Below are positions 1 to 64,000 of a DNA stretch of 64,000 bases, in pieces; the first letter of the stretch is position 1, and each line of letters opens with the position of its first letter. The notes under the pieces were generated by a model that saw only the letters and a program-made list of their open reading frames with translations, did no database searches and was not told the DNA's origin. The stretch is from Pseudoalteromonas sp. N1230-9 (GTDB lineage Bacteria; Pseudomonadota; Gammaproteobacteria; Enterobacterales; Alteromonadaceae): assembly GCF_032716425.1 (NCBI RefSeq), contig NZ_CP090420.1, forward strand, positions 496,001 to 560,000, given 5' to 3'. Position numbers and translations under genes: made by a program.

Positions 1-447
1 TGGACACTTAAATTCCGTGAGCAAGTATATGCTGAGTGGCAAGAACAAGGTAAAGACCTATCTGCTTACCCAAGCATCGATGACAACAAGGCATTAATGG
101 CTCCAGAAATGGATGACACAGAGCTTGCAGCGGCAGCAGACGTACTTGTGCAAAATTTCCAAAAAGATGGTGCACGTGAAGCGGGTATCTTCCACCACCT
201 AATCACGCTACCAACTTACCATACAGCGGCGCTAAGCACTGATATTCTATCAGAAGGCTATTTCGGCGACCTAGGTATGCTGGCCTATGTTCGTGACGTA
301 CAACGTCAAGAAATTCGCCGTGAGCAAGCATCAGTGAAACACCAAGACCTAGCAGGTTCAAACATTGGTGATACTCATAAAGAGTACTTCTCTGGTGAAA
401 ATGCGCTTAAAGCCGGTGGTGAAGCAAATACCATGAACCAGTTCTAA
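1..447 (+). CDS. aceA: Isocitrate lyase, C-terminal part (5' end outside window)
   Basis: The open frame runs from base 1 to the stop at 445-447, giving about 148 residues, so only the C-terminal part of the roughly 430-530-residue enzyme is present. Isocitrate lyase splits isocitrate into glyoxylate and succinate in the glyoxylate shunt, in the cytoplasm. Recognition rests on blocks typical of the family's end: KDGAREAGIFHHLITLPTYH, then GYFGD, then VKHQ, DIGD-like NIGDTHKEYFSGE, and the closing NTMNQF. The end NTMNQF is characteristic of the longer proteobacterial form. A strong hairpin terminator follows 47 bases after the stop, so the gene ends its transcript. No malate synthase is visible downstream. 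Confidence 0.95.
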   Translation, partial: WTLKFREQVYAEWQEQGKDLSAYPSIDDNKALMAPEMDDTELAAAADVLVQNFQKDGAREAGIFHHLITLPTYHTAALSTDILSEGYFGDLGMLAYVRDVQRQEIRREQASVKHQDLAGSNIGDTHKEYFSGENALKAGGEANTMNQF

Positions 448-493
448 CCAAGTAATGATGTAATACCTTTATAGCTATTCAATAATGTTGTTA

Positions 494-513
494 GGGGCCT
501 TCGGGCCCTTTTT
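494..513 (+). terminator. Rho-independent terminator of aceA
   Basis: GGGCC (495-499) pairs with GGCCC (504-508) around a TTCG loop and is followed by TTTTT. It lies 47 bases downstream of the aceA stop codon. Confidence 0.85.
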
Positions 514-584
514 CGCTTTTTAGCTATCAGCTTTCAGACTCGTTTCTCGCACCTCGCATCTCGTATCTCGCACCTCGTAGGTTC

Positions 585-691
585 GGATCACTCTTTAACC
601 AAGTCTTGGATCAGCTATTTACTAGCTTTATAAAAATACAGATCACGCATTTACCAGCTTAAGAATTTTAGATCAGGATTTAACTACCTCC
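585..691. repeat. Degenerate GATCA-TTTA repeat array, four units
   Basis: Four copies of a short pattern, R-GATCA then 4-5 variable bases then TTTA, start near 585, 608, 640 and 670. Steps are 23, 32 and 30 bases. The stretch just before (546-580) is a run of related CTCGCAC/CTCGCAT/CTCGTAT heptamers. No gene is visible here. The function is unknown; the pattern is short enough that some of it may be chance. Confidence 0.4.
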
Positions 692-803
692 GCCTTATGA
701 GCCTTAATTTAGGGCTTATTGGCAGAGCACAGCCTCTAGAATGGCTAAAATTAGGTCATATAAACGGCAATTTAATGCTGTTTTGTAAAATCTTGCGATT
801 TAC

Positions 804-1003
804 AAACCGATTTTTTATTAACTCACCCAAGCTATAAACCGATTTTTTATTAACTCACCCAAGCTATAAACCGATTTTTTACCAACTCAACATCCTCACA
901 AACCAAAATTTTACTAACTGAAGCTAGGTTTTTAGCGGCACAAACCGATTTTTTACTAACTCAAGTTACTGATTTTGGCTATAAACCGATTTTTTACCAA
1001 CTG
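804..1003. repeat. Six-copy 21-base repeat array with helical spacing
   Basis: Units start at 804, 836, 868, 900, 942 and 983. Each has the core AAACCGATTTTTTA, two pyrimidine-type variable bases (TT, CC or CT), then AACTC or AACTG; the 900 copy is degenerate in the middle. The first two units are perfect 32-base tandem copies. Steps are 32, 32, 32, 42 and 41 bases, close to three or four turns of B-DNA, so all units would face the same side of the helix. A weaker possible unit lies 42 bases upstream, at 762. The array sits in the 843-base gap between aceA (plus strand) and the S9 peptidase (minus strand); apart from this array and the other elements listed separately (494-691 and 1128-1201) nothing else is seen in the gap. 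Confidence 0.85.
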
Positions 1004-1127
1004 CTTTTTATTTAATGTCCGATATTCATTAGAGGTATGTAAGGAGTTACTCACATTTTTGACTGTAAAGGGGGTTTACAGAGAGGGAACTCGCAAGGGG
1101 CAAAGTGAGAAAGAGTAAAGTTAACAA

Positions 1128-1153
1128 GTAGCAGCAGGTTTACCCCGCGTTAT
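1128..1153 (-). repeat. Copy of a dispersed REP-like element
   Basis: Read on the minus strand this segment closely matches 44623-44648 in the same window (ACGCGGG, TAAACCTGC, GGCTAC or GCTAC blocks, with about three differences over 26 bases). The match between two unrelated intergenic sites marks a dispersed element. A separate hairpin follows at 1181-1201. Confidence 0.55.
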
Positions 1154-1180
1154 GGTTTTATTAAATGATCATTTGGATAT

Positions 1181-1201
1181 GGCGCGATATAGAATCGCGC
1201 C
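1181..1201. other. Intergenic hairpin downstream of the S9 peptidase
   Basis: GGCGCGAT (1181-1188) and ATCGCGCC (1194-1201) form a perfect 8-base-pair stem with a 5-base loop. There is no clear T-run on either strand, so it is not a convincing intrinsic terminator, although it lies 90 bases beyond the stop of the minus-strand S9 peptidase gene. It resembles the GCGAT/ATCGC palindromes of the dispersed repeats elsewhere in the window. Confidence 0.5.
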
Positions 1202-1290
1202 TAATACAATTTGAGATAAGTTAAGCGAAACTGCATCACGAAATCAGTTCACCTTGCGCAAATGAAGCGTTCTCGCTTCGCTCGATGTCG

Positions 1291-3318
1291 TTAATCATTT
1301 CCACTGTTTTTATCAAACCACCATTGAATATAGGCTACTTTAGTCATTAGGTTTGATGGGCGCGCGGTAATACCATGTGAGGCATTAGGGATACGCACCA
1401 TCGCTGTATCAACACCTTGTAGCTTTAACGCTTGGTAAAATTGCTCAGTCTCAGAAATCGGGGTGCGATAGTCTGATTCGCCTGTTAATAGCATAGTGGG
1501 TGTTTTTACATTGCCCACATAGCTAATTGGAGAGCGCTTCATATAATGCTCAATATTGTCCCATGGCTTACCTGGGAACCAATAGTCAGCAAAGAAAGGA
1601 TAGAAATCAGCAGTTAGTACAAAGCTGATCCAATTGATGACTGGTTTAGCAACAACAGCTGCTGCAAAGCGGTCTGTATGACCCACAATCCATGCAGTTA
1701 AAACACCGCCACCTGAACCGCCGGTAACAAACAACTTACTCTCATCAATAAAGCCTTTATTGATAACAGCATCAACACCTGTCATCAAATCATCAAAGTC
1801 ATTACTTGGGTAGTTGTGATGAATTGTTTGCGCAAATTCTTTACCGTATGAATCACTGCCGCGTGGGTTCATATAAAGCACAACATTGCCCTTGGCTGCG
1901 TATAACTGCACTTCAGGGCTAAAGTGAGGGCCGTAGTTTGCAACAGGGCCACCGTGGATCTCTAAAACAAGTGGGTACTTTTTGTTTTTATCAAAACCAG
2001 GTGGGTATGCAATCCAACCTTGAATAGCCAAGCCATCATGGCTTGATTTAACCCAAATTTCTTCAACCTTAGCCAGTTCTTTGTCGCCCAGCGCATCTTC
2101 GTTTAATTGCGTTAAACGAGCCGTTTTTCCGCGCTTAATTAATGCTACATCAGCTGGACGCTGTGTATCAGCGAGTGTGAATGCAACTTCACCATCTTCG
2201 CTCACATCAAAGTCACCACCTGAATATGGGCGACCAAAGGCGACACTACCAATCTGTGAGGTAATCACTTTATGTTTACCACTACGCGGCTGGTAAGCTA
2301 GGTGTGTTTTACCTTCGCTATCGTAACTAAAATAAAGACCTTGGCCGCTATCATCCCATTTAATGCTTTCGACACTGCGATCTAAATCAGCAGTGAGCAC
2401 CGAGCTTTTACCTGATTTTAAATCAAGTAAATAAATGTCGTTATTTTCATAGTTAGTCTTTTTGTCATCATAGCCAGTGTAAGCGAGATAACGACCATTT
2501 GGAGAGACTTTAGGACTTGAGTCAGGGCCTTTACGGTCTGTTATTTGGCTGATTGAACGATCCGCTAAGCTAAGTTTATAGATTTCAGATTCAGTCGGAT
2601 GTAGCTCATTGTCTTCATAACGATTAGCTGAAAAATAAAACGCATCGCCTTGTTCATTAAAGCTAATAGCACCACTGTGATCAAAATCTCCAGAGCTTAA
2701 TTGGCGGGCATTGCCGCCTGTTGCACTAATAATGAAAAAGTGACGGTAGCCTTTTTCAGAGTAGCCACCGCCATCGGCGCGGTAATAGGTATCGTCAATA
2801 TATTTAGCTGGCTCTGCCCATTTAGCGCCTTCAGGCTTGCCTGGTAAAGACACTGGACTGGCTGATTTTGCTGGCACAAATTGGCTGAACACCAATTGTT
2901 TGCCATCTGGCGTCCAAGTTAATCCGCCAGGGCTTTGCGTTAGGTTACTAATTTTTGCTACGTTACCGGTTTTTAACCATTTTACATAGATTTGGCTGCT
3001 ACCATCTCGGGTAGAAATAAACGCTAAACGAGTTTCATCAGGTGACAACACCGGAGAGTAATCCATATGCACGCCAGACGTTAGCGGTAGCATGGTTTTA
3101 CCATCTGGGTTTACTGACCAGATATTACTAACTTTACGGTCACTTTTGATATCCATGCGATTACGCACAAAATAAATTGTATCGCCATTTTTTGTCATTT
3201 CTATTTGGTTGGCGTATTCAAGATCAAAAACATTTTCGAGCCCAAAGGTATTGCTAGCTCCCGCATGGCTGTAAAAGCTGGTTGCTGCAAGCAGTGCTAC
3301 AGACGTTTTAAACTTCAT
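1291..3318 (-). CDS. Secreted S9-family serine peptidase (acylaminoacyl/dipeptidyl peptidase-like)
   Basis: This 675-residue protein has an N-terminal signal peptide (cut likely after the Ala-rich segment ending near residue 21). A beta-propeller half follows, with TolB/WD-like blocks such as SPDETRLAF and SPNGRYLAYTG. The C-terminal alpha/beta-hydrolase half starts near residue 400. The nucleophile lies in GGSGGG (Ser535), with the acid Asp616 in DYRTP and His648 in SHG, the full S9 triad in the right order. HGGP near residue 455 supplies the oxyanion hole. It should release dipeptides or acylated residues from peptides in the periplasm or outside the cell. The start is supported by AAGGA a few bases upstream. 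It is monocistronic and divergent from the VOC gene. Exact subfamily (DPP4-like or acylaminoacyl) is not settled. Confidence 0.9.
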   Translation of the reverse strand: MKFKTSVALLAATSFYSHAGASNTFGLENVFDLEYANQIEMTKNGDTIYFVRNRMDIKSDRKVSNIWSVNPDGKTMLPLTSGVHMDYSPVLSPDETRLAFISTRDGSSQIYVKWLKTGNVAKISNLTQSPGGLTWTPDGKQLVFSQFVPAKSASPVSLPGKPEGAKWAEPAKYIDDTYYRADGGGYSEKGYRHFFIISATGGNARQLSSGDFDHSGAISFNEQGDAFYFSANRYEDNELHPTESEIYKLSLADRSISQITDRKGPDSSPKVSPNGRYLAYTGYDDKKTNYENNDIYLLDLKSGKSSVLTADLDRSVESIKWDDSGQGLYFSYDSEGKTHLAYQPRSGKHKVITSQIGSVAFGRPYSGGDFDVSEDGEVAFTLADTQRPADVALIKRGKTARLTQLNEDALGDKELAKVEEIWVKSSHDGLAIQGWIAYPPGFDKNKKYPLVLEIHGGPVANYGPHFSPEVQLYAAKGNVVLYMNPRGSDSYGKEFAQTIHHNYPSNDFDDLMTGVDAVINKGFIDESKLFVTGGSGGGVLTAWIVGHTDRFAAAVVAKPVINWISFVLTADFYPFFADYWFPGKPWDNIEHYMKRSPISYVGNVKTPTMLLTGESDYRTPISETEQFYQALKLQGVDTAMVRIPNASHGITARPSNLMTKVAYIQWWFDKNSGND

Positions 3319-3470
3319 TTGATTTCCTTGTTAGTGAGCGGTGTTTAACCTGTTATAAAGTAACAACCATCAGAAATATAGTCCATTGCGATGAATGGAG
3401 AAATCAATAGACAGATGGTCATTTCCCTTTTATGTTGAGTACAGACACTTTTAAACGTGAGGAACACACA

Positions 3471-3848
3471 ATGATAGGTTACATCATGTTAGGCACTAAC
3501 AACCTAGCTAAAGCAGTAAAGTATTACGATGAATTGTTCGCCACCCTAAACGCCGAGCGCTTTTTAGAAACTGACCGCTTTGTCGCATGGAACACTGGGC
3601 AAGATAAACCTGGTTTTGCGGTTACCAAGCCTTACAACGATGAAAAAGCGACCGTAGGAAATGGCACTATGATTGCGTTGGCAGTTGAAACTCCTGCTCA
3701 AGTAGATGCTTTTTACAAAAAAGCCATAGAGCTTGGCGGCACAGACGAAGGCGCCCCCGGCCCACGTGAAATGCCCGGCTTTTATGCGGGATACTTCAGA
3801 GACCTAGACGGTAACAAACTTAATGTGTTTTGTTTTACGCATGGATGA
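3471..3848 (+). CDS. VOC (glyoxalase/bleomycin-resistance-like) family protein
   Basis: A 125-residue cytoplasmic protein of the vicinal oxygen chelate fold. The opening segment MIGYIMLGTNNLAKAVKYYD is the standard first beta strand and helix of the family, and the end has YFRDLDGNKLNVF, the usual last strands. Such proteins are small metal-dependent enzymes (lyases, dioxygenases, isomerases) or binding proteins; the substrate cannot be read from the sequence. I chose the ATG at 3471 because GAGGAA lies 7 bases before it and the conserved fold starts right there; an in-frame start at 3432 would add 13 residues without similarity. It is alone between divergent and co-directional genes. Confidence 0.85.
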   Translation: MIGYIMLGTNNLAKAVKYYDELFATLNAERFLETDRFVAWNTGQDKPGFAVTKPYNDEKATVGNGTMIALAVETPAQVDAFYKKAIELGGTDEGAPGPREMPGFYAGYFRDLDGNKLNVFCFTHG

Positions 3849-3873
3849 GTGAAGTTAGCAAATGTAGTCGCAG

Positions 3874-3899
3874 CTGCAACATCCCACAACATGTTGCAG
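3874..3899. other. Intergenic hairpin after the VOC gene
   Basis: CTGCAACAT (3874-3882) and ATGTTGCAG (3891-3899) form a perfect 9-base-pair stem with an 8-base loop. No T-run follows. The surrounding GTAGTCGCAG and CGCGCG bases resemble the dispersed REP-like elements seen later in the window, so this may be a diverged copy. Confidence 0.45.
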
Positions 3900-4026
3900 T
3901 CTCGCGCGAAATAAATTGCACGCCTACAAAGCTGACAGCTTAAAGCTCTTACAGCTACCAAATTCTCCCTATTTTCATTAAACTGCTGCTATAAAAAATA
4001 ACTATAAAAATAAGCGAGTTAGAATA

Positions 4027-5007
4027 ATGTCGAAACTGTTTAAGTCACTTTCATGTGCCGTTACATTAGCGTTGGTTGGATGTGGCACAAATGAGGTGTT
4101 TACAGCATCTGCTAGTAGTGAGTTTGCTCATGGTGATGAGCTATTAAGTGCCACAGCGCTAACCGAGGATGCGAGTCACGCGTTAGTGGCAACCCAATCT
4201 GAAGTGTGTGTTTGGGATAATCAGTTAAAAGCACGTTTATACGATTGTATAACAGGGCAGGGCGCTGAGCATGTTGAGCTTGTGGGTTTTAGCGCTAACA
4301 AATCTCGTTTTTTTATTTCAAATCGGTTATCGGTGACTTTATACGATACTCGCACGGGGCGCAGTATCGGCACTTGGCTCACCGGGCAAGAAATTGCTAG
4401 AGACATCGCTATTTCATCCGTGGGCGATACGTTGGTTATTGCCTATCGTAGCGGCAAGGCTGAGGTGATAAACACCCGCACAGGTGATACTAAGCGTTTT
4501 GATATTCATCGTTTAGATATTAATAGCGTGGCGTTATCGGTTGATGGTCAGTGGGCGTTTAGTGGCTCAAGCGACAAGTACGTTAAACTTTGGTCAACGA
4601 GTGATGGTAGCATTCGCTTTGAAGAGCGTTTAGCGACTAGAGTGAATCACGTAACTTTAAATAAATCAGCAAGCTTGGCCTTTGCAATTGATTCGGTTGA
4701 TGATCGTGTATTCTTTGATTTGGCCAATAAAAAAGAGCTATCAGAAGTGGACTCATACTCTAACTTTATTGAGTTCACCGCATCGCAATTTATCAACCAA
4801 GACAAATGGCTATTAACTGGCTCGCCAAAAATGAAGATGCGTTTATACCGTGTTGCAGATGGTGAATTAATCGCTGAATACGAAGCTAAACAGCAGCGTC
4901 AGCGCACGTCAGTACTGAGTGTGGCTTACGATGGTACGCAGTTATATTCACAAACCAGTGACGGTCTATTGCAGGCTTGGCCGTTTGAGATGAAAAGCAA
5001 CAAATAG
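4027..5007 (+). CDS. WD40-repeat lipoprotein
   Basis: A 326-residue protein with a lipoprotein signal (hydrophobic segment ending LVGC, the Cys near residue 19 being the lipidation site). After it come beta-propeller type repeats: blades with WD- or LW-type ends such as VCVWD, VKLWS and LQAWP, and the recurring pattern of Ser/Asp turns (VDGQWAFSGSSDKYVKLWS). It is probably anchored to a membrane facing the periplasm and acts as a protein-binding scaffold; no enzyme motif is visible. The start ATG is preceded by GCGAGTTAGAATA, a weak ribosome site. The gene ends at a bidirectional terminator shared with the convergent aminotransferase gene. Function unknown beyond the fold. Confidence 0.8.
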   Translation: MSKLFKSLSCAVTLALVGCGTNEVFTASASSEFAHGDELLSATALTEDASHALVATQSEVCVWDNQLKARLYDCITGQGAEHVELVGFSANKSRFFISNRLSVTLYDTRTGRSIGTWLTGQEIARDIAISSVGDTLVIAYRSGKAEVINTRTGDTKRFDIHRLDINSVALSVDGQWAFSGSSDKYVKLWSTSDGSIRFEERLATRVNHVTLNKSASLAFAIDSVDDRVFFDLANKKELSEVDSYSNFIEFTASQFINQDKWLLTGSPKMKMRLYRVADGELIAEYEAKQQRQRTSVLSVAYDGTQLYSQTSDGLLQAWPFEMKSNK

Positions 5008-5029
5008 CAGCAAAAAGTAGATAAAACAA

Positions 5030-5054
5030 AAACGCCTACTTAAAGTAGGCGTTT
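5030..5054. terminator. Bidirectional terminator between the WD40 lipoprotein and aminotransferase genes
   Basis: An 11-base-pair stem (5030-5040 with 5044-5054, core CGCCTAC/GTAGGCG) has a 3-base loop, A-rich sequence on the left and T-rich on the right, so it can act for both convergent genes. Confidence 0.85.
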
Positions 5055-5073
5055 GTTCTTGAGTACGATTAAA

Positions 5074-5931
5074 TTAGTAATCAAATTTATGCTTGGTAAA
5101 CAAGCTTTGCACTTGTTGCCAAACCGCACCAGGCTTACCATCGCCAATTAATTTGCCATTCACTTTTACGACAGGGCCAACTTCTTTAGTCGCGCTGGTG
5201 ATCCATACTTCGTCGGCATCAAGTAACTCGTCTTTACTAATAATGCGTTCTTGCACTTTAAAGTCACTGTAGCTGTGTAGAATATTGAGAATTAACCAGC
5301 GGGTGATCCCAGGTAAAATTTGGTTATCAAGAGGTGGCGTACTGATCACACCATCTTTAACAATAAACACATTACTTGAACTGGCTTCGGTAATTTCTTC
5401 TAAACGATTAAATAGAATGGTTTCTTTGTTACCTGCAGCTGCTCCGTGTTGGTAATGAATAACGTTACCAAGTAGTGCCGTTGATTTAATATGGCAACGC
5501 TGCCAGCGGCGGTCTTGCTCAAGTGATACGGTATATACTGTCGCATTATCGATGTCACTAACAGGTTCTGCTGGAATTTCAAAAGTAAATGCAAATACTG
5601 TTGGAGTAATGTTAGTTGGGTAGCCATGGGCACGTTTAGTGTCGGCGCCGCGGCTTACGTGCAAATAAATCCCCAAGTTGTCACCATGGTTTTTCTCGCA
5701 TAAATCATTACAGATTTTACGCCACGTATCGGCACTGTAATCGAGCTTAATTTCAAGCTCATTTAAGCCGTTATTCATACGCTCAATATGTGCGCCAAAG
5801 CCAAGCATTTTGCCTTGGTAAGATGGGATCACTTCATAGATGCCATCGCCAAATAAGAAGCCGCGATCCATAGGTGAAATTTTTGCTTCATCAGCACCAA
5901 GGTAGTCACCGTTTAGGTATACCGTGCCCAT
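5074..5931 (-). CDS. dat: D-amino acid aminotransferase (PLP class IV)
   Basis: A 285-residue fold-type IV PLP enzyme. It should transfer amino groups between D-amino acids and 2-oxo acids, typically D-Ala + 2-oxoglutarate to pyruvate + D-Glu. The PLP lysine is Lys149 in CHIKS, matching the CDIKS of Bacillus D-amino acid aminotransferase, and ITEASSSNVF further on carries the conserved Glu and the phosphate-binding region. The N-terminal block DRGFLFGDGIYE is typical of class IV. It is the last gene of a tight minus-strand operon, starting 2 bases after the D-glutamate cyclase-like gene. That context favours D-Glu/D-Ala metabolism over branched-chain transamination or aminodeoxychorismate lyase, which share the fold. 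Confidence 0.85.
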   Translation of the reverse strand: MGTVYLNGDYLGADEAKISPMDRGFLFGDGIYEVIPSYQGKMLGFGAHIERMNNGLNELEIKLDYSADTWRKICNDLCEKNHGDNLGIYLHVSRGADTKRAHGYPTNITPTVFAFTFEIPAEPVSDIDNATVYTVSLEQDRRWQRCHIKSTALLGNVIHYQHGAAAGNKETILFNRLEEITEASSSNVFIVKDGVISTPPLDNQILPGITRWLILNILHSYSDFKVQERIISKDELLDADEVWITSATKEVGPVVKVNGKLIGDGKPGAVWQQVQSLFTKHKFDY

Positions 5932-5933
5932 TG

Positions 5934-6794
5934 TTAAACCTCATTCTCTGTAATAAAGCCGCCAAGTTGGCGAAGCTGAGTTATTAATTGTTGGCCATGC
6001 ATAGCATGCAAACCGTCTTCAGTGAGCTCGTTTTTATGAGTAACACCATCAACACTACCGCGCTCACTTAGGTAATGCAGAATGTCTAGTGGCTCAATAT
6101 CTGCCAATAAGTCAGTGTTGTGCCAGCGGCTTAAGAATCCAATGAGACCATAAGCAGCCCAATTAGATACATCAGCCAACAGCAACTCATCACAAGGTGT
6201 TAAACAAGGTGTAATACTAAGATCTTGCATATGCTGTGCAAGGTTACCCATGCCTATTTCATTACCGCCATCACCAATTGCGATAGTGGGGCAGTGTGCT
6301 TCTGTCACAAAAAAATCAAAGCAGCCACAATGTTCAGAAATATCAATGCCGCGCATATTGTAATAACGTTGATGCTGATTAAGCCCCGGGCGCTCTATTG
6401 ATAAAACACAATCAGGCTTTAACTGCTCAAGGGCTTTAATGCTAAAAGTGCGCGCATTATCAATGTTGTTAATCGGCAGCTCAAAACAGTTAAAGTCTTT
6501 TTTCAGGGCACTGTAAAGGGGGTTGCCAGTGACCAAAATTGGCTGTTTACCAAGCTTCTCGAGTACTTTGTAAAGTGCTATAGCGCCAACAGGGCCATCG
6601 GTTTCAAAGGTGTTGTTAACCGCAAAGCCTGTACCAATCAGAATAGTATGTTGTGCCTTGTGAAGTGACTGAGCGGCGCGTAAATAAGTGCCCTTGGTTT
6701 GCCTAGCATATAAATACTGCATACCTCGTGGATTTAGTTCGACCATCATGCTTTCTATTTTTAGACTGAGTGCTTCATCACTTAGACTTGGCAT
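5934..6794 (-). CDS. D-glutamate cyclase-like protein (DUF4392)
   Basis: A 286-residue cytoplasmic protein of the DUF4392 family, the C-terminal half of mammalian D-glutamate cyclase (DGLUCY), which turns D-glutamate into 5-oxo-D-proline. Recognised blocks are GTGFAVNNTFETDGPVGAIA near residues 54-73, with the ETDGP signature, and IGDGGNEIGMGN near residue 175, a family hallmark. The length fits a stand-alone domain. Its ATG lies inside the end of the pxpA gene (13-base overlap), implying translational coupling, and the aminotransferase gene follows after 2 bases. The mammalian enzyme carries DUF1445 and DUF4392 on one chain; here the DUF1445 protein is a separate gene of the same operon. The reaction is inferred from family and context. 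Confidence 0.8.
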   Translation of the reverse strand: MPSLSDEALSLKIESMMVELNPRGMQYLYARQTKGTYLRAAQSLHKAQHTILIGTGFAVNNTFETDGPVGAIALYKVLEKLGKQPILVTGNPLYSALKKDFNCFELPINNIDNARTFSIKALEQLKPDCVLSIERPGLNQHQRYYNMRGIDISEHCGCFDFFVTEAHCPTIAIGDGGNEIGMGNLAQHMQDLSITPCLTPCDELLLADVSNWAAYGLIGFLSRWHNTDLLADIEPLDILHYLSERGSVDGVTHKNELTEDGLHAMHGQQLITQLRQLGGFITENEV

Positions 6795-7516
6795 AATGCG
6801 TTGATCTCTTGAATGAGGGCAATGCCTGCTTCGTTATCGCCGTGAACACAAAGGCTGTCGGCTTGGAGCGTGAGCTGCTGGCCACTTCGAGTGGTAACAG
6901 TACCATGTTCAATTAATTGTTTTACCTGCTTCAAAAGAGCTGGCTTCTCTAAAACACTTCCCGCAAGAGCGCGTGAGACTAACTTTCCTTCATCGGTATA
7001 TTGGCGATCGGCAAAGGCTTCTAAAATGAGTTCGATACCTAATTCACTTGCTAGTGCTTTGTGTTTGGTTGCTTCATTGGTGGCTAAAATCATTAATTTT
7101 AGTGGTTTTGGATAACGAGCAACTGCTTGCATAACGATATTTAACGTATGCTCTTCGCGCATCATATCGTTATAAAGAGCACCATGTGGTTTAACGTATT
7201 CCAGCGTTAAACCATGCACAGTTGCCATGCCATCAATTGCAGCAATTTGATAATGAAGGCAGTTAGTGAGTTCTTTTTCGCTCATTGCCATCGAACGACG
7301 ACCAAAACCTTGTTTATCTGGATAGCTTGGGTGTGCGCCTATAGTAACCTTGTGCTTTTTTGCAAGGGAGAGGGTGCTTGCCATTACATCGGCATCGCCC
7401 GCATGAAAGCCACAAGCGATATTAGCCATATCAATATGTGGCATCACTTGCTCATCTAGGCCCATTTTCCACATACCAAAGCTTTCGCCTAAGTCGCAGT
7501 TTAGTTTCATCGTCAT
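6782..7516 (-). CDS. pxpA: 5-oxoprolinase subunit A (LamB/YcsF family)
   Basis: A 244-residue LamB/YcsF protein. In PxpABC, subunit A takes part in ATP-dependent opening of 5-oxoproline to glutamate. Family blocks are NCDLGESFG at the start, NIACGFHAGD, and IGAHPSYPD followed by GFGRR, plus YVKPHGALYN and an end with ADSLCVHGDN. The fold is a metal-type (beta/alpha) barrel with several conserved His and Asp. The start follows directly on the stop of the DUF1445 gene (TAA then ATG), and a second ATG lies two codons in. No pxpB or pxpC is present next to it, which is unusual because A alone is not known to hydrolyse 5-oxoproline. The partner genes may be elsewhere, or A works with the DUF1445 protein. 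Confidence 0.9.
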   Translation of the reverse strand: MTMKLNCDLGESFGMWKMGLDEQVMPHIDMANIACGFHAGDADVMASTLSLAKKHKVTIGAHPSYPDKQGFGRRSMAMSEKELTNCLHYQIAAIDGMATVHGLTLEYVKPHGALYNDMMREEHTLNIVMQAVARYPKPLKLMILATNEATKHKALASELGIELILEAFADRQYTDEGKLVSRALAGSVLEKPALLKQVKQLIEHGTVTTRSGQQLTLQADSLCVHGDNEAGIALIQEINALCQV

Positions 7517-8314
7517 TTAAAATGCTGCCATTTTACTATTTGGGATATCGGTTACCAGCATATGCCCTGGGCTATGGGTAATACAAAAATCAGGTGCTGC
7601 ATTGGCAATCGCAACTTGTGGAGTAACACCACAGGCCCAAAATACCGGCACCTCGCCTTCTTTAATGGTCACTGCATCGCCAAACTCAGGTTTGTTAATA
7701 TTTTTAATACCGATTGCTGCAGGGTCGCCAAAATGCACTGGCGCACCATGTACACTTGGAAAACGGCTGCAAATCTGGATGGCGCGAATGGCATCAGCGG
7801 GTTTCATTGGGCGCATACTCACAACCATATTAGCATGGAAGATCCCCGCACTCTGACACGCTATATTGGTCACATACATAGGCACATTTTTTTGCTCGCT
7901 GATATTTCTAATTTCAAGGCCTGCGGCAATCAATGCTTCTTCAAATGAAAATGAGCAACCAATCAAAAAGGTGACTAAATCGTCGCGCCAATGGCTTGTG
8001 ATATCAGTCACTTCTTCAATCATTTGTCCGTTTTTAAAAACACGATAACGCGGCAAATCACTACGAATATCGATGTTTTTGCCAACAGTTGGCATATCGG
8101 TAACGCCTGGTAAACGGCTGGTTGCTATAATCGGGCATGATTTAGGATTGGCTTGGCTAAACTGCAAAAAGTCAAACGCGTATTGTTTAGGTAAGATCAC
8201 TAAGTTTGCTTGTACAAACCCAGGCGCAAACCCAGACGTATTACCACTGTAATCACCCGTGCGTACTATTTTACGAATAGCCGCTGGGGTGGTTAATGAT
8301 GCATCTTTTTGCAA
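7517..8314 (-). CDS. DUF1445 putative hydro-lyase (YcsI family)
   Basis: A 265-residue protein of the DUF1445 family, annotated elsewhere as putative hydro-lyase and known as YcsI in Bacillus, where it sits in the ycsF-ycsI (pxp) region. Signature blocks are RTGDYSGNTSGFAPGFVQAN near residues 18-37, FLIGCSFSFEEAL in the middle, and FWACGVTPQ followed by ITHSPGHMLVTDIP at the end. I take the TTG at 8314 as start because an ideal AAGGAG lies 6 bases before it and no in-frame ATG is near. It leads the tight DUF1445-pxpA-DUF4392-dat run. Mammalian D-glutamate cyclase fuses DUF1445 with DUF4392, which argues that these neighbours act on the same metabolite. Exact reaction unknown. Confidence 0.85.
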   Translation of the reverse strand: MQKDASLTTPAAIRKIVRTGDYSGNTSGFAPGFVQANLVILPKQYAFDFLQFSQANPKSCPIIATSRLPGVTDMPTVGKNIDIRSDLPRYRVFKNGQMIEEVTDITSHWRDDLVTFLIGCSFSFEEALIAAGLEIRNISEQKNVPMYVTNIACQSAGIFHANMVVSMRPMKPADAIRAIQICSRFPSVHGAPVHFGDPAAIGIKNINKPEFGDAVTIKEGEVPVFWACGVTPQVAIANAAPDFCITHSPGHMLVTDIPNSKMAAF

Positions 8315-8363
8315 GTGCCTCTCCTTGAAAATTAAAACCTAACCGAGGTTATTACAATAACAC

Positions 8364-10223
8364 TCAGTTTAGGTCATTAATAGTAACGGGCAGTTGCCCT
8401 TTTGCAGGGGCTTTCCCTAGTAAAACGTTTGCCAGCGCTGTAAAAGCAGGACCAGCAATTTTTTCATCAGTGTCAACATCTATATTGTAAGCATAGGTGG
8501 CAAGTACTGCATCGCCAAATTGTCCGAACTGCGCAATATCGTAAGGGGCACGCAAGCTTACAAATACGGTCTTTTTATTGGCTAATTTTGCTTGTTTTAA
8601 TAAGGACTCTAATGCAGCTGATTGATTAGTCTTAGCAATTGCAAATTCTGGGTTATCGGCTAAATCGTCCATACCGCCCACTTCAACAGCGCTTTGTTTT
8701 GGTGACGCATTTGCGGCAATGATGATATCGGCTTCATTAATTTTTTGTAATGTTGCAAGCGGCTCGTAGCCTTGCAAACTCGTGCAGCTAAAGCTGATTA
8801 GCTGATCGGTGTTATCAATTAACGCTTGTTGCAGAGCATAGCATTTGCGGGTATCAGGCATAATAATATGCACTTTGCTGCCCGATTTAATGCTAAGCGG
8901 TAGGGTGTTTTTCTCGTTTTTAATTTCGGTGATAGCCGCTAATGCTAACTCAGCTTCTACTTTCCTGTGACTTTGATCGCCAAGTAAAAGCTGCGCTTTT
9001 TTGATGGCTGCTTCGTCATCAAGTGAAGAGCTGAGTTTAAATTTTTCTTTTAGTTTTAAAATACGTGTTGCAGAAGCGCTCACTTCGTTTGCATTTAACG
9101 TGCCGCGTTGTACTTCTTGCTCTAATCGCTCAATCAGGGCTTCAAGTACAGCTAGGTCTTTAGGGCTTCTGATTTCGATGGGCATAAGGGCAATATCCAC
9201 ACCTGCTGCAAAGGTATTTACTACCGCTTCAATTGGTTCAAAAAAGTGGCTGATCCCCGCCATATCGAGTGCATCTGTGATCACCACACCTTGATAACCG
9301 AGCTCTTCTCGTAATAAGTCGGTGATGATTTTGCGCGACATCGTCGCAGGTTTGATCATGGTTTTGCCTTCTTTACTGACAAATGTACTGTTATCGAGGG
9401 CTGGGTATTGGATATGTGCCGTCATGATCATACCCGGTTGTTGGTTTTTAATAATTTCTTTAAAAGGAGGTAGGTCTTGCTGCCAAATGGTTTCTTTATC
9501 ATGCATTACTTTTGGCAAGCCTGTGTGGCTATCTACATTGGTATCGCCATGCCCTGGAAAGTGCTTTAGCGATGAAATAACGCCGTTGCTTTCGAATCCT
9601 GCCACTTGGGCACCACCTAGTTTTGCAACCAATTGCGGATCTTCACCGTAAGAGCGCACGTTAATAACTGGGTTATCTGGATTCATGTTTACATCGACTG
9701 TGGGTGCATAGTTAACATTCACACCCAGTGCCAATAGCTCGTCGGCAATAATGCGGGCAGACTCAGTCGCGAAGTGGGTGCCATGCTCTTTATAGGTCGC
9801 GCCAATCGACATGTTACCGGTAAACGACGTACCTACATCACGAGGAATACGGGCAACTCGGCCACCCTCTTGGTCTATCGAAATAAACAGCGGTAAGCCT
9901 AACTCTGACTTGGCAGCGGCTTTTTGTAGATCATTATTAAGTTTGATTACTTGCGGCACGGTATCGATATTTTCTGCAAACAAAATCACCCCACCAATGT
10001 TATGTTTAGTGATGATATTCGCTAAATCGGCCGGCAGCTCTGTCACCGGTGTGCGGCATTTTTGCTCACCTGGGTCTTGTTCACAGTAATAGCGCAGGTC
10101 AAGCATGAGCTTTTGCCCTAACTGTTGTTTTAAAGTTAATGCAGACTCAGCAAATGATGATTGTAATGGCATGAAACATCCTAATCCGATAACCAGTGAC
10201 GATAGTGCAAACTTATTTAACAC
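8364..10223 (-). CDS. Secreted GH3-family beta-N-acetylhexosaminidase-like hydrolase
   Basis: A 619-residue glycoside hydrolase family 3 protein, longer than cytoplasmic NagZ (about 340), with a signal peptide ending near QSSFA and a C-terminal extra domain as in Bacillus NagZ. The catalytic loop KHFPGHGDTNVDSHTGLP carries the Asp231-His233 dyad typical of N-acetylglucosaminidases, and TDALDM carries the nucleophile Asp317. It should remove beta-GlcNAc from peptidoglycan fragments, chitin oligomers or similar glycans in the periplasm or outside. I chose the GTG at 10223 because GGAG lies 6 bases upstream; a TTG 12 bases earlier would overlap that site. The DUF1445 gene starts 49 bases after its end, so it may lead the same operon. 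Confidence 0.85.
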   Translation of the reverse strand: MLNKFALSSLVIGLGCFMPLQSSFAESALTLKQQLGQKLMLDLRYYCEQDPGEQKCRTPVTELPADLANIITKHNIGGVILFAENIDTVPQVIKLNNDLQKAAAKSELGLPLFISIDQEGGRVARIPRDVGTSFTGNMSIGATYKEHGTHFATESARIIADELLALGVNVNYAPTVDVNMNPDNPVINVRSYGEDPQLVAKLGGAQVAGFESNGVISSLKHFPGHGDTNVDSHTGLPKVMHDKETIWQQDLPPFKEIIKNQQPGMIMTAHIQYPALDNSTFVSKEGKTMIKPATMSRKIITDLLREELGYQGVVITDALDMAGISHFFEPIEAVVNTFAAGVDIALMPIEIRSPKDLAVLEALIERLEQEVQRGTLNANEVSASATRILKLKEKFKLSSSLDDEAAIKKAQLLLGDQSHRKVEAELALAAITEIKNEKNTLPLSIKSGSKVHIIMPDTRKCYALQQALIDNTDQLISFSCTSLQGYEPLATLQKINEADIIIAANASPKQSAVEVGGMDDLADNPEFAIAKTNQSAALESLLKQAKLANKKTVFVSLRAPYDIAQFGQFGDAVLATYAYNIDVDTDEKIAGPAFTALANVLLGKAPAKGQLPVTINDLN

Positions 10224-10522
10224 AGCAAGCTCCAAAGCAAAACGCTTATTTAGTTTTTAGAATAAATTATTCTTGATGTTAATGGGTTTTTAAATATAAA
10301 TACAGTATTTTTTTGCTACCCTAGCGGTTTTTGAGTCCGACTGCAAAAAGCTAAGTTAGATCACCAAATAAGGCTAATAGGCTTAAATAACCAACCCTTA
10401 ATACTGATAAAAACCTTGGCAAGTTGATAATTTATCAATTTAATAGGTCGCTTTTTAGGTCAATTTAAAGTAATAATATATTCCATAATCATCAGCGTAA
10501 ATATGACAAGCCTGGGGGCGAG

Positions 10523-13384
10523 ATGGCTTTAACTCGATTGCACGCATTTAAACAGCAAATTAAACCTTTTTTACCAGAGTCTGCATTAATAGAAGATTAC
10601 TCGCGCCGTTATGCGTACGGGACAGACGCCAGCTTTTATCGATTAATTCCTGAGTTAATTGTATTAGTGAGCAATCAAAATCAAGCACAGCAAGTGATCA
10701 TTGCTGCTAACGAGCAACACGTACCCATCACATTTCGCGCCGCTGGCACGAGTTTATCTGGGCAAGCAATTACCGATTCGGTATTGGTTTTGTTGTGCGA
10801 TAGTTGGAGCAAGTTTGAAATCCTTGATGACGCCGAGGCAATACGGTTACAACCGGCGATCATCGGTGCTCGAGTAAATCAAGTATTAGCCCCGTTTGGT
10901 AAAAAAATTGGCCCTGATCCTGCGTCTATTAATAGCTGCAAAATAGCCGGTATGGCGGCAAATAATTCATCGGGCATGTGCTGTGGGGTAGCGCAAAACA
11001 GTTATCACACAGTAAAAGATATGACGCTAATTTTTGCCGATGGCACTGTACTAAATACGGCTGATAGCCAAAGCTGTAATGCCTTTTTGCAAAGCCATAG
11101 TCGCTTTGTTGATGAGTTAATGAGCCTGATTGATAGCGTAAAGCAAAACCCAGATTTGAGTAAGCGCATCGCCCATAAGTACCGTTTAAAAAATACCACG
11201 GGTTATGGTTTAAATGCGCTGCTGGATTTTGCTGATCCAATCGAAGTCATCAAGCACCTCATTATTGGCTCTGAAGGTACGTTAGCTTTTATCGCCGATA
11301 TCACCTACCACACCGTGGTTGAGCATAAGTACAAACACACAGGCTTCTTTATTTTTGATGATATCAGCAAGGTGTGTGAGCTGGTACAAAGGCTGAGTGA
11401 GCTTGATGTTGCAGCTGTTGAGCTACTAGATAAACGCGCCCTGATGTCGGTGTCTGAGCATGTTATAATGCCAAAAGAAGTGGCCAGCTACCCAGAGCAA
11501 TCAGCGGCACTGTTAATTGAGTTAAGAGCTGAAAATGCACAGGCTCTCGATGCGCTCACAAAGGTCACCGAGCAACTTCTTGCCGAGTTTAAGCAAAGCC
11601 AACTGGCAGCGATAGAGTTCTCTGCAGATACTGCCCGTAATGCGGCTCTTTGGAATATCCGTAAAGGCACGTTTCCTGCGGTTGGCGCAGTGCGCGAAAC
11701 AGGCACCACAGTGATTATTGAAGATGTTGCCTTTGCCCTTGATAAATTAGCTGAGGGGGTGAATGCGCTGCATCAGTTATTTATCAAATATGGTTATGAT
11801 GAAGCCATTATTTTTGGGCATGCCCTTGCCGGAAATCTACACTTTGTATTCACCCAAGCTTTTGACACCTATGAGCAAGTAAGCCGATACGAGCAATTTA
11901 TGGCAGATGTGGCGAACTTAGTGGCGGTTGAACTAAAAGGGTCATTAAAAGCTGAGCATGGCACTGGGCGTAACATGGCGCCGTTTGTTGCCACCGAATG
12001 GGGAGATGATGGCTTCGCGGTGATGGTTGCGCTTAAAGCATTATTCGATAAACAAAATATTTTTAACCCTGGGGTTATTATTAATCACGACAAAAATGCT
12101 CACACTCAGCATTTAAAAGTCATGCCAAAAAGTGATGATATTATCGATACCTGTATTGAATGTGGCTTTTGCGAAGTTGTTTGCCCATCAAAAGGGCTTA
12201 CCTTAACACCGAGGCAGCGCATTACTTTATGGCGACACCGCACAGAACTGCACAATCAATTACTAACAACTGATGATGTAGCAAGCAAACAGAAATTAAA
12301 TCAAAAGCTCGGTGTTATCGAGGCCGACTTTAAATACCTTGGTATTGATTCGTGCGCGGCAACGGGTCTTTGCGGCCTTAAATGCCCAGTGGGGATAAAC
12401 ACGGGCGAATTTATAAAATCGCTCAGAGCAGAGCTAGCCTTATCAAACAAAGTTGCGCGGTCACTATCACGCTTTGCCAGCAAGCATTTTGCGGTTGTTG
12501 CTACGGGGGCACGGTTTGGTTTAAGCGTGATGCAGGTGCTCGAAAAAGCAATCGGCAGTAGTAACCTTAGAAATCTGAGTAAACCTGCTAATAAGTTGCT
12601 TGGTACACCGCTGTATTACTCGGCGTGGCCAAGGGCCGAACAGCCAATAAATAGAAAGCTTCAACAACCCCAACAAGCGAAAAAGTTTGTGTATATGCCA
12701 AGCTGCGCAAGCCGAGTTTTCGCGGCCGATAAACTTGCTGATGATAAGCGCCCATTGCTAGATGTTATTTATTCACTCGCTGCCAAAGCAGGCTATGAAG
12801 TAGTTCTGCCGAAACAAGCAGGTTCACTTTGTTGCGGTATGCCATTTGCTAGCAAAGGCTTTAATAACGAGTTTAAAAACAAAAGTGAGCAGTTACTTAC
12901 TGAACTCGAGACGCTTTCAAATAATGGCCAATATCCCATCGTTTTTGATGCCAGCCCTTGTGCACTTACTACTCTTAATGCCTCGCAAAATACGGCACTC
13001 ACAATTTATGAAAGTGCTGATTTTGCAGCCCAGCATTTACTGCCTAATTTGCAAGTCACGCCCGTAAATGAGCCGGTGATGCTCCATGTTACCTGTAGTT
13101 CAAAGCGATTAGGTAAAGAGCAAAGCCTAGTATCACTTGCCAAGGCATGTAGTAATGAGGTGATTATACCTGCTGATATTGAGTGCTGTGGTTTTGCTGG
13201 TGATAAAGGCTTTAATTTGCCAGAACTCAATAACAATGCGTTAAAAACCCTTAAACAACAAGTACCAAACAACTGTCGTCGCGGTGTGTCAAATAGTCGT
13301 AGTTGCGAAATTGGTTTAACTGAGCACAGTGGCATTAGCTATCAATCAATTTTGTATTTGTTAGATCAGCAGAGTAACGAGTAG
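10523..13384 (+). CDS. FAD/Fe-S D-lactate-type dehydrogenase (Dld-II-like, GlcD-GlcF fusion)
   Basis: A 953-residue two-part oxidoreductase. Residues 1-520 form a GlcD-type FAD domain (FRAAGTSLSGQA is the FAD loop; ALAGNLHF and AEHGTGRN are catalytic/FAD blocks). Next comes a ferredoxin-like region with CIECGFCEVVCP and then CAATGLCGLKCP, and a CCG-type heterodisulfide-reductase-like region with GSLCCGMPF and ECCGFAGDKGF. The layout matches respiratory D-lactate dehydrogenase Dld-II of Shewanella; YdiJ-type D-2-hydroxyglutarate dehydrogenase is the main alternative. It feeds electrons to the quinone pool. GGGGGCGAG precedes the ATG. The 287-base gap to the divergent GH3 gene is AT-rich and must hold both promoters; no operator was recognised in it. 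Confidence 0.85.
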   Translation: MALTRLHAFKQQIKPFLPESALIEDYSRRYAYGTDASFYRLIPELIVLVSNQNQAQQVIIAANEQHVPITFRAAGTSLSGQAITDSVLVLLCDSWSKFEILDDAEAIRLQPAIIGARVNQVLAPFGKKIGPDPASINSCKIAGMAANNSSGMCCGVAQNSYHTVKDMTLIFADGTVLNTADSQSCNAFLQSHSRFVDELMSLIDSVKQNPDLSKRIAHKYRLKNTTGYGLNALLDFADPIEVIKHLIIGSEGTLAFIADITYHTVVEHKYKHTGFFIFDDISKVCELVQRLSELDVAAVELLDKRALMSVSEHVIMPKEVASYPEQSAALLIELRAENAQALDALTKVTEQLLAEFKQSQLAAIEFSADTARNAALWNIRKGTFPAVGAVRETGTTVIIEDVAFALDKLAEGVNALHQLFIKYGYDEAIIFGHALAGNLHFVFTQAFDTYEQVSRYEQFMADVANLVAVELKGSLKAEHGTGRNMAPFVATEWGDDGFAVMVALKALFDKQNIFNPGVIINHDKNAHTQHLKVMPKSDDIIDTCIECGFCEVVCPSKGLTLTPRQRITLWRHRTELHNQLLTTDDVASKQKLNQKLGVIEADFKYLGIDSCAATGLCGLKCPVGINTGEFIKSLRAELALSNKVARSLSRFASKHFAVVATGARFGLSVMQVLEKAIGSSNLRNLSKPANKLLGTPLYYSAWPRAEQPINRKLQQPQQAKKFVYMPSCASRVFAADKLADDKRPLLDVIYSLAAKAGYEVVLPKQAGSLCCGMPFASKGFNNEFKNKSEQLLTELETLSNNGQYPIVFDASPCALTTLNASQNTALTIYESADFAAQHLLPNLQVTPVNEPVMLHVTCSSKRLGKEQSLVSLAKACSNEVIIPADIECCGFAGDKGFNLPELNNNALKTLKQQVPNNCRRGVSNSRSCEIGLTEHSGISYQSILYLLDQQSNE

Positions 13385-13516
13385 AGTATTTGCTCTTTTT
13401 CTTGCGCTAAATCAAATTATGACAAAAGTTCTATAGAGGTACAAAGTAGTAGTTGCTAATATAAAGGTATTAGATGTACCCGATACGGATATTGGGTTTA
13501 ATATGAGAAAAATACC

Positions 13517-15130
13517 GTGCTTAATAGTCTTAGAACAGGTTTAAACCTGCATCGTTTAATTTTGTTGCTAGCATTTTCAGCAACGCTGATTACTTTTCTT
13601 AATAGTTATTACTCAAGTTACCAAGTTCAAAAACAGCAACTTATTAATGAAACTTTGAATAACCATAAAGCTTATGCTGCAAAATTGGTGTCAGCCACAG
13701 ATAACTTTTTGCTAGCTGCTCAACAACAGCTTGCTTATGTTGGTAAAATATTAGAGGCAGATTTTAATAACCAAGAGTTAATTAATGCAGAAACCGAACG
13801 CTTAAGGTTACAAACCAATAGTTTTAATTCTACGATTATTGTAAATAAAAAAGGCAATATTTTAGGCGTGTCTCCAGCGTCATTAAACTTACAAAACCTC
13901 AAAGTCGACAGTTTTGGAACTAAAGCCGCTTTATCATACCGTAGGCCAATGATTAGCGAGCCTTACATTTCCATGGCCGGCAACCTACTAATTTTTATGT
14001 CACAGCCTTTGTTTGATAAAACAGGGGAGTTTATTGGCTATGTAGGTGGTACATTGTATTTAAAACGCGCCAGTATTTTGAATGAATTATTGCAAGTTCA
14101 TTATTATCAAGATGGCTCATACTTGTATGTTGTTGATGAAAATAATCGCTTACTTTACCACCCTAATAAACATCGTATAGGCGAGCAAGTATTTGATAAT
14201 AAAGTTATTGAATCGGTTTTAAGTGGTCACGCTGGCACACAGAACGTTAAGAATAGTCAGGGGATTGAAATGCTCGCTGGGTATGCACCCTTGTCGGTGG
14301 CTCCATGGGGAGTCGTCACGCAAAGACCCCTTCAAAGCACACTTGCGCCACTTGATAATCTTATGTGGCAGGTCTTTTTACGTACAGCACCTATCGGTTT
14401 GTTTACTTTTATACTTATTTGGGTGTTAGCAAGACTTATTTCACAGCCACTGAAACAGCTGGCAGAAACAGCAAGCACATTAGATAGACCAACAACATCG
14501 CAAGAGCTCAAGCAACTTCGTTCTTGGTATTATGAAAGTAACGAGTTAAGAAATGCAATGCTCAAAGGAGTTGGGCTTTTGCAAAGTAAAATAGGCCTAC
14601 TAAGGCAGGAAGCGCAGACGGATCCCTTGACTTGCCTGCACAACCGAAGAAGTTTGGATATCAGGTTAAGCCAGTTGATGGCACAGCGATGCCCATTTGC
14701 AGTTTTAGCAATCGATATAGATCATTTCAAGCGAGTCAATGATGATTTTGGCCATGATATTGGGGATTTAGTGCTGCAATCATTGGCTAAATTATTAGTT
14801 GATGCAACGCGAGAAGGCGATGTTGTCGCTCGCACAGGTGGGGAAGAGTTTATTGTTATTATGCCAAAGGTTACGGCAAAACGTGCCTATCAGCTTGCTG
14901 AACGCTTAAGAATGCAAGTGTCTGAATATTATATAGAACCTGTGGGCTGTATTAATGTGTCGATTGGTATTTCAGGCTGGCCTTTGGAGCAGCTCAGTAT
15001 TGAAGATGTGATGAAATTAGCTGACCAAGCACTCTACAAAGCTAAAAAAACAGGTCGAAATCGTTGTGTACTTGATGCCACCTTTTGCCAAGATCTTCCA
15101 CTCGTGTCTGAAGTGCCAGTATTGGAATAA
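13517..15130 (+). CDS. Membrane diguanylate cyclase with Cache sensor domain
   Basis: A 537-residue protein that should make cyclic di-GMP in response to a periplasmic signal. One membrane segment near residues 14-32 is followed by a double-Cache-type sensor domain (to about 290, with FIGYVGGTLYL and YLYVVDENNRLLYHP), a second membrane segment near 300, a short HAMP-like linker, and a C-terminal GGDEF domain from about 370. The active-site motif is GGEEF at 441-445, and an RxxD product-inhibition site (Arg432-Asp435) lies exactly five residues before it, so the domain appears active and feedback-inhibited. The start is a GTG; no in-frame ATG precedes the membrane segment, and the ribosome site is weak. 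It stands alone between the dehydrogenase and dipeptidase genes. Confidence 0.88.
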   Translation: MLNSLRTGLNLHRLILLLAFSATLITFLNSYYSSYQVQKQQLINETLNNHKAYAAKLVSATDNFLLAAQQQLAYVGKILEADFNNQELINAETERLRLQTNSFNSTIIVNKKGNILGVSPASLNLQNLKVDSFGTKAALSYRRPMISEPYISMAGNLLIFMSQPLFDKTGEFIGYVGGTLYLKRASILNELLQVHYYQDGSYLYVVDENNRLLYHPNKHRIGEQVFDNKVIESVLSGHAGTQNVKNSQGIEMLAGYAPLSVAPWGVVTQRPLQSTLAPLDNLMWQVFLRTAPIGLFTFILIWVLARLISQPLKQLAETASTLDRPTTSQELKQLRSWYYESNELRNAMLKGVGLLQSKIGLLRQEAQTDPLTCLHNRRSLDIRLSQLMAQRCPFAVLAIDIDHFKRVNDDFGHDIGDLVLQSLAKLLVDATREGDVVARTGGEEFIVIMPKVTAKRAYQLAERLRMQVSEYYIEPVGCINVSIGISGWPLEQLSIEDVMKLADQALYKAKKTGRNRCVLDATFCQDLPLVSEVPVLE

Positions 15131-15180
15131 GTTATTTTATATGTAATAGTAAATACCATTAGGTTATTTTGGAAAATCAC

Positions 15181-15882
15181 ATGGTATCCGTCAGTGTGTC
15201 TCGTTTAATGAAAATGGCTTGTGTGTTGAGTGTCATTTTACTCAATACATCGCCAGTGCAAGCTAAGACGAATGAGAATAAGCGTAGTGAGTTTATTGAT
15301 GTTGGTGAGCTCCTTCCTAACGCGGTTTTAGATATTCGCTACTTTGGGCGTCATAACTTTGTGGGCGCTCCTATTGATGGTTACACTGCGCCTAAATGCT
15401 TATTGCACAAAACCGCAGCGAATGCGCTTAAAAACGTACAAAAGGCGGCTCAGAAAGAGGGGTTGAATTTAAAAATATTCGATTGTTATCGTCCACAGCG
15501 CGCTGTTGATCATTTTGTACGTTGGGTTAATGATTTAAGTGATACGCGCACCAAAGCTGAGTTTTATCCTAACCTTAATAAAGATCAGCTGTTAGGTGAT
15601 TATATTGCTGCTAAATCAGGCCACAGCCGTGGCTCAACCATTGATTTAACGTTAGTAGATGCATATGGTGTTGAGCTTGATATGGCATCACCGTTTGACA
15701 TGTTTGATACGCTTTCAAATACAGATGATCCTCGAATTAGTGCCACTCAAAAAGCTAATCGTTATAAGCTTAAAACACTTATGAGTGATGCGGGTTTTGC
15801 TCCGTATTCAATGGAGTGGTGGCATTTCACTTATCAGCCGCAGGCTTACCCTGCGACTTATTTTAACTTTGTAATAAAATAA
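15181..15882 (+). CDS. Periplasmic D-Ala-D-Ala dipeptidase (VanX/DdpX-like, M15)
   Basis: A 233-residue M15-family zinc peptidase with a signal peptide cleaved near VQA. Zinc and catalytic residues are all present: SGHSRGSTID gives His148 and Asp155 (the SxHxxGxxxD pattern) and EWWH gives Glu212 and His215; DCYRP carries the conserved transition-state Arg. It should cut D-Ala-D-Ala, as VanX does in resistance clusters and DdpX does for nutrition. Here there are no VanH/VanA/VanS genes, so a scavenging role is more likely, consistent with the D-amino acid genes upstream. I prefer the ATG at 15181 (GGA 7 bases before) to the TTG four codons earlier. It is convergent with the next gene, one base apart. 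Confidence 0.88.
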   Translation: MVSVSVSRLMKMACVLSVILLNTSPVQAKTNENKRSEFIDVGELLPNAVLDIRYFGRHNFVGAPIDGYTAPKCLLHKTAANALKNVQKAAQKEGLNLKIFDCYRPQRAVDHFVRWVNDLSDTRTKAEFYPNLNKDQLLGDYIAAKSGHSRGSTIDLTLVDAYGVELDMASPFDMFDTLSNTDDPRISATQKANRYKLKTLMSDAGFAPYSMEWWHFTYQPQAYPATYFNFVIK

Positions 15883-15883
15883 A

Positions 15884-16378
15884 TTAACGTATTTCGTTAA
15901 TGGGTGTGTAATCCACAGCAATTTCAACAATACCGACTTCTGGGTATTTTTCTAATTCAGTTTTGACTACTTTTAAATCAGTACCTTTATCGACAAAAAA
16001 GCTGTACGTATGCTCAGCTACCTTTTTTAATTTATAGGTGTCCAGTAGTGCTAAGGATGCTTCTTCGGTTTTGAGTGTAATAAATACAGTGCCTGTCACC
16101 GTACCTTGCTCTGAATTTGCGTGGTTAAAGACGATGGTTCCTTTTACAAGCTGCTCAGAGTTATAAGTTAGTTTTTCACCATTGTTATTAACAGAACGAC
16201 TGTTCGTTTTCGTTAACTCTTCAGTTTTTTTTGTTGTGGTTTGTGGTGTGTTTTGCTCTTTTTGAAGAACTGTATTTTTAGGTATGTCTTCCTTTTTATT
16301 TACATCTTCACCTTCTTGGCAACCTAAGGTTAACATGGATAACACTATAATTAGTTGTATTTTATTAATCTGGTGCAT
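15884..16378 (-). CDS. Small lipoprotein with an I9-like peptidase-prodomain segment
   Basis: A 164-residue protein with a lipoprotein signal (hydrophobic segment ending LTLGC, Cys near 20), a charged Lys/Glu/Thr-rich linker to about residue 75, and a compact C-terminal part. The latter reads VFITLKTEE, then ALLDTYKLK, SFFVDKGTDL, TELEKYPEVG and VEIAVDYTP. This order resembles the inhibitor-I9/subtilase prodomain pattern (strand, helix, strand, helix, VEYAEP-like end). If so it could be a membrane-anchored peptidase inhibitor or chaperone. The match is by eye and weak, so the function is a guess. GGAG lies 5 bases before the ATG. The gene is divergent from the M36 peptidase, with 124 bases between. 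Confidence 0.6.
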   Translation of the reverse strand: MHQINKIQLIIVLSMLTLGCQEGEDVNKKEDIPKNTVLQKEQNTPQTTTKKTEELTKTNSRSVNNNGEKLTYNSEQLVKGTIVFNHANSEQGTVTGTVFITLKTEEASLALLDTYKLKKVAEHTYSFFVDKGTDLKVVKTELEKYPEVGIVEIAVDYTPINEIR

Positions 16379-16502
16379 CTAATCTCCTACTATTGTTACT
16401 TTTGTTTACAGTTTTTACTATTTTTTATTAACAGCTTTAGGTACATTATAGTTGGTTAAATTGTTAACCAAAATTAAAAATATAACAACAGGGAACTTAT
16501 GC

Positions 16503-19500
16503 ATGGCTAAATTTAAAGTAAGCGCTGTAGCAACATTAGTAACGGCTATTTTGGCATCATCACAAGTACAAGCAAGTGAACAAACTCGCTTCTACAGTGC
16601 CTCTAGTACAAGCTCACACGCGCAATTCAACCCACAAATAACTCAGCAACGTGCATTAGCTGAGCGCCGCACTGTATCGGGTCATAAATCTATTTTTGAT
16701 GCTCAATTAGGCAAAGCGACATTCTTATGGCAGGCTGTTGGTCAAGCGAAACCAGATATGTCAGTTGTTTTACCAGAGCAACGCAATGCTTACGCTGCAG
16801 ATTTTTATTTAAATGCGCTAACGGGTGTAAGTACAGCTAAGAAAGGTGTATCAAGTGCAGTATTAACAGATTTATCTGAGCAAAAACTGGGCTCAATAAC
16901 GGCTAAATACAAGCAAAAAGTACATGATATCGAAGTATTCAACCGTGAATACAACTTAATCATGGATAAAGAGCAAAACCTAGTAGCTGGCTCTGGTTAC
17001 TTTGCTAACGTTAGTTCTAATGCGACTAAATCATTTGCACCACTTGCTAAATTTGTGGGTGCTGAGCAAAGTATCAAGCGCGCTATTCAAGAGCTAGCAG
17101 ATATCAATGTTTCGCTGGTTAAGTCTACAGAGCAAGGTGACTATGTTAAGTACAATGTAACTAACCAAAATGGTGAAAAAGTTGTCGTTGGTCAACCACG
17201 TGCGAAGAAAGTGTTTTTTGAAGTTAATGGACAACTTGAGTCAGCTTATTATGTTGAAGTTGAAGTTGCCGATAAAAATAGTCTAGATAGCGACTACTTC
17301 AGCTACGTTATTGGTGCTGACAACAATAAGGTTTACTTCAAAAAAGACTTAAAAGCACACGCGGTAGACTTTAACTATCGTGTATGGGCTGATGCAGATG
17401 GTTACCCTTGGGAAGGTCCACACGGCGACGTAATCCCAGCTGATGGCCCTGATCAAGTTGATGAAACTGAAATTCTAGATGCACCTTTAGTTAGCTTATC
17501 TTACTACAGCAAGCTGAGCACAATGGACCCGTGGCTTGAGGATGATGCAACGACTACATCAGGTAATAACGTTTTTGCGTATGCTGATGTTATTGCACCA
17601 CAAGGTTTTACTGAGGGTGACTTTACGGCTGAAACAACGTCTGATTTTACTTTTGACTACCCATATCAAGTTGATCAGGTTGCTAATAGTTATGACAACC
17701 GTAAAGCAGCTATCGTTAACTTGTTCTACATGAACAACTTCTTACATGATTTCTTTTATGATCATGGTTTTGACGAAACATCAAATGTTGCACAGGTATC
17801 TAACTATGGCCGTGGTGGTGTAGAAGGCGATCCAATTGAAGCGCAAGCACAAGATAACAGCGGTCTAAACAACGCAAATATGTTTACGCCAGCAGATGGT
17901 GCAAGCCCTCGTATGCAAATGTATTTATACAACTCAAAAGATGCGAAAGTAGGTGTAGACTTTGGTGTTGTAGTTACATCTGATGAAACGATTGGTCTTC
18001 TTGAGTCAACGCAAGTTTCTGGTTTTGGTCAAGGTCAGTTTGCAGACGTGGCAGCTGAAGTTGTACGCCTAATCGATGGTAATGATGTTGACTCAGGGAG
18101 TGTAACGGATGGTTGTGAGCCTGCAACGAATGCAGCAGATTTAGCTGGTAAAATTGCTTTAATTGACCGTGGCTCGTGTAACTTCACTGCAAAAGTATTC
18201 CACGCTCAAGAAGCGGGCGCTATTGGTGCAATCGTTGTAAATAATGATCCTAATACCGATGATCCTGCACCTATGGGCGGTGAAGATGATGCCGTGCTTA
18301 TTCCAAACATGGGACTTAACTTTGCTGACGGTCATAAAATGTATGACGCGATAGATGCAGGTAATGCTGTAACTGTAAACATGTTTAACAAAGCAACGTT
18401 AAAAGATGGCACGTTAGATAACGGTATTATTGCACACGAATGGGGTCACTATATTAGTAACCGTTTAGTCGGTAACTCGTCTGGTCTTATCAACTTCCAA
18501 GGCCGTGCCATGGGTGAAGGCTGGGGTGATTTCCACTCACTTATGTTTATTGCTAAAGCAGGCGATATCAACATTCCTGGCAACGATAAGTTCCAAAAAG
18601 CTTACGGTAGCGGTACATTCGTAGAAGACTTCTATTTTGGTATTCGCCGTGTTCCATATTCTACAAACATGGAAGTAAACCCACTGTCTTTCCGTCACAT
18701 TACTGAAAATGCCGGTACTGATGTAGGTATTGCTCCAACTAATGTAGGTTCACCACACGCAGCAGGTGAAATTTGGGCAACAATGTTGTGGGAGAGCTAT
18801 GTTGCACTAATCAACGAGCATGGCTTTGAAGAAGCACAAAACCGCATGGCTAACTACCTTGTTGCGGGTTATAAATTAACACCAATTGCGCCGCTATACA
18901 CAGAAGCACGTGATGCTGTCTTAGCTGCTGCTTATGCTGTTGATACAAACGATTACGAGCTTATTTTAGGTGCATTTGCTAAGCGTGGTATGGGCTTAGG
19001 TGCTGTTGCTCCAGAGCGTTTCAGCACAGATTTAACCGGTGTGGTTGAATCTGATGATATGGAGCTTGCCAGCTTTACTCTTAAAGATGTGAGCGTAAAC
19101 AATAACTTTAATGGAGCAGAGTTAGGTTATTGCTCGAATGATAACATTCTAGATAAAGGTGAAACTGGCACACTAACTGTGAGCATTACCAATACAGGTA
19201 GTGAAACACTAACAGGTACACAAGCACAGTTGAGCGTTGTTAGTAACCATGATGTTACTTTTGAAAACGATGGCTTAATCACGTTTGATGAGATGACTCC
19301 ATTCACATCGGCTACAAGTGCGCCTATTAAATTTACACTAAATGATGCGGGTACCGCAGATACGCTTGAGATCCAAGTGTCATTCCCAGAACTTTCTGCT
19401 GATGATGAAATTGTTGAAGCAGCAAGCGAGACACTCTCATATACGGTTAACATGGACTTTGAAGCAAAAGCACCTGTAGGTTCTCAAACTTCAGATAACA

Positions 19501-20516
19501 TGGAAGTCGCAGCGACATCATTAAATGACTTTAAAGAAAACGTAATGACGGGTGGTGACCTAGCAGAGGGCACTCAAAGCATGGCTAATGATGGCAACGT
19601 AGCCTTTTTCAATACCTTTGGTTTTGGGCTTGGTGAGCAAACCATGTACCTAAATAACAATGATTTTGAATCAGACGTTGCTGTTGAAACTAAAGAGTTT
19701 GAGATTGGTTTTGCTGGCGAGTTTGCAGTGTCATTCTGGCACTTCTATCTAATTGAAGAAAATTGGGATGGTGGTGTTGTTGAAATCAGTGTAAATGGTG
19801 GTAATTGGGTTGATGTAACTGAAATGGGTGGCACATTTGATGTTGGCTATGATGGTCCGCTGACTGAAAATGATGCACAGGCAATTCAAGACCGTGATAC
19901 GTTTACAGGCAATAACATTGATGAGAACGGTGCGTATGGTAATTACGAAACAATTCGATTTGGTACTGAATTAAATGGTAACCGCGCGAAGCTTCGTTTC
20001 CGTTTATCGTCTGATAGCGCTGTACGTGAGTTTGGTTGGTGGATTGATAATGTGTCATTTACCAATGTAACAACACCGATACTATCAAACGTTATCGCGG
20101 GTGATACTTTTGCATGTGATAATGCAATGCCTGTTATTAGCGTGTCTGGCGATGAAAGTATTTCTGAGTCTGCAACAGGTACGTTAAGCGTAACTGCAAC
20201 TGATCGTAATAGTGATGATGAATTAACGTATGCTTGGACGCAAGTGAGTGGTTCAGCTGCAACACTATCAGGCGAAGATACTGCAACATTAAGTTTCACT
20301 CCTGGCTCAATCTCAGCGGATGAAGAAGTCGTCTTTGAGGTTGTTGTTAGCGACGGTGTTGCATCCGTGTCAGAGCAAGTAACGGTTGCTGTTACAAATG
20401 AAGCTGAACCTGTGGTTGAAACCCCAGAGCCTAGAAAGTCAAGCAGTGGTAGTTTTGGTTTCTTAACCTTACTACTTGCTCCATTAGCGTTAGTAGGCCG
20501 TCGCCGCAAACGCTAA
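16503..20516 (+). CDS. Secreted M36 (fungalysin-like) metallopeptidase with GlyGly-CTERM tail
   Basis: A 1337-residue exported zinc peptidase. In order: signal peptide ending VQA; an FTP/PepSY-like propeptide to about residue 300; the M36 catalytic domain with HEWGH (His645, Glu646, His649), interrupted by a PA domain near 480-640 (IDRGSCNFTAKV, AIGAIVVNND); a MAM/jelly-roll-like region; a PKD/REJ-type Ig domain near 1210-1310; and a tail of Ser/Gly, hydrophobic segment and RRRKR. That tail fits GlyGly-CTERM, the sorting signal cut by rhombosortase, so the enzyme is likely processed and anchored or released at the surface. The ATG at 16503 starts right before the signal peptide; a TTG 17 codons upstream is in frame. 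A strong terminator follows. Confidence 0.9.
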   Translation: MAKFKVSAVATLVTAILASSQVQASEQTRFYSASSTSSHAQFNPQITQQRALAERRTVSGHKSIFDAQLGKATFLWQAVGQAKPDMSVVLPEQRNAYAADFYLNALTGVSTAKKGVSSAVLTDLSEQKLGSITAKYKQKVHDIEVFNREYNLIMDKEQNLVAGSGYFANVSSNATKSFAPLAKFVGAEQSIKRAIQELADINVSLVKSTEQGDYVKYNVTNQNGEKVVVGQPRAKKVFFEVNGQLESAYYVEVEVADKNSLDSDYFSYVIGADNNKVYFKKDLKAHAVDFNYRVWADADGYPWEGPHGDVIPADGPDQVDETEILDAPLVSLSYYSKLSTMDPWLEDDATTTSGNNVFAYADVIAPQGFTEGDFTAETTSDFTFDYPYQVDQVANSYDNRKAAIVNLFYMNNFLHDFFYDHGFDETSNVAQVSNYGRGGVEGDPIEAQAQDNSGLNNANMFTPADGASPRMQMYLYNSKDAKVGVDFGVVVTSDETIGLLESTQVSGFGQGQFADVAAEVVRLIDGNDVDSGSVTDGCEPATNAADLAGKIALIDRGSCNFTAKVFHAQEAGAIGAIVVNNDPNTDDPAPMGGEDDAVLIPNMGLNFADGHKMYDAIDAGNAVTVNMFNKATLKDGTLDNGIIAHEWGHYISNRLVGNSSGLINFQGRAMGEGWGDFHSLMFIAKAGDINIPGNDKFQKAYGSGTFVEDFYFGIRRVPYSTNMEVNPLSFRHITENAGTDVGIAPTNVGSPHAAGEIWATMLWESYVALINEHGFEEAQNRMANYLVAGYKLTPIAPLYTEARDAVLAAAYAVDTNDYELILGAFAKRGMGLGAVAPERFSTDLTGVVESDDMELASFTLKDVSVNNNFNGAELGYCSNDNILDKGETGTLTVSITNTGSETLTGTQAQLSVVSNHDVTFENDGLITFDEMTPFTSATSAPIKFTLNDAGTADTLEIQVSFPELSADDEIVEAASETLSYTVNMDFEAKAPVGSQTSDNMEVAATSLNDFKENVMTGGDLAEGTQSMANDGNVAFFNTFGFGLGEQTMYLNNNDFESDVAVETKEFEIGFAGEFAVSFWHFYLIEENWDGGVVEISVNGGNWVDVTEMGGTFDVGYDGPLTENDAQAIQDRDTFTGNNIDENGAYGNYETIRFGTELNGNRAKLRFRLSSDSAVREFGWWIDNVSFTNVTTPILSNVIAGDTFACDNAMPVISVSGDESISESATGTLSVTATDRNSDDELTYAWTQVSGSAATLSGEDTATLSFTPGSISADEEVVFEVVVSDGVASVSEQVTVAVTNEAEPVVETPEPRKSSSGSFGFLTLLLAPLALVGRRRKR

Positions 20517-20543
20517 GTTAATTATCAGACAGTGATAAAAAAC

Positions 20544-20576
20544 AAAGCCCTTACAGTTTTCTGTAAGGGCTTTTTT
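20544..20576. terminator. Terminator between M36 and M3 peptidase genes
   Basis: AAGCCCTTACAG (20545-20556) pairs with CTGTAAGGGCTT around TTTT and runs into T6; A-rich sequence on the left lets it serve the convergent minus-strand gene too. Confidence 0.9.
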
Positions 20577-20643
20577 AATATATGCTGACTTTTTATTTTC
20601 TTACTTGCCCATGTCAGGGCAAGCAAAAAGTTGCATTACAACA

Positions 20644-22809
20644 CTATTGAACCGTCGCTTTTAAACCGCGGCGTTTTAATAACGCTGAAGTATCTGGCTC
20701 TTGGCCTCGGAATGCTTTATACGATTCCATCAAGTCTCGTGAGTTGCCCATTTCTAAAATTTCTTTACGGTATTTGTCACCCATTTTGCGAGTTAAACCG
20801 CCTTGCTCTTGTACATAAGCAAACGCATCAGCTGCTAAAATCTCACTCCACATATATGCGTAGTAACCAGCTGAGTAGCCGCCACCCATAGAGTGTGAGA
20901 AGAATGCTGATTTATAACGTGGTGGTACAAATGGTACATTTACACCATGTTTTGTAAGTGCTTGTTGCTCAAACTTTTCAATGTCTTGTAATGGTGCATC
21001 TGCAGGCAGTGAGTGCCATTCCATATCAAGAAGTGCAGCAGCAACATATTCTAACGTATCAAAACCTTGGTTGAAGCTACGTGATTGGATTACTTTTTTC
21101 AGTAACTCATCAGGAATAGGTTCACCTGTTTTATGGTGTTTCGCATAGTTTGCGATAACTTCAGGATACATTGCCCAGTCTTCTTCGAACGTTGACGGGA
21201 ATTCAACGAAGTCGCGTGATACCGACGTACCTGAAAGCATAGGATATTTTACTTTTGAGAACATGCCATGTAAGCCGTGGCCTAATTCGTGGAAAATAGT
21301 CGTCGCTTCATCATAGCTGATAAGCGTAGGTTCACCATTAGCACCTTTTTGGATGTTCATTACATTAACAACAACAGGCTTTTGTTCTTTAAGGCCTGAT
21401 TGTTTTACAAATGAGCTCATCCATGCACCGCCACGCTTACCTTCGCGAGCAAAGTAGTCAGCAAAGAAAATGGCTAAGCTGTTACCGTTTTCATCAAATA
21501 ACTCATAGGCTTTAACATCAGGATGGTAAACTGGAATATCGTTACGTGGTTTGAATGTAATACCGTATAAACGGTTCATGGTGAAGAATACACCGTCCTC
21601 TAGCACACGATTAAATTCAAAGTATTCTTTGACTGCATTTTCGTCTAGGTTGTACTTATCTTTACGAACTTGTTCTGCGTAGAATAACCAATCCCAAGGT
21701 TGTAGTTTGAACTGTTCACCTGACTCATCGATCTTAGCTTGGATCGCTTCAGCCTCAGCATTAACGTTTTGCATTAACGCAGGGATCATACCAGCAAACA
21801 TATCAAATACTGCCTGCGGCGTTTTCGCCATTTGTGACTCTAGTCCGAATGCCGCCCAGCTATCATAACCAAGTAGTTTAGCCTTTTGAGCACGTAACTG
21901 AGCAAGTTCTGCAACGATTTCACGGTTACTGTTTTCACCAGAAAGTGCACGCTCAGCTGAGGCACGCCAAATTTTTTCACGTAAATCACGATTTTTAAGT
22001 GTCGCTAAAATAGGTTGGCGTGTCGTGTTGGTGATCTTAATTAGGTATTTGCCTGAGTGGCCAGCTTCTGTTGCTGCATTAGCAAGCTGTTCGATTTGAC
22101 CTGCAGGTAAACCTTCAAGTTCAGCTTTGTCATCAACAAGCACAACGTTCGTTTTAGTAAGTGCTAATAAGTTCTGCGAAAACTGAGTCGTTAAGCTTGA
22201 ATGTTTTGTATTAATATCACGGATCTGTTGTTTTTCTTCCGCGGTTAGTTTCGCACCAGCACGTACAAAACGCTTGTAGTAAACATCTAAAAGACGCTTT
22301 TCTTCAGCGGTTAATGCTAGTTTATCTGACTCAGCATATACAGCAGAGACTTTCTCAAATAAGTCTTTATTTAAAAAGATATTGTCGTTATGTGCAGCAA
22401 GCTTTGGTGCGAGCTCTTTTTGTATTTCACGACGTTTAGGGTTTGAATCACTCCCTGCTAGATTATAAAAAATGCTGCGGGTGCGAGTCAGTAATTCACC
22501 ACTTAGCTCAAGGGCAACAATGGTATTTTGAAAGTCAGGCTTAGCTTGATTACTAATAATAGCTTGTACTTCAGCCATTTGCTCTATCATGCCTTTATTG
22601 AAAGCAGGCATAAAGTGCTCATCTTTTATTACACTAAAATCAGGCGTTTCGTATTGTAATACGCTTTTTACTAATAATGGGTTTGCTTGCTCAACGTCAG
22701 CGGTTGTTGCAACTTGTTCAGTTGTTGTTTTATTTTCTGTTGTTTGTGGCTCAGAACAGGCCGTTAATAATAACGCTGAGCTAATCGCGGTTGCGAGTAC
22801 GTGTTTCAT
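20644..22809 (-). CDS. dcp: M3-family peptidyl-dipeptidase, lipoprotein
   Basis: A 721-residue M3 zinc peptidase that should remove dipeptides from the C-terminus of peptides. The zinc motif is FHELGHGLH (His507, Glu508, His511), and downstream SGTSVSRDFVEFPS plus HSMGGGYSAGYYAYMWSE are typical of Dcp/oligopeptidase A. Unlike cytoplasmic E. coli Dcp it has a lipoprotein signal (hydrophobic segment ending LTAC, Cys18) and a Thr/Glu-rich linker, so it is probably anchored in the periplasm. The EEP-family gene lies 15 bases upstream on the same strand, so the two form an operon. It converges on the M36 gene at a shared terminator. Confidence 0.92.
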   Translation of the reverse strand: MKHVLATAISSALLLTACSEPQTTENKTTTEQVATTADVEQANPLLVKSVLQYETPDFSVIKDEHFMPAFNKGMIEQMAEVQAIISNQAKPDFQNTIVALELSGELLTRTRSIFYNLAGSDSNPKRREIQKELAPKLAAHNDNIFLNKDLFEKVSAVYAESDKLALTAEEKRLLDVYYKRFVRAGAKLTAEEKQQIRDINTKHSSLTTQFSQNLLALTKTNVVLVDDKAELEGLPAGQIEQLANAATEAGHSGKYLIKITNTTRQPILATLKNRDLREKIWRASAERALSGENSNREIVAELAQLRAQKAKLLGYDSWAAFGLESQMAKTPQAVFDMFAGMIPALMQNVNAEAEAIQAKIDESGEQFKLQPWDWLFYAEQVRKDKYNLDENAVKEYFEFNRVLEDGVFFTMNRLYGITFKPRNDIPVYHPDVKAYELFDENGNSLAIFFADYFAREGKRGGAWMSSFVKQSGLKEQKPVVVNVMNIQKGANGEPTLISYDEATTIFHELGHGLHGMFSKVKYPMLSGTSVSRDFVEFPSTFEEDWAMYPEVIANYAKHHKTGEPIPDELLKKVIQSRSFNQGFDTLEYVAAALLDMEWHSLPADAPLQDIEKFEQQALTKHGVNVPFVPPRYKSAFFSHSMGGGYSAGYYAYMWSEILAADAFAYVQEQGGLTRKMGDKYRKEILEMGNSRDLMESYKAFRGQEPDTSALLKRRGLKATVQ

Positions 22810-22824
22810 TGTTTTCTCTTTCTT

Positions 22825-23760
22825 TTAAAAATTAAATTGCGCTGATAAAGCACAGTGATCGCTTAACATATGATCTGTGCTGTAATTGTGAAATTTCACA
22901 GAAGATGGCACCAAAGCGCGCCTCATGGAAGCCGATATCACGATGTGATCAATGGGCAAAGGGTACTTTGGATGACAACCTTCTACACCATCTGTTGCGA
23001 TAAAAAGGTTATTAGCTGCGATAAGTGGCGAACCATCACTGTAATCTTTTTTATTTTTATAGTCAGAAGCTGCTAAAAGCTCAACTCTAAAATGGTTATC
23101 TGTGGCTGTTAAATGATGGTTAAAATCACCTAGTATAAGCCAGTTTTCGCGAGCTAAGTTTTGCTGGGCTAGGTAGCTTTTTAAATACTCAGCTTGTTTA
23201 GCGTATATTGCGCAATTTGATTTATTTGATACTTCATAATTTTCAACAAAGCAGCCACTTTTCATATGAACATTAAGTAAGTTTAATGGTTTACCCGCTT
23301 GTTCAATTTGTAAGTGAATCGCTTCTCTTGCACCCACTTTCGCTTTAGCTAACTCACTTAGATGGTTAACCTGTTTTATTAAAATAGGCTTTCTCACCAC
23401 GAAGGCGACTTTTTGTTGTGTTGATGCTTGCTTGTTTTCTCTACAAGTGTAACTGGGCGAATCAGTTCGTGATGACATGATTATTTGCCATTTTGAGTCA
23501 GGAAATATTCGTTCAACAGCCGCCAGAGAGTCAACTTCTTGAAGTGCAATTACATCTGCATCAAGTGATTGAGCGTATTGGCGCATCTGAGTGTAACTTT
23601 CAGTGTCTCTGGCTTTACAGCCTTTACCATTGTGAGCTGCTAAGTGTTCGGAGTTCCAAGTGACCACGCGTAAGCTTTTGGCATTTGCAAAATTACTATT
23701 TACAACTGATAGCAGTAGTAATGCCAAGCTAGTCAAATGCGGATGCTTAATTATTTTCAT
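22825..23760 (-). CDS. Exported endonuclease/exonuclease/phosphatase (EEP) family protein
   Basis: A 311-residue protein with a signal peptide (cut near FANA). The EEP fold motifs are in order: VVTWNSEHL, VIALQEVDS (metal-binding Glu), LLNVHMKSGC, LILGDFNHH (Asp/Asn), IDHIVIS and SDHCAL (final Asp-His). Such metal-dependent enzymes cut phosphodiester or phosphomonoester bonds in nucleic acids, lipids or inositol phosphates; as an exported enzyme it could degrade extracellular DNA or another phosphoester. It is the first gene of a pair with dcp. Its promoter region is shared with the divergent dihydroorotase-folE2 pair, where a Zur-like palindrome lies 33 bases upstream of this start, so zinc-dependent control of this operon is possible too. 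Confidence 0.82.
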   Translation of the reverse strand: MKIIKHPHLTSLALLLLSVVNSNFANAKSLRVVTWNSEHLAAHNGKGCKARDTESYTQMRQYAQSLDADVIALQEVDSLAAVERIFPDSKWQIIMSSRTDSPSYTCRENKQASTQQKVAFVVRKPILIKQVNHLSELAKAKVGAREAIHLQIEQAGKPLNLLNVHMKSGCFVENYEVSNKSNCAIYAKQAEYLKSYLAQQNLARENWLILGDFNHHLTATDNHFRVELLAASDYKNKKDYSDGSPLIAANNLFIATDGVEGCHPKYPLPIDHIVISASMRRALVPSSVKFHNYSTDHMLSDHCALSAQFNF

Positions 23761-23792
23761 CTACGACTATTACCTAAGAATAATGATGTGGT

Positions 23793-23810
23793 ATGTTATA
23801 TTGTAACAAT
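23793..23810. promoter_or_regulatory. Zur-like operator in front of the dihydroorotase-folE2 pair
   Basis: ATGTTATATTGTAACAAT is an imperfect palindrome with GTTATA and TGTAAC halves, close to the gammaproteobacterial Zur consensus built on GTTATANTATAAC. It lies 80 bases before the dihydroorotase start and 33 before the divergent EEP gene. FolE2 genes are well-known Zur targets, which supports the call. Confidence 0.7.
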
Positions 23811-23889
23811 TTAATCTGCAATCAATCTTGCCATGGAGTGCATTTTTTTACGATAAGTTGCAAATGTTGCTGAATAAGCAAGGAGTCGT

Positions 23890-25221
23890 ATGGCTATCAT
23901 AATTAAACATGTCTGCGTTGTTAATGAAGGACAGCGCGAAATAAACGATGTACGAATTGTTGGTAATCGAATCGCTGAAATTGCCAAAGATATCAGTTCC
24001 AAGATCAATGATGAGGTAATTGATGCAAGCGGTCTGTTGCTATTACCAGGCATGATCGACGATCAAGTTCATTTTAGAGAGCCTGGTCTAACACATAAAG
24101 GTACGATTGCCAGTGAATCTGCCGCGGCAGTGGCAGGTGGCATTACAAGCTTTATGGAAATGCCTAATGTCTCACCTTCGACTACCACGGCAAAAGCACT
24201 TGCTGATAAATACGCGATAGCAGCGCAAACGAGCGCTGCGAATTATGCGTTTTACTTTGGCGCGACCCCTAATAACCTCGATGAAATTAAAGCCCTTGAT
24301 GCTAAAAATGTATGCGGCGTTAAAGTGTTTATGGGAGCATCAACAGGCGATTTACTAGTTGAACATCCTCATGCCCTTGAAGCCATTTTTCGGGAAAGCC
24401 CAGTACTCATTGCCACCCATTGCGAGCAAGGGGAGGTTATTCAACAAAATCAGCGCCGTTTAGAAAAACGTTATGGCGAGTTACGAATCGAACACCATCC
24501 ATTAATTCGTGATGAGTTAGCGTGTTATGCATCATCATCGTATGCGGTATCGTTGGCAAAACGCTATGGCTCGCAATTACATGTTTTACACCTTACAACA
24601 GCAAAAGAGCTAGAACTATTTAGTAACGCACCCATAGAGCAAAAGCACATAACCGCCGAAGCCTGCGTGCATCATTTGTGGTTTAACCAAGACGATTACG
24701 CAAACTATGGCAATCAAATTAAATGTAACCCCGCCATAAAATCAGAGCAAGACCGCCAAGCGCTACTCTCAGCAGTACGCGATGGTCGCATTGATATTAT
24801 TGCCACCGATCATGCCCCTCATACTTGGCAAGAAAAGCAGCAACAATACAGTGCTGCGCCAGCAGGCCTCCCTTTAGTAGAGCATGCATTACTGTCGTTA
24901 CTTGAGCAGGTAAAGCGTGGTGAGTTAAGCCTTGAGCAAGTTGTTGAAAAAACGGCGCATAACGTGGCAAAGCGGTTTGCTATTGAAGAGCGGGGCTTTA
25001 TTCGTGAAGGTTATTTTGCTGATTTAGTCCTAGTTGACCCAAATGCAGAAAAGCACGTTGAGCATACAAACACACATTACTTATGTCAATGGACTCCATT
25101 TAGTGGCACCACCTTTTCACACCGAATAACACATACCTTTGTAAATGGTGAGTGTGTCTTTGATGGGAAGCACGTATACCCGCACAAACAGGTCGCTATG
25201 GCCTTAACATTCAATCGTTAA
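23890..25221 (+). CDS. pyrC: Dihydroorotase-like amidohydrolase with altered metal motif
   Basis: A 443-residue amidohydrolase of the class I dihydroorotase/hydantoinase type, which closes carbamoyl-aspartate to dihydroorotate in pyrimidine synthesis. The usual D-x-H-x-H-x-R motif reads DDQVHFREPG, so the first metal His is Gln and only His61 remains. The carboxylated-Lys candidate is in GVKVFMG, with later ligands in ATHCEQ, HVLHLTTAKE and ATDHAPH. The gene is 11 bases before folE2 and behind a Zur-like box, the layout expected for a paralogue used when zinc is scarce. It may be a low-zinc dihydroorotase, or a related amidohydrolase. AAGGAG lies 6 bases upstream of the ATG. Confidence 0.85.
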   Translation: MAIIIKHVCVVNEGQREINDVRIVGNRIAEIAKDISSKINDEVIDASGLLLLPGMIDDQVHFREPGLTHKGTIASESAAAVAGGITSFMEMPNVSPSTTTAKALADKYAIAAQTSAANYAFYFGATPNNLDEIKALDAKNVCGVKVFMGASTGDLLVEHPHALEAIFRESPVLIATHCEQGEVIQQNQRRLEKRYGELRIEHHPLIRDELACYASSSYAVSLAKRYGSQLHVLHLTTAKELELFSNAPIEQKHITAEACVHHLWFNQDDYANYGNQIKCNPAIKSEQDRQALLSAVRDGRIDIIATDHAPHTWQEKQQQYSAAPAGLPLVEHALLSLLEQVKRGELSLEQVVEKTAHNVAKRFAIEERGFIREGYFADLVLVDPNAEKHVEHTNTHYLCQWTPFSGTTFSHRITHTFVNGECVFDGKHVYPHKQVAMALTFNR

Positions 25222-25232
25222 AAGAAGTTGAT

Positions 25233-26117
25233 ATGCAATTACCCGATATTACCTCGCACTCTAATGTAGATTTTCAGTCGCCTTTAAAATGGGTGGGCAT
25301 GGAAAAAATAGCATTGCCTTTGAAGCTTGCACAAACTCATGTTGATGTGCACCTTAATGCCAAAGCTGATGTGTTCGTTAGCCTTGATAGCAATGCTAAA
25401 GGCATTCATATGTCGCGCCTTTATTTATTACTTAATCAGCTATTGGCTAAGCAAAGCTTAACAAGTCAACGTGTTAGTGAGGTTATGGATGCTGTTTTAG
25501 CATCACAAAAAGGCTTAAGTAAAGGCGCAAAACTAGTGCTGCATTTTGATTTACCACTGCTAAAACCAGCGCTCCTGAGCGACCATGCAGGTTATAATGC
25601 TTACCCTGTTGTATTAACGATTACAAAGCAGCAATCACTCACCATTAACTTAAAAGTTGATATTGCCTACAGCAGCACCTGCCCATGCTCAGCGGCATTA
25701 TCAAGGCAGCTATTGAGCGAGGCAGTCGATAAACAATTTAGCGATGCGAGTATAGATAAAGCATCTTTACTCAATTGGCTTGCAAGTGAACAGGGCTCAA
25801 TTGCAACCCCTCATAGCCAGCGCTCTTATGCCTACATTGATGTCACCTTTAGTAGTGAAAAACTACCTGATATTAGCGGCTTTATCACCGTATGTGAGCA
25901 AGCCATTGGTACCCCAGTACAAACCGCTGTTAAACGTGAAGATGAACAAGCATTTGCAGCCCTAAACGCGAAAAATTTACTATTTTGTGAAGATGCAGCA
26001 AGGCGATTAAAGCAATGCTTCGAAACTATGACGAGTATTGCTGACTACCAATTTAAGGTTGAGCACCAAGAAAGCTTACATGGCCACAATGCAGTAGTTC
26101 ATGAGTCTAAGTATTAG
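25233..26117 (+). CDS. folE2: GTP cyclohydrolase FolE2 (type IB)
   Basis: A 294-residue enzyme that converts GTP to 7,8-dihydroneopterin triphosphate, the first step of folate synthesis. FolE2 does not depend strictly on zinc, unlike FolE. Signatures are SNVDFQSPLKWVGMEKI at the start, YSSTCPCSAALS (Cys150 is the conserved metal/active-site Cys) and HGHNAVV near the end. It follows the dihydroorotase-like gene after 11 bases, and AAGAAG precedes the ATG. The Zur-like box upstream of the pair suggests induction under zinc limitation, as shown for folE2 in other bacteria. No terminator was recognised between it and the S46 peptidase 114 bases on. Confidence 0.93.
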   Translation: MQLPDITSHSNVDFQSPLKWVGMEKIALPLKLAQTHVDVHLNAKADVFVSLDSNAKGIHMSRLYLLLNQLLAKQSLTSQRVSEVMDAVLASQKGLSKGAKLVLHFDLPLLKPALLSDHAGYNAYPVVLTITKQQSLTINLKVDIAYSSTCPCSAALSRQLLSEAVDKQFSDASIDKASLLNWLASEQGSIATPHSQRSYAYIDVTFSSEKLPDISGFITVCEQAIGTPVQTAVKREDEQAFAALNAKNLLFCEDAARRLKQCFETMTSIADYQFKVEHQESLHGHNAVVHESKY

Positions 26118-26231
26118 AACTCATAGCATTAAGTGTTTACAAATTTTGACAAAGGTAGTCGCAAATTATTGCTATTAATAAAAACAAGGTTAATGATATG
26201 CCTGCCAAAAATATTATAAAAAAGGATGACT

Positions 26232-28391
26232 ATGCGTTTTAAATTTATTGCTGCTGCAGTGGGTATTGCTGTCGCAAATGTTGCCGTTGCCGACGAGGGC
26301 ATGTGGCAACCTCATCAACTGCCAGAACTTGAATCAGTTTTAAAAGCGAAAGGCTTGAGCATTGATGTAGATTCAATTTCAAAACTGACTGAGTTCCCGA
26401 TGAATGCGGTGATCAGTCTTGGCGGTTGTACGGCTTCGTTTGTATCACCAAAAGGCTTAGTTGTAACAAACCATCATTGTGCCTATGGTTCGATTCAATA
26501 TAACTCGACCACCGAAAACAACATTTTAGAAAATGGCTTTTTAGCAAAAAAGCACAATGATGAAGTGCCTGCAGCCCCTGGTTCTCGTGTTTATGTAACC
26601 GAGGAAGTGGTTGAAGTAACTGATAAAGTAAACAAAGGGACTGAACAGTTAACCGGTAAAGCACGTTTTGATGCTATTCAAGCAAATGAAAAAGCACTTG
26701 TTAGTGAGTGTGAACAAGACGAGAGCTATCGCTGTAATGTGTATACTTTCCATGGTGGCCTTGAGTATTACCTAATCAAATCGCTTGAAATTAAAGATGT
26801 ACGTTTAGCGTATGCGCCAGCGATGGGCGTAGGTAAATACGGCGGTGATATCGACAACTGGATGTGGCCGCGTCATACCGGTGATTTTTCGTTCTATCGT
26901 GCGTATGTTGGCAAAGATGGCAAGCCTGCTGAATATTCAGAAGATAACGTGCCGTACCAAAGTGATGCATTTTTAAAAGTGAGTGCTAAAGGCGTACAAG
27001 AAGGTGATTTTGTGATGGTGACCGGATACCCAGGCAGCACAAACCGTTACCGTATTTCGCCAGAAGTTGACTATGTGTTTAATACAGCCTATCCATTAGC
27101 GCGTAAATATAACTCTAAATATGTCTCGTTAATTGAAGAAAATGCCCCGGATGGTTCAGAGGCACGAATCGCTTATGAAAGTACTATTGCGGGTTACAAC
27201 AACTACATTAAAAACTACGGCTCAATGATTGAGAGCTTCAATAAAGGCTCAATGTATAGTCGTAAGCAACAATTCGAAAAAGATCTCACTGCGTGGATCA
27301 ATGAAGATAGTAAACGCAAAGCTAAATACGGACATGTACTTGCTGATTTAACGGCGCTAGTTGCTGAGTCTCAAGAACATAACCAGCGCGACCGTATGTT
27401 AGGTTACGTACACCGTTCACAAATGATGTCATCGGCTCGTATGCTGTATCGTTTAGCATATGAAAAACAAAAGCCAGACGCTGAACGCGAAAGCGGTTAT
27501 CAAGAGCGTGATATGCCACGCATTAAATCACGTTTAGAAAGCATGAGTCGTCGTTATGATGAAACCGTTGATAAAGCTATCTTACTGTACTTTATTGAGC
27601 AATATGCCGCATTACCAAACGATGAGCGCGTTGCAGAAGTCGATAAAGCACTTAGTCTGAGCAATGGCTTTGATAAGCAAAAACAACAAGCTTTACTTGA
27701 TGATATGTATGCTAAATCGGTTCTTGCAGATGAAAGTAAACGTTTGTGGATGGCAGAACTTGACCTTGCTCAGTTAAAGCAAAGTAGCGATCCATTTATT
27801 CAATATGCACATGCTGTTTTTGCCGTTACTAAAGACATGGAAGATGCGAAAAAAGAACTGGCTGGTAAACAGCAAGCTGCTCGCCCTGCATTAATGGAAG
27901 CAATCATTGCTTATAACAAGGCGCTTAATAAGCCTGTTTATGCAGATGCTAACAGCACCCTGCGTGTAACTTACGGTACGGTAGGCGGCTATTCACCGCA
28001 AGATGGCTTAGTGGCAACCCCCTTTACATCCTTAGAAGGACTGCTTGCTAAAAACACCGGTGTTGAACCATTCAACTCGCCAGAGAAACAAAACGAGCTA
28101 ATTAAGCAGAAGCTTTATGGCGATTACACAGGCGGTATGAATACTGTTCCGGTTAACTTTTTATCGAATGTCGATACCACAGGTGGTAACTCTGGCTCAC
28201 CAACGTTAAACGGTAATGCTGAGCTCGTTGGTTTGTTATTTGATGGTGTTTACGAAAGCATTATTGGTGATTGGGATTACGATGAAAACTTAAATCGCTC
28301 AATTCACGTTGATTCACGATACATGTTGTGGGTGATGGATAAAGTTGATAATGCTCAAAACTTACTTGAAGAGATGACTATCGTTAAGTAA
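26232..28391 (+). CDS. S46-family dipeptidyl peptidase, DPP7-type
   Basis: A 719-residue exported serine peptidase that releases dipeptides from N-termini. A signal peptide ends near VAVA. Triad blocks are NHHCAYGSI (His), GGDIDNWMWPRHTGDF (Asp) and GGNSGSP (Ser654). The residue 18 positions after the Ser is Gly672 in LLFDGVY; in characterised S46 enzymes Gly here goes with DPP7 preference for hydrophobic P1 residues, Arg with DPP11 preference for Asp/Glu. The ATG at 26232 is favoured over the one two codons earlier because AAAAGG directly abuts the latter and leaves proper spacing only for the former. A strong terminator follows. It adds to the exported peptide-degrading set of this window. 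Confidence 0.92.
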   Translation: MRFKFIAAAVGIAVANVAVADEGMWQPHQLPELESVLKAKGLSIDVDSISKLTEFPMNAVISLGGCTASFVSPKGLVVTNHHCAYGSIQYNSTTENNILENGFLAKKHNDEVPAAPGSRVYVTEEVVEVTDKVNKGTEQLTGKARFDAIQANEKALVSECEQDESYRCNVYTFHGGLEYYLIKSLEIKDVRLAYAPAMGVGKYGGDIDNWMWPRHTGDFSFYRAYVGKDGKPAEYSEDNVPYQSDAFLKVSAKGVQEGDFVMVTGYPGSTNRYRISPEVDYVFNTAYPLARKYNSKYVSLIEENAPDGSEARIAYESTIAGYNNYIKNYGSMIESFNKGSMYSRKQQFEKDLTAWINEDSKRKAKYGHVLADLTALVAESQEHNQRDRMLGYVHRSQMMSSARMLYRLAYEKQKPDAERESGYQERDMPRIKSRLESMSRRYDETVDKAILLYFIEQYAALPNDERVAEVDKALSLSNGFDKQKQQALLDDMYAKSVLADESKRLWMAELDLAQLKQSSDPFIQYAHAVFAVTKDMEDAKKELAGKQQAARPALMEAIIAYNKALNKPVYADANSTLRVTYGTVGGYSPQDGLVATPFTSLEGLLAKNTGVEPFNSPEKQNELIKQKLYGDYTGGMNTVPVNFLSNVDTTGGNSGSPTLNGNAELVGLLFDGVYESIIGDWDYDENLNRSIHVDSRYMLWVMDKVDNAQNLLEEMTIVK

Positions 28392-28418
28392 TCTAAGTTT
28401 AACATTAATTTAAATATT

Positions 28419-28448
28419 AAAATGCCAGTCTAACGGACTGGCATTTTT
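28419..28448 (+). terminator. Terminator after the S46 peptidase
   Basis: AAATGCCAGTC (28420-28430) pairs with GACTGGCATTT (28436-28446) around a 5-base loop and is followed by more T. It separates the peptidase from the nine-gene operon. Confidence 0.9.
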
Positions 28449-28514
28449 GTTTTTTATAAAAATAAAAACATTAAACTTCATAAGGTTGAAAAATATTTAT
28501 AAAAATTAATTTTT

Positions 28515-28531
28515 CTTAAGTTTTATTTAAG
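28515..28531 (+). promoter_or_regulatory. PmrA/QseB-type direct repeat in front of the nine-gene operon
   Basis: CTTAAG (28515-28520), five bases, then TTTAAG (28526-28531), an 11-base step. This matches the CTTAAG-N5-CTTAAG half-site layout of PmrA/QseB response regulators with one mismatch. It lies 47 bases before the first start codon, and the operon itself encodes a regulator of that family, suggesting self-control. Binding is inferred. Confidence 0.55.
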
Positions 28532-28577
28532 TTTCGCTCGATAAATTTTACACATAACCTAAGTGGAGCGAACAATT

Positions 28578-29219
28578 ATGCTTTCAGTTCAACAATCACA
28601 TCAAACTCAAGTTCAAGAGCCTGCCTTTGTTTGCACGCGTGAAGGAGGTCAATTCCGTGACCGTCTTGAGCGTAATATCAAGCAAGGTTTTGCTGCAGCT
28701 TATGATGCGAAAATTTCGCAGTTCATGCCGCTTCTTTGTGAGCTTAATGTTGATGATGAAGTATGTACGTTAGGTCTTCGCTCTGCATCACAACCTTTGT
28801 TTATTGAACAATACCTCCCTGCGTCTATTGAGCACTTTGTCGGTGCCAAGCGTGAGCACATTTTTGAGCTAGGTAATTTATGCTCAACGCATCGAAAAGC
28901 CACCTTGGCACATTTTGTTTTAATGAACGAAGCACTCTATCAAGCAGGGGCAAAATATTTAGTGTTTTGTGCAACCCGCAAAGTGAGAGCGTTACTAAAA
29001 ATGCTGGGTGTAAATTGCAAAGAAATCGGTGTTGCCAATGCACAAGCACTACAAGATCCAGCAAGCTGGGGTAGCTATTACGACAATCAACCAACCATTT
29101 GTGTGGTTGACCTAAACGAAGCACATCAACGTGTATTAAATACCCCCGTTTTATTCAATATCAAACAGCAGTGTTTACAGTCATCCCTTGAATTGGCTAT
29201 CTATTTGGAGGCGTTATGA
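28578..29219 (+). CDS. Thermostable hemolysin family protein (T_hemolysin, GNAT-like)
   Basis: A 213-residue cytoplasmic protein of the family named after the Vibrio delta-VPH hemolysin. Recognised blocks are RDRLERNIKQGFAAAYDAKI, FMPLLCEL, LGLRSAS, LFIEQYL, and FELGNLCSTHRKATLAHFVL followed by LVFCATRKVRALL. I recall the family as related to GNAT acyltransferases or autoinducer-synthase-like folds rather than pore formers; that is an inference. It has no signal peptide. The ATG at 28578 has GGAG 9 bases before; a GTG five codons earlier is possible. Its stop overlaps the next ATG by 4 bases, so it is tightly coupled with an acyl-activating ligase, which fits a role as acyl acceptor/transferase in small-molecule synthesis. 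Confidence 0.8.
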   Translation: MLSVQQSHQTQVQEPAFVCTREGGQFRDRLERNIKQGFAAAYDAKISQFMPLLCELNVDDEVCTLGLRSASQPLFIEQYLPASIEHFVGAKREHIFELGNLCSTHRKATLAHFVLMNEALYQAGAKYLVFCATRKVRALLKMLGVNCKEIGVANAQALQDPASWGSYYDNQPTICVVDLNEAHQRVLNTPVLFNIKQQCLQSSLELAIYLEAL

Positions 29220-31375
29220 GCTGGTTAACACAGTTACCGCATAAGGATAGCGACACCTTGATGGTTTGCCATCAAAGTGAGGGTGTGCGCTCACTAACTA
29301 AGCAAGAATTTACAGAACAAGTGGCTCGTTTGCTTCCTACCTTAGCTGAATTTGATGCTCAGGGGGTTGCTTACCAATTAGATAACACACCCGCTTGGTG
29401 TGTATTAGAAGCTGCGCTTAGCGAGCTTAAAAGAGTGGCGATTCCACTACCAACGTTTTTTACTGCCCAGCAAATTGCGTTTGGTTTGCAAAACAGTGGG
29501 GCAGGGTTATTTGTATGTGACCGTGCTTACGAAGGTGAGCATGCAAAATTAGTGGCGCTAGTGGATGTATGTAAGCATTACCCTTTATATGTTTATCAAT
29601 TGAGTAATACACAGCCTGTTCCATATTTTGCAAACACGCAAAAGATTACCTTTACGTCGGGCTCAACGGGCACACCAAAAGGCGTGTGTTTATCACTTGA
29701 AAGCCAATTACAGGTGGCAACATCACTTTATCAAAGCATTGGTTTAGAAAAACCAAACCATTTATGTTTACTGCCGCTACCGGTTTTACTTGAGAATTTA
29801 GCGGGTGTGTATGCGCCGCTATTAGCAGGTGGCACAGTTAACTTAGTGCCTTTAGCGGAACTTGGCTTTTCTGGTGCACAGTTACTTGAACCACGCAAAT
29901 TGATAGCAGCCATTGAACGCACTGAGCCAAATACCCTTATTTTAGTGCCTGAGTTACTGACTTGTTTAGTGGCTTTTGCAAAGCAAGGCTGGCAAGCACC
30001 TACAAGCTTAAAGTTTATTGCTGTAGGTGGCGCGGTTGTAAGCCAAGCGCTTATTAAGCAAGCCCGTGAGCTCGGTTTACCTGTTTATCAAGGCTATGGT
30101 TTATCTGAATCTTCATCGGTGGTGAGCCTAAATACACAGACTGATGATGACATTGACACCGCAGGGCGAGTGCTAAAGCACATTCAATACAAAATTGAAA
30201 ATGGCCAGCTTTATATTAAAGGCTCATTGTTTTTGGGGTACTTAGGTCAAGCCGCGCAAAATGCTGACGATTGGTATGCAACCGGCGATCTCGTTACTGA
30301 GCAAGCAGGTCGCTTGATTATACAAGGCCGCTTGAAAAATCAGCTGATCACCAGCTTTGGGCGCAATATCAGCGCCGAGTGGCCTGAGTCGTTATTGCTT
30401 AGCCACAGCCAAGTACAACAAGCGGTGGTGATTGGCGAAGGTCAGGCATTTTTAGCCGCGCTTATCTATGCAAACCAAGCGATGAGTGACGCTGAACTTG
30501 CTACCCATATTACGGCACTAAACGCGCAACTACCCGAATACGCACAGATCAGAAAATGGCATCGAATGGCAGAGCCTATGAGCCACACGCAAGGTTTATT
30601 AACCAGCAATAATCGCCCTAAACGCGATGTTATTAATCAATTTTTTGCTACAGAGATTTCAGCACTTTATCAAGAGGCGACGAGCATGAGTCAATTTTTC
30701 AATACATTACAAGCCGAAACACAGAAAGAACGTGACTACCTTTTAGCTGCGCCGATTATTGGCCGCGTTTTTAAAGGTGAAGTAAGCCTAAGTGAATATG
30801 CATCGTTCTTAACGCAAGCTTATCACCATGTTAAGCATACAGTACCACTGCTGATGGCAGTCGGTGCAAAGCTGAGCGATAAACAAGAGTGGCTGCGCGA
30901 AGCTGTTGCAGAATACATCGAAGAAGAGTTAGGCCACCAAGAATGGGTGCTAAACGATATTGCAGCATGCGGTTTTGATAAAGAGCTAGTACGTCATTCT
31001 CGTCCACAGTTTTCGACCGAATTAATGGTGTCGTACGCCTACGATGCAATTAATCGCGGTAACCCATTGGCATTCTTTGGCATGGTTCATGTGCTTGAAG
31101 GCACTTCGATTGCATTAGCCGATAATGCAGCAGGGCAAATCCGTGAGGTTGTAGGCTTACCTAAAAAGGCGTTTACCTACCTTACTTCGCACGGTGCACT
31201 GGATATTGAACATGTGAAGTTTTTCGAAAATCTTATGAACAAAATTGATAACGAGGACGACCAGCAAGCCATCATTCACGCCGCAAAATGTTTTTATAAA
31301 CTGTACGGCAATATTTTCCGTGACCTCGATTCAGAACCTTTCTTTAGCGAGGCTGACTTGGAGCAAAGCGCATGA
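29216..31375 (+). CDS. AMP-binding ligase fused to a haem-oxygenase-like (TenA/HDO) domain
   Basis: A 719-residue fusion. Residues 1-470 form an ANL acyl-activating enzyme: FTSGSTGTPKGV is the ATP loop, GYGLSES the second motif, WYATGD and GRLKNQLI the hinge. From about 495 to the end is a helical haem-oxygenase-like domain. It carries a plausible complete diiron ligand set: Glu571 and His574 (EELGH), Glu628 (VLEGT) and His659, Asp663, His666 (HGALDIEH). That layout and its spacing resemble diiron oxidases such as CADD and UndA rather than thiaminase TenA. The ligase could activate a fatty or other acid and the fused domain oxidise it. It overlaps both neighbours by 4 bases. Substrate unknown. 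Confidence 0.85.
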   Translation: MSWLTQLPHKDSDTLMVCHQSEGVRSLTKQEFTEQVARLLPTLAEFDAQGVAYQLDNTPAWCVLEAALSELKRVAIPLPTFFTAQQIAFGLQNSGAGLFVCDRAYEGEHAKLVALVDVCKHYPLYVYQLSNTQPVPYFANTQKITFTSGSTGTPKGVCLSLESQLQVATSLYQSIGLEKPNHLCLLPLPVLLENLAGVYAPLLAGGTVNLVPLAELGFSGAQLLEPRKLIAAIERTEPNTLILVPELLTCLVAFAKQGWQAPTSLKFIAVGGAVVSQALIKQARELGLPVYQGYGLSESSSVVSLNTQTDDDIDTAGRVLKHIQYKIENGQLYIKGSLFLGYLGQAAQNADDWYATGDLVTEQAGRLIIQGRLKNQLITSFGRNISAEWPESLLLSHSQVQQAVVIGEGQAFLAALIYANQAMSDAELATHITALNAQLPEYAQIRKWHRMAEPMSHTQGLLTSNNRPKRDVINQFFATEISALYQEATSMSQFFNTLQAETQKERDYLLAAPIIGRVFKGEVSLSEYASFLTQAYHHVKHTVPLLMAVGAKLSDKQEWLREAVAEYIEEELGHQEWVLNDIAACGFDKELVRHSRPQFSTELMVSYAYDAINRGNPLAFFGMVHVLEGTSIALADNAAGQIREVVGLPKKAFTYLTSHGALDIEHVKFFENLMNKIDNEDDQQAIIHAAKCFYKLYGNIFRDLDSEPFFSEADLEQSA

Positions 31376-32148
31376 GTAGCCCAGTTTGTGTGCTAACCGG
31401 TGCAACAGGGGGTATTGGCCGAGCTATTGCCCTTCGCCTTGCAAAAGAAGGTTGGCGTTTATTACTTGTTGGTCGAAATGTGAAGCAACTTGCTGCACTT
31501 AAATTGGAATGTAGCAATGATGCTGAGTATTTTCAGGCTGACCTAAGTAACAGCGAATCTCGCGACGATCTTGCTAAGTTTGCTCAGCAAATTGGCGGGG
31601 CAACGTTACTAATCAATAACGCAGGCGTTAATGTAATGCAGGGGTTTAGTGAAATTAGCGAACAGCAAATTGATCACCTGTTAAATATTAATCTGCATGT
31701 GCCTATTAAATTGTGTCAGCTGTTTTTACCTCAAGTGACCCGCAATAAAGGCACGATTGTCAATATTGGTTCATCGTTTGGCAGCATTGGTTATCCGTAT
31801 CAAACCTTGTACTGCGCAAGCAAGTTTGGCCTAAGAGGGATGACCGAAGCCCTTGCCAGAGAGCTCAGCCACAGCGATGTGAAAGTATTGTATTTAGCGC
31901 CCCGTGCCACCGATACCGCGATTAATTCGCCGCAAGTACGCGCGATGAACAAAGAGCTGGGTAACACCATGGATCCGCCAGAAAAAGTGGCTGATGCATT
32001 AATAGATTTAATTAAATCAAAAAAACGTCGTCGTTTTATTGGTTTTCCAGAAACATTATTTGCCCGTATTAACGGTGCATTTCCATCACTCGTTGATAAC
32101 GCAATAGCAAAACAACTTCCTAAAATTAAAAGTTTTTTTGCCAACTAA
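31372..32148 (+). CDS. Short-chain dehydrogenase/reductase
   Basis: A 258-residue SDR with the NAD(P) loop TGATGGIG near residue 10, NNAG near 80, the catalytic Ser in NIGSSFGS, and the YCASK motif giving Tyr and Lys. GRNVKQ after the second strand, with an Arg, favours NADP. It would reduce or oxidise a carbonyl/hydroxyl group. Its ATG overlaps the stop of the ligase-oxidase gene (ATGA), so it is probably part of the same pathway, perhaps reducing an acyl-derived ketone or aldehyde. A C-terminal stretch after residue 200 (KKRRRFIGFPETLFARING) is basic and amphipathic and may touch the membrane. Specific substrate not known. Confidence 0.9.
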   Translation: MSSPVCVLTGATGGIGRAIALRLAKEGWRLLLVGRNVKQLAALKLECSNDAEYFQADLSNSESRDDLAKFAQQIGGATLLINNAGVNVMQGFSEISEQQIDHLLNINLHVPIKLCQLFLPQVTRNKGTIVNIGSSFGSIGYPYQTLYCASKFGLRGMTEALARELSHSDVKVLYLAPRATDTAINSPQVRAMNKELGNTMDPPEKVADALIDLIKSKKRRRFIGFPETLFARINGAFPSLVDNAIAKQLPKIKSFFAN

Positions 32149-32168
32149 ATTGATTAAGGTGAATGATT

Positions 32169-32816
32169 ATGACTAAACTAAATTTTAAAGCCCTAATGAT
32201 GTTAGGTGTTATCATGGCTGCGCCTGCAAAAGCCGACTTTAATAGCGATTTAAGTTCGGTGCAAAAACAGTGGGCAGTGGTTAATTACGAATTAGTTGAA
32301 GATGCGCAGTTAGATGCACTCGAAAAGTTAGCGAGCGAAACTGCAGAGTTTACCAAAGCCAATGACCAGCAAGCAGCTAGCCATATTTGGTACGGTATTG
32401 TGTTATCGAGCTATGCAGGTGCAAAAGGGGGCTTAGGTGCGCTAGGTCTTGCAAAAGATGCGAAAGCACAATTTGAAAAAGCGCTAAGCCTAGATCCAAA
32501 AGCGCTTGATGGCTCAGCATACACGAGCCTTGCAACCTTATACGGTAAAGTACCAGGTTGGCCAATTGGTTTTGGTGATGACGATGAAGCGAAAAAATTG
32601 TTTAAGCAAGCGCTTGAGCTAAACCCGCGTGGTATCGATAGCAACTATTTATATGCGTCATTTCTGTATGACGAGCGCAAGTATAAATCAGCTAGAGAGT
32701 TTTTATTGGTTGCACAGCAAGCGCCAGCGCGCCCTGATAGACCAAAAGCAGATCTTTACCGCCAACAAGAAATTACTAAACTATTGGCTAAGGTAGAGAA
32801 AAAAATAAAGAGATAA
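32169..32816 (+). CDS. Exported TPR-repeat protein
   Basis: A 215-residue protein with a signal peptide (cut near APAKA) and tetratricopeptide-like helices: AKAQFEKALSLDPKALDGSA and AKKLFKQALELNPRGIDSNY are two clear repeats with the NP/DP turn. It is probably periplasmic and helps assemble or hold partner proteins of the operon; its partner cannot be read from the sequence. Of two in-frame ATGs I take the second (32169), 9 bases after AAGG, since the first is only 3 bases away from it. It lies 20 bases after the SDR gene and 3 before the regulator gene, linking the enzymatic and the regulatory halves of the operon. Confidence 0.8.
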   Translation: MTKLNFKALMMLGVIMAAPAKADFNSDLSSVQKQWAVVNYELVEDAQLDALEKLASETAEFTKANDQQAASHIWYGIVLSSYAGAKGGLGALGLAKDAKAQFEKALSLDPKALDGSAYTSLATLYGKVPGWPIGFGDDDEAKKLFKQALELNPRGIDSNYLYASFLYDERKYKSAREFLLVAQQAPARPDRPKADLYRQQEITKLLAKVEKKIKR

Positions 32817-32819
32817 ACT

Positions 32820-33479
32820 ATGCATTTATTGCTCGTTGAAGACGACCATTTAGTGGCAGAAGGCCTGTGTCGTTCTTTACGTCAACAAGGATACAGTGTA
32901 GAACATAGTTCGACCGTTAAGTCAGCGATGCAATGGCTGCAAAATGATGAAATTGAGCTGGTAGTCCTTGATTTAGGACTACCAGACGGTGATGGCATCG
33001 ACATTTTAAAACACATCAAAAAGCATCGTAAAAATCTGCCCGTGGTGATTTTAACGGCTCGGGGCAGTATTGATGATAAAGTCATGGGGCTAGATTTAGG
33101 TGCTGATGATTACCTAGCAAAGCCTTTTGATCCCGCAGAATTATTTGCCCGTCTTCGGGTTGCCAGCAGGCGTGTGACCCAAGCTCAGACCAGCACTTTA
33201 AAAGTCGGTGATGTTGAAATGGACACCGCCGCTTTTACCGTGAGTTTTCAAGGTGAGCCAGTAAACTTACCACGTAAAGAGTTTATGCTCCTAAAAGCCT
33301 TGCTAGAAAACCAAGGCCGCGTGCAATCAAAACAGCAGTTAGAGAATAAACTGTATGAATGGGGCGAAGAGGTGGGGTCAAATACCATCGAAGTGCACAT
33401 TCATCACTTGCGTAAAAAATTCCCGAAAGAGTTTATTAAAACCTTACGCGGCATTGGTTATGTGGTGGGTAAGCGCTAG
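32820..33479 (+). CDS. OmpR-family response regulator (QseB/PmrA-like)
   Basis: A 219-residue two-domain regulator. The receiver has the acidic pair LLVEDDH, the phosphate acceptor Asp51 in VLDLGLPDGDG, Thr in VILTARG and Lys in LAKPFDP. The C-terminal winged-helix domain (from about 125) has EFMLLKALLENQGRVQSK and the end GIGYVVGKR, as in QseB/PmrA. It is followed by its sensor kinase with a one-base overlap. A CTTAAG-type direct repeat in front of the operon is the kind of site this subfamily binds, suggesting it controls its own operon. PmrAB/QseBC systems respond to iron, acid or catechol-like signals; the signal here is unknown. Confidence 0.93.
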   Translation: MHLLLVEDDHLVAEGLCRSLRQQGYSVEHSSTVKSAMQWLQNDEIELVVLDLGLPDGDGIDILKHIKKHRKNLPVVILTARGSIDDKVMGLDLGADDYLAKPFDPAELFARLRVASRRVTQAQTSTLKVGDVEMDTAAFTVSFQGEPVNLPRKEFMLLKALLENQGRVQSKQQLENKLYEWGEEVGSNTIEVHIHHLRKKFPKEFIKTLRGIGYVVGKR

Positions 33480-34789
33480 TGTCAATTCGTAAAAGGCTGA
33501 CTCTACTTATATTGTCTATGGTGATCTTAACCTGCTTTTTGGCATTTACTAAAGGTTACCGTGAAAGTATGAATCAGGCTGAAGCACTGCTTGATAACGA
33601 GCTGGTAACGCTGGCGCATGTGTTAATCGAACAGCCTCTCAGTAAAGAAGCTCCTGCCTATACGAGTGATCTACCGCAGTTATTATTTCAAGTTTGGGTT
33701 GATGACAGCTTGGCCTCAAGCTCAAAATCATTGCAGCATAACCCTAGCAATCAAAGTCAGTGGCAAACCGGGTTTAGTGTTGAGAACTTGGCAGGGCAAC
33801 GAGTCAAAGTGTATCGCTTAAGCGAAGGTAATAAGCGCGTGCTTATTGCTGAGCCTTTGAGTAAACGTGTAGCACTCACCGAAACCGTGATTTTGTCGGC
33901 CATGACGCCGCTGCTATGGAGTGTGCCTATCCTTGCCCTCCTTATTAGTGTATTTGTAAAACAAGGGCTTGCACCACTAACTCGGTTATCAAATCAGCTT
34001 AAACATCGTCAAGCAAATGACTTTACTGCAATCCCTTGGCAAACCCCAGAGCAAGAAATAAAACCTGTAATTAGTCGCTTAAACGATCTATTCAAACGGG
34101 TTGAAAGTGCTTATTTACGAGAGCGTTTTTTTGCCTCCGATGCGGCCCATGAACTGCGCACGCCGCTGAGTAGTTTAAAAATCAATGTGCATAATTTAGT
34201 GGCTCAAGGTGTTGAGAGTGTTGAGCTTGATGCGATGGAAAAAGGCGTTGATAAACTGAGCAATATCGTTGAACAGATGTTGATTTTGGGTCGTACTTAT
34301 CCAGAGCAATGGCAAGCACAATTTAGCCCTATATCGGTATTAGAAATTAGCCAGCAAGTAGTGGCACAACTTTATGAGCGTATAGATGAAAAAGAGCACA
34401 CCATTAGCATTGATGGCGATGATTTTGTTATTGCAGGTGACGAATTTACCTTAGTTACTTTGTTTGGCAATTTACTAAGTAACGCCATAAAATATACCCC
34501 TGCTGTGGGAGAGATTTGTATTACCTTGAAAGCCGAAAATAATCGTTTTATCTGGCAAGTAGATGACTCAGGCCCTGGTATTGATGAAGCTCAAAAACAG
34601 CGTATTTTTAACCGTTTCTACCGTGTGGGTGGCGATAAACATCCATCAGGTGAGCAAGGAGCTGGGCTGGGTATGGCCATTGTTGAACACATAGTGTCGA
34701 TTTATAACGCTGATATTGCTTTAGCTGACAGTCATCTTGGCGGCTTGCGAGTGAGTGTCTCCTTTATGCAAGGAGAAGTGAGTGAATAA
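33479..34789 (+). CDS. Sensor histidine kinase (QseC/PmrB-like)
   Basis: A 436-residue inner-membrane kinase partnered with the regulator just upstream. Two membrane segments (about 8-26 and 140-160) enclose a periplasmic part of about 115 residues; the phospho-acceptor is His224 in DAAHELRTPLSS. N, G1 and G2 boxes are LLSNAIKYTP, VDDSGPGI and GAGLGMAIVEHI. The periplasmic region has QVWVDD and VLIAEPLSKR, blocks seen in QseC. The start is GTG, overlapping the regulator stop by one base, and the end overlaps the cupredoxin start by 8 bases. It probably senses a metal or redox cue relevant to the downstream cupredoxin and permease, but this is inferred from position. Confidence 0.92.
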   Translation: MSIRKRLTLLILSMVILTCFLAFTKGYRESMNQAEALLDNELVTLAHVLIEQPLSKEAPAYTSDLPQLLFQVWVDDSLASSSKSLQHNPSNQSQWQTGFSVENLAGQRVKVYRLSEGNKRVLIAEPLSKRVALTETVILSAMTPLLWSVPILALLISVFVKQGLAPLTRLSNQLKHRQANDFTAIPWQTPEQEIKPVISRLNDLFKRVESAYLRERFFASDAAHELRTPLSSLKINVHNLVAQGVESVELDAMEKGVDKLSNIVEQMLILGRTYPEQWQAQFSPISVLEISQQVVAQLYERIDEKEHTISIDGDDFVIAGDEFTLVTLFGNLLSNAIKYTPAVGEICITLKAENNRFIWQVDDSGPGIDEAQKQRIFNRFYRVGGDKHPSGEQGAGLGMAIVEHIVSIYNADIALADSHLGGLRVSVSFMQGEVSE

Positions 34790-35129
34790 ATGGATATTGG
34801 CGCTTTCTATGTTGCTACTATGTATGTCGTCTTGGCTTGCTTATGCCAAAGAGTACAAGCTGATTTTAAAAGAGCATTTGTTTTATCCTGCTGAAATTAA
34901 AGTACCTGCCAATAAGAAGTTGCGGCTTTTGATCGAAAACCAAGATGACACCCCAGAAGAATTCGATAGTTTTGACTTAAACCGCGAAAAAGTGCTCTAC
35001 CCAGGTCGCACGAGTGTCATTTATATCGGACCACTCAGCCCTGGGCGTTATGACTTTTTTGGTGAGTTTTCGCCTAATACGGCACGAGGAACTGTTGTGG
35101 CTACACAGGTGAAAGATGCTGATAACTAG
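34782..35129 (+). CDS. Periplasmic cupredoxin-like protein
   Basis: A 115-residue protein with a signal peptide (cut near AYA) and a single small cupredoxin-type beta sandwich: FYPAEIKVPANKKLRLLIEN is the usual first half, PGRTSVIYIGPLSPGRYDFF the loop before the last strand. Classic type-1 copper ligands (His, Cys, His/Met) are not obvious, since it has no Cys in the mature part, so copper binding is doubtful; in FTR1-type systems such domains accompany iron permeases. GTG start overlapping the kinase gene by 8 bases; the permease gene starts inside its end (14-base overlap). Together this points to a metal-handling module at the tail of the operon. Confidence 0.8.
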   Translation: MNKWILALSMLLLCMSSWLAYAKEYKLILKEHLFYPAEIKVPANKKLRLLIENQDDTPEEFDSFDLNREKVLYPGRTSVIYIGPLSPGRYDFFGEFSPNTARGTVVATQVKDADN

Positions 35130-35862
35130 TTTATTAATGACCATTAACCAGCTTCTGCCAGTGGTGATTTTAGCCGTGCTTTTGAGCTTGATTGTGCCTT
35201 TAAGCCAGCGCCAAGTGAGTATTTATGCCGTTATTGGTATCTTGATGAGTTTGGTATTTGTACAAACTGCTGCTTGGCTTAGCCAGTTATTTGACCATCG
35301 AGGCTTAGAGTTCATACAAATGCTGCTGTGTATCATAATTTTTGTCGCTGCATTAATTAGCTGTCAGCAACGAAGCATAGCGGCTGCGCTGGCCTTGATT
35401 GCAACCATGGCTTTGTATTTAAGCCATTACATGATTTATTTAGTCAGTTTTTGGCACAGTAAAGATACCGCTGAGCCATTAATACTGGGTACTTTTCTAG
35501 GTGTTGGAATTTGTATTAGCTTTGGTGTGTTACTGTTCTTTTTGCTTGAAAGTATTACCAAGCGTGCTGGCGTGCAGCCTTTGATTGTGTTGCTAGCCTT
35601 CAATGCAACAGCAAAGTTACTGGTACTTCTTGATTTAGCAAGTCAGGTCGACTTACTTGATGTGACCGCAAATTATTTAGATTGGCGTGGGTTTTTAGTT
35701 GAAAACTCTGAGCTTGGGCGAGTATTAAAAGCCTTAGTGGGCTACGAAGCCACGCCGAGTAAAACCGCGCTGTGGGTGTATGTCGTTGCTACACTCGCAT
35801 TTATCATCATAGTTCGCGTTTTAAAAATTAAAAAGACCAAGGAGCCTGTATGCGGTTCTTAA
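35116..35862 (+). CDS. FTR1-like membrane permease lacking REXXE motifs
   Basis: A 248-residue inner-membrane protein with about seven hydrophobic helices. It aligns by eye with EfeU/FTR1: helix 1 at residues 5-28, GLEFIQMLLCIIIFV in place of the second helix, and near the end LGRVLKALVGYEATPS (Gly209-Ser215), which matches the GYQEAPS region of EfeU. However, both REXXE iron-binding motifs of the family are replaced (around residues 10-15 and 100-108). It may therefore carry something other than ferric iron, or be a non-transporting relative. The cupredoxin gene overlaps its start by 14 bases and the outer-membrane-like gene its end by 13. Family assignment is moderately sure. Confidence 0.6.
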   Translation: MLITSLLMTINQLLPVVILAVLLSLIVPLSQRQVSIYAVIGILMSLVFVQTAAWLSQLFDHRGLEFIQMLLCIIIFVAALISCQQRSIAAALALIATMALYLSHYMIYLVSFWHSKDTAEPLILGTFLGVGICISFGVLLFFLLESITKRAGVQPLIVLLAFNATAKLLVLLDLASQVDLLDVTANYLDWRGFLVENSELGRVLKALVGYEATPSKTALWVYVVATLAFIIIVRVLKIKKTKEPVCGS

Positions 35863-36554
35863 TAGTTAGTTTAAGTTGTTTGCTGTTAGCAAGTATCAGC
35901 CAAGTCGCACATGCAGATGGCATGGTGGTTGATAAAGTTTATCACCCTTATGTGCTTCCCTTTGAGCGTGAAGTTGAGTGGCGTTTAGTGTCTAGGCAAA
36001 CTGATAACGGTAATGTGCTAGCGCAGCGCGCAGGCTTTGGTGGTGCAATTAACGATACTATGAGCTTAGAAGGTTATCTAGTAGGAGAACGCGATGACAA
36101 TGGTGATTTTGGTTTAGCTTCTTACGAGGTTGAGCTTCGTTGGCAGCTAGTTGAGCAAGGCCGTTTATGGGCAGATTGGGGCGCATTATTTGAGCTTGAA
36201 AAACAGCACACTCTAGATGCATATGAAGCGACAAGTGGTTTCTTATGGGAAAAAGAGTTTGGTCGCACGAGTTTAACTCTTAATGCCTTTGTGGTTTATG
36301 AGTGGGGGGCTGATATTGAAAACGAGTGGGAAAGTGAATTTCGTGCCCAGTATCGTTATCGCTATCGCTCTGAGTTTCAACCATCTATTGAAATTTACGC
36401 AGGTGAAGACTTTTTTGGTGTTGGCCCAGGTTTTATAGGTTTGCACCGTTTTAGCCCCAAGCATCAATTAAAATGGGAAGCTGGTTTTATTAGTGAGCTG
36501 AGTCAGTCGGGCAAAGATCATAGCTTTCGTTTGGCGCTAGAGTTTGAGTTTTAA
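35850..36554 (+). CDS. Predicted outer-membrane beta-barrel protein
   Basis: A 234-residue protein with a signal peptide (cut near AHA), alternating hydrophobic/aromatic strands (LEGYLVGER, YEVELRWQLV, LWADWGALFELE, LTLNAFVVYEW) and a C-terminal Phe after RLALEFEF, the usual ending of outer-membrane barrels. About ten strands fit the length. It may form a channel or receptor for the same substrate as the permease, or be an uncharacterised barrel; no close family was recognised. It overlaps the permease gene by 13 bases and is the last gene of the nine-gene run; a 245-base gap follows before the cold-shock gene. Confidence 0.7.
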   Translation: MRFLIVSLSCLLLASISQVAHADGMVVDKVYHPYVLPFEREVEWRLVSRQTDNGNVLAQRAGFGGAINDTMSLEGYLVGERDDNGDFGLASYEVELRWQLVEQGRLWADWGALFELEKQHTLDAYEATSGFLWEKEFGRTSLTLNAFVVYEWGADIENEWESEFRAQYRYRYRSEFQPSIEIYAGEDFFGVGPGFIGLHRFSPKHQLKWEAGFISELSQSGKDHSFRLALEFEF

Positions 36555-36799
36555 TTATTCAAAAGTATCTGCAAGCCCTGTTTATGATGGCCTATGCAGC
36601 GTTCGATAGTGTTTGACTTATTCTAGTAACTCTATATAGTATGGCGCAGCTAGAAAGAAAGCGTGTAATTAAATCTTTATTTCGTTGTTGTATAAGTAAT
36701 ACTTGTAGTACCGTCCTGAAGTTTTTAAGTTCCATCTGATTTTTTGCTATACCCGCCCATTAAGGGCATTGTTTAATTTTTTATATCAGGAATATGACT
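36555..36799 (+). other. Long leader region of the cold-shock gene
   Basis: This 245-base AT-rich gap contains no gene. Cold-shock genes of the CspA type often have long 5' leaders, so part of it (roughly 36690-36799) may be transcribed leader, but no cold-box or defined fold was verified. Confidence 0.3.
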
Positions 36800-37009
36800 A
36801 TGTCTAACGTTGTTTCAGGTACAGTTAAGTGGTTTAACGAATCTAAAGGTTTTGGTTTCATCGAGCAAGAAAATGGCCCAGACGTGTTTGCACACTTCAG
36901 CGCTATCAAAAGCGAAGGTTTCAAAACTTTAGCTGAAGGCCAACGTGTAGAGTTCACTCTTTCACAAGGTCAAAAAGGCCCTCAAGCGGATAACATCACT
37001 CCGTTATAA
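36800..37009 (+). CDS. Cold-shock protein, CspA family
   Basis: A 69-residue OB-fold nucleic-acid chaperone. RNP1 is KGFGFIEQ and RNP2 is VFAHFSAI, both complete; the end QADNITPL is typical. It should bind single-stranded RNA/DNA and melt secondary structures at low temperature or in stationary phase. The ATG at 36800 has AGGA 8 bases before it, better than the ATG two codons earlier, which is only 2 bases away. It is monocistronic with a terminator hairpin downstream. Confidence 0.95.
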
Positions 37010-37036
37010 TTTTTACTTTTAGTAAAAATTAAGAAG

Positions 37037-37061
37037 AAGCAAGCTACGGCTTGCTTTTTTT
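37037..37061 (+). terminator. Terminator of the cold-shock gene
   Basis: AAGCAAGC (37037-37044) pairs with GCTTGCTT (37049-37056) around TACG and runs into T7. A weaker AT hairpin lies just before it. Confidence 0.85.
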
Positions 37062-37118
37062 ATGCCTAAAAATTGACTGGTAGCATGAACATTTCTATAG
37101 TTAATTCAGTCGTCGTAT

Positions 37119-37883
37119 TTGAGTATTTTAGCCATTTTTAGATATCTTGTATTAGCGTGTTTGTACATTACACCTGTTGTGTACGCCAAGCACAGTGTGA
37201 CCATCTATACCGAGCAGTTTCCCCCTTATAACTTCTCTAATAAAGGCTACTTGGAAGGAATTAACCTTCGATTTGTAAGAGCAATGTGTGTGGATGCAGA
37301 TATTGAATGTCGATTCGTCTTATTACCGTGGTCTAGAGCATATCACTTAGCGCAAGAGGAGCCGATGGCAGGGTTGGTGTCTACAGCACGTATCCCAGAT
37401 AGAGAGCCTTTATTTAATTGGGTTGGACCTATGGCTTCATCCCGTAATTATTTTTACCGCTTAAAATCGAATCCCCAAGTTAATCCGCGAGATTTATCTG
37501 AGGTGAAAGATTACACTCTAGGTGTGGTTAGAGACAGTATTTATGAGCAGTTTGTAGAAAATATTGGTTTTGAAAATGAGCAGAATTTACTTAAATTTAG
37601 CCATTATTATGAATGCATTAACTTATTCTTTAAGGGAAAGCTCGACCTTATTATCGGCTCAGAATTATCCTTCCATTATCAACTCATGCAATACGGTTAT
37701 GCGGGTCAAGAAGTTGTAAAGTTAATAGAACTCCCCCTTAACGATACGACGGGTAACTTTTTAGCGTTGAATAAAAATATGCCTAAAGAGATTGTTGAGC
37801 AATTTCAAAACAGCTATCAAAAGCTAATGAAACAAGGTAAGTTAGACAAGTTAATAAATGAGTACTTGGTCAGTCAGCACTAA
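37119..37883 (+). CDS. Family-3 solute-binding-like periplasmic protein
   Basis: A protein of about 254 residues with a signal peptide (cut near VYA) and an SBP_bac_3 domain: VTIYTEQFPPYNF at the start, LPWSRAYHLA, PDREPLFNWVGP and ALNKNMP near the end. Members bind amino acids or similar ligands, or act as sensors. No ABC transporter permease is near, so a sensing or orphan role is likely. No in-frame ATG was found before the signal peptide, so I use a TTG at 37119; the ribosome site is weak and the start uncertain. It overlaps the next, convergent gene by 4 bases, and that gene encodes a paralogue. Confidence 0.75.
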   Translation: MSILAIFRYLVLACLYITPVVYAKHSVTIYTEQFPPYNFSNKGYLEGINLRFVRAMCVDADIECRFVLLPWSRAYHLAQEEPMAGLVSTARIPDREPLFNWVGPMASSRNYFYRLKSNPQVNPRDLSEVKDYTLGVVRDSIYEQFVENIGFENEQNLLKFSHYYECINLFFKGKLDLIIGSELSFHYQLMQYGYAGQEVVKLIELPLNDTTGNFLALNKNMPKEIVEQFQNSYQKLMKQGKLDKLINEYLVSQH

Positions 37884-38611
37884 TTATATTCAGTTTGCAT
37901 CATCACTTTTCGATAAGTCTGGCTCTTTGCTACATCTAAAAAAGCGTCTTTCAGTGCTTTAATGTAATTTGGATCTGTATTCTTATTTGCTGCAAGGTAG
38001 CCATTCATAACTAAGAAGTCGATAGTATGAGCAAAGGTGAAGTTGTGTTCGTCTTGTGCTAATTGGTCTGCCATTGCCGCTATGTAGTTTTTATCATCGA
38101 CAATAAGGTCTACTTTGCCTGATATGAGCAATTGATAAGAGCGGGTTATATCTGAAGTGTATATCAGGGTATAGCCTCGTTCAGAAAGCTGCTTTGCTGA
38201 AAGGTCATCACGTTGAACTGCAACTTTATACTGCTTAGCTTGTTCGCTTGCTGTTATATTAATATCAGCGCGTTGTGTAAGCTTTACAAAGCCCATGCGG
38301 TAAGTCGCTACTGCTCCAATCCATTCGAATTTACTTTCTCGTTCAGGTGTTTTTGCCATGCTATAAATAAGCGTATTTGGCTTTTTTAGTGCCATGCTAT
38401 AAGCGCGTGCCCACGGATACAGTTCAATGTTGGCTGTTAAATTAGCTTTGGCAAATATAGCCTTAACAAGCTGTGTACTGTCGCCTGCAACTTGGTTGTT
38501 AATTAGCGTTTGGTTGGGAGGAGAAAGTTCGGTCACGACTGTTAATGTCGGTTCACTATGAGCAGGCCAACTTATACATAATAAGGCGAATAAAAATAGA
38601 GAATATTTCAT
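37880..38611 (-). CDS. Second family-3 solute-binding-like periplasmic protein
   Basis: A 243-residue exported protein (signal peptide cut near AHS) of the same family as its convergent neighbour: it shares PWARAYSMA, PERESKFEWIG and the ending ALKDAF, with a similar length, but overall identity looks low. Like its partner it lacks transporter genes nearby. The two genes overlap tail to tail by 4 bases. This gene has its own promoter region on the side of the nucleoside transporter, from which it is separated by a terminator. Ligand unknown. Confidence 0.78.
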   Translation of the reverse strand: MKYSLFLFALLCISWPAHSEPTLTVVTELSPPNQTLINNQVAGDSTQLVKAIFAKANLTANIELYPWARAYSMALKKPNTLIYSMAKTPERESKFEWIGAVATYRMGFVKLTQRADINITASEQAKQYKVAVQRDDLSAKQLSERGYTLIYTSDITRSYQLLISGKVDLIVDDKNYIAAMADQLAQDEHNFTFAHTIDFLVMNGYLAANKNTDPNYIKALKDAFLDVAKSQTYRKVMMQTEYN

Positions 38612-38660
38612 TTATGTACTTAAAAAGACTTAGTAATTAAATCTTAGCACATAAAACGAT

Positions 38661-38680
38661 AAAAGGGCCTTGCGGCCCTT
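38661..38680 (-). terminator. Terminator of the nucleoside transporter operon
   Basis: On the minus strand AAGGGCC pairs with GGCCCTT around GCAA and runs into TT at 38662-38661 then ATCG. It lies 89 bases after the stop of the transporter gene and before the solute-binding protein gene. Confidence 0.7.
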
Positions 38681-38768
38681 GGTGAAGTATCGTTCAAGTC
38701 AGATAGACCTTTAACCCCTTAAAGTCCTATCCTATTGTTTTGCAACTACGGCTCATCTCATTAAGTTT

Positions 38769-39992
38769 CTAAGCTAGCGAGAGGAAAAAACCTGCAATTG
38801 CTGCACTCATGAGGTTAGCCATAGATCCTGCTAACACTGCTCTGAGCCCTAAGCGTGCGATATCCTTTCGCCGACTAGGCGCCATACCGCCTAATCCACC
38901 TAGTAAAATTGCTATCGATGATAAGTTAGCAAACCCACATAACGCGAATGTGACAATCGCTTGTGTGTGCGCGCTTAACGTATCGCGATAATTAATAAAG
39001 TCGAGGTAAGCAACGAATTCGTTAACTACAACCTTCTGACCTATAAAACTGCCTGCGATTACTGCTTCGTCCCAAGGTACACCTAGTAACCATGCAACGG
39101 GTGCAAATACGTAACCTAAAATTTCTTGTAGCGTTAATGTTGGGTGATCAAACCAACCACCAATACCGCCTAATAACCCATTTAGAAGTGCAATAAGTGC
39201 TACGAAAGCAAGTAACATCGCACCTACATTCAGTGCTAGTTGCATACCGTTTGCGGCGCCTGATGCGGCTGCATCAATTACGTTAACCGGCTTTTCTTCT
39301 TGTACGTCTAAATCTGCTAAATCTTCTTTTGGAGTTTCGGTCTCTGGCACAATCATTTTTGCCATTAAGAAACCACCTGGTGCCGCCATAAAACTGGCTG
39401 CAATTAAGTATTTAAGCTCTACACCAATTGTTACGTAACCTGCCATAACAGAGCCTGCTACGGTAGCAAGGCCACCTACCATTACCGCAAACAGCTCTGA
39501 CTTAGTCATGCTGGCGATAAATGGTTTAACAATCAATGGTGCTTCTGTTTGGCCAACGAAAATATTGGCGGTTGCAGAAAGCGATTCAGGGCGCGAGGTT
39601 TTCAATAGCTTTTGTAAGCCACCACCTAGAATCTTGATTATCCAATCCATCACCCCGATGTGATACAACACAGCAACGAGTGCGGAGAAGAACACGATAA
39701 CGGGCAATACTTGAATCGCAAAAATAAACCCTAAAGTATCTTGCGATGCCAGTGAGCCAAATAAGAAGCTAATCCCGTCATTGGCATAACCAATAACCGA
39801 TGAAACGCCTCGTGACATACTTGCCAGTACGTTTTTGCCCACTTCGAAGAACAAAACAAAGCCACCAATTAACACTTGAAGTAAAAAGGCGATGCCCACA
39901 GTTCTTAAATTAATTGCTTTACGGTTTGTCGAAGCCGCAAAAGCAATGCCTAGTAGCACAACAATGCCTACTAAGCTCATAAATGTTGTCAT
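38769..39992 (-). CDS. Concentrative nucleoside transporter (NupC/CNT family)
   Basis: A 407-residue inner-membrane protein that imports nucleosides with H+ or Na+. Family blocks include [15 protein letters not shown] (substrate-binding QTEAPL), [25 protein letters not shown] and, towards the C-terminus, [15 protein letters not shown]. About eight to ten membrane helices are seen. It forms an operon with udk, 18 bases upstream, so imported uridine/cytidine can be phosphorylated at once. The divergent deoB-deoD operon handles purine and deoxyribonucleosides. The group thus supports nucleoside salvage. The specific substrate set is not determined from sequence. Confidence 0.92.
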
Positions 39993-40010
39993 ACTGACTA
40001 TTTCCCGTTG

Positions 40011-40640
40011 TTATTGTTGCAGTAAATATTTTATTTTACTTTTAATTATATCAATGGCAACGCGATTCATACCGCCGCGTGTGACTACGAGATCAGCTTT
40101 GTGCTTTGATGGCTCAATAAACTGATAAAACATAGGTCGCACTGTCGCTTGATATTGATCAACAACGGACTGTAATGTTCTGCCACGCTGCTCCATATCT
40201 CGTTGCATACGGCGCATAAGGCAGATATCTAACGGTGTATCTATAAACACCTTAATATCAAATTCTTTACGAAGTGCCGGATCACTCAATAGCAAAATAC
40301 CCTCAACGATAAGTACTTTTGCAGGTGCAACTCGGCGCGTTTCATCGCTACGGGTATGCATTGCATAGTCATAAGTTGGTACGTCTACTGATTTTCCAGC
40401 GCGTAATTGAAGTAAGTGCTCATGCAAAAGCTCATGCTCGAAAGCATCAGGGTGGTCGTAATTGGTTTGCGTTCGATGGTCAAACGGCAAATGCGACTGG
40501 TCTTTGTAATAAGCATCTTCTTCGATCACTGCGATCGCGCCCGGTTCAAGCTCATTGACTAATTCGTTATAAATTGTCTTGCTAAAAAGAGACTTGCCCG
40601 ACGCAGATGCGCCAGCAATAGCTATAATTGTTCGTGTCAC
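40011..40640 (-). CDS. udk: Uridine kinase
   Basis: A 209-residue P-loop kinase that phosphorylates uridine and cytidine to UMP and CMP. GASASGKS is the Walker A loop; the middle has EDAYYKDQSHLPFDHRTQTNYDHPDAFEH, and VEGILLL and DTPLDICLMRRMQRD fit Udk. I choose the GTG at 40640, which gives VTRTIIAIAGAS and the usual length of about 210; the frame stays open upstream to 40844 but that extension has no family similarity and would overlap the deoB promoter. GAGAA lies several bases before the GTG. The transporter gene follows after 18 bases. Confidence 0.9.
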   Translation of the reverse strand: MTRTIIAIAGASASGKSLFSKTIYNELVNELEPGAIAVIEEDAYYKDQSHLPFDHRTQTNYDHPDAFEHELLHEHLLQLRAGKSVDVPTYDYAMHTRSDETRRVAPAKVLIVEGILLLSDPALRKEFDIKVFIDTPLDICLMRRMQRDMEQRGRTLQSVVDQYQATVRPMFYQFIEPSKHKADLVVTRGGMNRVAIDIIKSKIKYLLQQ

Positions 40641-40748
40641 TAAAGTTCTCGCCCACACAGAAGGAAACATTGTTAGGTAGATCACAATAGCAAAAAAGAC
40701 ACGATTAATCTCTTTTGCTTCGCTCAGAGGTGCAAATTTATAATGTTT

Positions 40749-40778
40749 CTGTTTTATGAAACAGGACTTATGTCCTGT
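40749..40778. promoter_or_regulatory. Two nested palindromes between udk and deoB
   Basis: CTGTTT-TATG-AAACAG (40749-40764) overlaps ACAGGAC-TTAT-GTCCTGT (40761-40778). Both are perfect inverted repeats and share ACAG, so they are mutually exclusive as hairpins. They sit in the divergent promoter region of the nucleoside genes and may be an operator or leader structure; the binder is unknown. Confidence 0.45.
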
Positions 40779-40831
40779 ACCAAAAATTCGAAGAGCATAT
40801 AAAGTATTCACATATTGATAACGAGGTACCC

Positions 40832-42061
40832 ATGGCAAGAGCACTCATCTTAATGGCAGATAGCCTAGGAATTGGCGCAGCACCTGACGCAGAGAAGTTT
40901 GGTGACGTAGGCGCTAATACTTTCGCTCATTTACTCAAAGCCTATGCTGAAGAAACCGGTGAGCACTTATCGCTACCTAATCTTACCCGTTTAGGTTTGG
41001 CCGATGCATGCGAAGCCGCAGGTAAAGAACCGTGTTTAGTCAGTGACCGCCAAGCGCCTATTGGCGCATGGGGTTACGCTAAAGAGTTATCAAGTGGTAA
41101 AGACACGCCTTCAGGACACTGGGAAATGGCCGGTGTACCTGTGTTATTTGATTGGGGTTACTTCCCAAATACACAGCCGTGTTTTCCGCAAGAATTTGTT
41201 GACGAGCTAATTGCTCGTGCAGAGATTCCTGGCATTTTAGGTAACTGCTATGCCTCAGGAACAACCATCTTAGAGCAACTAGGTGAAGAACACATGCAAA
41301 CCGGTATGCCGATTTGCTACACCTCAGTTGATAGCGTGTTTCAAATAGCCGCGCACGAAGAATCATTTGGACTGGAGAAACTTTATCAGGTTTGCGAAAT
41401 CGCACGGGCGCTGCTTGATGAAATGAACATAGGAAGAGTGATTGCGCGGCCATTTTTGGGTTCGAGCCGTGACGATTTTGCCCGTACAGGTAATCGTCGT
41501 GACTATTCGGTGTTGCCACCGTCGCCAACCTTGCTTGATAAATTATCGCAAGACGGCGGTGAAGTGATCAGTATTGGTAAAATTGCCGATATCTATGCGC
41601 ACCAAGGCATCACCCAAAAACACAAAGCGCCAGGGCTAATGAACTTGCTTGAGAAAACCTCAGAAGTGATTGCAAGCGCACCTGAGCATAGTTTGATTTT
41701 TACAAACTTAGTTGATTTTGATGAAAAGTACGGTCATCGCCGTAATGCAGTTGGCTATGCTAAAGCATTAAAAGAGTTTGATGATTACCTACCGACCATC
41801 TTAAATCAGCTAAATAGTGATGATGTGTTAATTATCACGGCCGATCACGGATGTGATCCAACAGCAGCAGGCACTGACCATACACGTGAATACGTGCCAG
41901 TACTTGCATACCAACCGGGAATGACAAGCACCCCGCTTGGAGAACGAGCTAGTTTTGCAGACATAGGTCAAACCCTTGCCCAGTGGTTTAATCTTCCTGC
42001 ACTTGAATACGGTGATAGTTTTAACGACAAGCTATTAGCGAACAAAAAAGGAAACCAATAA
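40832..42061 (+). CDS. deoB: Phosphopentomutase
   Basis: A 409-residue alkaline-phosphatase-superfamily enzyme that interconverts ribose/deoxyribose 1- and 5-phosphates in nucleoside breakdown. Recognised blocks are [18 protein letters not shown] at the start with the first metal Asp, DTPSGHWEM (metal/phosphothreonine region), and TADHGCDPT then DHTREYVP near the end (metal His/Asp). Length fits E. coli DeoB (407). GAGG lies 6 bases before the ATG. The deoD gene overlaps its stop by one base, giving a deoBD operon divergent from udk; a palindrome between them may regulate it. Confidence 0.97.
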
Positions 42062-42762
42062 TGAGTACTCCTCATATCAGCGCCAATGTAGGCGAATTTG
42101 CAGAAACGGTATTAATGCCGGGTGATCCGCTTCGCGCTCAATACATTGCTGAAAACTTTTTAGATGACGCAAAACAAGTGACAGGCGTTCGTAATATGTA
42201 TGGTTTTACCGGTACCTACAAAGGTAAACCAGTTAGTATTATGGGCTCTGGGATGGGTATTCCATCAATGTCAATTTATGCCCGTGAATTGATCGTTAGT
42301 TACGGCGTTAAAAATCTAATTCGTATTGGTACCTGTGGCGGTATTGGTAGCGATATCAAAATCCGTGACGTTATCTTTGCACAAGGTGCAAGCACAGATT
42401 CAAACGTAAACCGTGCGCGTGTACGTGGTTACGACTTTGCCGCAATTGCTGATTTTGGTTTACTACTAAACGGCGTAAACGCAGCAAAAGAATTAGGCAT
42501 TGAAGCGAAAGTAGGTAATGTATTTACAACAGATACATTCTACCAAGCAGATAACACATTCTATCAAGAATTAGACAAGCTAGGCGTACTTGCTGTTGAT
42601 ATGGAAACAGCTGGCATGTACGGCGTAGCCGCTGAATACGGCGCAAAAGCGATGGCACTATTTACTGTAAGTGACCACGTAATCACTGGTGAAGCGACAC
42701 CAAGTGAAGAGCGTCAAAGCACCTTTAACGAAATGGTTAAAATTGCTTTAGAATCAATTTAA
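42061..42762 (+). CDS. deoD: Purine nucleoside phosphorylase
   Basis: A 233-residue enzyme of the hexameric NP-I family that splits purine (deoxy)nucleosides into base and (deoxy)ribose-1-phosphate. Blocks: [18 protein letters not shown] near residue 20, RIGTCGGI (phosphate site), DMETAGMYG (Glu for ribose) and SDHVITGE (catalytic Asp). Length matches DeoD (239). Start ATG overlaps the deoB stop by one base with AAAGGAAA before it. A terminator stem AAGCCGCAT/ATGCGGCTT closes the operon. Confidence 0.97.
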
Positions 42763-42829
42763 ACAAGTTCCTTGGTAACGTATTCACTGAAATTTGGAGA
42801 CACGCCCAAAGTGAAGTGAGACTAACCTC

Positions 42830-42856
42830 AAAGCCGCATTTATGCGGCTTTTTTTA
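42830..42856 (+). terminator. Terminator of deoBD
   Basis: AAGCCGCAT (42831-42839) pairs with ATGCGGCTT (42842-42850) and continues into T7, 69 bases after the deoD stop. Confidence 0.9.
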
Positions 42857-42974
42857 TAGCTAACTTATTTACCTCGCGTAAAATCCTCTTCGCATCTCGC
42901 AACTGTCCCTTAAAACTTGAAAATTCAACCAACTGTTGCCACTTTTAATAGAGGAACAACAACTGAGGATGTGT

Positions 42975-43715
42975 ATGTCTAATTGGGTTGAAGCTAAGGT
43001 AAAAGACGTTAAATGGTGGACCGACTCACTATTTAGCTTAATCGTTAATGCCGATGTCGAACCATTCACGGCAGGGCAGTTTACAAAGCTTGCAATGCAA
43101 GTCGGTGATAAACGGGTAGCACGTGCCTATTCTTATGTGAATGCGCCAAATAACCCAGATCTTGAGTTTTATCTTATCAACGTTAAAGACGGTCAACTTT
43201 CTCAGCAGCTGGCACAATTAAAGCCAGGTGACTCTGTGACTATTGAGCGCCGCGCCACAGGTTTTTTTACCCTTGATGAAGTGCCAAGCAGTGAGCAGCT
43301 TTATATGCTGAGTACAGGTACGGCACTAGGGCCTTTTATTTCAATATTAGAGCAAGGCGAAGTATGGCAAAAGTTTGAGCATGTTCATCTTGTGCATGGG
43401 GTGCGCCTTAATGAAGATTTGAGCTACCAAGATCGCATTAAAGCACTACTACAGCAGCAGCCAAACTTGCATTATTCTCCTGTAGTCAGCCGAGAGTCAG
43501 TCACAATGGGGTTTAATGGTCGGATCACAGATGTAATTAAAGACCACCGTTTGTTTGATGTTACAGGTCATCCTGCTGTGCCTGATACTACACAATTTAT
43601 GATTTGTGGTAATCCAGAAATGGTGAAAGATACAACAGCTATTTTGCTAGAGCTTGGCTTTAGCCGCAATAGGCGTCGTGATCCTGGTCATATAACTGTT
43701 GAGCAATATTGGTAA
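42975..43715 (+). CDS. fpr: Ferredoxin (flavodoxin)-NADP reductase
   Basis: A 246-residue FAD enzyme, close in length to E. coli Fpr (248), moving electrons between NADPH and ferredoxin or flavodoxin. Blocks: FTAGQFTKLAM, RAYSYVNAPNNP (the RxYS FAD motif), GTALGPFISIL (NADP pyrophosphate site), HGVRLNEDLSY and the end RDPGHITVEQYW. The ATG at 42975 has GAGG 6 bases before it; upstream in-frame codons extend the frame without similarity. Its 3' region is followed after 70 bases by an NTF2-like gene with its own ribosome site. Confidence 0.93.
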   Translation: MSNWVEAKVKDVKWWTDSLFSLIVNADVEPFTAGQFTKLAMQVGDKRVARAYSYVNAPNNPDLEFYLINVKDGQLSQQLAQLKPGDSVTIERRATGFFTLDEVPSSEQLYMLSTGTALGPFISILEQGEVWQKFEHVHLVHGVRLNEDLSYQDRIKALLQQQPNLHYSPVVSRESVTMGFNGRITDVIKDHRLFDVTGHPAVPDTTQFMICGNPEMVKDTTAILLELGFSRNRRRDPGHITVEQYW

Positions 43716-43785
43716 AAAGCTATGCCTAATAGCTAGAATTTGCTACTTTAGCGCCTCAAATGAGCATGGTCTGTTTAGGAAAACT

Positions 43786-44496
43786 ATGAAACCGTTACTT
43801 TTTGCAATAAGTCTATTTATTTCATGGCAATTGGCTGCCTCAGAGTTAAGCACTGAACAAAAGCAAGCTCAGCCAGCTTCAGTAAACGAACCTGAAAAGA
43901 AAGACGTCGATAGCCTTGAATTTATTGAACAGAAGTCAGCGACTCAGCAAGTACCGAGCTCAGCCCAAGCTAAAAAACCGGTGGCTGAGGTTGATGACAG
44001 TAAGGTATTAGGTTCACAAAACCCTGCACCTGCAGAACAGCCTAAGACCGCAGAGGAAAAACAAGAGGCTGTAAATGAGGCTGAACAAGCTGTTGCTAAA
44101 GCTAAAAAAGCACTTACTGAGAAACAGCAAGAAAAGGCGCGTCAGTCACGAGAGGCAACAGCGGTTATAGAACAAGTTATTGCCGCTTATAACGCCCGTA
44201 ATATTGATGCTTTTATTAAAATGTATGACGAAAATGTTGAGTTTTATACGTTTCCTAATGAGCTTATGTTCACAGGAAAAGAGAAGCTTATAGCTCGCTA
44301 CGGCATCATGTTTAAAAAATTAAAGTGTATTAAATCATCGCCAATTAAACGTATTGTGCATGGCAATATAGTGATTGATCATGAGTTATCAGAAACCTGT
44401 TCAGAAGACCCGAATGTGGTTGATAAGCGGGCTGAATTTGTAACAAGTTACCAAATCGAAAACGGTAAAATAACCAAAGTGTTATTCTTCCGTTAG
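43786..44496 (+). CDS. Exported protein with NTF2/SnoaL-like domain
   Basis: A 236-residue protein with a signal peptide (cut near AASE), a charged, low-complexity middle (Glu/Lys/Gln/Ala-rich, about residues 25-135, partly coiled-coil-like as in EQAVAKAKKALTEKQQEKAR), and a C-terminal NTF2-like fold: VIAAYNARNIDAFIKMYDEN, FTGKEKLIARY and ETCSEDP, with ITKVLFFR as last strand. Similar SnoaL-like domains bind small molecules or act as enzymes; no catalytic pair is clear. The ATG at 43786 has AGGA before it and starts the signal peptide; an upstream in-frame start would overlap fpr. A strong terminator follows. Confidence 0.8.
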   Translation: MKPLLFAISLFISWQLAASELSTEQKQAQPASVNEPEKKDVDSLEFIEQKSATQQVPSSAQAKKPVAEVDDSKVLGSQNPAPAEQPKTAEEKQEAVNEAEQAVAKAKKALTEKQQEKARQSREATAVIEQVIAAYNARNIDAFIKMYDENVEFYTFPNELMFTGKEKLIARYGIMFKKLKCIKSSPIKRIVHGNIVIDHELSETCSEDPNVVDKRAEFVTSYQIENGKITKVLFFR

Positions 44497-44528
44497 AAAA
44501 AAGAGCAGCTCAGCTGCTCTTTTTTTTG
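44497..44528 (+). terminator. Terminator after the NTF2-like gene
   Basis: AAAAGAGCAGC pairs with GCTGCTCTTTT around TCA and runs into T8; it starts directly after the stop codon. Confidence 0.9.
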
Positions 44529-44546
44529 GGTAGATGAAAGTTACTC

Positions 44547-44588
44547 GATTCGTGGTAGCAGCGATTTCACATCGCGTTCTAGCACCTA
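44547..44588 (+). repeat. 42-base direct repeat, copy 1 (3' side of hipBA)
   Basis: Differs from 46294-46335 at only one base (C at 44570, T in the other copy). It contains the palindromic core GCGAT-TTCAC-ATCGC. The two copies bracket the hipBA module. A related dispersed element follows at 44623-44680 (GCGGGATAAACCTGC then a hairpin TGAAAC/GTTTCA with T6). Confidence 0.9.
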
Positions 44589-44684
44589 GAACCAAGCGCC
44601 AGCACCTAAATCCTAGCACCTAATGACGCGGGATAAACCTGCGGCTACATGTAGGCGTGAAACTTGTTTCATGCTTTTTTGCTA

Positions 44685-45899
44685 TCAACCTTCATTTATT
44701 TCGGGAATTACACCTTTTAAACGAGTGATATCTTCATCACTAACGTCTGCAAAGTGTTTAAAGTGAATCGGCCAATCTTTGCAATATTCTTCTATCTCTT
44801 TAATGATATTTTTTGCTGCTGAAGTTGCTAATCCAAACCGTTTTGCCTGAGATAAAAAATTGCTTTTACTTGCATAACGCCCATCATCGCCAAAGCCAAG
44901 ACCATGTTGTTTTGAGTTGTTGATTGGAGTGATGTCATAGGCTGGACTTAATCGCCAATTTTTTTGTGAAAATGAATATAGGAATGCATGATTGCGAGTG
45001 TGATCATCTGTATTACCAATATACGCATTGAACACCATTCGCTTAAACAGCTCTTCAGCATCGCCTGCATTTTGTATTGTTTGATGCCTAATGAATTCAG
45101 CTAATTGACCATATGAGTAGTTACTTGAAAGGTCACTCATAGCAATTTTGGGTTTTTGAAGTAAGCTATTTGCACTTAAAAAGTGGTGTGTTGGTAAACC
45201 ATTGCATACATCAAATCGCTCAACAAGTAGCACATCACCGGTATGTGTTTCATGAATGAAGGTAGGAGCAGTATTAATGCCAAGCTGTTCTGCCATTTTC
45301 ATTGCAGCATGCTCGGCTCTGACTAAATTGAATAAATCATCTTGGCGATTGAATTTTGCTAAGTAGAGTTTGTTGTCAATTTGTATAGAGGTCTTTGGTC
45401 TAGCTCCCCCCATGCTTTGGCCAAACTCAAATGCTTTCTTAGCTTCTTCTGAAATTGTTTTATTCGCCAGCAAGTCATCTTTAGCTTGGTTTAGTAAGGC
45501 TAAATCAGACAAGGTGTTTTTGTTAGTTTTATGTTTTGAGGCACTTCGAGAGAGACTAAAAACAAGAGCTCCTACACCATACCCAGAGCCTGCTAGTAAA
45601 AACTCTAGCTCGTTTTTAGGTTTTGTATTATGAAGCGAAAGAATTAACTTGCGGCCCCATGAGTTAGCTCCTGCATCACTCAATACGCCAAACACTCCTT
45701 TATTAGCGGTGTAACTAAAAATCCCTGACTTTAATGGAAGATGTATTGGGTCTAGAGCAAAGGCATCGCTTCGGGCTAAATAACTCTTACCATAGTTGAA
45801 CTCACCGCGACCCGATTGATTATCTAATTTAAAGTAACCACAGATAATGGGTTTTTCTTCTAAACCATCTATAAATACATAGCACTCAGAAGTCATCAT
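44685..45899 (-). CDS. hipA: HipA-like kinase toxin
   Basis: A 404-residue Ser/Thr kinase of the HipA family. HipA of E. coli phosphorylates glutamyl-tRNA synthetase and slows growth. Blocks: a HipA N1-type start (VFGVLSDAGANSWGRKL), GGARPKTSIQ (ATP-loop region with the autophosphorylated-Ser area), NTDDHTRNHAF (catalytic Asp and Asn), YDITP (metal Asp). I take the ATG at 45899 because AGGA lies 5 bases upstream; it overlaps the hipB end by 14 bases. Unlike E. coli, the module sits between two copies of a 42-base intergenic repeat, which suggests acquisition or deletion by recombination. Target protein unknown. Confidence 0.85.
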   Translation of the reverse strand: MMTSECYVFIDGLEEKPIICGYFKLDNQSGRGEFNYGKSYLARSDAFALDPIHLPLKSGIFSYTANKGVFGVLSDAGANSWGRKLILSLHNTKPKNELEFLLAGSGYGVGALVFSLSRSASKHKTNKNTLSDLALLNQAKDDLLANKTISEEAKKAFEFGQSMGGARPKTSIQIDNKLYLAKFNRQDDLFNLVRAEHAAMKMAEQLGINTAPTFIHETHTGDVLLVERFDVCNGLPTHHFLSANSLLQKPKIAMSDLSSNYSYGQLAEFIRHQTIQNAGDAEELFKRMVFNAYIGNTDDHTRNHAFLYSFSQKNWRLSPAYDITPINNSKQHGLGFGDDGRYASKSNFLSQAKRFGLATSAAKNIIKEIEEYCKDWPIHFKHFADVSDEDITRLKGVIPEINEG

Positions 45900-46206
45900 T
45901 AATTTCCTGTGGTGAATTTCGTTTACGTTGGCGAGCATTGTATCCACCTACGTCGGCTGCTAATTCATTTATTTCGTCAAGAAGCGCTCCTTGTAAGTTA
46001 AGTACAACCAGTGCTTCAAAAAGAATATCACTTTTCACGACATCACCTTGTTCTAACTTTTGTACAGTCGAACGTGATACCCCAATCATTTTCGCAAATG
46101 TACTTTGCGTATAATGAAGAGTTCGGTGCTGGCGAATCAAATCTCCCAGTTTTTGTGCCATTTTTACAGCCTGCTCAGAACGCATATTGATTACTTTATA
46201 AGTCAT
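45886..46206 (-). CDS. hipB: HipB-like antitoxin (HTH_XRE)
   Basis: A 106-residue DNA-binding antitoxin. LGDLIRQHRTLHYTQSTFAK and GVSRSTVQKLEQGD form the Xre/Cro-type helix-turn-helix. The middle and C-terminal part (VVLNLQGALLDEI, then a basic tail) would bind HipA. It likely represses the operon by binding operators upstream. The ATG at 46206 has a weak ribosome site; a second in-frame ATG lies 7 codons later. The hipA start overlaps its end by 14 bases. Upstream lie an AT-rich promoter region and then the second 42-base repeat. Confidence 0.82.
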   Translation of the reverse strand: MTYKVINMRSEQAVKMAQKLGDLIRQHRTLHYTQSTFAKMIGVSRSTVQKLEQGDVVKSDILFEALVVLNLQGALLDEINELAADVGGYNARQRKRNSPQEINDDF

Positions 46207-46293
46207 TAGGTGTTTAATGATTAGTTTAGCGGTATTTGTTTTTTTTACAAGAGAGGGAGACAAAGTTAGCGAGTTATAAGGGGAAAATTATTA

Positions 46294-46335
46294 GATTCGT
46301 GGTAGCAGCGATTTCATATCGCGTTCTAGCACCTA
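46294..46335 (+). repeat. 42-base direct repeat, copy 2 (5' side of hipBA)
   Basis: Same orientation as 44547-44588 with one mismatch, 1747 bases away. Outside the 42 bases the flanks differ between the copies, so the match has sharp ends. Confidence 0.9.
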
Positions 46336-46353
46336 CGGCTTAAAGCTCCTTTA

Positions 46354-46382
46354 CGTTGGGTCTCGCTCCGCTCGACCCAACG
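46354..46382. other. Hairpin between the TPR gene and hipB
   Basis: CGTTGGGTC (46354-46362) and GACCCAACG (46374-46382) form a perfect 9-base-pair stem with an 11-base loop (TCGCTCCGCTC). It lies 20 bases beyond the stop of the minus-strand TPR protein gene and could act as a transcript end or protect the 3' end; no T-run is visible. Confidence 0.5.
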
Positions 46383-46401
46383 TATCCTTCGCGCGTCTTG
46401 G

Positions 46402-47292
46402 CTAAGCCGTTTCGTTTACCAACGAATTGAAGCTTTCATTATCATGTAAGCTTGCAAAGGCACTTTCATGTAATAATTCATTGCGAAGATTTGGTGAATA
46501 TTCCAAAGACATACGAATATCAGCAATCGCATCTGCATGTTTGTGTAATAAAGCATACGCACAGGCTCGTTGCCAATACGCATAACCATAGTCACTATCT
46601 ATTTCAAGTGCTTGATTACATAACTCGATTGCTTCGCCTGTTTCGTTTATCTCAAGTAGCGCATCTGCTTTGTAGGCAATAGCTTCAACATCTTCTGGTT
46701 TACGTTTTAAAATTTCATCGAATATTTCAATCTTATTCGCAACATCACTTTCTAAATTAGCTCGCATCCATAAAGAGTGCACTTCGTTTGTGATTGAGAT
46801 CTTTTGCTGATTGAGCAGAATCTCTTCAGAACGTTCACGTAGCTTCTCTTCTAATACTTTAAGACGTTCTTCATATTCTTTAGTGATCGCACTCACGCGT
46901 GTATTTACGATGTCTTCTACTTTATTTTTCACATCGCGTAATGAATTCCAGCCTACTAAAACCAAGATCGATGCAGTAATCGTGATAATGAAGAAGACAT
47001 TATTTATCGTGTCCGTTGTATAAGTTAAAGCACGATCAGCAGTATCTAATTGAGTGTGAGCGACTTGTTTTGTTACATCTTCGCGTAACTTTTGTTGATC
47101 TTGGCGCACAGCTTTAAGCTCATCAAGAATATAGCGCTCTAAGAGCGGTTTATACATAGGCTCTTGTAGCTTATCGAGAGCTTGCTGTTGCTCGGCTTCT
47201 GTCAGCGCAGGGCGGTTTTCTGTTTCGTTTTGAGCACTAGCAAGGGTTGAAAGGCTCATTAATAGGGTAATTAATAGTAAGATATAACGCAT
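46402..47292 (-). CDS. Membrane-anchored TPR protein
   Basis: A 296-residue protein with a signal peptide (cut near LASA), a charged region, a membrane segment near residues 98-114 (FFIITITASILVLVGW), a long coiled coil (KEYEERLKVLEEKLRERSEE, about 138-165), and C-terminal TPR helices (AIAYKADALLEINETGEAIE and YAYWQRACAYALLHKHADAI). It is likely an inner-membrane scaffold with the coiled coil and TPR on one side. No specific partner is visible. It is transcribed alone; a minus-strand terminator-like hairpin lies upstream at 47356-47386, so this gene needs a promoter between 47293 and 47355. Confidence 0.8.
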   Translation of the reverse strand: MRYILLLITLLMSLSTLASAQNETENRPALTEAEQQQALDKLQEPMYKPLLERYILDELKAVRQDQQKLREDVTKQVAHTQLDTADRALTYTTDTINNVFFIITITASILVLVGWNSLRDVKNKVEDIVNTRVSAITKEYEERLKVLEEKLRERSEEILLNQQKISITNEVHSLWMRANLESDVANKIEIFDEILKRKPEDVEAIAYKADALLEINETGEAIELCNQALEIDSDYGYAYWQRACAYALLHKHADAIADIRMSLEYSPNLRNELLHESAFASLHDNESFNSLVNETA

Positions 47293-47355
47293 AGCTTATT
47301 CATTTATAGTGAATTCTAGGCTAACTGTAACATGCGTGAGCACTGTGGACTAGGC

Positions 47356-47386
47356 AAAAAAAACCAGCTCGTAGGGTGAGCTGGTT
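47356..47386 (-). terminator. Orphan minus-strand intrinsic terminator
   Basis: On the minus strand AACCAGCTC pairs with GAGCTGGTT around a 7-base loop, and a T8 run follows. No minus-strand gene lies directly upstream of it, since 47565-48938 is on the plus strand, so it may end a small unannotated RNA starting within 47387-47564. Confidence 0.75.
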
Positions 47387-47564
47387 AAACTGCATAAACA
47401 ACATAAAGTTGTAAGGGGTATCAACAGGAGTTAGGTGTAATATAGCTATTTGTATCTGAACAACTACTTAATACTAAAAGAGTTTCTAAAAATTTATTTT
47501 CAATATGCTAGATCAGTTTTGTTCGTCTAGACTTAAAGGGTCTTACAACTAAAAGGTGAGAGTG

Positions 47565-48938
47565 ATGCGCCAACAACTAGTCCAACTACTCTATGGAGTA
47601 TCAATATCTTCAGATCTTGATAGTGGTAACGTTGAATTAGCTGAACGTTTAATTTTAAATGCAGTGTTAGACGGTCTAGAAATAGGCAGAGCGGGTATTT
47701 GGTTACTGAATGAAGAAAATACGGCTATCGAATGTCGCCTTTTACTTGATAGAGAAAATGGCAAAGAAATTCAAATGCTAGTGCTTCCAAGAGACGCCTA
47801 CCCTGATTACTTTAAAGCCCTTGATACGCAACGGACTATTACCGCTGTTAATGCTCACACCGACCCTGCGACTTACGAATTTAGTGAAAGTTACCTCACC
47901 CCTTTAAACATAGGTGCCATGCTTGATGCGCCAATACGCTACAAAGGAAAAATGATAGGGATATTTTGCTGTGAACATATAGGGGGAGAACGAGAGTGGA
48001 CTGAAGATGAATGTTCATTTATTGGCGCATTAGCAGATCTGTATGGGCGTGCGCTGTCGGCACAGGAGAATGAGCGAATAAATGCAGAGTTAGAAAGGGC
48101 TAACCAACATTTAGAGCACCGTGTGGCAGAGCGAACCCGCACTCTTGAAAAAACGCTAAATGAGCTTACAGAAATGCAAGAAAAGCTTATTGAGTCTGAA
48201 AAAATGGCTTCTTTGGGTAACTTAGTTGCAGGTATTGCTCATGAGGTAAATACACCGATTGGTATTGCTGTTACAGCAAATAGTTCAGCAAAAGATAAAC
48301 TTACTGAGCTTGATAAACTCATAAGTGCCAATACGTTAACCAAGCACGCGTTGCTAGAAGGAATGAATCATTTAAATGAATGCATAAAAATTTCATTTAC
48401 TAACTTAGAGCGTGCCGCAAAACTGATCAGCGATTTCAAGCAAACTGCGGTTGATCAATCTTCGTTAAATTTATTAGAAACTCAAATTAAAGCCTACCTC
48501 GAGAATATCGTTCACAGTTTAGTGCCTCTAACACGCAGCCATAATGTTACTGTTAATATTGACTGTGCAGATGACCTTACACTAATAACTGTTCCAGGAG
48601 CACTCAGTCAAATCATTTTAAATTTAGTGAATAATAGTTGTGTACACGGTTTTATTGGGAAAGAACACAATGTGATTGATATTAGCGTTCACCTAGATGA
48701 TGAAAAGGGAATATACACACTTTGCTATAAAGATAATGGCTGTGGAATGACTGATGAGGTGATGCATAAAGTATTTGAACCATTTTTTACCACTAAGCGT
48801 GGCACAGGTGGAAGCGGTTTGGGAATGTCGATAGTGTATAACCTTGCAACCCAAGCCTTGCAAGGCGAAATTAACGTCGCTAGTCAGCCTAATCAAGGTG
48901 TCTCAGTCACCTTAAAACTGCCTATTAATATAGCTTAA
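47565..48938 (+). CDS. Cytoplasmic GAF-domain sensor histidine kinase
   Basis: A 457-residue soluble kinase. An N-terminal GAF domain (about 1-165, with LDAPIRYKGKMIGIFCCEH) is linked by a coiled coil (residues 170-210, RVAERTRTLEKTLNEL) to a His-kinase core: phospho-acceptor His226 in GIAHEVNTPIG, N box ILNLVNNSCVHGF, G1 DNGCGM and F/G2 KRGTGGSGLGMSIVYNL. No receiver or membrane segment is present and no partner regulator is encoded next to it, so it is an orphan kinase. The GAF domain may bind a cyclic nucleotide, haem or similar. The ATG at 47565 has AAGGTGAG 5-7 bases before it; a GTG three codons upstream is possible. Confidence 0.9.
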   Translation: MRQQLVQLLYGVSISSDLDSGNVELAERLILNAVLDGLEIGRAGIWLLNEENTAIECRLLLDRENGKEIQMLVLPRDAYPDYFKALDTQRTITAVNAHTDPATYEFSESYLTPLNIGAMLDAPIRYKGKMIGIFCCEHIGGEREWTEDECSFIGALADLYGRALSAQENERINAELERANQHLEHRVAERTRTLEKTLNELTEMQEKLIESEKMASLGNLVAGIAHEVNTPIGIAVTANSSAKDKLTELDKLISANTLTKHALLEGMNHLNECIKISFTNLERAAKLISDFKQTAVDQSSLNLLETQIKAYLENIVHSLVPLTRSHNVTVNIDCADDLTLITVPGALSQIILNLVNNSCVHGFIGKEHNVIDISVHLDDEKGIYTLCYKDNGCGMTDEVMHKVFEPFFTTKRGTGGSGLGMSIVYNLATQALQGEINVASQPNQGVSVTLKLPINIA

Positions 48939-49000
48939 TAAACAAAATTTAAGCTAAATGCAGGTTAAATAATCTGGTGACTGGGTAATAAAATTAATTT

Positions 49001-49258
49001 TTAATCAACAGCTTTGCCAAGACAAGATAAATTATCGCATGAGTTTGTCTTGCAAAATTGCTTAATTTTTCTTCTTGAATATAAGTGATTTATAGCCAGA
49101 GGCGTCATTATCAGTGTGAGCCAAAATAAAATTGGGCTTCGAAACACCAGCCCAACAATTGAGGCAACAAGCATTCCTGTTAACATTAATAAAGGTAAAT
49201 TAGCGATAAAAAAGTTAATACTTAGTTGTCTTGCAACCTGCGGGTTTATGGCTTTCAT
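49001..49258 (-). CDS. Small two-helix membrane protein
   Basis: An 85-residue protein with two hydrophobic segments (about 15-38 and 40-58) and a basic tail with three Cys near the end (FCKTNSCDNLSC). No family was recognised. The start at 49258 has GGTGAGAA 5 bases before it; the frame continues 17 codons upstream. It lies alone between the histidine kinase and katG genes. Confidence 0.5.
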   Translation of the reverse strand: MKAINPQVARQLSINFFIANLPLLMLTGMLVASIVGLVFRSPILFWLTLIMTPLAINHLYSRRKIKQFCKTNSCDNLSCLGKAVD

Positions 49259-49484
49259 GATTTTCTCACCGTCAATGAATACCCTTATAAAATGTATGAC
49301 TTTTGCCAATAACTCAAATCAGATTTTTCAATTAATACAATCGATTTAAAAATAAAGACAGGCCTAGCTTTATTTTTGCACTGCCCCTATAGTTTAAAGC
49401 AACGGGAAATTCTAAGTGATTAGTGATTCATTATTAACAGGAAATCCTTTTTTATGACAAAGACGTATCAGTATTAATACATAA

Positions 49485-51698
<2,214 letters not shown>

Positions 51699-51718
51699 TT
51701 TGATATGATGTTACACCC

Positions 51719-51749
51719 AAAAGGCTACAGAACTCTGTAGCCTTTTTTT
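51719..51749. terminator. Bidirectional terminator between katG and ybiT
   Basis: AAGGCTACAG pairs with CTGTAGCCTT around AACT, with T-run on the right and A-run on the left, serving both convergent genes. Confidence 0.88.
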
Positions 51750-51765
51750 ATGGTGCTCAAGTGCA

Positions 51766-53361
51766 CTAGGCTTGCTGGGCCAGATGATCCATATACTCGT
51801 CAAATGTACCTTGAAAATCGATGACCTGTTTATCCTTAATATCGATGATACGTGTTGCCAATGATGAGACAAATTCACGGTCATGACTGACAAAGATCAA
51901 CGTACCTTGGTAATCTTTTAATGCATTATTAAGTGCTTCAATGGCTTCCATATCCATGTGATTAGTCGGTTCGTCCATAATCAATACATTGATGTCTTGC
52001 ATCATCAACTTACCAAACAACAAGCGGTTCTTTTCACCACCCGAGCAATTACGCGCTTTTTTATTGGCATCGTCGGCGGTAAATAATAATCGACCCAGCA
52101 TAGCGCGAACCATTAAATCATTGTGCTTGGCGGTGCGCCATTGTGACATCCAATCAAACAGCGTGAGATCGTTATCAAATTCTTTACTACTATCTTGAGG
52201 ACAATAACCGATGCTTGCATTTTCAGACCACTTAACCACACCTTCGTTGCTTTGTAATTCATTCACTAGGCAACGTAATAGGGTGGTTTTACCAACACCG
52301 TTTTCACCAATAACCGCAAGCTTAGCACCGGCTTCAAGTAGTAGCTCACCGCCGCTGAACAGGGTTTCGCCATCAAAGCCATGACCTAACTTAGTAAGCT
52401 CTAATGCTTGGCGATACATCTTTTTGCCTTCGTCAAAACGAAGTGATGGGCTAATGCGGCTTGACGCTTTTACCTCATCAAGCTTAATTTTATCCATGCG
52501 CTTAGCACGAGAACTCGCTAGTTTTGCTTTTGATGCGTTAGCACCAAAGCGGTTTACGAACTCTTGTAGCTCGTCAATTTCAGCGCTCTTCTTTGCGTTT
52601 TCAGCAAGTAGCTGTTCGCGTTGCAAGCTTGAAGCTTCGATCCACTTTTCGTAGTTACCAGGGTAAATTCTTAGCTCACCGTAATCGATATCGGCCATGT
52701 GTGTACATACCGAGTTTAAGAAGTGACGGTCGTGCGAGATGATAATCATCGTACACTTACGCTGGTTAAGCTCATTAGCTAGCCATGTAATGGTGTGAAT
52801 ATCAAGGTTATTGGTTGGCTCATCAAGCAGCAAAATATCAGGGTTTGCAAATAGCGCTTGTGCTAACAGCACACGAAGTTTCCAGCCCGGCGCAACGTTT
52901 GCCATTAAGCCGTAATGAAACGCTTGCTCAATACCGGCTTGAAGCAAAATTTCTTCTGCGCGGCTTTCTGCTGTGTAGCCATCCATTTCAGCAAAAACGC
53001 TTTCAAGCTCAGCGACTTTCATGCCGTCTTCTTCACTCATTTCTGGCAAAGAATAGATACGGTCGCGCTCTTGTTTAACTTTCCAAAGCTCTGCATCACC
53101 CATGATCACCGCATCAACCACAGTGTATTGCTCAAACGCAAACTGATCTTGGCTTAGCGTACCTAGCTTTAAACCAGGCGCAATCGACACATTGCCAGCG
53201 GTAGGTACAAGCGCACCACTTAAGATTTTCATAAAGGTTGATTTGCCGCAGCCATTAGCGCCAATTAAACCATAGCGATTACCGTTACCAAACTTGGCTG
53301 ATATATTTTCAAATAAAGGCTCTGCGCCAAACTGCATGGTGATATTAGCGGTTGAAATCAA
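51766..53361 (-). CDS. ybiT: ABC-F ATPase YbiT-like
   Basis: A 531-residue soluble tandem ABC-ATPase of the ABC-F family, which acts on ribosomes rather than membranes. First domain: GANGCGKST and [11 protein letters not shown]; second: [18 protein letters not shown] and [11 protein letters not shown]. Between them lies the charged linker ([20 protein letters not shown]). The sequence tracks E. coli YbiT (530 residues) closely from ANITMQFG onward. I take the TTG at 53361 as start: AGGA is 8 bases upstream, and it gives YbiT's length; the frame stays open further upstream to 53421 without similarity. Monocistronic, convergent with katG. Confidence 0.92.
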
Positions 53362-53519
53362 CGAATTATTCCTAGAAAAAGACTGACAGGTTATGGGCGC
53401 AGCAACTGCGAAAATAAACAAGCAATAGGGTAAATAATAGGCCGCGGATTATACAGATCAGCCTTTCAGAACGCCATTAAAAAGAAGACAAAGTTGGAAA
53501 CAGTACAATCTTAAGCGTA

Positions 53520-53571
53520 TTTTACATCGCGTTGCAATTTGCCATGTCGCGGCATGAAGCCGCTGCTACCT
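53520..53571 (+). repeat. Dispersed REP-like element, copy A
   Basis: A 52-base element containing ATCGCGTTG, TTGCCAT and the hairpin GCGGC-ATGAA-GCCGC, followed by GTGAAACATGTT. It is repeated at 53615-53666 with about five differences, and parts recur at 44547, 44623, 46294 and near 61459. Confidence 0.75.
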
Positions 53572-53614
53572 GAAGACGTGAAACATGTTTGCCATAACAG
53601 CCCGTAGTCGCGAT

Positions 53615-53666
53615 TTTATATCGCGTTGTAATTTGCCATTTTGCGGCATAAAGCCGTTGCTACCTA
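53615..53666 (+). repeat. Dispersed REP-like element, copy B
   Basis: Second copy of the element at 53520-53571, 95 bases downstream, preceded by GTAGTCGCGAT. Together with copy A it fills most of the gap between ybiT (53361) and the TetR operator (53784). Confidence 0.75.
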
Positions 53667-53783
53667 TCTTTATAAAAAATATGTTTACCTATTCAATATT
53701 CTTAAAACTATTAACCATATGATTTTTAATAGACTATATTTAGTTTGAGGATCTTTTTGATCAAATGTTTAAAAAATAACTTG

Positions 53784-53807
53784 CTTACCTACCAACTGGT
53801 AGGTAAG
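53784..53807. promoter_or_regulatory. Operator overlapping the TetR gene start
   Basis: A perfect inverted repeat: CTTACCTACCA, AC, TGGTAGGTAAG. It abuts the ATG at 53808, so a bound repressor would block its own gene. A similar palindrome stands before the target gene at 54425. Confidence 0.8.
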
Positions 53808-54377
53808 ATGGCTGCCATGAACACGACATATACAAATATTCTGCAACTTGCAGATAAGCTCATTCAGAGTAATGGCTTTCATGGTTTTAGTTATGCTGAT
53901 CTTGCAAAAGAGCTCGATATTCGTAAAGCGAGTATCCACCACCATTTTGCAACAAAAGCTGATTTAGGTATTGCATTCTGCCAACTTAAATGTGAGCAGC
54001 TTCAGCAACTTGAGTCACATTTAAAAACATTGCCTTCAGCTAAAGAGCGTTTAAAAGGTTATTTTGATGTTTTTCAAAGCTGTGCCAGCGAAAAGCAAAT
54101 GTGCGGAATATATGCCATGCAAACAGATTTACGTTTAATGGCAGAACCATTGCAAAAGCAAGTGACGAAAATGGCTGATCTTGAATTACAGATACTTAGC
54201 TCTATTTTACAAGCTGGTCTTGAAAGCAATGAGTTTAGTTTTAAAACGTCAGCTTATCAGCAAGCTGTAATAATATGTTGCGCGATTAAAGGCGCACTAA
54301 TGTTAAACAGAAGTGAGCATCATCAAGGTTTATTCATACAAACTTGTGATGCATGTTTAGAAACACTGAGTTTATGA
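53808..54377 (+). CDS. TetR/AcrR-family repressor
   Basis: A 189-residue regulator. The N-terminal helix-turn-helix is clear: ILQLADKLIQSNGFHGFSYA then ELDIRKASIHHHFATKADLG, the TetR hallmark. The C-terminal domain has two Cys-containing helices (FQSCASEKQMCGIYAM), which might serve as a redox or electrophile sensor, fitting the peroxidase-like targets downstream. I choose the ATG at 53808; upstream in-frame codons would read through the operator palindrome. It likely represses itself and the following AhpD-like/RclC-like pair, since a matching operator lies in front of that pair. Confidence 0.9.
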   Translation: MAAMNTTYTNILQLADKLIQSNGFHGFSYADLAKELDIRKASIHHHFATKADLGIAFCQLKCEQLQQLESHLKTLPSAKERLKGYFDVFQSCASEKQMCGIYAMQTDLRLMAEPLQKQVTKMADLELQILSSILQAGLESNEFSFKTSAYQQAVIICCAIKGALMLNRSEHHQGLFIQTCDACLETLSL

Positions 54378-54424
54378 TCATTTAGATCATAAATTCTGTT
54401 TCTAAAAAATTTACCCAACAAACC

Positions 54425-54440
54425 TACCTACTAGTAGGTA
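54425..54440. promoter_or_regulatory. Operator in front of the AhpD-like gene
   Basis: TACCTACTAGTAGGTA is a perfect 16-base palindrome, 25 bases before the ATG at 54466. Its half-sites TACCTAC/GTAGGTA equal those at 53784-53807, but with 2 instead of 6 bases between them. Confidence 0.75.
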
Positions 54441-54465
54441 ATTAAATTGTACGAGGAGCATTACT

Positions 54466-55002
54466 ATGCAACGCATTACAACATTGACAGTAAACACCAC
54501 GAGCGGCCAAGCGCAAACTCAGCTAAGTGATCTTAAGCAGGCAATGGGTGCAGAGCTTAATTTATTTGGTGCGCTCGCTAATTCACCCGCAGCGTTACAA
54601 GGTTTTTTAAATTTTAAAGCGGCTTTAGATAAAGGCTCTTTAACACAATTGCACTCAGAGCAGTTAGCGTTAGCAATCGCAGGTACTAATGGTTGTCGCT
54701 ACTGTGCTTCTGCTCATTCATATATTAGCGACAAGCTAGGCCTGTCAGCCGATGAAATTAAAGCTAATTTAAAAGCAACTTCAGCAGACGATCAAACAAA
54801 TGTGTTACTGAGCTTTGCAAAGCAAGTGATTGAATCACGCGGTAGTGTGTCGCAAGAGCAATTACAGCGTGTAAAAAGTGCTGGCTTTAGCGATGAACAG
54901 CTTGTTGAAGTGATTGGTCATATCGCCCTAAATAGCTTCACAAACTACTTTAACGAAGCATTTGATATTGAAATTGACTTTCCACAAGTTGAATTAACCT
55001 AA
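54466..55002 (+). CDS. AhpD-like (carboxymuconolactone decarboxylase family) peroxidase
   Basis: A 178-residue all-helical protein with the active-site motif GCRYCASAHS (CxxC followed by His), as in AhpD and related alkylhydroperoxidases that reduce peroxides with a Cys pair. GALANSPAALQGFLNFKAAL is the usual segment before it. It would help detoxify organic peroxides or electrophiles in the cytoplasm. AGGAGC precedes the ATG, and a TetR operator lies 25 bases before the start, so it is likely derepressed when the TetR protein loses its DNA. The DUF417 gene follows after 60 bases, probably in the same transcript. Confidence 0.88.
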   Translation: MQRITTLTVNTTSGQAQTQLSDLKQAMGAELNLFGALANSPAALQGFLNFKAALDKGSLTQLHSEQLALAIAGTNGCRYCASAHSYISDKLGLSADEIKANLKATSADDQTNVLLSFAKQVIESRGSVSQEQLQRVKSAGFSDEQLVEVIGHIALNSFTNYFNEAFDIEIDFPQVELT

Positions 55003-55062
55003 TTACCCAAAGTGAGGCTAAAAGCCTTTAAACAAAAACGGCTATAGCCACAGGAGAAACTC

Positions 55063-55560
55063 ATGAACTTAACTACAACGCAGCAACAAACAGCACAACG
55101 AATTGCAAGCAAACTAGAGAATGCTGGTTTACCACTTTTATATATTACCTTAGGTATTATTTATATTTGGTTTGGTGGAATTAAATTTACGCAAGGACAG
55201 GCTGAAGGCATGTACGGCATGATCGCCAACAACCCTCTCGTTTCTTGGATGTATGTCATTTTCTCGAAACAAGGTCTGGTAAATTTTTTAGGAACGCTTG
55301 AAATCATCATTGGTTTGCTATTTTTTGGACGCTTCGTCAATCCTGCTTTATCAGTGGTTGGTGGCCTGTTATCAATGGCGTTATTTGTTGTAACAATTAG
55401 CATGATGGTATTTCTATCCGGCATTACAACGGAAGCAGGTTTCCCTGTGCTAAGTTTTGTTGGTGAGTTTCTACTGAAAGATATCGGTTTGTTTGCAGCA
55501 TCTTTATTTATTGCTGGAAATAGTCTGAAAATTATCGCTACAAACCAGGGCGATGAATAA
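55063..55560 (+). CDS. DUF417 (YkgB/RclC-like) membrane protein
   Basis: A 165-residue inner-membrane protein with four hydrophobic helices. It matches E. coli RclC (YkgB), a member of the reactive-chlorine-resistance operon: YIWFGGIKFTQGQAEGMYGM, then NPLVSWMY, LEIIIGLLFFGRF, and FPVLSFVGEFLLKDIGLF near the end. The role of the family is likely protection against oxidants but the mechanism is unknown. It follows the AhpD-like gene and shares its TetR control. AGGAG lies 7 bases before the ATG. The terminator stem GGCCC-GAAA-GGGCC closes the operon. Confidence 0.85.
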   Translation: MNLTTTQQQTAQRIASKLENAGLPLLYITLGIIYIWFGGIKFTQGQAEGMYGMIANNPLVSWMYVIFSKQGLVNFLGTLEIIIGLLFFGRFVNPALSVVGGLLSMALFVVTISMMVFLSGITTEAGFPVLSFVGEFLLKDIGLFAASLFIAGNSLKIIATNQGDE

Positions 55561-55574
55561 CCCTCTCCACGTTG

Positions 55575-55595
55575 GGGCCCGAAAGGGCCTTTTTC
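55575..55595 (+). terminator. Terminator of the AhpD-like/RclC-like operon
   Basis: GGCCC-GAAA-GGGCC (55576-55589) followed by T5, directly after the RclC-like stop codon. Confidence 0.85.
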
Positions 55596-55851
55596 ATTTT
55601 GCTCACTAATAAAGCACTCCTCCCTTATTTTAAAACATAAAGTCAATTTGATAAAAAAGGATTGATTTTGTAATCAAAAAGCTGCGAGCTAAAAGTTACT
55701 GCTATACTGAGTTTACATTCAAGTTAAACGTATTTTTGATTAAAACTGTTTCCTAGTTGCTAACAAAAAACCCTGAAAATATATAAATATAGTTAACAGT
55801 TTTTATAAATCGGGCGATAATACGTATAACAAGACAGCAAAGGTGAATTCA

Positions 55852-57477
55852 ATGGCGGCAGGTATTTCTTTTAAAAACTTAAGTATTACTAAAAAAATAC
55901 ACGCGATTACATGTATAGCAGTGGCAGCATTTGTCATTATTGTGTTAGTAAACTACATCGCAATGAATGACAACAGAGCCTCACTTGATGAGTTAGAAAA
56001 GTCTTCATACGAAGTAGTAAAGTTAACGTCATCAAATGTTGGTTTACTTGAAAAATTAGACGAACTCTACACACAAGCAGTGACATTTGGTGAGCCAGAC
56101 TTAGTTGAAAGTGCAGCACAAACCTATAAAACAATTAATGAAAATTTAAAAAATATTATTGCCATTAACGATACGTATGTTCATGATGATACAAAAGAAA
56201 AGCTAAAACAGTACGCTAATATTTCTTCCACGATCGCAAGCTCAATGATCTCAGGTACCGCTGATTTTAGTAAAATTCAGCAGCAAGCTCAGCAAAAAAC
56301 ACAACTCTATGAGGCTGTACTTGAAGGTTTTAAGCGTGCTCAAACACGCGCAGATGACCGTTTCTTTGAACTTGTTCAGGCGACTAAAGCACGCTCAGAT
56401 AATGCGTTACAGTTAATGCTTGTGGTGTCAGTTATTTCACTCTTTTTATTAGTAATTACCTCTATTTGGATTGCCCGTGGAATTGGCTCGTCTGCCAGTG
56501 CAGCGGCAAATAATTTAGGGTTACTTGCCGATGGTAAAGGCTCGTTAAGCACACAACTTGCTGTTCATGCAAAAGATGAAATTGGCCAAGTGTCTATTAA
56601 CTTTAATGCCTTTATTAAGCTTTTAAAGGCGGCGGTGATGGATGTGATGTCTGTATGTGAGCCGTTAATGGAAAACTCAACACGCTTAGTGCAAGGCATG
56701 GAGCGTGCAGAAAAAGCAACAACCAAGCAAACAACAGATGCAGAAGTGGTAAAACACTCAATGGAAGAGATGCGTCAAAGCGTTGCTGACATTTCACAAT
56801 CGGCGGCCAGTGCGTCACATGCAGCACAAACTGCTGAGCAAGAGGTAGAGCAAAGCCGCACTCAAATACAGCGTTCAGTGCAAGAGTCACGCACTTTGAG
56901 CAATGAAATTAATCAAGCTGCAACGACCATTAACCGACTCGCTGATGACACAAAAAATGTGACACAGATTTTAAACGTTATTACCTCGATAGCTGAGCAA
57001 ACTAACCTATTGGCACTTAACGCAGCGATTGAAGCTGCAAGAGCGGGTGAGCAAGGACGAGGTTTTGCCGTTGTTGCAGATGAAGTAAGAGAACTAGCAT
57101 CAAGAACATCGCAATCTACCAACGAAATTAGAGAGCTGCTTACAACATTAACAACGGCAGCAAACGAGTCTGTTAATGCCATGACATCAGCCAGAGATAT
57201 GGCTACAAACAACGCACAAGCAGCTGAAAATACAGGCCTCTCAATTGAAAAAATTGCAGAGCAAATTCTAGAAATAAATGGTATGAACTCACAAATTGCA
57301 GCGGCTACTGAAGAGCAAACATCGGTCGCGAGTATGGTGGTTGATAATGTTTCTAATATGCATATGTCATTTGAAGAGACAATGAATTCATTGTCTGAGG
57401 TAAGAGATGTTGCGAAGAACCTGCATTACCTTTCTGACTCACTACTAGATGCTACGGCTAAATTTAAGGTCGAATAA
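55852..57477 (+). CDS. Methyl-accepting chemotaxis protein
   Basis: A 541-residue chemoreceptor. Membrane segments near residues 17-37 and 185-205 enclose a four-helix-type sensor domain of about 145 residues. A HAMP-like region follows (to about 265), then a long signalling coiled coil with the conserved hairpin tip [20 protein letters not shown] near residue 400. Inputs from the sensor domain would reach CheA/CheW; ligand not predicted. The ATG at 55852 is 8 bases after AAGG; a GTG three codons earlier is possible. It stands alone with a bidirectional terminator downstream. The sensor domain is helical rather than Cache-like. Confidence 0.93.
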
Positions 57478-57520
57478 AATTACATATAAAAAGCAGGCAA
57501 CGCCAGCTTTAGTAGACTCA

Positions 57521-57554
57521 TAAAGAGCCACCTTTTAGAAGGTGGCTCTTTTTA
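57521..57554. terminator. Bidirectional terminator after the chemoreceptor
   Basis: AAAGAGCCACCTT pairs with AAGGTGGCTCTTT around TTAG and is followed by T; it serves the convergent PstS-like gene too. Confidence 0.88.
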
Positions 57555-57565
57555 TTGAAACGCAA

Positions 57566-57973
57566 TTAGAACGTTGCAACAACCTTCACTTTATCAGTTA
57601 CTTTTGATGCATCAATATAACCAATAGCATCACCGTTTGCTGATACAAAATCGATAACAGCTTGGTCATTAGCAAGCTTTTCTGGCGGTGTGCCTTTACC
57701 TGTAAATACTAACTTTGACCAATAAGCATTAAGCTGACTGCTCGATTTACCGACTACTTTGTCGTTAAATTCATCGCTAACACTGTTACCGTCTTGGTTT
57801 ACAGGGTTTACTTTAGTGCCATCATCAAATGACTTTGCTTTACCTAGGTAGATTTTTTTAATTGTGCCTTCATCAATTGCATTGCCATTCGCAGGGTTAA
57901 CAATCACAGCAACATCAGCAAAAGCGGTGCTTGATAAAAGCGCTACCGCTGTAGCTAAAAGTAATTTTTTCAT
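57566..57973 (-). CDS. PstS-like phosphate-binding family periplasmic protein (short)
   Basis: A 135-residue exported protein (signal peptide cut near AFA) of the PstS-like family. It is much shorter than PstS (about 320), and only one lobe is present: VIVNPANGNAIDEGTIKKIY, FNDKVVGKSSSQLNAYWSKL, then GDAIGYID. Such short members often occur next to porins and their ligand is unknown. The ATG at 57973 is favoured by GGAG 7 bases upstream; the frame stays open further upstream. The porin gene ends 12 bases before its start, so the two form an operon. Possibly it handles phosphate or another small oxyanion. Confidence 0.78.
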   Translation of the reverse strand: MKKLLLATAVALLSSTAFADVAVIVNPANGNAIDEGTIKKIYLGKAKSFDDGTKVNPVNQDGNSVSDEFNDKVVGKSSSQLNAYWSKLVFTGKGTPPEKLANDQAVIDFVSANGDAIGYIDASKVTDKVKVVATF

Positions 57974-57985
57974 TATGCGCTCCAA

Positions 57986-59134
57986 TTAAAAAACTAAGTC
58001 TACAGCAACAGCAACTACATCAGTGTCTGTATCAGTGATGTCATCTTTAAAGCGGCTAAAGTCCACTTTTAAAGCTGCTGAAGGGTGGAAGTCATAACGA
58101 GTACCAATAGTGTAAACATTACTTTTAGCTTTACCGCTTTCCAATACTTGATTAATACCGGCGTTTAAAGCGGGTACAGCAGGAAGAGCGTTGTAACGAC
58201 TACTATCGTGCTTATCATCGTTATTTTCGTAAGTTAAGTGAACAGTCCACTCATCCATACGGTAGCCCACTGACGTGTAATACTGTGTTTGCTTAGCAAG
58301 CGCACTGTTATCAACTTCAAACTCAGTGTATTCGGCATCAAATAAAATGTCGTTGTAATCAATTGAAAAACCAAGCGCTAAGAAAGAGCCATCATCTTCG
58401 TTAACAGCAATATCATCAGCTTGATCAACAAACCCTGCATTACGCAATGTTTGCTCTAAGCCATTAAGTGCAATACCAGCATCGGTATCGTTTTCAATCG
58501 CGATTGACGTTTCTGCTACAAAATAAGCAGCGCGGGCACTAAACCAGTCGTAAGATAGCGTCCAGTTAATACCTGCAATATCATTTAGTTCGGTATCACC
58601 GTTTACAGAAACCACAGCAATTTTGTCGTCAAAGCTTCCATAGATAACCTGTACCGTAGAATCCCAGTCGCCTAGCTGCGTATTATGAAGAAGGCTTAAA
58701 CCTTCATAAGTCGAAAATGGTAAGTTATATACCGATTGTGGTGGACGAACCCAACGATACGTGTAGCCCACATCTAAAAAGTCAGAGTAGCGATAAAAAG
58801 GCACGCGCATTTTACCTGCACTAACTTGTAGCTCATCTGTAAACTCATAGGTTAGATAAGCCCATTCAAACTCAGCATCAAAATCATCACTGCCACGAGC
58901 AACAATTTGCGCTGTTGCACTTAGTTTTTCTTGTAAATCAGCAGACAGCTGTAATGCGAACATACTCTCGTTTTTGAACGAAATGTCATCATCGTAGCCG
59001 TACAGTGTCGCGTTGTCGTCATCAAGAGTTTTACCACCAACTATTGAAGCAAAGCCGTTTATGCGAACCTCTGCTAGCGTGTTTGCAGACACAAAAGCAG
59101 CACATAGAGCTAATGCAATAGGAAGTTTTTTCAT
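57986..59134 (-). CDS. Outer-membrane porin
   Basis: A 382-residue protein with a signal peptide (cut near TLAE) and about 16 amphipathic strands: FALQLSADLQEKLSATAQIV, FEWAYLTYEF, LQVSAGKMRVPFYRYSDFLD and the terminal strand ending VAVDLVF with the final Phe needed for outer-membrane assembly. The sequence VGYTYRWVRPP with SVYNLPF is seen in Alteromonadales porins. It is followed after 12 bases by the PstS-like gene, suggesting uptake of a shared solute. The 338-base gap upstream is AT-rich; no regulatory site could be named. Confidence 0.85.
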   Translation of the reverse strand: MKKLPIALALCAAFVSANTLAEVRINGFASIVGGKTLDDDNATLYGYDDDISFKNESMFALQLSADLQEKLSATAQIVARGSDDFDAEFEWAYLTYEFTDELQVSAGKMRVPFYRYSDFLDVGYTYRWVRPPQSVYNLPFSTYEGLSLLHNTQLGDWDSTVQVIYGSFDDKIAVVSVNGDTELNDIAGINWTLSYDWFSARAAYFVAETSIAIENDTDAGIALNGLEQTLRNAGFVDQADDIAVNEDDGSFLALGFSIDYNDILFDAEYTEFEVDNSALAKQTQYYTSVGYRMDEWTVHLTYENNDDKHDSSRYNALPAVPALNAGINQVLESGKAKSNVYTIGTRYDFHPSAALKVDFSRFKDDITDTDTDVVAVAVDLVF

Positions 59135-59472
59135 TGTGTATCCCTAATATTTAGTATGAAAATGTTGATTTCGCTTAATATTATAGTAGTAAGTTGCGAA
59201 ATGGGCGACATAAGGTATGAGAAAATTGTTACCAGAGCAATAAAAAATTGTTGTTTTAATTAATAATCTTTAAAGGTGTTTTAATATTATAAATTGAGGT
59301 GGTAGTTAAAAAGTGAGTAGAAGGTTACATTTATAATTTTATAGTATTTAAAGGGCATTCTACATATAAATACTTATTTATATACTCACTACATCTGCTA
59401 AATTTATTTATGATCCTCACCTTTTAATGATATTTTTAACGCAAACACCGCTGCCACAATAAAGGATATAAA
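59135..59472. other. AT-rich divergent promoter region
   Basis: No gene is visible in these 338 bases between the porin gene (minus) and the methyltransferase gene (plus). It is strongly AT-rich and must hold both promoters; no recognised operator, repeat or terminator was seen. AAAGGA lies 7 bases before the methyltransferase ATG. Confidence 0.4.
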
Positions 59473-60066
59473 ATGGCAACTAAAACAATCGATTACTACA
59501 ACCAGAACGCACAAGCATTTGTAGATGCCACGCTCGATGTAGACTTAACAGAACTTTACGATGAATTTTTACCGCTAATCCCTAAAAATGGCACGTTGTT
59601 AGATGCTGGTTGTGGCTCAGGGCGCGACGCCTTCATTTTTAAAGAGCGTGGCTTTAATGTTGATGCGTTTGATATAAGCCCTGAAATTGCCAAACTCGCC
59701 TCAGAATACCTAAATCAAAAAGTGGCTGTAAGCAGTTTTAAAGCACTCAATGATGTTGATAAATACGATGGTATTTGGTGCTGCGCAAGCTTAATTCATG
59801 TCGCAAAAAATGACTTAACCGAAGCATTTAACAACCTAGCCCGTGCACTCAAGCCACAAGGAATTGTGTATGTATCGTTTAAATACGGCGACGGCGAGCG
59901 CGAGCACAACGGCCGCGAATTTACCGACCTAAACGAGCAAACGCTTGAGAGCATTATCAAAAACACCAATTTGTTTACCCTTAAGTCGTGGCAAAGCGCC
60001 GACCAACGGCCCGAGCGAGCGTCAGAGATATGGCTGAATGCTATTTTGCACAGAAGAACTATTTAA
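59473..60066 (+). CDS. Class I SAM-dependent methyltransferase
   Basis: A 197-residue methyltransferase. Motif I is LLDAGCGSGRDAF near residue 40, motif II is the acidic VDAFDISPE after strand 2, and DGIWCCASLIHV is the motif IV region. Substrate not predicted; similar proteins include tellurite/thiopurine-like methyltransferases and generic small-molecule methyltransferases. AAAGGA before the ATG. It is alone and followed by a terminator-like hairpin. Confidence 0.85.
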   Translation: MATKTIDYYNQNAQAFVDATLDVDLTELYDEFLPLIPKNGTLLDAGCGSGRDAFIFKERGFNVDAFDISPEIAKLASEYLNQKVAVSSFKALNDVDKYDGIWCCASLIHVAKNDLTEAFNNLARALKPQGIVYVSFKYGDGEREHNGREFTDLNEQTLESIIKNTNLFTLKSWQSADQRPERASEIWLNAILHRRTI

Positions 60067-60101
60067 GTAATCTTTTAGTCTTATAGTCAATTATTAAAAA
60101 T

Positions 60102-60132
60102 AATGTGGTACATCCTTAAAGTACCGCATTTT
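60102..60132 (+). terminator. Terminator-like hairpin after the methyltransferase
   Basis: AATGTGGTAC (60102-60111) and GTACCGCATT (60121-60130) pair over 10 positions with one G-T wobble around a 9-base loop, followed by TT. The rest of this 300-base gap (to 60366) shows nothing else. Confidence 0.55.
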
Positions 60133-60366
60133 AGCTATAAAATTCCTCCCTAAAAATTAGATTTATTACCCCGCTTACTGAAAAAGTCTATATTTTTCAT
60201 CACTACTTATGCTAGATTGTTTGAAAGCTTAACGCTAGCTTAACATCTAGTGAATAAGTATTGATTTAAAACCATGGAGCGGTTTTTAGTTTTAAGCCGC
60301 AGTAACAGGATTTAGTTATGCGCTTAAAAGCAGCTCTCATCAATTTTTTAAAGGCATAGTTTAGAG

Positions 60367-61404
60367 ATGGCTATGCAGCAACAGCTCGACTTTATCGCTT
60401 ATATCCAGCGCATGCTGGTGGAAGGGGATTTTAGTGCCACTTATAAGTTTGCTTTGTTACATGCGCTTGCTGATATCAGCATTGAAAAACAGCAAATAGA
60501 TCCGAATGCCCAATTACAAATAACTTTTGACGAATTAGTCGAAAAGTTTATTACCTTATATTGGCACCAAGCATCTCCTTTTGCTGCTATTGGTAATAAT
60601 AGAGACCTGTTGCTTTTACAAAACACTAATTCCAAAAAACAAGCCAAAATCATCACCACACTGCATGATGCAAAATTAAGAAACATTAACTCAGTTAGCC
60701 AATTAAAAAAGTGCAGTGATTGGGAAAACATACGTAAAACAACGTTAAAAACCATTAAAGAAGGACCGTTATGGTTATTACAAAAGCTAAATGGTAAGGA
60801 AGAGTGTTTTTTATACCCTCATGTTAAAGGCCAGCAATACATTACCTTAAATGCAGGTATTGCCAGTTGCTTTAGACGCTTTTACGACTTAGTTGTGTAC
60901 TTAGCCAAAAATGCATGGCTACAAAAAATTCAAAGTATTAAATACAACCAAATGCTAATTGGCCCGCAAAGCCAACTTCATGACTTTTTATTTGGCTTTG
61001 ATCGCAATGCACTCAATAAAGCAAAACCTGTATTAATAGAACTACAAAAAGGGCAGTGCTTTTATTGTCAAAAGGCATTAAACAGCAAAACCGAGGTTGA
61101 CCACTTTATTCCGTTTACGCGTTACGCCAACGATTTAGGCCACAACTTTGTGGCAGCTCATAGTAAATGCAATAACAGCAAACGCGACTTTTTAGCTGCA
61201 CAAGAGCACCGCGAGCGCTGGCAAGAACAAAACCTCGTTATAAATAACCAGCATATAACTCGTGAGTTGAGCGATTATTTTAATTGTGATGCCGAAAAAT
61301 CACGCTCAGTGAGCGACTGGGCCTACCAGGTGGCACAAGCAAACAGCGCTAAATTGTGGGTAGGCATAAATAGTTTTGAGTTTGCAGAAAGTGCTGTTTA
61401 TTAA
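60367..61404 (+). CDS. HNH endonuclease
   Basis: A 345-residue protein with a C-terminal HNH domain: CFYCQKAL (Cys231, Cys234), EVDHFIPFTRYANDLGHNFV (Asp245-His246) and HSKCNNSKRD (Asn/His with the second Cys), a complete zinc-ribbon and active site. The N-terminal 220 residues show no known domain but are rich in helices and could bind DNA or a partner. Such proteins act as phage-defence or restriction nucleases. It is the first gene of an accessory-looking stretch with a minus-strand helicase cluster downstream. Two Met start candidates exist (60367 and 60373). Confidence 0.82.
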   Translation: MAMQQQLDFIAYIQRMLVEGDFSATYKFALLHALADISIEKQQIDPNAQLQITFDELVEKFITLYWHQASPFAAIGNNRDLLLLQNTNSKKQAKIITTLHDAKLRNINSVSQLKKCSDWENIRKTTLKTIKEGPLWLLQKLNGKEECFLYPHVKGQQYITLNAGIASCFRRFYDLVVYLAKNAWLQKIQSIKYNQMLIGPQSQLHDFLFGFDRNALNKAKPVLIELQKGQCFYCQKALNSKTEVDHFIPFTRYANDLGHNFVAAHSKCNNSKRDFLAAQEHRERWQEQNLVINNQHITRELSDYFNCDAEKSRSVSDWAYQVAQANSAKLWVGINSFEFAESAVY

Positions 61405-61818
61405 TAGCCAAAAATGAGCTTGGTTTAGTGGCGGAAGATAAGCAGAGGTATGACGCGTAGGCTCGATTTTATATCGTGCTTTGTTTTTTGATAACAGGTT
61501 TTAAGGCACGTATTTTTGTGTGTTTTTAGGAGTTGAGAAGAGATTTAAAAGCCTCTATTCGAGGTTTCATCGCGTTGGCGATGGCAACCAAAGAGAAGCT
61601 GCCGAGGAGCACACTTGATGTACAACATTGCCTAAAGGGGTTTAGGTACTTGGAATTTGTCGGGAACAAAATTCCGCCATGCTGTAAATTACTCATCATT
61701 AACTTAGTTTCAGGTGTGATCAAGGGGAGTTGGAGTGTGCTGGTAGATTGGTGTTTATGGATGAAGATGAGAGCTGTCTCATAAATTGTATATCTGTATT
61801 GAAGGGAAGATCATACAT
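61405..61818. other. Intergenic stretch with REP-like core and possible gene relic
   Basis: This 414-base gap contains a partial dispersed element near 61459-61480 (GTAGGCTCGATTTTATATCG). It also has short open frames on both strands in 61526-61784 (plus 83 codons, minus 65). Neither has a good ribosome site or a family I recognise. The wording of the minus frame (FPTNSKYLNPF, SLVAIANAMKPRIEAF) looks protein-like, so this may be a remnant of a gene or insertion sequence. Near 61770 the text GCTGTCTCATAAAT recalls insertion-sequence ends but no partner repeat was found. Confidence 0.35.
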
Positions 61819-62568
61819 CTAATACACTTCTTCTAAATCAATAGCAGCAAGACAGCTTTCAAATAAATCATCTAATTGGGTAAAATCAAATCCGTGAGTG
61901 AAAGCCGTTTCCTGTTTTAATCTGCGCCATTTTCTTAACTGACTTCGTCCACAATACTTAGCTATTTTTTCGATTGCATCGTCAATATACTCGTTACTTT
62001 CTTTTGCTACGCGTATTAGCATTATTCTTTTTACACGCTTTAGTAAATCTTTTTTAGTATCAGGTTGTGGGCCCATATTGGGTATGTGAAGGGTAGCTAT
62101 TTGAGCTTTTGAAGTTTCAAATAGTTTGAGAAAATTGTCTCGACCTCTAATTTTAAAAGCTAAAATAGGGTTGTCTTCAGCCAAGTCAGCTAATTTTTCA
62201 TTAAGAGCTGGTATTACGCTCTCAGAAAGGTTTTCCTCTATAGAGGCTAGTTGCTCTTTGAATTTGCACTCAATAAGTTTAAGTACAGGGTTTTCTGATG
62301 AGATATTTTCTTCTGTAGGAGTAAATGAATTAAGTTTTTTGGCTGCATATTCATAATACTCTTTAGCGACTTCATCGATGGGTAAAGTTTTTAGCTTAAT
62401 TGCGTGGCGAACCTCAAGCAAATGGAATAAGACTTTTTTTGCATTTCTTTTACTATCTCTGCGAGATCTATAAAAGAAAGCAACAGCGCCTGTTAATGCT
62501 ATTATGAGAGCTACAGTAGCTGTAATTAGAGCTGAGATGATTTTAGTGTCTTGTAAAAAAGCTTCCAT
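61819..62568 (-). CDS. Membrane-anchored protein of unknown function
   Basis: A 249-residue protein with one N-terminal membrane segment (about 10-32), then a long Lys/Glu-rich helical part and a basic region (RSQLRKWRRLK) near the C-terminus. No known family was recognised. It lies 30 bases after the DUF3427 helicase gene on the same strand, so the two probably form one transcript. Its neighbours (HNH nuclease, helicase) suggest a defence-related role, which is inference only. A poorly placed ribosome site (TATAGGAATT) precedes the ATG. Confidence 0.7.
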   Translation of the reverse strand: MEAFLQDTKIISALITATVALIIALTGAVAFFYRSRRDSKRNAKKVLFHLLEVRHAIKLKTLPIDEVAKEYYEYAAKKLNSFTPTEENISSENPVLKLIECKFKEQLASIEENLSESVIPALNEKLADLAEDNPILAFKIRGRDNFLKLFETSKAQIATLHIPNMGPQPDTKKDLLKRVKRIMLIRVAKESNEYIDDAIEKIAKYCGRSQLRKWRRLKQETAFTHGFDFTQLDDLFESCLAAIDLEEVY

Positions 62569-62598
62569 TTATAATTCCTATATAAAACTTATTACTAA

Positions 62599-64000
62599 TC
62601 ACCCAACCGCCAATTTTCCAGCCTCATGCCACATTTCGTTTGGCATGGGGCTTACTAATTCCCATGTTATGTTCATAGGCTGGCTGCCGCTGTGGCTTTG
62701 ATATTTAACCTCGCCATAGTTCACAAATCCCATGGTTCGGCCGTTTTCATCTTTGCTTTGTTCACGCACAAACAGCAAGATGGTTTTGCCTGTTTGTTGG
62801 TGCTGAATGTAGCTTAGGCCGCGGCCATGTTCTGGTCGGGCGCTGTTTTGCGTTTGCCAATGAAACAAGGTTGAGCTGATTGCATAGTCGTGATACAGCG
62901 TTGTTGGTGAGTAGGTTTTTTCGCATTTATTGAGCGTGACGAATAGTAGCTCTAAATTTTGTTCTTTGAACTCTAATACACCTTCGCGAGCGGTCGATTT
63001 TTTATCAAACGTATGCGCGCCGAACGCCGCTAATATTTGTTGGCGAGTGTAGCGGCTGTGCAATTTTATTGCATGGTTTGGTAAGCACGCTAAGTCACTT
63101 TCTTGTTGCTGAATACGATTTATTAAAAGCACAATCACTTCTGATAACTCTTGTTGTAATAACGGGTTTTTTAGTGCTTGTAAGCTTTGCTTAAGGGATT
63201 TAAACCCTAGACTTGTGCCAGTGTTATCCCAAAAATTGTAATGAGCCATGAGTGAATACTGTTGATTTTGAGGTGTTATCTCAATGCTAAAGTCGCTGTT
63301 ACATAAATCGCGTAAAAAGCACAAATAGCTCAGTGAATCACAGCTAAGTAATTGCGTATTTATAGCTCTGTAATAGGCACTATATATATCAACTTGATCT
63401 GCTGGAATATCATCGTCTTTTAACCAATGCCAACCGCCATGCCTTGTATCTTTCGGTTTATAAATATCTTCTAGTGTGACTTGTGGGTTTATACGTAAAA
63501 AGTTACTTAGTGTTAACTCGTCGCTTGTATGATGAGAATAACTGTTTATAAGCTGTTGCAAACGGCGTTTGCTGTTTGTTGCTTGTTGTATATTACGTAA
63601 AATAGTTTTTTGCGTGCGTTCTTGTAGCTCTATACGACAGCCCAGCGGCAAGTGCGGAAAGTTATTTTCTATTTCGGTTTTTATTGGCTGGTTACTTTTT
63701 CCAACGAGTGCGCGAAACTTATTGGCAAAGTCGTATTCGGGGCGAGCGTTACCAACAAAGTCGAGTACAGTACAACATTGCTTTTGGCTGTTGTCGGGTA
63801 AACGTAGGCCACGACCTAATTGCTGTAAAAATAGCGTTAGGCTCTCGGTTGGACGCAAAAAGAGCAGGGTATCTACTTCTGGAATATCGACCCCTTCGTT
63901 AAAAATATCAACGACGCAGAGTATGTGTATTTCACCTCGTCTAAGCGCCTGCTGTTTGTGTTTTCGTTCACTAGTATTTTTACTGGTAAGTACGTCTGCA
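62599..64000 (-). CDS. DUF3427 superfamily-2 helicase, C-terminal part (5' end outside window)
   Basis: The frame is open from 64000 down to the stop at 62599, about 467 residues of a larger protein. Motif V is seen as DIFNEGVDIPEV and motif VI as QQLGRGLRL, both upstream of the C-terminal DUF3427 domain. That domain carries YTRQQILAAFG, TLNKCEKTYSPTTLYHDYAI and FVNYGEVKYQSHSGSQPMNI. Related proteins carry an N-terminal PLD-type nuclease or Res subunit; that part is not in the window. Such helicases are found in restriction-like and defence loci. The membrane protein gene follows after 30 bases. Orientation and neighbourhood support an accessory island continuing beyond the window. Confidence 0.85.
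   Translation of the reverse strand, partial: ADVLTSKNTSERKHKQQALRRGEIHILCVVDIFNEGVDIPEVDTLLFLRPTESLTLFLQQLGRGLRLPDNSQKQCCTVLDFVGNARPEYDFANKFRALVGKSNQPIKTEIENNFPHLPLGCRIELQERTQKTILRNIQQATNSKRRLQQLINSYSHHTSDELTLSNFLRINPQVTLEDIYKPKDTRHGGWHWLKDDDIPADQVDIYSAYYRAINTQLLSCDSLSYLCFLRDLCNSDFSIEITPQNQQYSLMAHYNFWDNTGTSLGFKSLKQSLQALKNPLLQQELSEVIVLLINRIQQQESDLACLPNHAIKLHSRYTRQQILAAFGAHTFDKKSTAREGVLEFKEQNLELLFVTLNKCEKTYSPTTLYHDYAISSTLFHWQTQNSARPEHGRGLSYIQHQQTGKTILLFVREQSKDENGRTMGFVNYGEVKYQSHSGSQPMNITWELVSPMPNEMWHEAGKLAVG

What the first reader, a model, noticed from the sequence alone, without database searches (positions are those of the whole stretch)
28515..36554. Nine-gene operon joining an acyl-ligase/diiron-oxidase fusion to a QseBC-like system and a metal-handling tail
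Seen: nine genes on one strand with overlaps or gaps of at most 20 bases (T_hemolysin, ANL ligase-HDO, SDR, TPR, response regulator, kinase, cupredoxin, FTR1-like, barrel). Known: HDO enzymes need iron; PmrAB/QseBC-type systems can sense iron or related signals; cupredoxins accompany FTR1 permeases. Inference: an iron-dependent small-molecule pathway encoded with its own sensor and metal import.
Basis: partly seen in the sequence, partly recalled or inferred. Interest (0 to 1): 0.9.

Follow-up and report, generated by a model that had tools for sequence, protein, structure and literature searches.

The report
Self-switched N-acyl pathway operon (dth type)
This is a real, widely conserved bacterial operon that probably makes an acylated small molecule or lipid and carries its own sensor and on-switch; its first gene, long labelled a hemolysin toxin, looks like an enzyme with the fold of quorum-sensing signal makers, so a common gene cluster may have been misread as a virulence factor.

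Summary
In detail: nine genes on one strand, gaps of at most 14 bases. It is a conserved unit. Of 60 same-genus genomes, all 36 with the FTR1-like gene also have T_hemolysin, and 34 of the 35 loci besides the window keep every gene in order. Beyond the genus a five-gene core (T_hemolysin, ligase, HDO, SDR, TPR) recurs, often with the two-component pair and partly with the cupredoxin/FTR1-like/g9 tail. New here: (1) one promoter grammar, a PmrA-type box CTTAAG-N5-YTTAAG with a -10 element exactly 10 bp behind it in 115 of 116 distinct box-bearing promoters; 12 of 16 separate regulator-tail units carry it too; (2) "thermostable hemolysin" models as an acyltransferase, nearest AHL synthases; (3) the TPR protein resembles lipid-binding T components. 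Best reading: an auto-activated pathway for an oxidised N-acyl product. Metal import is weakened: the window's FTR1-like protein lacks both REXXE motifs. The cluster is in print in P. carrageenovora as a potential virulence cluster (PMC6262041). Product and sensed cue are unknown.

The parts
28515..28531 (+). regulator box CTTAAG-TTTTA-TTTAAG (PmrA/QseB-type direct repeat)
   Evidence: only exact match of YTTAAGN5YTTAAG in the window; held-out PWM above the 99th percentile of shuffles in 110 of 113 distinct loci bearing the two-component pair, median position -61
28542..28547 (+). -10 element TAAATT, 10 bp behind the box
   Evidence: A at offset 28 and T at offset 32, each in 115 of 116 distinct box-bearing promoters
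28563..29219 (+). g1 T_hemolysin (PF12261); likely true start ATG 28578; predicted N-acyltransferase with AHL-synthase/FeeM-like fold
29216..31375 (+). g2 ANL acyl ligase fused to a heme-oxygenase-like diiron oxidase (HDO part from about 30686)
   Evidence: fused in 20 of 144 distinct loci with both, separate frames in the rest
31372..32148 (+). g3 short-chain dehydrogenase (NF006565 above its cut-off)
32163..32816 (+). g4 TPR protein with hydrophobic N-terminus, TPAT/BstC/TatT-like fold
32820..33479 (+). g5 OmpR-type response regulator nearest PmrA/QseB
33479..34789 (+). g6 sensor histidine kinase nearest QseC/PmrB
34782..35129 (+). g7 cupredoxin-like protein
35116..35862 (+). g8 divergent FTR1-superfamily membrane protein without REXXE motifs
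28419..28447 (+). terminator-like hairpin behind the upstream gene, bounding the operon

Best explanation
The locus is a self-activating biosynthetic operon of the type called the dth region in Vibrio. Inferred steps: the ANL ligase activates a carboxylic acid, probably a fatty acid; the HDO oxidises the acid or its amine partner and the SDR adjusts the redox state; the 'thermostable hemolysin', an acyltransferase with a fold nearest AHL synthases and FeeM, joins the acyl group to an amine. The hydrophobic product is handled in the periplasm by the TPR protein, which resembles lipid-binding T components. The QseC/PmrB-like kinase senses the product or the envelope state it answers to, and the regulator activates one promoter through a PmrA-type box at a fixed distance from the -10 element, so that the pathway switches on its own sensor. 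Cupredoxin, FTR1-like protein and g9 are an accessory that travels with the sensor pair. Shown here: synteny, domain assignment, modelled folds, conserved HDO ligand-type residues, promoter grammar, and the same grammar at both units in most loci where the operon is split. Inferred: chemistry, product, sensed cue, binding of the box by g5.
Confidence: 0.6

Rival explanations
1. A quorum-type circuit (a narrower form of the best reading): g1-g3 make a diffusible oxidised N-acyl signal, g6 is its receptor and g5 closes a positive feedback loop (LuxM/LuxN-like logic, recalled, with other proteins).
For: g1 fold nearest AHL synthases, among them the CoA-dependent RpaI, BjaI and MesI; a ligase next to it; sensor in the same operon; auto-activating promoter grammar; in the own genome the strict form of the grammar is seen at this operon and at one paralogous two-component pair.
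Against: Feedback alone fits any inducible pathway. Of 12 five-gene-core genomes searched, 7 showed no g9 gene anywhere, so the core may run without this sensor-tail block; whether they hold the pair elsewhere was not tested. No signal is known. The P. alcaligenes induction came with fungal exudate.
Confidence: 0.28
2. An envelope answer (another narrower form): a PmrAB-like sensor detects membrane-active compounds and the operon makes a modified membrane lipid or amide that protects the envelope.
For: Regulator and kinase nearest PmrA/QseB and QseC/PmrB; PmrA-type box; lipid-carrier-like TPR protein; strong induction on fungal exudate medium in P. alcaligenes.
Against: No phenotype data; the sensor region of the kinase is poorly conserved; scores lie below the PmrA, QseB, QseC and PmrB cut-offs.
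Confidence: 0.3
3. One reading: an iron-dependent pathway with its own metal sensor and importer.
For: HDO ligand-type residues invariant; FTR1-superfamily kinship of g8; a VIT family gene follows the core on a Pantoea plasmid.
Against: REXXE motifs lost in the window and in most relatives; the cupredoxin His does not go with REXXE (0 of 18 His loci have it, 15 of 71 others do); 32 distinct loci have core and pair with no tail gene in 2.5 kb or more behind the kinase.
Confidence: 0.12
4. A virulence or hemolysin toxin cluster, as proposed in print.
For: PMC6262041 calls it a potential virulence cluster and cites hemolysin work.
Against: Enzyme fold of g1; spread through genera such as Polynucleobacter, Hydrogenophaga, Rheinheimera and Alteromonas; the title of Fallarino 2002, seen in a reference list only, says no direct contribution to virulence.
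Confidence: 0.05
5. Fatty-acid beta-oxidation cluster, as read in P. alcaligenes.
For: Ligase and SDR; reported growth need on exudate medium (PMC8304167, passages).
Against: None of the nine window genes is an acyl-CoA dehydrogenase, enoyl-CoA hydratase or thiolase, and none is annotated in the stretches; the genes around the other loci were not annotated.
Confidence: 0.05

Closest known systems
P. carrageenovora 9T plasmid cluster PCAR9_p0005-p0014 (PMC6262041)
   Same: same kinds of genes; the plasmid of strain KCTC 22325 shows the window's order with ligase and HDO as two genes; conserved in 24 Pseudoalteromonas genomes according to the paper
   Different: there read as potential virulence with iron-activated QseBC; the section read gives no enzyme fold or promoter grammar
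Vibrio cholerae dth region (DthC = VCA1110; PMC12208996, citing Fallarino 2002)
   Same: delta-thermostable hemolysin next to the acyl ligase; Vibrio sp. HDW18 has core plus two-component pair in this order
   Different: no cupredoxin/FTR1-like/g9 tail annotated in the Vibrio sp. HDW18 stretch; the V. cholerae region itself was not fetched
P. alcaligenes AVO110 RS08440-RS08460 (PMC8304167)
   Same: ligase, HDO-type protein, SDR, TPR, response regulator induced together
   Different: read by its authors as fatty-acid beta-oxidation; sequence not compared here
AHL synthases and FeeM N-acyl amino acid synthase
   Same: nearest folds to the g1 model
   Different: no PF00765 match, LuxI residues not kept; linked to a two-component pair, not to LuxR
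PmrAB / QseBC
   Same: nearest families of g5 and g6, same box type
   Different: below equivalog cut-offs; in the own genome the strict promoter grammar is seen only at this operon and one paralogous pair
FTR1 permease with cupredoxin
   Same: gene pair and superfamily
   Different: REXXE motifs missing in the window

Membership tests
T_hemolysin (PF12261) | Pfam match over cut-off | tested here: met
   136 bits against 27
LuxI-type AHL synthase (PF00765) | Pfam match | tested here: not met
   g1 matches only PF12261 at E<=0.01; no PF00765 match in the own genome
LuxI-type AHL synthase (PF00765) | fold | tested here: met
LuxI-type AHL synthase (PF00765) | conserved E-x-S-R and neighbouring residues | tested here: not met
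   a weak hhalign match places g1 E97 on the LuxI Glu, but S-R is G-N in g1
LuxI-type AHL synthase (PF00765) | AHL product from SAM and acyl donor | not testable with these tools
   needs an enzyme assay
heme-oxygenase-like diiron oxidase (PF14518) | family match and invariant E/H/D ligand-type residues | tested here: met
   4.9e-34; H57, E89, E90, H93, E147, H178, D182, H185 of the numbering invariant in 16 sequences; which of these bind iron is recalled, not tested; 3dde 1e-20
heme-oxygenase-like diiron oxidase (PF14518) | bound diiron and O2 chemistry | not testable with these tools
   needs the protein
ANL adenylate-forming ligase | core motifs and A10 lysine | tested here: inconclusive
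   core motifs present; A10 position is R in 127 of 154, K in 26; motif names recalled
PmrA / QseB regulator | NCBIfam equivalog cut-off | tested here: not met
   228.6 against 330 and 206.3 against 345 bits
PmrA / QseB regulator | box of type CTTAAG-N5-XTTAAT at the promoter of the operon | tested here: met
   published box
FTR1 iron permease (PF03239) | Pfam match | tested here: not met
   none for the window protein; 14 of 31 members of A3 match
FTR1 iron permease (PF03239) | two REXXE motifs | tested here: not met
   NQLLP and LYLSH in the window; 10 of 91 have both
cupredoxin (PF13473) | Pfam match | tested here: met
   6.9e-28
cupredoxin (PF13473) | His in the C-terminal loop (ligand role recalled) | tested here: not met
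   S97; His in 18 of 90
TatT/TPAT/BstC lipid-binding T component | fold | tested here: inconclusive
quorum-sensing circuit | diffusible signal that activates the cognate sensor | not testable with these tools
   needs reporter and conditioned medium

The most novel reading that the evidence does not exclude
'Thermostable hemolysin' clusters are a widespread, unrecognised class of cell-cell or envelope signalling circuit in Gamma- and Betaproteobacteria: an AHL-synthase-fold enzyme with its own acyl ligase and diiron oxidase makes an oxidised N-acyl mediator, which a QseC-like kinase senses, and a fixed PmrA-type promoter gives positive feedback. The hemolysis reported from cloned genes would come from the heat-stable lipid product, not from a protein toxin.
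Probability: 0.25. Interest if true: 0.9.

Novelty: new variant of a known kind. Interest (0 to 1): 0.66.

Why it matters
The product is unknown and the first gene is annotated as a toxin. An enzyme reading with a sharp promoter rule gives a clear route to the metabolite, and could correct virulence labels on many environmental genomes.

Tried and rejected
Metal import as the heart of the system: tested through motifs and through the cupredoxin His against REXXE (0 of 18 His loci have REXXE, 15 of 71 others do; the opposite of joint loss, Fisher 0.035, kinship ignored); not kept. Phage-defence reading: no PADLOC match for 7 of the 9 proteins (g5 and g6 not given). RNA element: the only Rfam match in the window at the gathering score is cspA behind the operon. 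Sequence search of g1 against solved structures gave only histone H5 at E 0.19 or worse; g8 gave none. Promoter- and terminator-like sites: no excess over shuffles. T_hemolysin outside the full cluster: L075, L076 (no other cluster gene found in 15.5 kb), L095, L096 (with a ligase), L108 (next to a 165-aa FTR1-like frame), L074 (no ligase or HDO found).

What the counts leave out; 159 loci with T_hemolysin or HDO, 7 duplicates dropped. The 67 'nine-gene in order' include L158, where 3,008 bases part core and regulator. The 35 'core plus pair' include L130 and L185 with part of the tail and L176, whose contig ends at the kinase. The 28 'core only in the stretch' include L077, L080 and L106, where a block with tail genes is cut off by the stretch end, and L107, L139 and L173, which show the regulator. 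One search dropped loci with the same last 150 upstream bases (119 to 113); close relatives remain, so loci are not independent events. Searches used single-base shuffles, 118 of the 134 loci with at most one mismatch have the 11-base spacing. Only 40 of the 55 T_hemolysin matches outside the genus were fetched; 37 of the 40 have the five core genes in order. The 18 genomes were chosen by me from loci without the tail: 12 five-gene cores (g9 elsewhere in 5) and 6 with the pair (g9 in none). Paper searches. I saw no paper that treats T_hemolysin as an acyltransferase among the listed rows, but one search listed only 15 of 2,178.

Full report
OBSERVATION. The nine frames are present as described, with junctions from a 14-base overlap to a 14-base gap. 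Pfam confirms seven of the nine labels; the window's g8 and g9 match no model. The window lies in the 0.90 Mb replicon of a two-contig genome of 4.63 Mb; its nearest named relatives in the scans are Pseudoalteromonas.

CONSERVATION. In 60 same-genus genomes T_hemolysin is in 39, the FTR1-like gene in 36 and the HDO in 35. All 36 FTR1-like genomes have T_hemolysin at the same locus, and 34 of the 35 fetched loci besides the window have every gene in order; L061 lacks HDO and SDR. A naive hypergeometric chance for the co-occurrence is 2.5e-13, which ignores kinship. Of 295 genomes of the order, 56 have T_hemolysin; of 40 matches fetched out of 55 outside the genus, 37 have the five-gene core in order. 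Pooled, 152 distinct loci: 67 nine-gene in order, 35 core plus two-component pair without a full tail, 28 core only in the stretch read, 9 with the regulator-kinase-tail block upstream of the core, 13 partial (exceptions inside these classes and under Tried and rejected). In 18 chosen genomes whose locus lacks the tail, g9 is found elsewhere in 5; in all 5 it stands in a regulator-kinase-cupredoxin-FTR1-g9 block. Ligase and HDO are one frame in 20 of 144 distinct loci, including the window, and separate in the others.

REGULATION. The finding's first base opens the box CTTAAG-N5-TTTAAG. A direct repeat of TTAAG stands before T_hemolysin without mismatch in 91 of 152 loci and with one in 43 (shuffles 0.5 and 12.6); 118 of these 134 have the 11-base spacing. 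With a matrix trained on other loci, 110 of 113 distinct loci bearing the pair exceed the 99th percentile of shuffles, median position -61; 22 of 28 loci without the pair in the stretch do so as well. Behind the box the -10 element sits at one fixed distance: A at offset 28 and T at offset 32, each in 115 of 116 distinct promoters that passed the box threshold (147 loci entered). Where regulator, kinase and tail form a unit of their own, 12 of 16 units have a box, and 12 of these 12 have the -10 at the same distance (in L221 the unit starts with a second TPR gene). Only one perfect box lies inside 110 contiguous operons. In the own genome five places match the strict box, against two for the reversed control; two of the five have the -10, this operon and a second QseBC-like pair on the large replicon. 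A looser pattern finds 11 sites against 4 for the control. The box equals the published PmrA type (PMC3973317, passages). This supports one auto-activated regulon of core, pair and tail. That g5 itself binds is inferred.

TAIL. g8 belongs to the FTR1 superfamily through relatives (14 of 31; L208 60 bits) but has lost both REXXE motifs in the window; 10 of 91 members keep both. The cupredoxin keeps E59, E60, N67, R68 and E69 in all 90 but has Ser where 18 have His. Iron import is therefore doubtful in this lineage. A role beside the sensor fits better, since the tail, where seen, stands behind the regulator-kinase pair; this is inference.

LITERATURE. PMC6262041 (section 22 read whole) describes the cluster in P. 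carrageenovora as potentially virulent and conserved in 24 genomes. PMC12208996 (passages) names the Vibrio dth region. PMC8304167 (passages, Table 4) shows 38- to 389-fold induction of five genes of this kind after transfer from LB to fungal exudate medium; part of that could be the change of medium. PMC10872708 (passage) notes a thermostable hemolysin cluster in Methylophilaceae. PMC4441509 (passage) mentions VCA1105, a regulator that I take from its number to belong to this region, as changed in animal models; PMC3652848 (passage) lists VCA1110 as a ligase. Fallarino 2002 was seen only as a title in a reference list.

VERDICT. The operon is real, conserved, modular and, by its promoter, auto-regulated; as a gene cluster it is in print. 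The enzyme reading of T_hemolysin and the promoter grammar were not seen in the papers listed by my searches. Best reading: an oxidised N-acyl product made under its own sensor (0.6); signal (0.28) and envelope answer (0.3) are narrower versions that the data do not separate.

Noticed in passing
window 36688-37063: Rfam cspA thermoregulator RNA (91.5 bits) directly downstream of the operon.
   Followed up: no
window 37119-37883 (+) and 37880-38611 (-): Two convergent genes that read like periplasmic solute-binding proteins, overlapping by four bases; judged by eye only.
   Followed up: no
G000:C1:2355502-2355534 (L198, L258): A second QseBC-like pair in the own genome has the same box and -10 spacing before its regulator gene, so cross-talk is possible.
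   Followed up: partly
L172, 180 bases after the TPR gene: A second HDO gene follows the core in an Alteromonadaceae genome.
   Followed up: no
L074: Rearranged or decayed version in one same-genus genome: T_hemolysin and TPR on one strand, kinase, regulator and SDR on the other, no ligase or HDO found.
   Followed up: partly
plasmid hits (e.g. NZ_CP027525.1, NZ_CP085859.1, NZ_CP071407.1): 29 records of the plasmid collection, many of them large secondary replicons, encode a relative of the HDO, so the cluster may move between replicons; the weakest hits are under 30% identity and may be other HDOs.
   Followed up: partly
L251 9212-9895: A VIT family gene follows the five-gene core on a Pantoea deleyi plasmid.
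   Followed up: no
L221 4039-4680: A second, diverged TPR gene stands between the box and the regulator in a separate regulator-tail unit.
   Followed up: no
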